A stretch of DNA of 10,155 nt from Bacteroidales bacterium UBA1199 (GTDB lineage: Bacteria; Bacteroidota; Bacteroidia; Bacteroidales; UBA932): positions 7,514 through 17,668 of the forward strand of contig DBXZ01000064.1 in assembly GCA_002309795.1 (NCBI GenBank). The letters are read 5' to 3'. The position numbers and the translations under genes are program-made. Below, in pieces: positions 1 to 10,155 of the stretch (within the stretch, counting starts at the first letter, position 1; each line of letters opens with the position of its first letter). A model generated the notes under the pieces. The model was not told the DNA's origin and ran no database searches. It saw only the letters and a list, made by a program, of their open reading frames with translations.

Positions 1-1211
1 CAGCAGGCCATCACCATCCAGAAGAAACCGGTGTAGCCCAGTCCCTCCTGCAGATAGCCGGCCACCGCGCCGGGCAGCAGCATCGAGAGGGCCATAAAGC
101 CCGTGCAGATGGCGTAGTGCGAGGTTTTGAGCGGACCGTCCGCAAAACGCATCATATAGACCGTGTAGGCCGTAAATCCGAATCCGTATCCGAACTGGTC
201 GAAGACCACCAGGCCGCCGATCAGCCAAAGCGACGCGGGCTGCAGCAGCGCCAGTACCAGATAGACCGCGCAGGGCAGCGCAAGGCTGAGCGCCATGGGC
301 AACAGGCACTTCTGCAGGCCGAAACGCGAGATGGCCAGTCCGCCCAGGATACCGCCCGCAAGCAGCGCAATCACCCCCGCAGTGCCATAGACTAGCCCGA
401 ATGCCGTCTTGTCGAGGCCCAGACCGCCCAGGGCGACGCCGTCGCTGAAGAAGGGATAGAGCATCTTGACCGAAAAGGCCTCCGGCAGGCGGAAGAGCAG
501 CATAAAGGCGATGGCCAGCCCGATTCCGGGTTTGGTGAAGAACGATCCGAAGGCTCGGCCGAATTCGCGCAGCACCTCCGCAGGCTTCTTTTTGCCGGCG
601 GTGCGGTCGTCCGCGGGACGGGGCAGCAGTAGCGCGTGGAACCAGGAAAGCAGGGCCAGAAGGCCGGCCGTGATAAGCAGGGTGGTGCGCCAGGCGCCGA
701 CCGTGGTCCCATTGCGGGTTTCAAGCCAGCCCGCCAGCACCACCAGCACACCCTGGCCGAATACCATCGCCACCCGGTAGAAGGTGTTGCGAATGCCCAC
801 GAAGGCGGATTGGTTGCGCTCGTCCAGTCCGATCATATAGAAACCGTCGGCGGAAATATCGTGCGTGGCCGAAGCGAATCCGGCTATCACAAAGAAGATG
901 ATAGTCAGCGTGAAAGGCGAATGGGCCGGCAAGGTCAGCGCAATCAGCGCCACGGAAACCGCCATCAGCAGCTGCATCACCAGAATCCACCACCGCTTGC
1001 TGCGGAAAATATCTACGAACGGACTCCAGAGCGGCTTGATCAGCCACGGCAGCCCAATCAGGCTCGTGAGCAGGGCCACCTTTCCGTTATCCATTCCCAA
1101 ATCCTTGAATATCAAGATGGAGATGGTGTTGACAATGAAGTAGGGCAGCCCCTCGAAAAAGTAGAGGGTCGGCACCCAGATCCACGGGGAGGTCGTTTGG
1201 GTCGCTTTCAT
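1..1211 (-). CDS. ampG: AmpG-like muropeptide permease (MFS), C-terminus beyond window
   Basis: An integral membrane transporter of the major facilitator superfamily, read from ATG at 1211 to the window edge without a stop, so about 403 residues are present and the C-terminus is missing. The N-terminus carries the AmpG-type segment PTLYFFEGLPYF, and the rest alternates hydrophobic helices with short basic loops (FRSKRWW, a KKK-rich central loop), as in 12-14 helix permeases. AmpG proteins carry GlcNAc-anhydroMurNAc-peptides from the periplasm into the cytoplasm for cell-wall recycling. The start overlaps the stop of the upstream SpoIID gene as ATGA, so translation is probably coupled. A SpoIID lytic transglycosylase would generate anhydro-muropeptides, so the pairing supports the substrate assignment. 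The substrate is inferred from family and context; other SLC33/AmpG-like MFS carriers remain possible. Confidence 0.85.
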   Translation of the reverse strand, partial: MKATQTTSPWIWVPTLYFFEGLPYFIVNTISILIFKDLGMDNGKVALLTSLIGLPWLIKPLWSPFVDIFRSKRWWILVMQLLMAVSVALIALTLPAHSPFTLTIIFFVIAGFASATHDISADGFYMIGLDERNQSAFVGIRNTFYRVAMVFGQGVLVVLAGWLETRNGTTVGAWRTTLLITAGLLALLSWFHALLLPRPADDRTAGKKKPAEVLREFGRAFGSFFTKPGIGLAIAFMLLFRLPEAFSVKMLYPFFSDGVALGGLGLDKTAFGLVYGTAGVIALLAGGILGGLAISRFGLQKCLLPMALSLALPCAVYLVLALLQPASLWLIGGLVVFDQFGYGFGFTAYTVYMMRFADGPLKTSHYAICTGFMALSMLLPGAVAGYLQEGLGYTGFFWMVMAC

Positions 1212-2464
1212 CGGAGAGTCAGTTGAGCTCCAGGATAATAGTGGGCCAGAATACCGGCATACGGGTAGCCGCGATGGCCCATCACGGCGGCGCCGATTTG
1301 ACAAAGTCCCACGCCATGGCCCCAGCCGCGGCCGTCGAGCACGATGCGGTTATTCGAATAGGAGACTTCGAAGGCGGAACTCTTGAGGTGACTTTCGGAA
1401 AGCCAGCGGCGGATGGTCAGTTCTTTGCCGACGGTCATCGTGCGGGCGGAACCCACGATACGCAGCAGCCGGATGCGGCCGGAAGCACCGCGTTCCAGCG
1501 GCTCCAACGCGCGAATCTCCTCACCGAAATCGATGCCGGAGCGGCGGCGGACCAGGTCGGCCAGCTCACGGCGGTCATATTCCACCCGCCAGTGATAGAA
1601 ATCTTTGGTTTCCAGGTCGTAATCGTTGAGCACCTGGGAGAGGACGGATTCGTCGGCGGTATCGCAAAAATCGGGACCGCCTTCGGCAGGCGCGTCGGGG
1701 ACCGGTGCCAGATAGGGATAATCGCGGTTCTCCCAGCAGGTGCTGAACCGTTCGGTCATTCCGCCACAGCATTTGGAGAAACGGGTGTCGCAGAGGGCGC
1801 CTTCGAAGGTCAGGACCTCTCCCCAGGTGGCCAGCACGGCCTCGTCTGCCTTGGGCGAAGAGAGGCGCGAGAGTCCCTGGTAGCGCTGGCAGTGGTCGTC
1901 GGCGCAGACGTCGAAGTTCAGATGGTCTTCGCGGTCAGCCCAGCGGATGAGGGTATCTTCCGTCTCCACGAATTCAGGACGTCCGGCGGGGACGATGCCG
2001 CGCCGCTCAATTTGCGCCAGCAGCCACGAACGCGAGATGACCGCGTGGGCCTTGAGGAATTCCGGCGAAGCGGTCGCCTTCATTTCGGAGGCAATCACGC
2101 AGCGCAGGTAATCCTCGATGCCAATCAGGTTGACGGCGGTGAGGCGATCCCCCTCCACCATCAGTTTGAGCGCGCCGGCAAACCGCTGCGCCTCTTTGCG
2201 CTGCCAGTGGAATTCCACCCCGATGGTGACGTCGGAGAGGACGAACGATGCCGGAGCAAAAGGCTCATTCGAAGCGGTTTGCAGCTCCGGGGTGAAGATC
2301 AGATCATCATAGAGCCGGCCGTCAAAAAAGACGCGCCCGTCGCGCCATTCAGCTTCCTGACGGCCTTCGTACCGCCTGCCTGCCACGATGCAGGGTTGCA
2401 GGAGGCGAAAGGCGACCTGCGGGGCGGAGAAGATGCCTACCGAGAGCTGGCGCTGGGGTTTCAT
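1208..2464 (-). CDS. SpoIID/LytB domain protein (probable glycan lytic transglycosylase)
   Basis: A 418-residue protein with a SpoIID/LytB domain from about residue 100 to the C-terminus. The diagnostic segment is [13 protein letters not shown] (116-128), with E127 aligning with the catalytic glutamate of SpoIID, followed by the conserved ALKAQA-like stretch ([12 protein letters not shown], 137-147). H181, C187, H191 and C192 resemble the zinc-site region of clostridial SpoIID. The C-terminal [15 protein letters not shown] (378-392) is the classical family signature. SpoIID cleaves denuded glycan strands during sporulation, but Bacteroidota do not sporulate, so the role here must differ. No signal peptide is evident at the N-terminus ([12 protein letters not shown]), which is unexpected for a wall enzyme. 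It overlaps by ATGA both the glycosyltransferase gene before it and the ampG gene after it. Confidence 0.88.
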
Positions 2465-3879
2465 CGGGCAGCGGCGTTCATCGCAATCCGGGCCTTGAGT
2501 TCCCAGGTCCGGATGCGGTCTTTGTAGAAGTTATTGGCGTTCACGCGGTCAATGTCGAGCGCGGCGTCGGAGTTCCCCTCCCAGCGGCGGCAGTTGTAGA
2601 TGGGCTCGTAGATGCGACCAATCTGGTATTCCCGGCAGATGCGCAGTCCCACGGCATAGTCTTCGCCATACTTGGTGGTCGGGAAATTGAAAGTGCGCAG
2701 GAGCGGCGTCCAGAAGCCGCGCGGTGCACCCAGACCGTTGATACGCAGGGCGTTGTTGCGTCCGTTCTCCGGCGTCCACTCGCGGTGGTCGATAATGCCC
2801 GGCGGGAGCGGATTCATCTGGAAATCGGTCATCTGATAGGTGCCGATCACCATGGCGCACTGCTGCTCGTAGAAGGCATCCACGAACTTCTCCACGGTGT
2901 CGGGGCCGGAGTAGAGGTCGTCCGAATCGAGCTGCAGGGCGAACCGGCCGCACGAAGGATGGTGCAGGGCCACGTTCCAGTTGCCGCCGATTGCGTGATA
3001 GCTCGGATCCTGGGCGATGTAAATCAGCTTTTTATCCGTTTGGAAACGTTTAATTACGTCTACGGTTCCGTCGGTGGAGTTGTCGTCCACCACAATCACG
3101 TTGTAGCGGTATTTGGTCTTCTGATTGAGTGCGGAGGCGATGGCATCGCCGATGGTCCGCACGCGGTTGCGGCAGGGAATGATGACGGAAGCGTCGAATT
3201 CGAAGTCGTCGTGGCCGAAGTCCACGCTCTTGAAGACCGGAGCCAGGTAGCCGCCGATGGCCTTGAGGTGGTCGGTCACGGCCGCCTCCATTTCAATCTG
3301 GACAGCGCGGTTCTTGGGGTCGACGTAATCGAACTGCTTCTCCCCGCTCTTGCGGGTATCGGTCTCGACGTCGTAGTACAGGAACTCGTTGATGTGCTCC
3401 AGTGCGCCCTTCTGCGAGACCTTCAGCCGCAGGTCGTAGAGGCCGGCGAACCGGTAGTCGGCCGTCATGCGGGAGACTGCCTCCTGCAGGGCGTCGGTGC
3501 GCCAGAGCGTCACCGGACCGAAGTCGAAGTCGTCGCGCAGCGAACCCAGCTGGAAGTCGATGACCGGTGCCGGCGTGTCCACGCCGTCTTTGCGGAAGAA
3601 GCGGTCGGCATAGACCATGGCCGCACCGATGGAGCGCTGCACCTCGATCATCCGTTCAATCGAAAAGAGGATGAAGTCCAGCGACGTATACTTGGTAAAA
3701 AGGAGCGTGTAGGGCGTTTGGGCGCGGGCGGCTATCTCGCGGATGACGGCCGTGGAGCGGATGGGCTCGTCCAGCAGGAAAATGTCGCCGACGGGCGCCT
3801 GACGGCGGAGGGCCGCTACGGTGTCGGCGGCCTGCGCGTCGTCATGATAGGGAACGAAACAGGTAACCGGCTTTTCCAT
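2461..3879 (-). CDS. Family 2 glycosyltransferase with divergent N-terminal domain
   Basis: A 472-residue soluble protein. The C-terminal half is a GT-A fold glycosyltransferase 2: [11 protein letters not shown] (229-239) opens the nucleotide-binding fold, [10 protein letters not shown] (263-272) follows, LQLDSDDLY (315-323) holds the metal-binding DxD-type motif, and GEDYAVGLR (405-413) with RRWEGNSD (431-438) form the acceptor and catalytic region. Residues 1-220 look like a second, degenerate domain of similar fold (FVPYHDD near the start, MVYADRFF at 88-95) without a convincing DxD. No membrane segment or signal is seen, so it should act in the cytoplasm. It lies 3 bases after the Sua5 gene and overlaps the SpoIID gene as ATGA. 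Neighbours suggest a cell-envelope glycan substrate, but donor and acceptor cannot be read from sequence. Confidence 0.85.
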
Positions 3880-3882
3880 CGC

Positions 3883-4473
3883 TTATCCCCGGATGATCTT
3901 GATTTCGCCGTGAAGACCTACCTGAATGATCTGGGAAGGTTCGCCGGTAGCGCCCTCTTCCAGGCAGGGATCGGCCACCCAGTCGGCCGCTTCTATGATA
4001 TCAATGGGAATCTCCTCGTAGCTGACCGGAGCGGGCTCGCCCGAGTAGTTGGCGGAGGTGGAGACGATCGCCTTGCCGAAACGGCGGATCAACTGCACGC
4101 AGAAATCGCTTCCGGAAGGGATGCGGATGGCGGCCGTACCGTCTTCCGCCACCACGCCGGCAGCCAGGTGCACCGCGCCGGGATAGACGATGGTCATCGG
4201 GCGGTCGTTCACCTCGATCAGGTTGACGGCCACCTCGGGAATCTCCTTTACGTAACGGCCGATCATATCGGCATCAGCCACCAGGGTGACGAGCGCCTTG
4301 CTTTCCGCGCGGCGCTTGAGTTCAAAGACCCTGGCCACGGCATCGGGGTTGGTTGCATCGCAACCCAGTCCCCAGACGGTATCGGTGGGATAGAGAATCA
4401 CGCCGCCGGCTTTCAGGACAGCAATCGCCTCGTCGAGGTCGGCCTTGTCAAAAAGAGCTTTTTCGTTTTCCAT
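3883..4473 (-). CDS. tsaC: L-threonylcarbamoyladenylate synthase (Sua5/YciO/YrdC family)
   Basis: A 196-residue single-domain protein. It makes threonylcarbamoyl-AMP from threonine, bicarbonate and ATP, the first step of the t6A modification at position 37 of ANN-decoding tRNAs. Family motifs run in order: VILYPTDTVWGLGCDA (25-40), the basic ELKRRAESKAL stretch (51-61), MTIVYPG in the middle, AAIRIPSG, the STSANYSG signature (about 138-145) and the PSQII end motif. Length matches the short TsaC/YrdC form without the extra Sua5 C-terminal domain. YciO-type paralogues share the fold, so the t6A role is likely but not proven. Its ATG shares one base with the rhomboid stop (TGATG), so translation is probably coupled. 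Confidence 0.88.
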   Translation of the reverse strand: MENEKALFDKADLDEAIAVLKAGGVILYPTDTVWGLGCDATNPDAVARVFELKRRAESKALVTLVADADMIGRYVKEIPEVAVNLIEVNDRPMTIVYPGAVHLAAGVVAEDGTAAIRIPSGSDFCVQLIRRFGKAIVSTSANYSGEPAPVSYEEIPIDIIEAADWVADPCLEEGATGEPSQIIQVGLHGEIKIIRG

Positions 4474-5141
4474 CAGTTATACATTTGTCCGTGTTTCTTC
4501 CAGTAAACAACCAGGATCAGGGCGAAGAGCATGCCGCCCAGATGAGCGAAGTGCGCCACGCCGTCCTGCGTACCCATCACGCCGGTCAACAGCTCGATTG
4601 CGGCGAAAATCAGGATCAGCCATTTCGCCTTCAGCGGGAAGAAGGGCAGGAAAATCAGCCGCAGTTCCGCATTCGGGAAGAGCATCGCGAAGCCCAGCAG
4701 CACGCCGTAGATGGCGCCCGAAGCACCGACGGTAGGCACGCGCATCAAGCTCTGGGCCAGCGCTATATTGCCCGCGGAGGCGGCACTCGTGATCTGCAGG
4801 TGCATCACCAGGTTGTGGCAGAGGGCTGCGCCGAGTCCCACCACAAAGTAAAAGAGCAGGAACTTCTTGCTTCCCCACTGATTTTCCAGCACCGGGCCGA
4901 AGATGGCCAGGGCGTACATATTGAAGAAGATGTGCCAGAATCCGCCGTGCATGAACATGTGGGTAACCAGCTGCCAGGGGCGGAAAAGGGGCGATCCGAA
5001 GGAGAAAAGGGCGAATGTCCCGTACATCCGGTCTCCGCCCAACCAGGTCGCAATCATCACTACGATATTGATAATGACGATGTTGCGGACTACGGGCGGC
5101 AGGTTGGAGAATAATCTGGGACGGCCTGTATAGTAATTCAT
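4473..5141 (-). CDS. Rhomboid family intramembrane serine protease
   Basis: A 222-residue polytopic membrane protein of the rhomboid family, which cleaves transmembrane substrates inside the bilayer with a Ser-His dyad. Helix 1 is at about 20-34. The family segment WQLVTHMFMHGGFWHIFFNM (56-75) carries the loop and helix 2 histidine/asparagine residues. GASGAIYG (139-146) contains the nucleophile S141, and HFAHLGGM (197-204) supplies the catalytic histidine, by alignment with GlpG H200. All catalytic residues are present, so it should be active. The start overlaps the mutL stop as ATGA. Rhomboid genes next to mutL are, to my knowledge, common in Bacteroidetes; the substrate is unknown. Confidence 0.92.
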   Translation of the reverse strand: MNYYTGRPRLFSNLPPVVRNIVIINIVVMIATWLGGDRMYGTFALFSFGSPLFRPWQLVTHMFMHGGFWHIFFNMYALAIFGPVLENQWGSKKFLLFYFVVGLGAALCHNLVMHLQITSAASAGNIALAQSLMRVPTVGASGAIYGVLLGFAMLFPNAELRLIFLPFFPLKAKWLILIFAAIELLTGVMGTQDGVAHFAHLGGMLFALILVVYWKKHGQMYN

Positions 5142-6904
5142 AATTGTTTGTCGAGATCTTCAAGGGTGATTAAAACGGAAACTTTGCGGCCGTCGGCCGT
5201 GCGCTGGCTCTGGCGGCACTGGAACAGCTGTGCAAGCAAATCCTGTGCCCCCTGACGGGTGAGCGTTCCGCTTCCGGCGGCTGCGGCGCTGCGTGCCATC
5301 TTGCCGGCCAGGAAGGTCCGGTAGTCGTCGGAGAGGGATTCGTCGCGCAGGGCGGCGATCAGTTCGTCCACGGCTTTGGCCACACCTTCCGGATCGGTCG
5401 GATAACCTTCCGGCAACGCATTGACTACCAGCGCGCCACCGCCCAGCGAACGGATGTCGAATCCCAGGTCAACGAGCGTTTCGGCCTCCTCTTCGATGGT
5501 CAGGACTTCGTCGGGCGTACGCTGCAGCGACACGGGGAAGAGCGTCTGCTGGGCCACCGGCATGCGCTCCGCAATCCGCTCCAGATAGCGCTCGTAGAAG
5601 ATGCGTTCGCGGGCACGGCCGATATGGACGGCCAGCAGGCCCTGGTCGGTTTTGGTAACGACATATTTACCGCGCAGCAGGATAAATTCGTCTTCCGCAA
5701 AGGCCGGCGAGTCTTCAAAGAGCTGGCGGACGCCGGTGCTGTCGTAAGGCCGCGGCTCTTCCGTCTGCAGGAATTCCGTATTCTGGGGCGCCTTGAAAGG
5801 ATCGAACAGCGGATTGTAGTCGATCTTGGGCGGGGCCACATAGCCGCCACGCGAGACGGTGGACTGCAGCGTGGGGATCTCCGGCGCGCCTTTCATGTCG
5901 AAATCGATGGCCGGCATCATGGCGTTGCGGCCCAGGCCTTCGCGCACCACGGCGGCGAGCATCTCGAAGACCATCTGCTCCTCGGCGAACTTCACCTCGG
6001 TTTTGGCCGGGTGGATGTTCACGTCGACTTTGTCGGGTTCGGTTTCGAGCCAGAGGAAGTAGGTGGGGTTATAGCCCTCCGGAATCAGCTTCTCGTAGGG
6101 CCGGCAGACCGCTTTGTGCAGGTAGGGCGAGCGGAAGTAGCGGCCGTTGATGAAGAGGTACTGGTTGCCAGCCGTCTTGCGGGCCGCTTCGGGTGAGCCC
6201 ACGTAACCGCGGACCGTCACGACCGAGGTCTCTTCGCCCACCTCCGCCAGTTCCGCGGTCAGTTCGCGGCCGAAGACGTCCTGAATGCGCTGCTTGTGCG
6301 TGGTCACGGTGCGCAGGTTGTAGAGGTCCTTGCCGTTCGAAATGAGCCTCAGGGCCAGTTCGGGACGGGTGAGGGCCACGCGCAGGAACTCCTGGATCAC
6401 GGCGCGCAGTTCGGTGTTGTCGCTCTTGAGGAACTTGCGGCGGGCCGGGACATTATAGAAGAGGTTGCGGACGGCGATATTGGTACCCGAGGGGGCGGAG
6501 ACGGGACTGACGGAGACCTGTTTGGAGGCGGCCATCACGATTTCCGTGCCCACCGTATCGTCCGGGCGGCGGGTCTTGAGCGTCACCTCCGCCACGGCGG
6601 CAATCGAGGGAAGCGCCTCGCCGCGGAAGCCGAAAGTGGTGATGCGCTCCAGGTCGGCAGCCTCGCTGATTTTGGAAGTGGCGTGACGCTCGAAGCAGAG
6701 GGAGGCCTCTTCCGGCGTCATGCCGCAGCCGTCGTCGATTACCTGGATGAGCGTGCGGCCGACGTCGGTCACGGAGACGGTGACGGTTTGGGCGCCTGCG
6801 TCCACGGCATTCTCCATCAGTTCTTTGACGACGGAGGCCGGGCGGGCGACCACCTCACCGGCGGCAATCAGGTTCGACAGGTTCTCGGGAAGGACTTTCA
6901 GCAT
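5138..6904 (-). CDS. mutL: DNA mismatch repair protein MutL
   Basis: A 588-residue MutL, the ATPase that couples MutS mismatch recognition to downstream repair. The N-terminal GHKL ATPase is complete: IAAGEVVARPASVVKELMEN (13-32, with E28 and the Mg-binding N32), VIDDGCGM (55-62), RHATSKI (73-79), FGFRGEALPSIAAVA (91-105), then the transducer region with GTNIAVRNLFYNVPARRKFL (140-159) and KVDVNIHPAKTEVKF (292-306). A proline-rich linker (about 335-400) leads to the dimerisation domain. In that domain the usual DQH-type endonuclease motif is replaced by HIGRARERIFYE (427-438), so the D, Q and H are gone while two glutamates (E433, E438) remain. The start is 13 bases after the upstream small gene. 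Nicking activity is therefore doubtful, whereas ATPase and matchmaking roles look intact. Confidence 0.96.
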   Translation of the reverse strand: MLKVLPENLSNLIAAGEVVARPASVVKELMENAVDAGAQTVTVSVTDVGRTLIQVIDDGCGMTPEEASLCFERHATSKISEAADLERITTFGFRGEALPSIAAVAEVTLKTRRPDDTVGTEIVMAASKQVSVSPVSAPSGTNIAVRNLFYNVPARRKFLKSDNTELRAVIQEFLRVALTRPELALRLISNGKDLYNLRTVTTHKQRIQDVFGRELTAELAEVGEETSVVTVRGYVGSPEAARKTAGNQYLFINGRYFRSPYLHKAVCRPYEKLIPEGYNPTYFLWLETEPDKVDVNIHPAKTEVKFAEEQMVFEMLAAVVREGLGRNAMMPAIDFDMKGAPEIPTLQSTVSRGGYVAPPKIDYNPLFDPFKAPQNTEFLQTEEPRPYDSTGVRQLFEDSPAFAEDEFILLRGKYVVTKTDQGLLAVHIGRARERIFYERYLERIAERMPVAQQTLFPVSLQRTPDEVLTIEEEAETLVDLGFDIRSLGGGALVVNALPEGYPTDPEGVAKAVDELIAALRDESLSDDYRTFLAGKMARSAAAAGSGTLTRQGAQDLLAQLFQCRQSQRTADGRKVSVLITLEDLDKQL

Positions 6905-6917
6905 AGGCGAGTCGGTT

Positions 6918-7277
6918 CTAGCGAATCATACGAAGGAAGCCCTGACCCAGGAACCAGGCGAGCACGATGATGAGCGCCACGGAGACTACCGTCAGGATCT
7001 TTTTCATCCGGGAACGGGTCTTTGCGCGCGGCTCCTCGCTGTTGCGGCGGGCGCGGGCATAGGCGCCGTGAATCAGCGAACCGGGCACGTAATGGTCGGG
7101 GTTGCCGTCGGCAGCATCTTTGAGCGCCGCTTCCGCTTCTGCCCTGCGCATTCCCTCCGGGGTGCGGCCATATTTCTTATAGAGCTCTTCCAGACGCTCT
7201 TTGCGCTCATCGTAGTAACGCGGCGTGTAGTTGTACTGCCGCGGTTCGGGCGTACTGAAAAAAGTGATTCTTGCCAT
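6918..7277 (-). CDS. Small tail-anchored membrane protein of unknown function
   Basis: A 119-residue protein I cannot assign to a named family. Residues 1-90 are hydrophilic and charged, with a tyrosine-rich patch (NYTPRYYDERKERL, 16-29) followed by a helix-prone acidic and basic stretch. A basic segment (RAKTRSRMKK, 84-93) precedes one hydrophobic helix at about 94-111, and the protein ends a few residues later. This suggests a tail anchor with the bulk in the cytoplasm. The frame is open to another ATG at 7337, but the candidate promoter at 7304-7311 lies between the two ATGs, and the conserved-looking MARITFFSTPEPRQYNY start favours 7277. It is the first gene of the mutL operon and lies 13 bases before mutL. 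Confidence 0.75.
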   Translation of the reverse strand: MARITFFSTPEPRQYNYTPRYYDERKERLEELYKKYGRTPEGMRRAEAEAALKDAADGNPDHYVPGSLIHGAYARARRNSEEPRAKTRSRMKKILTVVSVALIIVLAWFLGQGFLRMIR

Positions 7278-7303
7278 GCTTCCGTCGATTTTTGTACAAA
7301 GTA

Positions 7304-7311
7304 CAAAGTTA
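7304..7311 (-). promoter_or_regulatory. Candidate promoter -7 box of the mutL operon
   Basis: On the minus strand the bases read TAACTTTG, a full match to the Bacteroidetes -7 consensus TAnnTTTG. Transcription would start near 7297, leaving a leader of about 20 bases to the ATG at 7277. No clear TTTG-type -33 box is seen at the expected distance (about 7331). A perfect 10-base palindrome, TTTGTACAAA (7291-7300), sits at the predicted start site and could be an operator or chance. Confidence 0.5.
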
Positions 7312-7340
7312 CGAAAATGGTTTGATATTCTTGCCATCTT

Positions 7341-7351
7341 GCCGCGAAAGG
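7341..7351 (+). repeat. Solitary REP-like arm
   Basis: GCCGCGAAAGG matches the 11-base arm of the hairpin repeats, and GCCGCGAAAGGCGT is shared base for base with the minus strand of the hairpin at 8542-8583. No complementary arm follows at the expected 20-base distance, so this is a singlet or decayed repeat. It lies about 30 bases upstream of the mutL operon -7 box. Confidence 0.55.
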
Positions 7352-7369
7352 CGTACTTTTTGTCCGGCG

Positions 7370-7411
7370 GTCACGAAAGGAATGAGAGAGCATTGCGATG
7401 CCTTTCGTGAC
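7370..7411 (+). repeat. REPIN-like hairpin A
   Basis: A perfect inverted repeat with arms GTCACGAAAGG (7370-7380) and CCTTTCGTGAC (7401-7411) around a 20-base spacer. All 11 arm bases pair. The spacer is asymmetric (begins AATGAGAGAG), which gives the element a direction; by this it points the same way as the hairpin at 8542 and opposite to those at 7442 and 8614. No U-tract follows on either strand, so it is not a standard terminator. Confidence 0.8.
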
Positions 7412-7441
7412 AAGAATATTGTTCTTTTCCGGCTAAATGCG

Positions 7442-7483
7442 GTCATGAAAGGGACGGAGACGGCTCTACATTCCTTTCGCGGC
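7442..7483 (-). repeat. REPIN-like hairpin B
   Basis: Arms GTCATGAAAGG (7442-7452) and CCTTTCGCGGC (7473-7483) enclose a 20-base spacer. Pairing is imperfect at two positions (T against G, which can wobble, and A/T changes in the outer arm). Read on the minus strand it starts GCCGCGAAAGGAATG, like hairpin A on the plus strand, so A and B face each other. It ends 5 bases before the stop codon of the RAYT gene (7489-7491) and would form in the 3' end of that transcript. Confidence 0.78.
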
Positions 7484-7488
7484 CTGAG

Positions 7489-8424
7489 CTAAAGCGCGAG
7501 ACACCGCTTGAGTTGAGTTTCTGTTGTCCGTTTCTTCGTCAGCGGCCACAACTCTTTCCATAGACGGTCGCAAAGTCTTGCTCTTTGAGCGACGGACAAG
7601 TCATACAGGGTCGAAGATCTATGGTATTTCGGCAGATACGTTCCGTCAATCAGTTGGCAGAGATCTATATCCGAGATAAACGCCGGATTGAAGCGGCCTT
7701 TTTCGTTTCGGAGGAACTGACTGATCTCTTCTGACGAGAAACCGGGCTCTATCACCCCCAGCGTGATAATCTGAGTGGAAGAGTTTTCTTCCTGCTGCTC
7801 TCGCACCGACATCTCGTCCCCAACCTTGTTCATCTGATAGAGAAAGTTTCTCGGCGAGACATACATCGCCTCGACCTGAGACGTATCGAGGATGTTTTCC
7901 CGAAGCAAGAGTCCGTTCATGTCCATCCGGTATTTGTCCGGCAGGGATACACCCTTGGGGAGATATTTATAACGCTGATCCGCCGCCATCAACGACGCCG
8001 TTTCCGGAACACCCAGTTCCCGCCGGAAAAAGGTTCTTGCAGAACAGTGCCTATAACCAAACGGCGTTTGCGAGAGTCCGTGGTGAATGCCCTGCCGGTT
8101 CACGTAATTCAATGCTGCAAGCGTGTGATGGAAGCCTTCAATGATAAGCGAAAAGAACTGCTTCTCTCCCAACCGGCCGCTGCGACGATACTTCGAATTG
8201 AAATATCTGGCATATGCGTACCGGGTCCGGTGCATTACTTCGGAGGAATTGTCAGTTTGGATCAGTCCGTGAAAATGCGTGGACATGAATCCTTCGGAGA
8301 GAAGGCGGGAGTCCGTTTCCAATACTGCAACCGCAAGCGAATTGAAGCCGCGGATCAAGTCGGCTTCGCTCCGGAACATCACTTCATCGTGGGAAGAGAG
8401 ACAGATGTGACAGGTCTTTCTCAT
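7489..8424 (-). CDS. REP-associated tyrosine transposase (RAYT, Y1/HUH family)
   Basis: A 311-residue protein with an IS200-like Y1 transposase domain in residues 1-120. The HUH motif is THFHGLIQ (H50, F51, H52), preceded by the family's GFMS strand. The catalytic tyrosine is most likely Y107 in ALNYVNRQGIHHGL (104-117), matching the Y-(I/V)-x-x-N/R-P region of RAYTs. Such enzymes nick single-stranded hairpin DNA through a tyrosine link. About 190 residues follow the core, ending in a basic stretch (TKKRTTETQLKRCLAL), far longer than minimal Y1 transposases of roughly 150 residues. The ATG at 8424 starts the family-like MRKTCHICLS; an in-frame ATG at 8454 is the alternative, and the frame stays open to a TTG at 8742. 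Base composition is less GC-rich than the mutL operon, consistent with a separate origin. Confidence 0.82.
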   Translation of the reverse strand: MRKTCHICLSSHDEVMFRSEADLIRGFNSLAVAVLETDSRLLSEGFMSTHFHGLIQTDNSSEVMHRTRYAYARYFNSKYRRSGRLGEKQFFSLIIEGFHHTLAALNYVNRQGIHHGLSQTPFGYRHCSARTFFRRELGVPETASLMAADQRYKYLPKGVSLPDKYRMDMNGLLLRENILDTSQVEAMYVSPRNFLYQMNKVGDEMSVREQQEENSSTQIITLGVIEPGFSSEEISQFLRNEKGRFNPAFISDIDLCQLIDGTYLPKYHRSSTLYDLSVAQRARLCDRLWKELWPLTKKRTTETQLKRCLAL

Positions 8425-8504
8425 GGCATTTCGTTTTTCTGTTTCACAATTCATTCGCACTGTCCGTCCGCCGCGGTCAACCGCACCGACGAAATGCTTT
8501 TCTG

Positions 8505-8512
8505 CGAAGATA
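8505..8512 (-). promoter_or_regulatory. Possible -7 box of the RAYT gene
   Basis: The minus strand reads TATCTTCG, one base from the TAnnTTTG consensus, about 50 bases before the ATG at 8454 and 80 before that at 8424. No convincing -33 box is seen. It lies between the RAYT start and hairpin C. If it is used, transcription starts inside the open frame, so the extended protein from 8742 would not be made from it. Confidence 0.3.
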
Positions 8513-8541
8513 GAGAATTCCCGCGAAGAAACCTCGCTTTT

Positions 8542-8583
8542 GCCACGAAAGGTATGAAAGAGCTGCACGACGCCTTTCGCGGC
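8542..8583 (+). repeat. REPIN-like hairpin C
   Basis: Arms GCCACGAAAGG (8542-8552) and CCTTTCGCGGC (8573-8583) enclose a 20-base spacer that begins TATGAAAGAGC, close to that of hairpin A. One A-C mismatch interrupts the stem. It is the counterpart of hairpin A in the second compound repeat and lies just upstream of the RAYT leader. Confidence 0.8.
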
Positions 8584-8613
8584 AGAGAATCCGGTATCTT
8601 CCTCCCAAACGCG

Positions 8614-8655
8614 GACACGAAAGGGACGGATGTGCCACAGTATTCCTTTCGTGGC
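8614..8655 (-). repeat. REPIN-like hairpin D
   Basis: Arms GACACGAAAGG (8614-8624) and CCTTTCGTGGC (8645-8655) enclose a 20-base spacer that begins GACGGA and ends ATT, as in hairpin B. One outer position (A against G) fails to pair. It starts exactly 72 bases after hairpin C, the same pitch as A to B, and faces C. Confidence 0.8.
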
Positions 8656-8698
8656 CAGTTGGGCGAACTCAGCGGCGCGGAGCGGGCGGACGCAGTTG

Positions 8699-8724
8699 CC
8701 GGGGAGGGACGCGTCCATCCCCGG
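8699..8724. repeat. 26-base near-perfect palindrome
   Basis: The sequence runs CCGGGGA, a mismatched base, GGACGCGTCC, a mismatched base, TCCCCGG. It equals its own reverse complement at 24 of 26 positions, and the two exceptions are a single symmetric G/A pair. It has no loop and no T-tract, so it suits a dimeric protein-binding site better than a terminator. It lies 9 bases from the left end of the insertion sequence in a GC-rich spacer (8656-8733) where I see no gene. Confidence 0.6.
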
Positions 8725-8733
8725 ACACTGACA

Positions 8734-8752
8734 TGACCCCAAAAAGTTAGAC
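8734..8752 (+). repeat. IS left inverted repeat
   Basis: TGACCCCAAAAAGTTAGAC pairs with the right end (10132-10150) at 15 of 19 positions and has the TG...CCCCAAAA...GTT pattern of IS150-type ends. Confidence 0.8.
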
Positions 8753-8762
8753 TAAGACTTTT

Positions 8763-8767
8763 GGAGG
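8763..8767 (+). promoter_or_regulatory. Shine-Dalgarno of orfA
   Basis: GGAGG lies 8 bases before the ATG at 8776 and decides the orfA start, ruling out the in-frame TTG at 8761 that overlaps it. A strong site like this is unusual among the host genes of the window and supports a foreign origin for the element. Confidence 0.75.
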
Positions 8768-8775
8768 TCATTGTT

Positions 8776-9297
8776 ATGAGTAAACACAGTATTGAAGAAA
8801 GACTATCAGCCGTTCAGAGATATCTTAACGGCGAAGCATCCACTTTCATTGAAAAACAGACAGGGATTGATCATCACGACATTATTGTTTATGCGATGCG
8901 TTATCGCCGTGATGGTTTAGCGGGACTAGAAAATCGGAAGCAACATTGGTGTAGCTATGATGAAAAGAAAGCGGCGGTAACTGACTATTTGAAAGAATCG
9001 TTAACTTTGGAAGAGATTGCAGTGAAGTACGATATAAGCATTGCATGCTTTAAAAGTTGGGTGCGTGCTTATAAACGTGAAGGCACTGATTCGTTGAAAG
9101 ATAAACGATACTTCCTAATTAACAACTCACTAATGGCTAAATTACGAAAAGACCTTTCCAAAATGTCCGAGGCAGAGCTTCGAGACCTGGTTAAGGATCT
9201 AGCAGCCGAAAATGCGCTGCTAAAAAAAGTAAAAGCCTTAGTCGAAAAGAGGGAGGCCCAAGAACAAGCGACTGGGTCGAAGCCATCCAAGAACTAA
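8776..9297 (+). CDS. IS3-family transposase OrfA (helix-turn-helix protein)
   Basis: A 173-residue protein with two helix-turn-helix regions (about residues 5-45 and 70-105, the second containing LTLEEIAVKYDISIACFKSW), which in this family bind the terminal repeats. A leucine-zipper-like coiled coil follows (about 125-160, LRDLVKDLAAENALLKKVKA) and mediates multimerisation. The A7G run used for frameshifting lies in the codons of ALLKKV, so OrfA is the product of ribosomes that do not slip and OrfAB that of those that do. OrfA alone usually represses or modulates transposition. The start is set by the Shine-Dalgarno at 8763-8767. Confidence 0.9.
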   Translation: MSKHSIEERLSAVQRYLNGEASTFIEKQTGIDHHDIIVYAMRYRRDGLAGLENRKQHWCSYDEKKAAVTDYLKESLTLEEIAVKYDISIACFKSWVRAYKREGTDSLKDKRYFLINNSLMAKLRKDLSKMSEAELRDLVKDLAAENALLKKVKALVEKREAQEQATGSKPSKN

Positions 9298-9300
9298 GGC
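9222..9300 (+). promoter_or_regulatory. Programmed -1 frameshift signal (A7G slippery site plus stem)
   Basis: Seven A bases followed by G (9222-9229) lie at the orfA codons CTA AAA AAA GTA. After a -1 slip the frame is open from 9222 straight into orfB and reads DWVEAIQELRPEHDLDRLLR, typical of IS150-type OrfB N-termini. Six bases after the A-run, GCCTTAG (9235-9241) can pair with CTAAGGC (9294-9300), with an inner six-pair stem of GGCCCA (9255-9260) with TGGGTC (9273-9278, one G-U). A stem at this distance is what stimulates frameshifting in IS3 elements. The orfA stop lies inside the 3' arm. Confidence 0.8.
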
Positions 9301-9323
9301 CAGAACATGATCTCGACAGGCTA

Positions 9324-10115
9324 TTGAGGATCAAAGGGATGGCGCGTTCTACGTTCTATTATCACTTGAAAAGAATAGGACTTTCTGATGGTTATGATGG
9401 CCTTAGGAAAGAAATCAATCGCATATATGAAGAGAATCGCGGTTGGTATGGTTACCGACGAATCACCCTCGCCTTACGTAACGAGGGCATCTTGGTTAAC
9501 CATAAGACAGTTCAGAAACTGATGGGACGGATGCACTTAAAAGCTAAGCAGAAAAAGGTTCGTTACCGTTCCTTCAAAGGAGAAGTCGGGGTTGTTGCGC
9601 CAAACGTGGTTGACCGCAACTTCAGGTCAGATAAGCCCTATCAGAAAATGACAACAGACGTGTCTCAGGTATCGATAAATGACACTAAGATGTTCTTTTC
9701 TCCGTTGCTGGATATGTATAATGGTGAGATAGTAACTTACACCATAACGGACCGGCCAGATCTACATATGGTAACCGATATGATGACACAAGCCCTTCGG
9801 GAGATAAGCATCCCCGAAGGCTGTATGATACACTCTGATCAAGGTTGGCATTATCAGCATAAATACTATCAAAAACTACTGAAAGACAATGGAATAATAC
9901 AAAGCATGTCAAGGAAAGGAAACTGTCTTGACAACGCGATGATGGAGAACTTTTTTGGAATAATGAAATCAGAGTTGCTATATTTGAACAAGTGGGATAG
10001 CATGGAGCAGTTCAAAGCTGCTCTCCGGGAGTATGTCGACTACTACAACAATAAACGTATCAAACTACGGTTAAAAGGACTGAGTCCGGTACAATACCGA
10101 ACTCAGAACATGTAA
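9324..10115 (+). CDS. IS3-family transposase OrfB (DDE integrase domain)
   Basis: The catalytic part of the transposase, 263 residues from a TTG at 9324. In the cell it is probably made as an OrfAB fusion by -1 frameshifting, which adds 34 residues from 9222. An HTH_21-type segment (about 24-68, with ENRGWYGYRRI) precedes the rve-type integrase core. The triad is D112 (TTDVSQ), D172 (IHSDQGWHYQ) and E208 (NCLDNAMMENFFG), with the D(35)E spacing of the family. The YVDYYNNKRIKLRLKGLSPV tail is also typical. All catalytic residues are present, so the element is probably active. The stop lies 16 bases before the right inverted repeat. Confidence 0.93.
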   Translation: MRIKGMARSTFYYHLKRIGLSDGYDGLRKEINRIYEENRGWYGYRRITLALRNEGILVNHKTVQKLMGRMHLKAKQKKVRYRSFKGEVGVVAPNVVDRNFRSDKPYQKMTTDVSQVSINDTKMFFSPLLDMYNGEIVTYTITDRPDLHMVTDMMTQALREISIPEGCMIHSDQGWHYQHKYYQKLLKDNGIIQSMSRKGNCLDNAMMENFFGIMKSELLYLNKWDSMEQFKAALREYVDYYNNKRIKLRLKGLSPVQYRTQNM

Positions 10116-10131
10116 ATATCTATTATTAACC

Positions 10132-10150
10132 GTCCAACTTTTGGGGAGCA
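10132..10150 (-). repeat. IS right inverted repeat
   Basis: On the minus strand it reads TGCTCCCCAAAAGTTGGAC, matching the left end at 15 of 19 positions. Only five bases of flanking DNA remain in the window beyond it. Confidence 0.8.
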
Positions 10151-10155
10151 CATCA

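Follow-up and report, generated by a model that had tools for sequence, protein, structure and literature searches.

A probable REPtron-like unit of a RAYT-like family in Bacteroidales, with paired palindromes of paralogue-specific sequence

The window analysed here, a stretch of 10,155 nucleotides from Bacteroidales bacterium UBA1199, holds a Y1/HUH gene bracketed by two pairs of palindromes. This locus is probably a REPtron-like unit, and the RAYT-like family of Bacteroidales to which it belongs seems not to have been described before; RAYTs are domesticated transposases credited with the spread of small repeats. According to the mechanism that we propose, the Y1/HUH protein would recognise its own paired palindrome in single-stranded form, reading the sequence of the stem, and would cut and join at the ends of the pair. 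By copying or relocation, an element of ~120-160 nt would in this way reach new sites, most of them intergenic, and the gene itself would stay put and be inherited vertically. The sequences lend support to this proposal: the Y1 enzyme is intact and its predicted fold is TnpAREP-like, many homologous genes have palindromes of fixed geometry beside them, the arms change with the protein, relatives hold gene-free copies elsewhere, one orthologous site has the element in some genomes and apparently lacks it in others, and no near-identical gene copies occur among the loci compared. From these data, we infer that the protein binds and cleaves the palindromes, that its substrate would be single-stranded DNA, and that it would drive their spread. 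The parts act like a REPIN-RAYT system, though not the canonical one, since there is no GTAG foot, the tyrosine motif is another, and the C-terminal extension is large.

The first-pass annotation had described four hairpins that bracket the gene and share a CGAAAGG/CCTTTCG core. Three of the four window palindromes indeed have perfect cores, and the fourth carries one mismatch, its arm at 7446 reading TGAAAGG. Downstream of the gene, the left pair consists of palindromes at 7372..7411 (core CGAAAGG-N20-CCTTTCG) and 7444..7483 (core TGAAAGG-N20-CCTTTCG), the end of the latter lying a few nt from the stop codon; upstream, the right pair occupies 8544..8583 and 8616..8655, both with the perfect core (no strand is assigned to palindromes and elements). 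The start-to-start spacings of the four are 72, 1100, and 72, and the 20-base arm spacing noted in that annotation is exact between the 7-mer arms, the stem reaching ~13 nt in relatives. The covariance model R1, built without window sequence, identifies the left paired element at 7348..7505 (47.8 bits, E 3e-13) and the right at 8534..8657 (49.5 bits, E 9e-14), and an extra half-site, TGCCGCGAAAGGCGT, is located just outside the left pair at 7340..7354. Judged by shared loop letters, the right and left pairs appear to be direct rather than inverted copies; they have the geometry and arms of the family but are without the loops conserved in relatives. A strict same-arm scan recovers the right pair only and misses the left. 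Rfam at gathering cut-offs produced no match in the window, and the viral contigs searched produced none to it. The left neighbour of the gene is a MutL-type gene, and IS3-family transposase ORFs (8761-10115) directly adjoin the right palindrome pair.

The Y1/HUH gene of the window (7489..8424, minus strand) is intact. Its start was placed at the ATG at 8424, which yields a protein of 311 aa (stop at 7489-7491) and matches the start in most aligned homologues; a 417-aa ORF represents a longer frame that extends back through the right palindrome pair. The HFH motif and catalytic tyrosine that had been proposed are corroborated by conservation: H50 and H52 of the HUH motif and Y107, together with Q111, H114, H115, and G116, are invariant in 59/59 aligned family sequences. 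In the family, the HUH region reads T-H-x-H and the Y107 region Y-x-x-x-Q-x-x-H-H-G, the Y-x-x-N-P tyrosine motif being absent from the 59 aligned sequences. The window protein ends in a C-terminal extension of ~170 residues. Its AlphaFold model (pLDDT 93.4) has 4er8 as the closest PDB structure, and the predicted fold is TnpAREP-like; a search of the PDB by sequence with this protein returned no match.

The window protein has no match to Pfam Y1_Tnp at E<=1, and a single member of the 59 matches (E 0.084). Against NCBIfam NF047646 (REP_Tyr_transpos), the window protein scores 16.9 bits, below the cut-off of 80, and nine of the 59 members match at E<=1, the best with E 1.5e-4. Profile alignment to a family with DHIH and YLYNNP motifs (hhalign probability 75) pairs H50/H52 with DHIH and Y107 with the first Y of YLYNNP. 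Members of this second Y1 family, of ~310 aa, occur in the same genomes (L276-L278, L280-L285), and those of its loci that were inspected present a single short-loop hairpin on one or both sides.

A contig scan for homologues retrieved 71 loci from 52 assemblies, all with Bacteroidales or Bacteroidia titles, which fits the Bacteroidota host suggested earlier. The possibility raised in the first-pass annotation, that homologues lack flanking hairpins, fails in relatives: 46/71 loci have either a same-arm pair 71-73 bp apart beside the gene (26/71) or an R1 match anywhere in the retrieved locus (39/71; 23/55 outside the 16 training loci). Among the 68 loci with both flanks (window included), 32 carry the same arms on both sides of the gene, compared to 0/68 with one shuffle per locus. 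The counts vary with strictness: strict spacing gives 27/72 and comparison of arms in register 18/72 (0 in shuffles), both including the window, and a looser arm scan gives 38/68, also including it, without a shuffle control and with single-partner loci counted. One block-shuffled version of each of the 72 loci contained zero palindrome pairs with shared arms. When spacings of 40-130 bp were allowed, 38/38 near-gene pairs fell at 71-73 bp, as did 6/10 farther pairs; a spacing of 83 bp is seen in a few cases (L034, L042, L056, and L065), of which the in-register scan shows L056 only.

The union of the two-sided scan, the looser arm scan, and R1 covers 57/71 loci, or 55/71 minus single-partner rows and two short-loop loci. 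The 14 loci without palindromes by these three approaches, some of which are incomplete, are L027, L028, L045-L047, L051, L053, L055, L060-L062, L066, L069, and L071; in L053 and L062, palindrome arrays were seen in other scans. Relative to each other, the flanking pairs are inverted in L001-L003 and direct in L005, L008, L009, L011, and the window. When L001 is set against L002 and L003, the gene and its elements keep their order and an outer flank is found on the opposite side in inverted orientation, the rearrangement breakpoints being at the elements; only one of the two outer flanks of L001 was matched in L002. A one-palindrome derivative was observed at L129:14456-14489; compared with neighbouring copies, its left side is that of their first palindrome and its right side that of their second.

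The arms of relatives differ in their letters, and include CGAAAGG, GGACGCTCG, CGACGCA, CGACAGG, CGGTATG, CAAGATG, CAGAAAC, CGACCC, and others. Four paralogues of one genome (L002, L014, L019, and L025) present four arm types. Furthermore, arm distance tracks protein distance over 30 loci (Mantel r 0.52, 0/2000 permutations), locus relatedness not having been removed from this correlation.

In relatives, the repeat is not confined to the vicinity of the gene, as the first-pass annotation had allowed that it might be: copies exist away from the gene, from which we infer copies elsewhere in the window's host genome. Whole-pair patterns with <=3 mismatches were found in 6/14 genomes at one linker length and in 8/14 at the other, the reversed control giving 0; in G011, which has one close gene, nine such pairs were found, and seven of them are not near that gene. 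R1 matches 20/40 genomes of one genus, with up to at least 42 matches per genome (strands not merged, 74 candidates scored per genome). Matches occur in 16/17 genomes with a close gene, defined by a profile E < 1e-100 threshold that was set after seeing the list (the exception is G035), and in 4/23 without one, namely 20 in G028, 14 in G029, 2 in G023, and 1 in G039 among the matches listed. This co-occurrence of gene and R1 over the 40 genomes (Fisher p 2e-6) is uncorrected for common ancestry and for the incompleteness of assemblies, and some of the genomes scored contributed to the training of R1. Close gene copies number up to seven in one genome (G008). In the order as a whole the family profile is rare, with 2/295 genomes sampled: G002, which is the centre itself, and a second genome that matches weakly (E 2e-13).

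The genome G007 was scanned over 1.93 Mb of ~2.0 Mb. A sequence-blind scan (30-200 bp) produced 22 same-arm pairs, with a spacing of 71-72 bp in 16, and one shuffle produced 0. R1, which is blind to other arm types, gave 40 hits in 27 places; 12 of these have one of the six family genes no more than 3 kb away, and the other 15 do not. Nine dispersed pairs with CGACGAC arms are without an identified cognate gene; four of these sit in a cluster that stems partly from segmental duplication (G007 C4:27.9-42.0 kb; L218, L219), in which a hybrid copy is also present. Of eleven dispersed elements inspected, a set that excludes the second element of L121, nine overlap no ORF >=130 aa, one (L124) is inside dnaX, and one (L119) overlaps two ORFs that we read as spurious.

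One sign of movement is provided by L160, where an element lies between two conserved genes in G002; it is also present in G004 and apparently absent in seven genomes. The distance between the neighbouring genes is ~430 nt in G002 with the element, and ~22 (G003), 47 (G029), 63 (G020), 146 (G014), ~198 (G007), 201 (G041), and 283 nt (G008) in the seven. The gap was read in G008, G014, and G041, and G003, G029, G020, and G007 are taken as empty by length and by having no R1 there among the matches listed; the comparison leaves out G040 (1.1 kb of other DNA), G009 (6.9 kb), and genomes in which the genes are non-adjacent. We do not claim exact ends or a target site, because the intergenic DNA is too diverged. 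L160:1205-1292 holds an unrelated repeat (~85 nt) that is matched across many genomes of the genus. As an empty site, L126 has a conserved left gene and no collinear right side, and the dispersed sites of G008 have no orthologous flanks in the part of G007 examined.

A weaker sign of movement, since dnaX linkers vary freely, is a degenerate in-frame copy with 3 mismatches in the dnaX linker of G011 (L124:1770-1920); the aligned linkers of 28 other relatives are unlike it. The gene was named by NCBIfam, whose best model reaches 670 bits, under its cut-off of 685, with NF004046 and TIGR02397 over theirs; the best 25 NCBIfam rows are all DNA polymerase III gamma/tau. The DnaX linkers of L289, L294, and L300 look like insertions of other repeats. 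Finally, two G002 copies share 88% identity over 165 bp and no similarity beyond.

These observations might also be explained by an autonomous IS200/IS605-like insertion sequence, in which the gene and both flanking elements move together and solitary elements are leftover ends. The window protein shares the Y1 fold, HUH, and Tyr with IS200/IS605 TnpA (IS608, ISDra2), and the similar elements on both flanks, the one-palindrome derivative at L129:14456, and an enzyme that is Y1 by its predicted fold would all suit such a unit. However, it has no Pfam Y1_Tnp match, and near-identical gene copies are lacking among the retrieved loci, the loci (rather than every gene copy) that this comparison covers: 22 within-genome pairs from 15 genomes show 43-70% identity (max 69.5%). 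In addition, the orthologous genes of L013, L014, and L016 occupy syntenic flanks, and in G007 the elements outnumber the genes, with 27 places in 1.93 Mb against six. We therefore regard a jointly moving unit as unlikely. Among the loci compared, the gene appears to be single-copy per type and vertically kept, as the REPtron-like reading would have it.

An alignment of 29 elements of several arm types, picked for orientable loops, reveals the anatomy of the element. The first loop, TATCTC or close to it, and a right end with GC are found in all 29; the left end CTTKATCYCATT and the second loop AAGCGGCGCC are found in most, the GGACGCTCG type excepted. In relatives, the stem measures ~13 bp, the loop 20 nt, and the pair centres are 71-73 bp apart. 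The element ends and loops may pair, CGGCGC with GCGCCG. The TTNATC left end may resemble an ISDra2-like target, a reading that was dropped; attC-like sites as an identity for the palindromes were likewise considered and dropped. The GT[AG]G foot is not enriched, with 10/296 feet against 9.7 expected, the feet being those of 74 element entries on both stems and both strands, with some elements under two locus ids.

Covariation in the stem is evident in 157 cells changed on both sides (59.6 shuffled) and in a score of 0.529 (0.195 shuffled, <=0.193 slid). Two of five measures are barely or not above shuffles: pairs with two-sided change amount to 26/30 against 22.3 (6/500 shuffles reach 26), and further pair types to 54 against 51 (91/500 reach 54). 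The palindromes were selected for being palindromic, which biases these figures towards covariation, and symmetric arms would also covary if a dimer recognised double-stranded DNA. The Y1 enzymes IS608, ISDra2, and TnpAREP act on single strands. Folded as single-stranded DNA, all five stretches taken beat the shuffle mean, with z from -2.2 to -8.1. For the left window pair, a single long nested hairpin is preferred on either strand (z -4.9 and -4.3), the right pair folds more weakly (two hairpins, z -2.2; nested, z -3.2), and the L001 pair forms two separate hairpins (z -8.1).

Such folding, and the position of nine of the eleven inspected elements clear of ORFs of that length, would also be in keeping with host structural or regulatory sites, such as transcript hairpins or protein-binding sites, among which the transposase gene lies by accident. 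Against this stand the palindromes on both sides of the gene, the paralogue-specific arms, which vary along with the paralogue, and the genomes without a close gene, most of which are without R1 matches; we consider it improbable that the association is accidental. Least probable of all, and to our minds very doubtful, are double-stranded recombination sites at which DNA would pass from element to element, through the protein or through host recombination, with no spreading: the inverted outer flank of L001 with its breakpoints at elements, the hybrid copy in the G007 C4 cluster, and a spacing of 71-73 bp that in a few distant loci is longer by roughly one helical turn (83 bp) would agree with them, but homologous recombination alone suffices for rearrangement between repeats, and known Y1 enzymes act on single strands, according to the portions of PMC6006769 and PMC8266576 used here.

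The REPtron-like reading invites comparison with the TnpAREP/RAYT systems and their REP and REPIN sequences in E. coli, Pseudomonas, and Stenotrophomonas (class 2 of PMC6006769, as far as that part of the paper goes). Both have the Y1 fold (closest structure 4er8), palindromes that bracket the gene, a cognate repeat type per gene, dispersed gene-free copies (here in relatives), a gene that is not amplified among the loci compared, and a copy that lies within a coding gene, something also reported for REPs. In contrast, the present family has no GTAG foot, Y-x-x-x-Q-x-x-H-H-G in place of Y-x-x-N-P, T-H-x-H in place of D/N-H-x-H, the ~170-residue C-terminal extension, 20-nt loops, and pair spacing of 71-73 bp. 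Copy number is modest where counted, in the tens (27 places in 1.93 Mb of G007), and REP copy number is usually >100 per genome, in the portion of PMC2817692 cited here.

The first-pass annotation had stressed a REPIN-RAYT-like system outside the Gammaproteobacteria; such a location is not in itself new, RAYT-like genes of Bacteroidetes and other groups having already been described (PMC6006769, in part). Its proposal of a distinct RAYT and repeat family stands insofar as the Y1 family is distinct and has cognate repeats of its own, seen at 46/71 loci and as dispersed copies. In the relevant part of PMC6006769, subclass 2.6 of Quentin is a Bacteroidetes group with atypical secondary structures, the motifs NH[LIV]H and YIH[QN]NP, and a median of 179 aa. 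It shares with our family the phylum, non-GTAG structures flanking the gene, and copies elsewhere; its two motifs are absent here, the comparison covering the motifs published for it. Subclass 1.2 (Y---Q--HH, DH[IV]H, median 148 aa), for which that part of the paper reports no typical structures, shares the Y---Q--HH signature and occurrence in Bacteroidetes, and differs from the T-H-x-H, 311 aa, and flanking palindromes found here. The TIRYT genes of TIRtrons, Y1 genes with long terminal inverted repeats, likewise have non-GTAG repeats on their flanks, and some of these repeats recur in the genome, in the portion of PMC3733652 consulted; here, the palindrome pairs are of fixed geometry and either direct (window) or inverted (L001-L003). 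We found no description of this Bacteroidales family in the open-access literature, subscription papers (e.g. Bertels et al. 2017) and supplementary files aside, and the parts of PMC6006769, PMC3733652, and PMC8266576 covered hold nothing on it.

Our confidence in the REPtron-like reading goes no further than probable, because R1 matches only 23/55 loci outside its training set. Furthermore, G035 has a close gene and no R1 matches, G028 and G029 have many matches and no close gene, and some copies have spread by segmental duplication (G007 C4 cluster). More tentatively, and with slightly less than even chances in our estimation, the family could be a Y1 lineage that diverged deeply or was domesticated separately, and in which specificity would reside in the stem of the double palindrome and not in a GTAG guide, with a paralogue-specific arm code, a 72-bp spacing that is kept, and several orthogonal repeat-spreading systems per genome. 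Within that reading, conservation inside one genus would extend to the first loop and to much of the element ends.

How RAYTs choose their repeats and why hosts keep RAYTs are open questions in the field. The family described here comprises many paralogue-repeat pairs of one build with differing arm letters, and hence would form a data set for a protein-to-stem recognition code, in which the several systems per cell (up to the seven close genes of G008) would act as internal controls. Finally, since 58/59 members are without a Y1_Tnp match even at E 1, our findings suggest that annotation based on Pfam overlooks small mobile palindromes in gut Bacteroidales.
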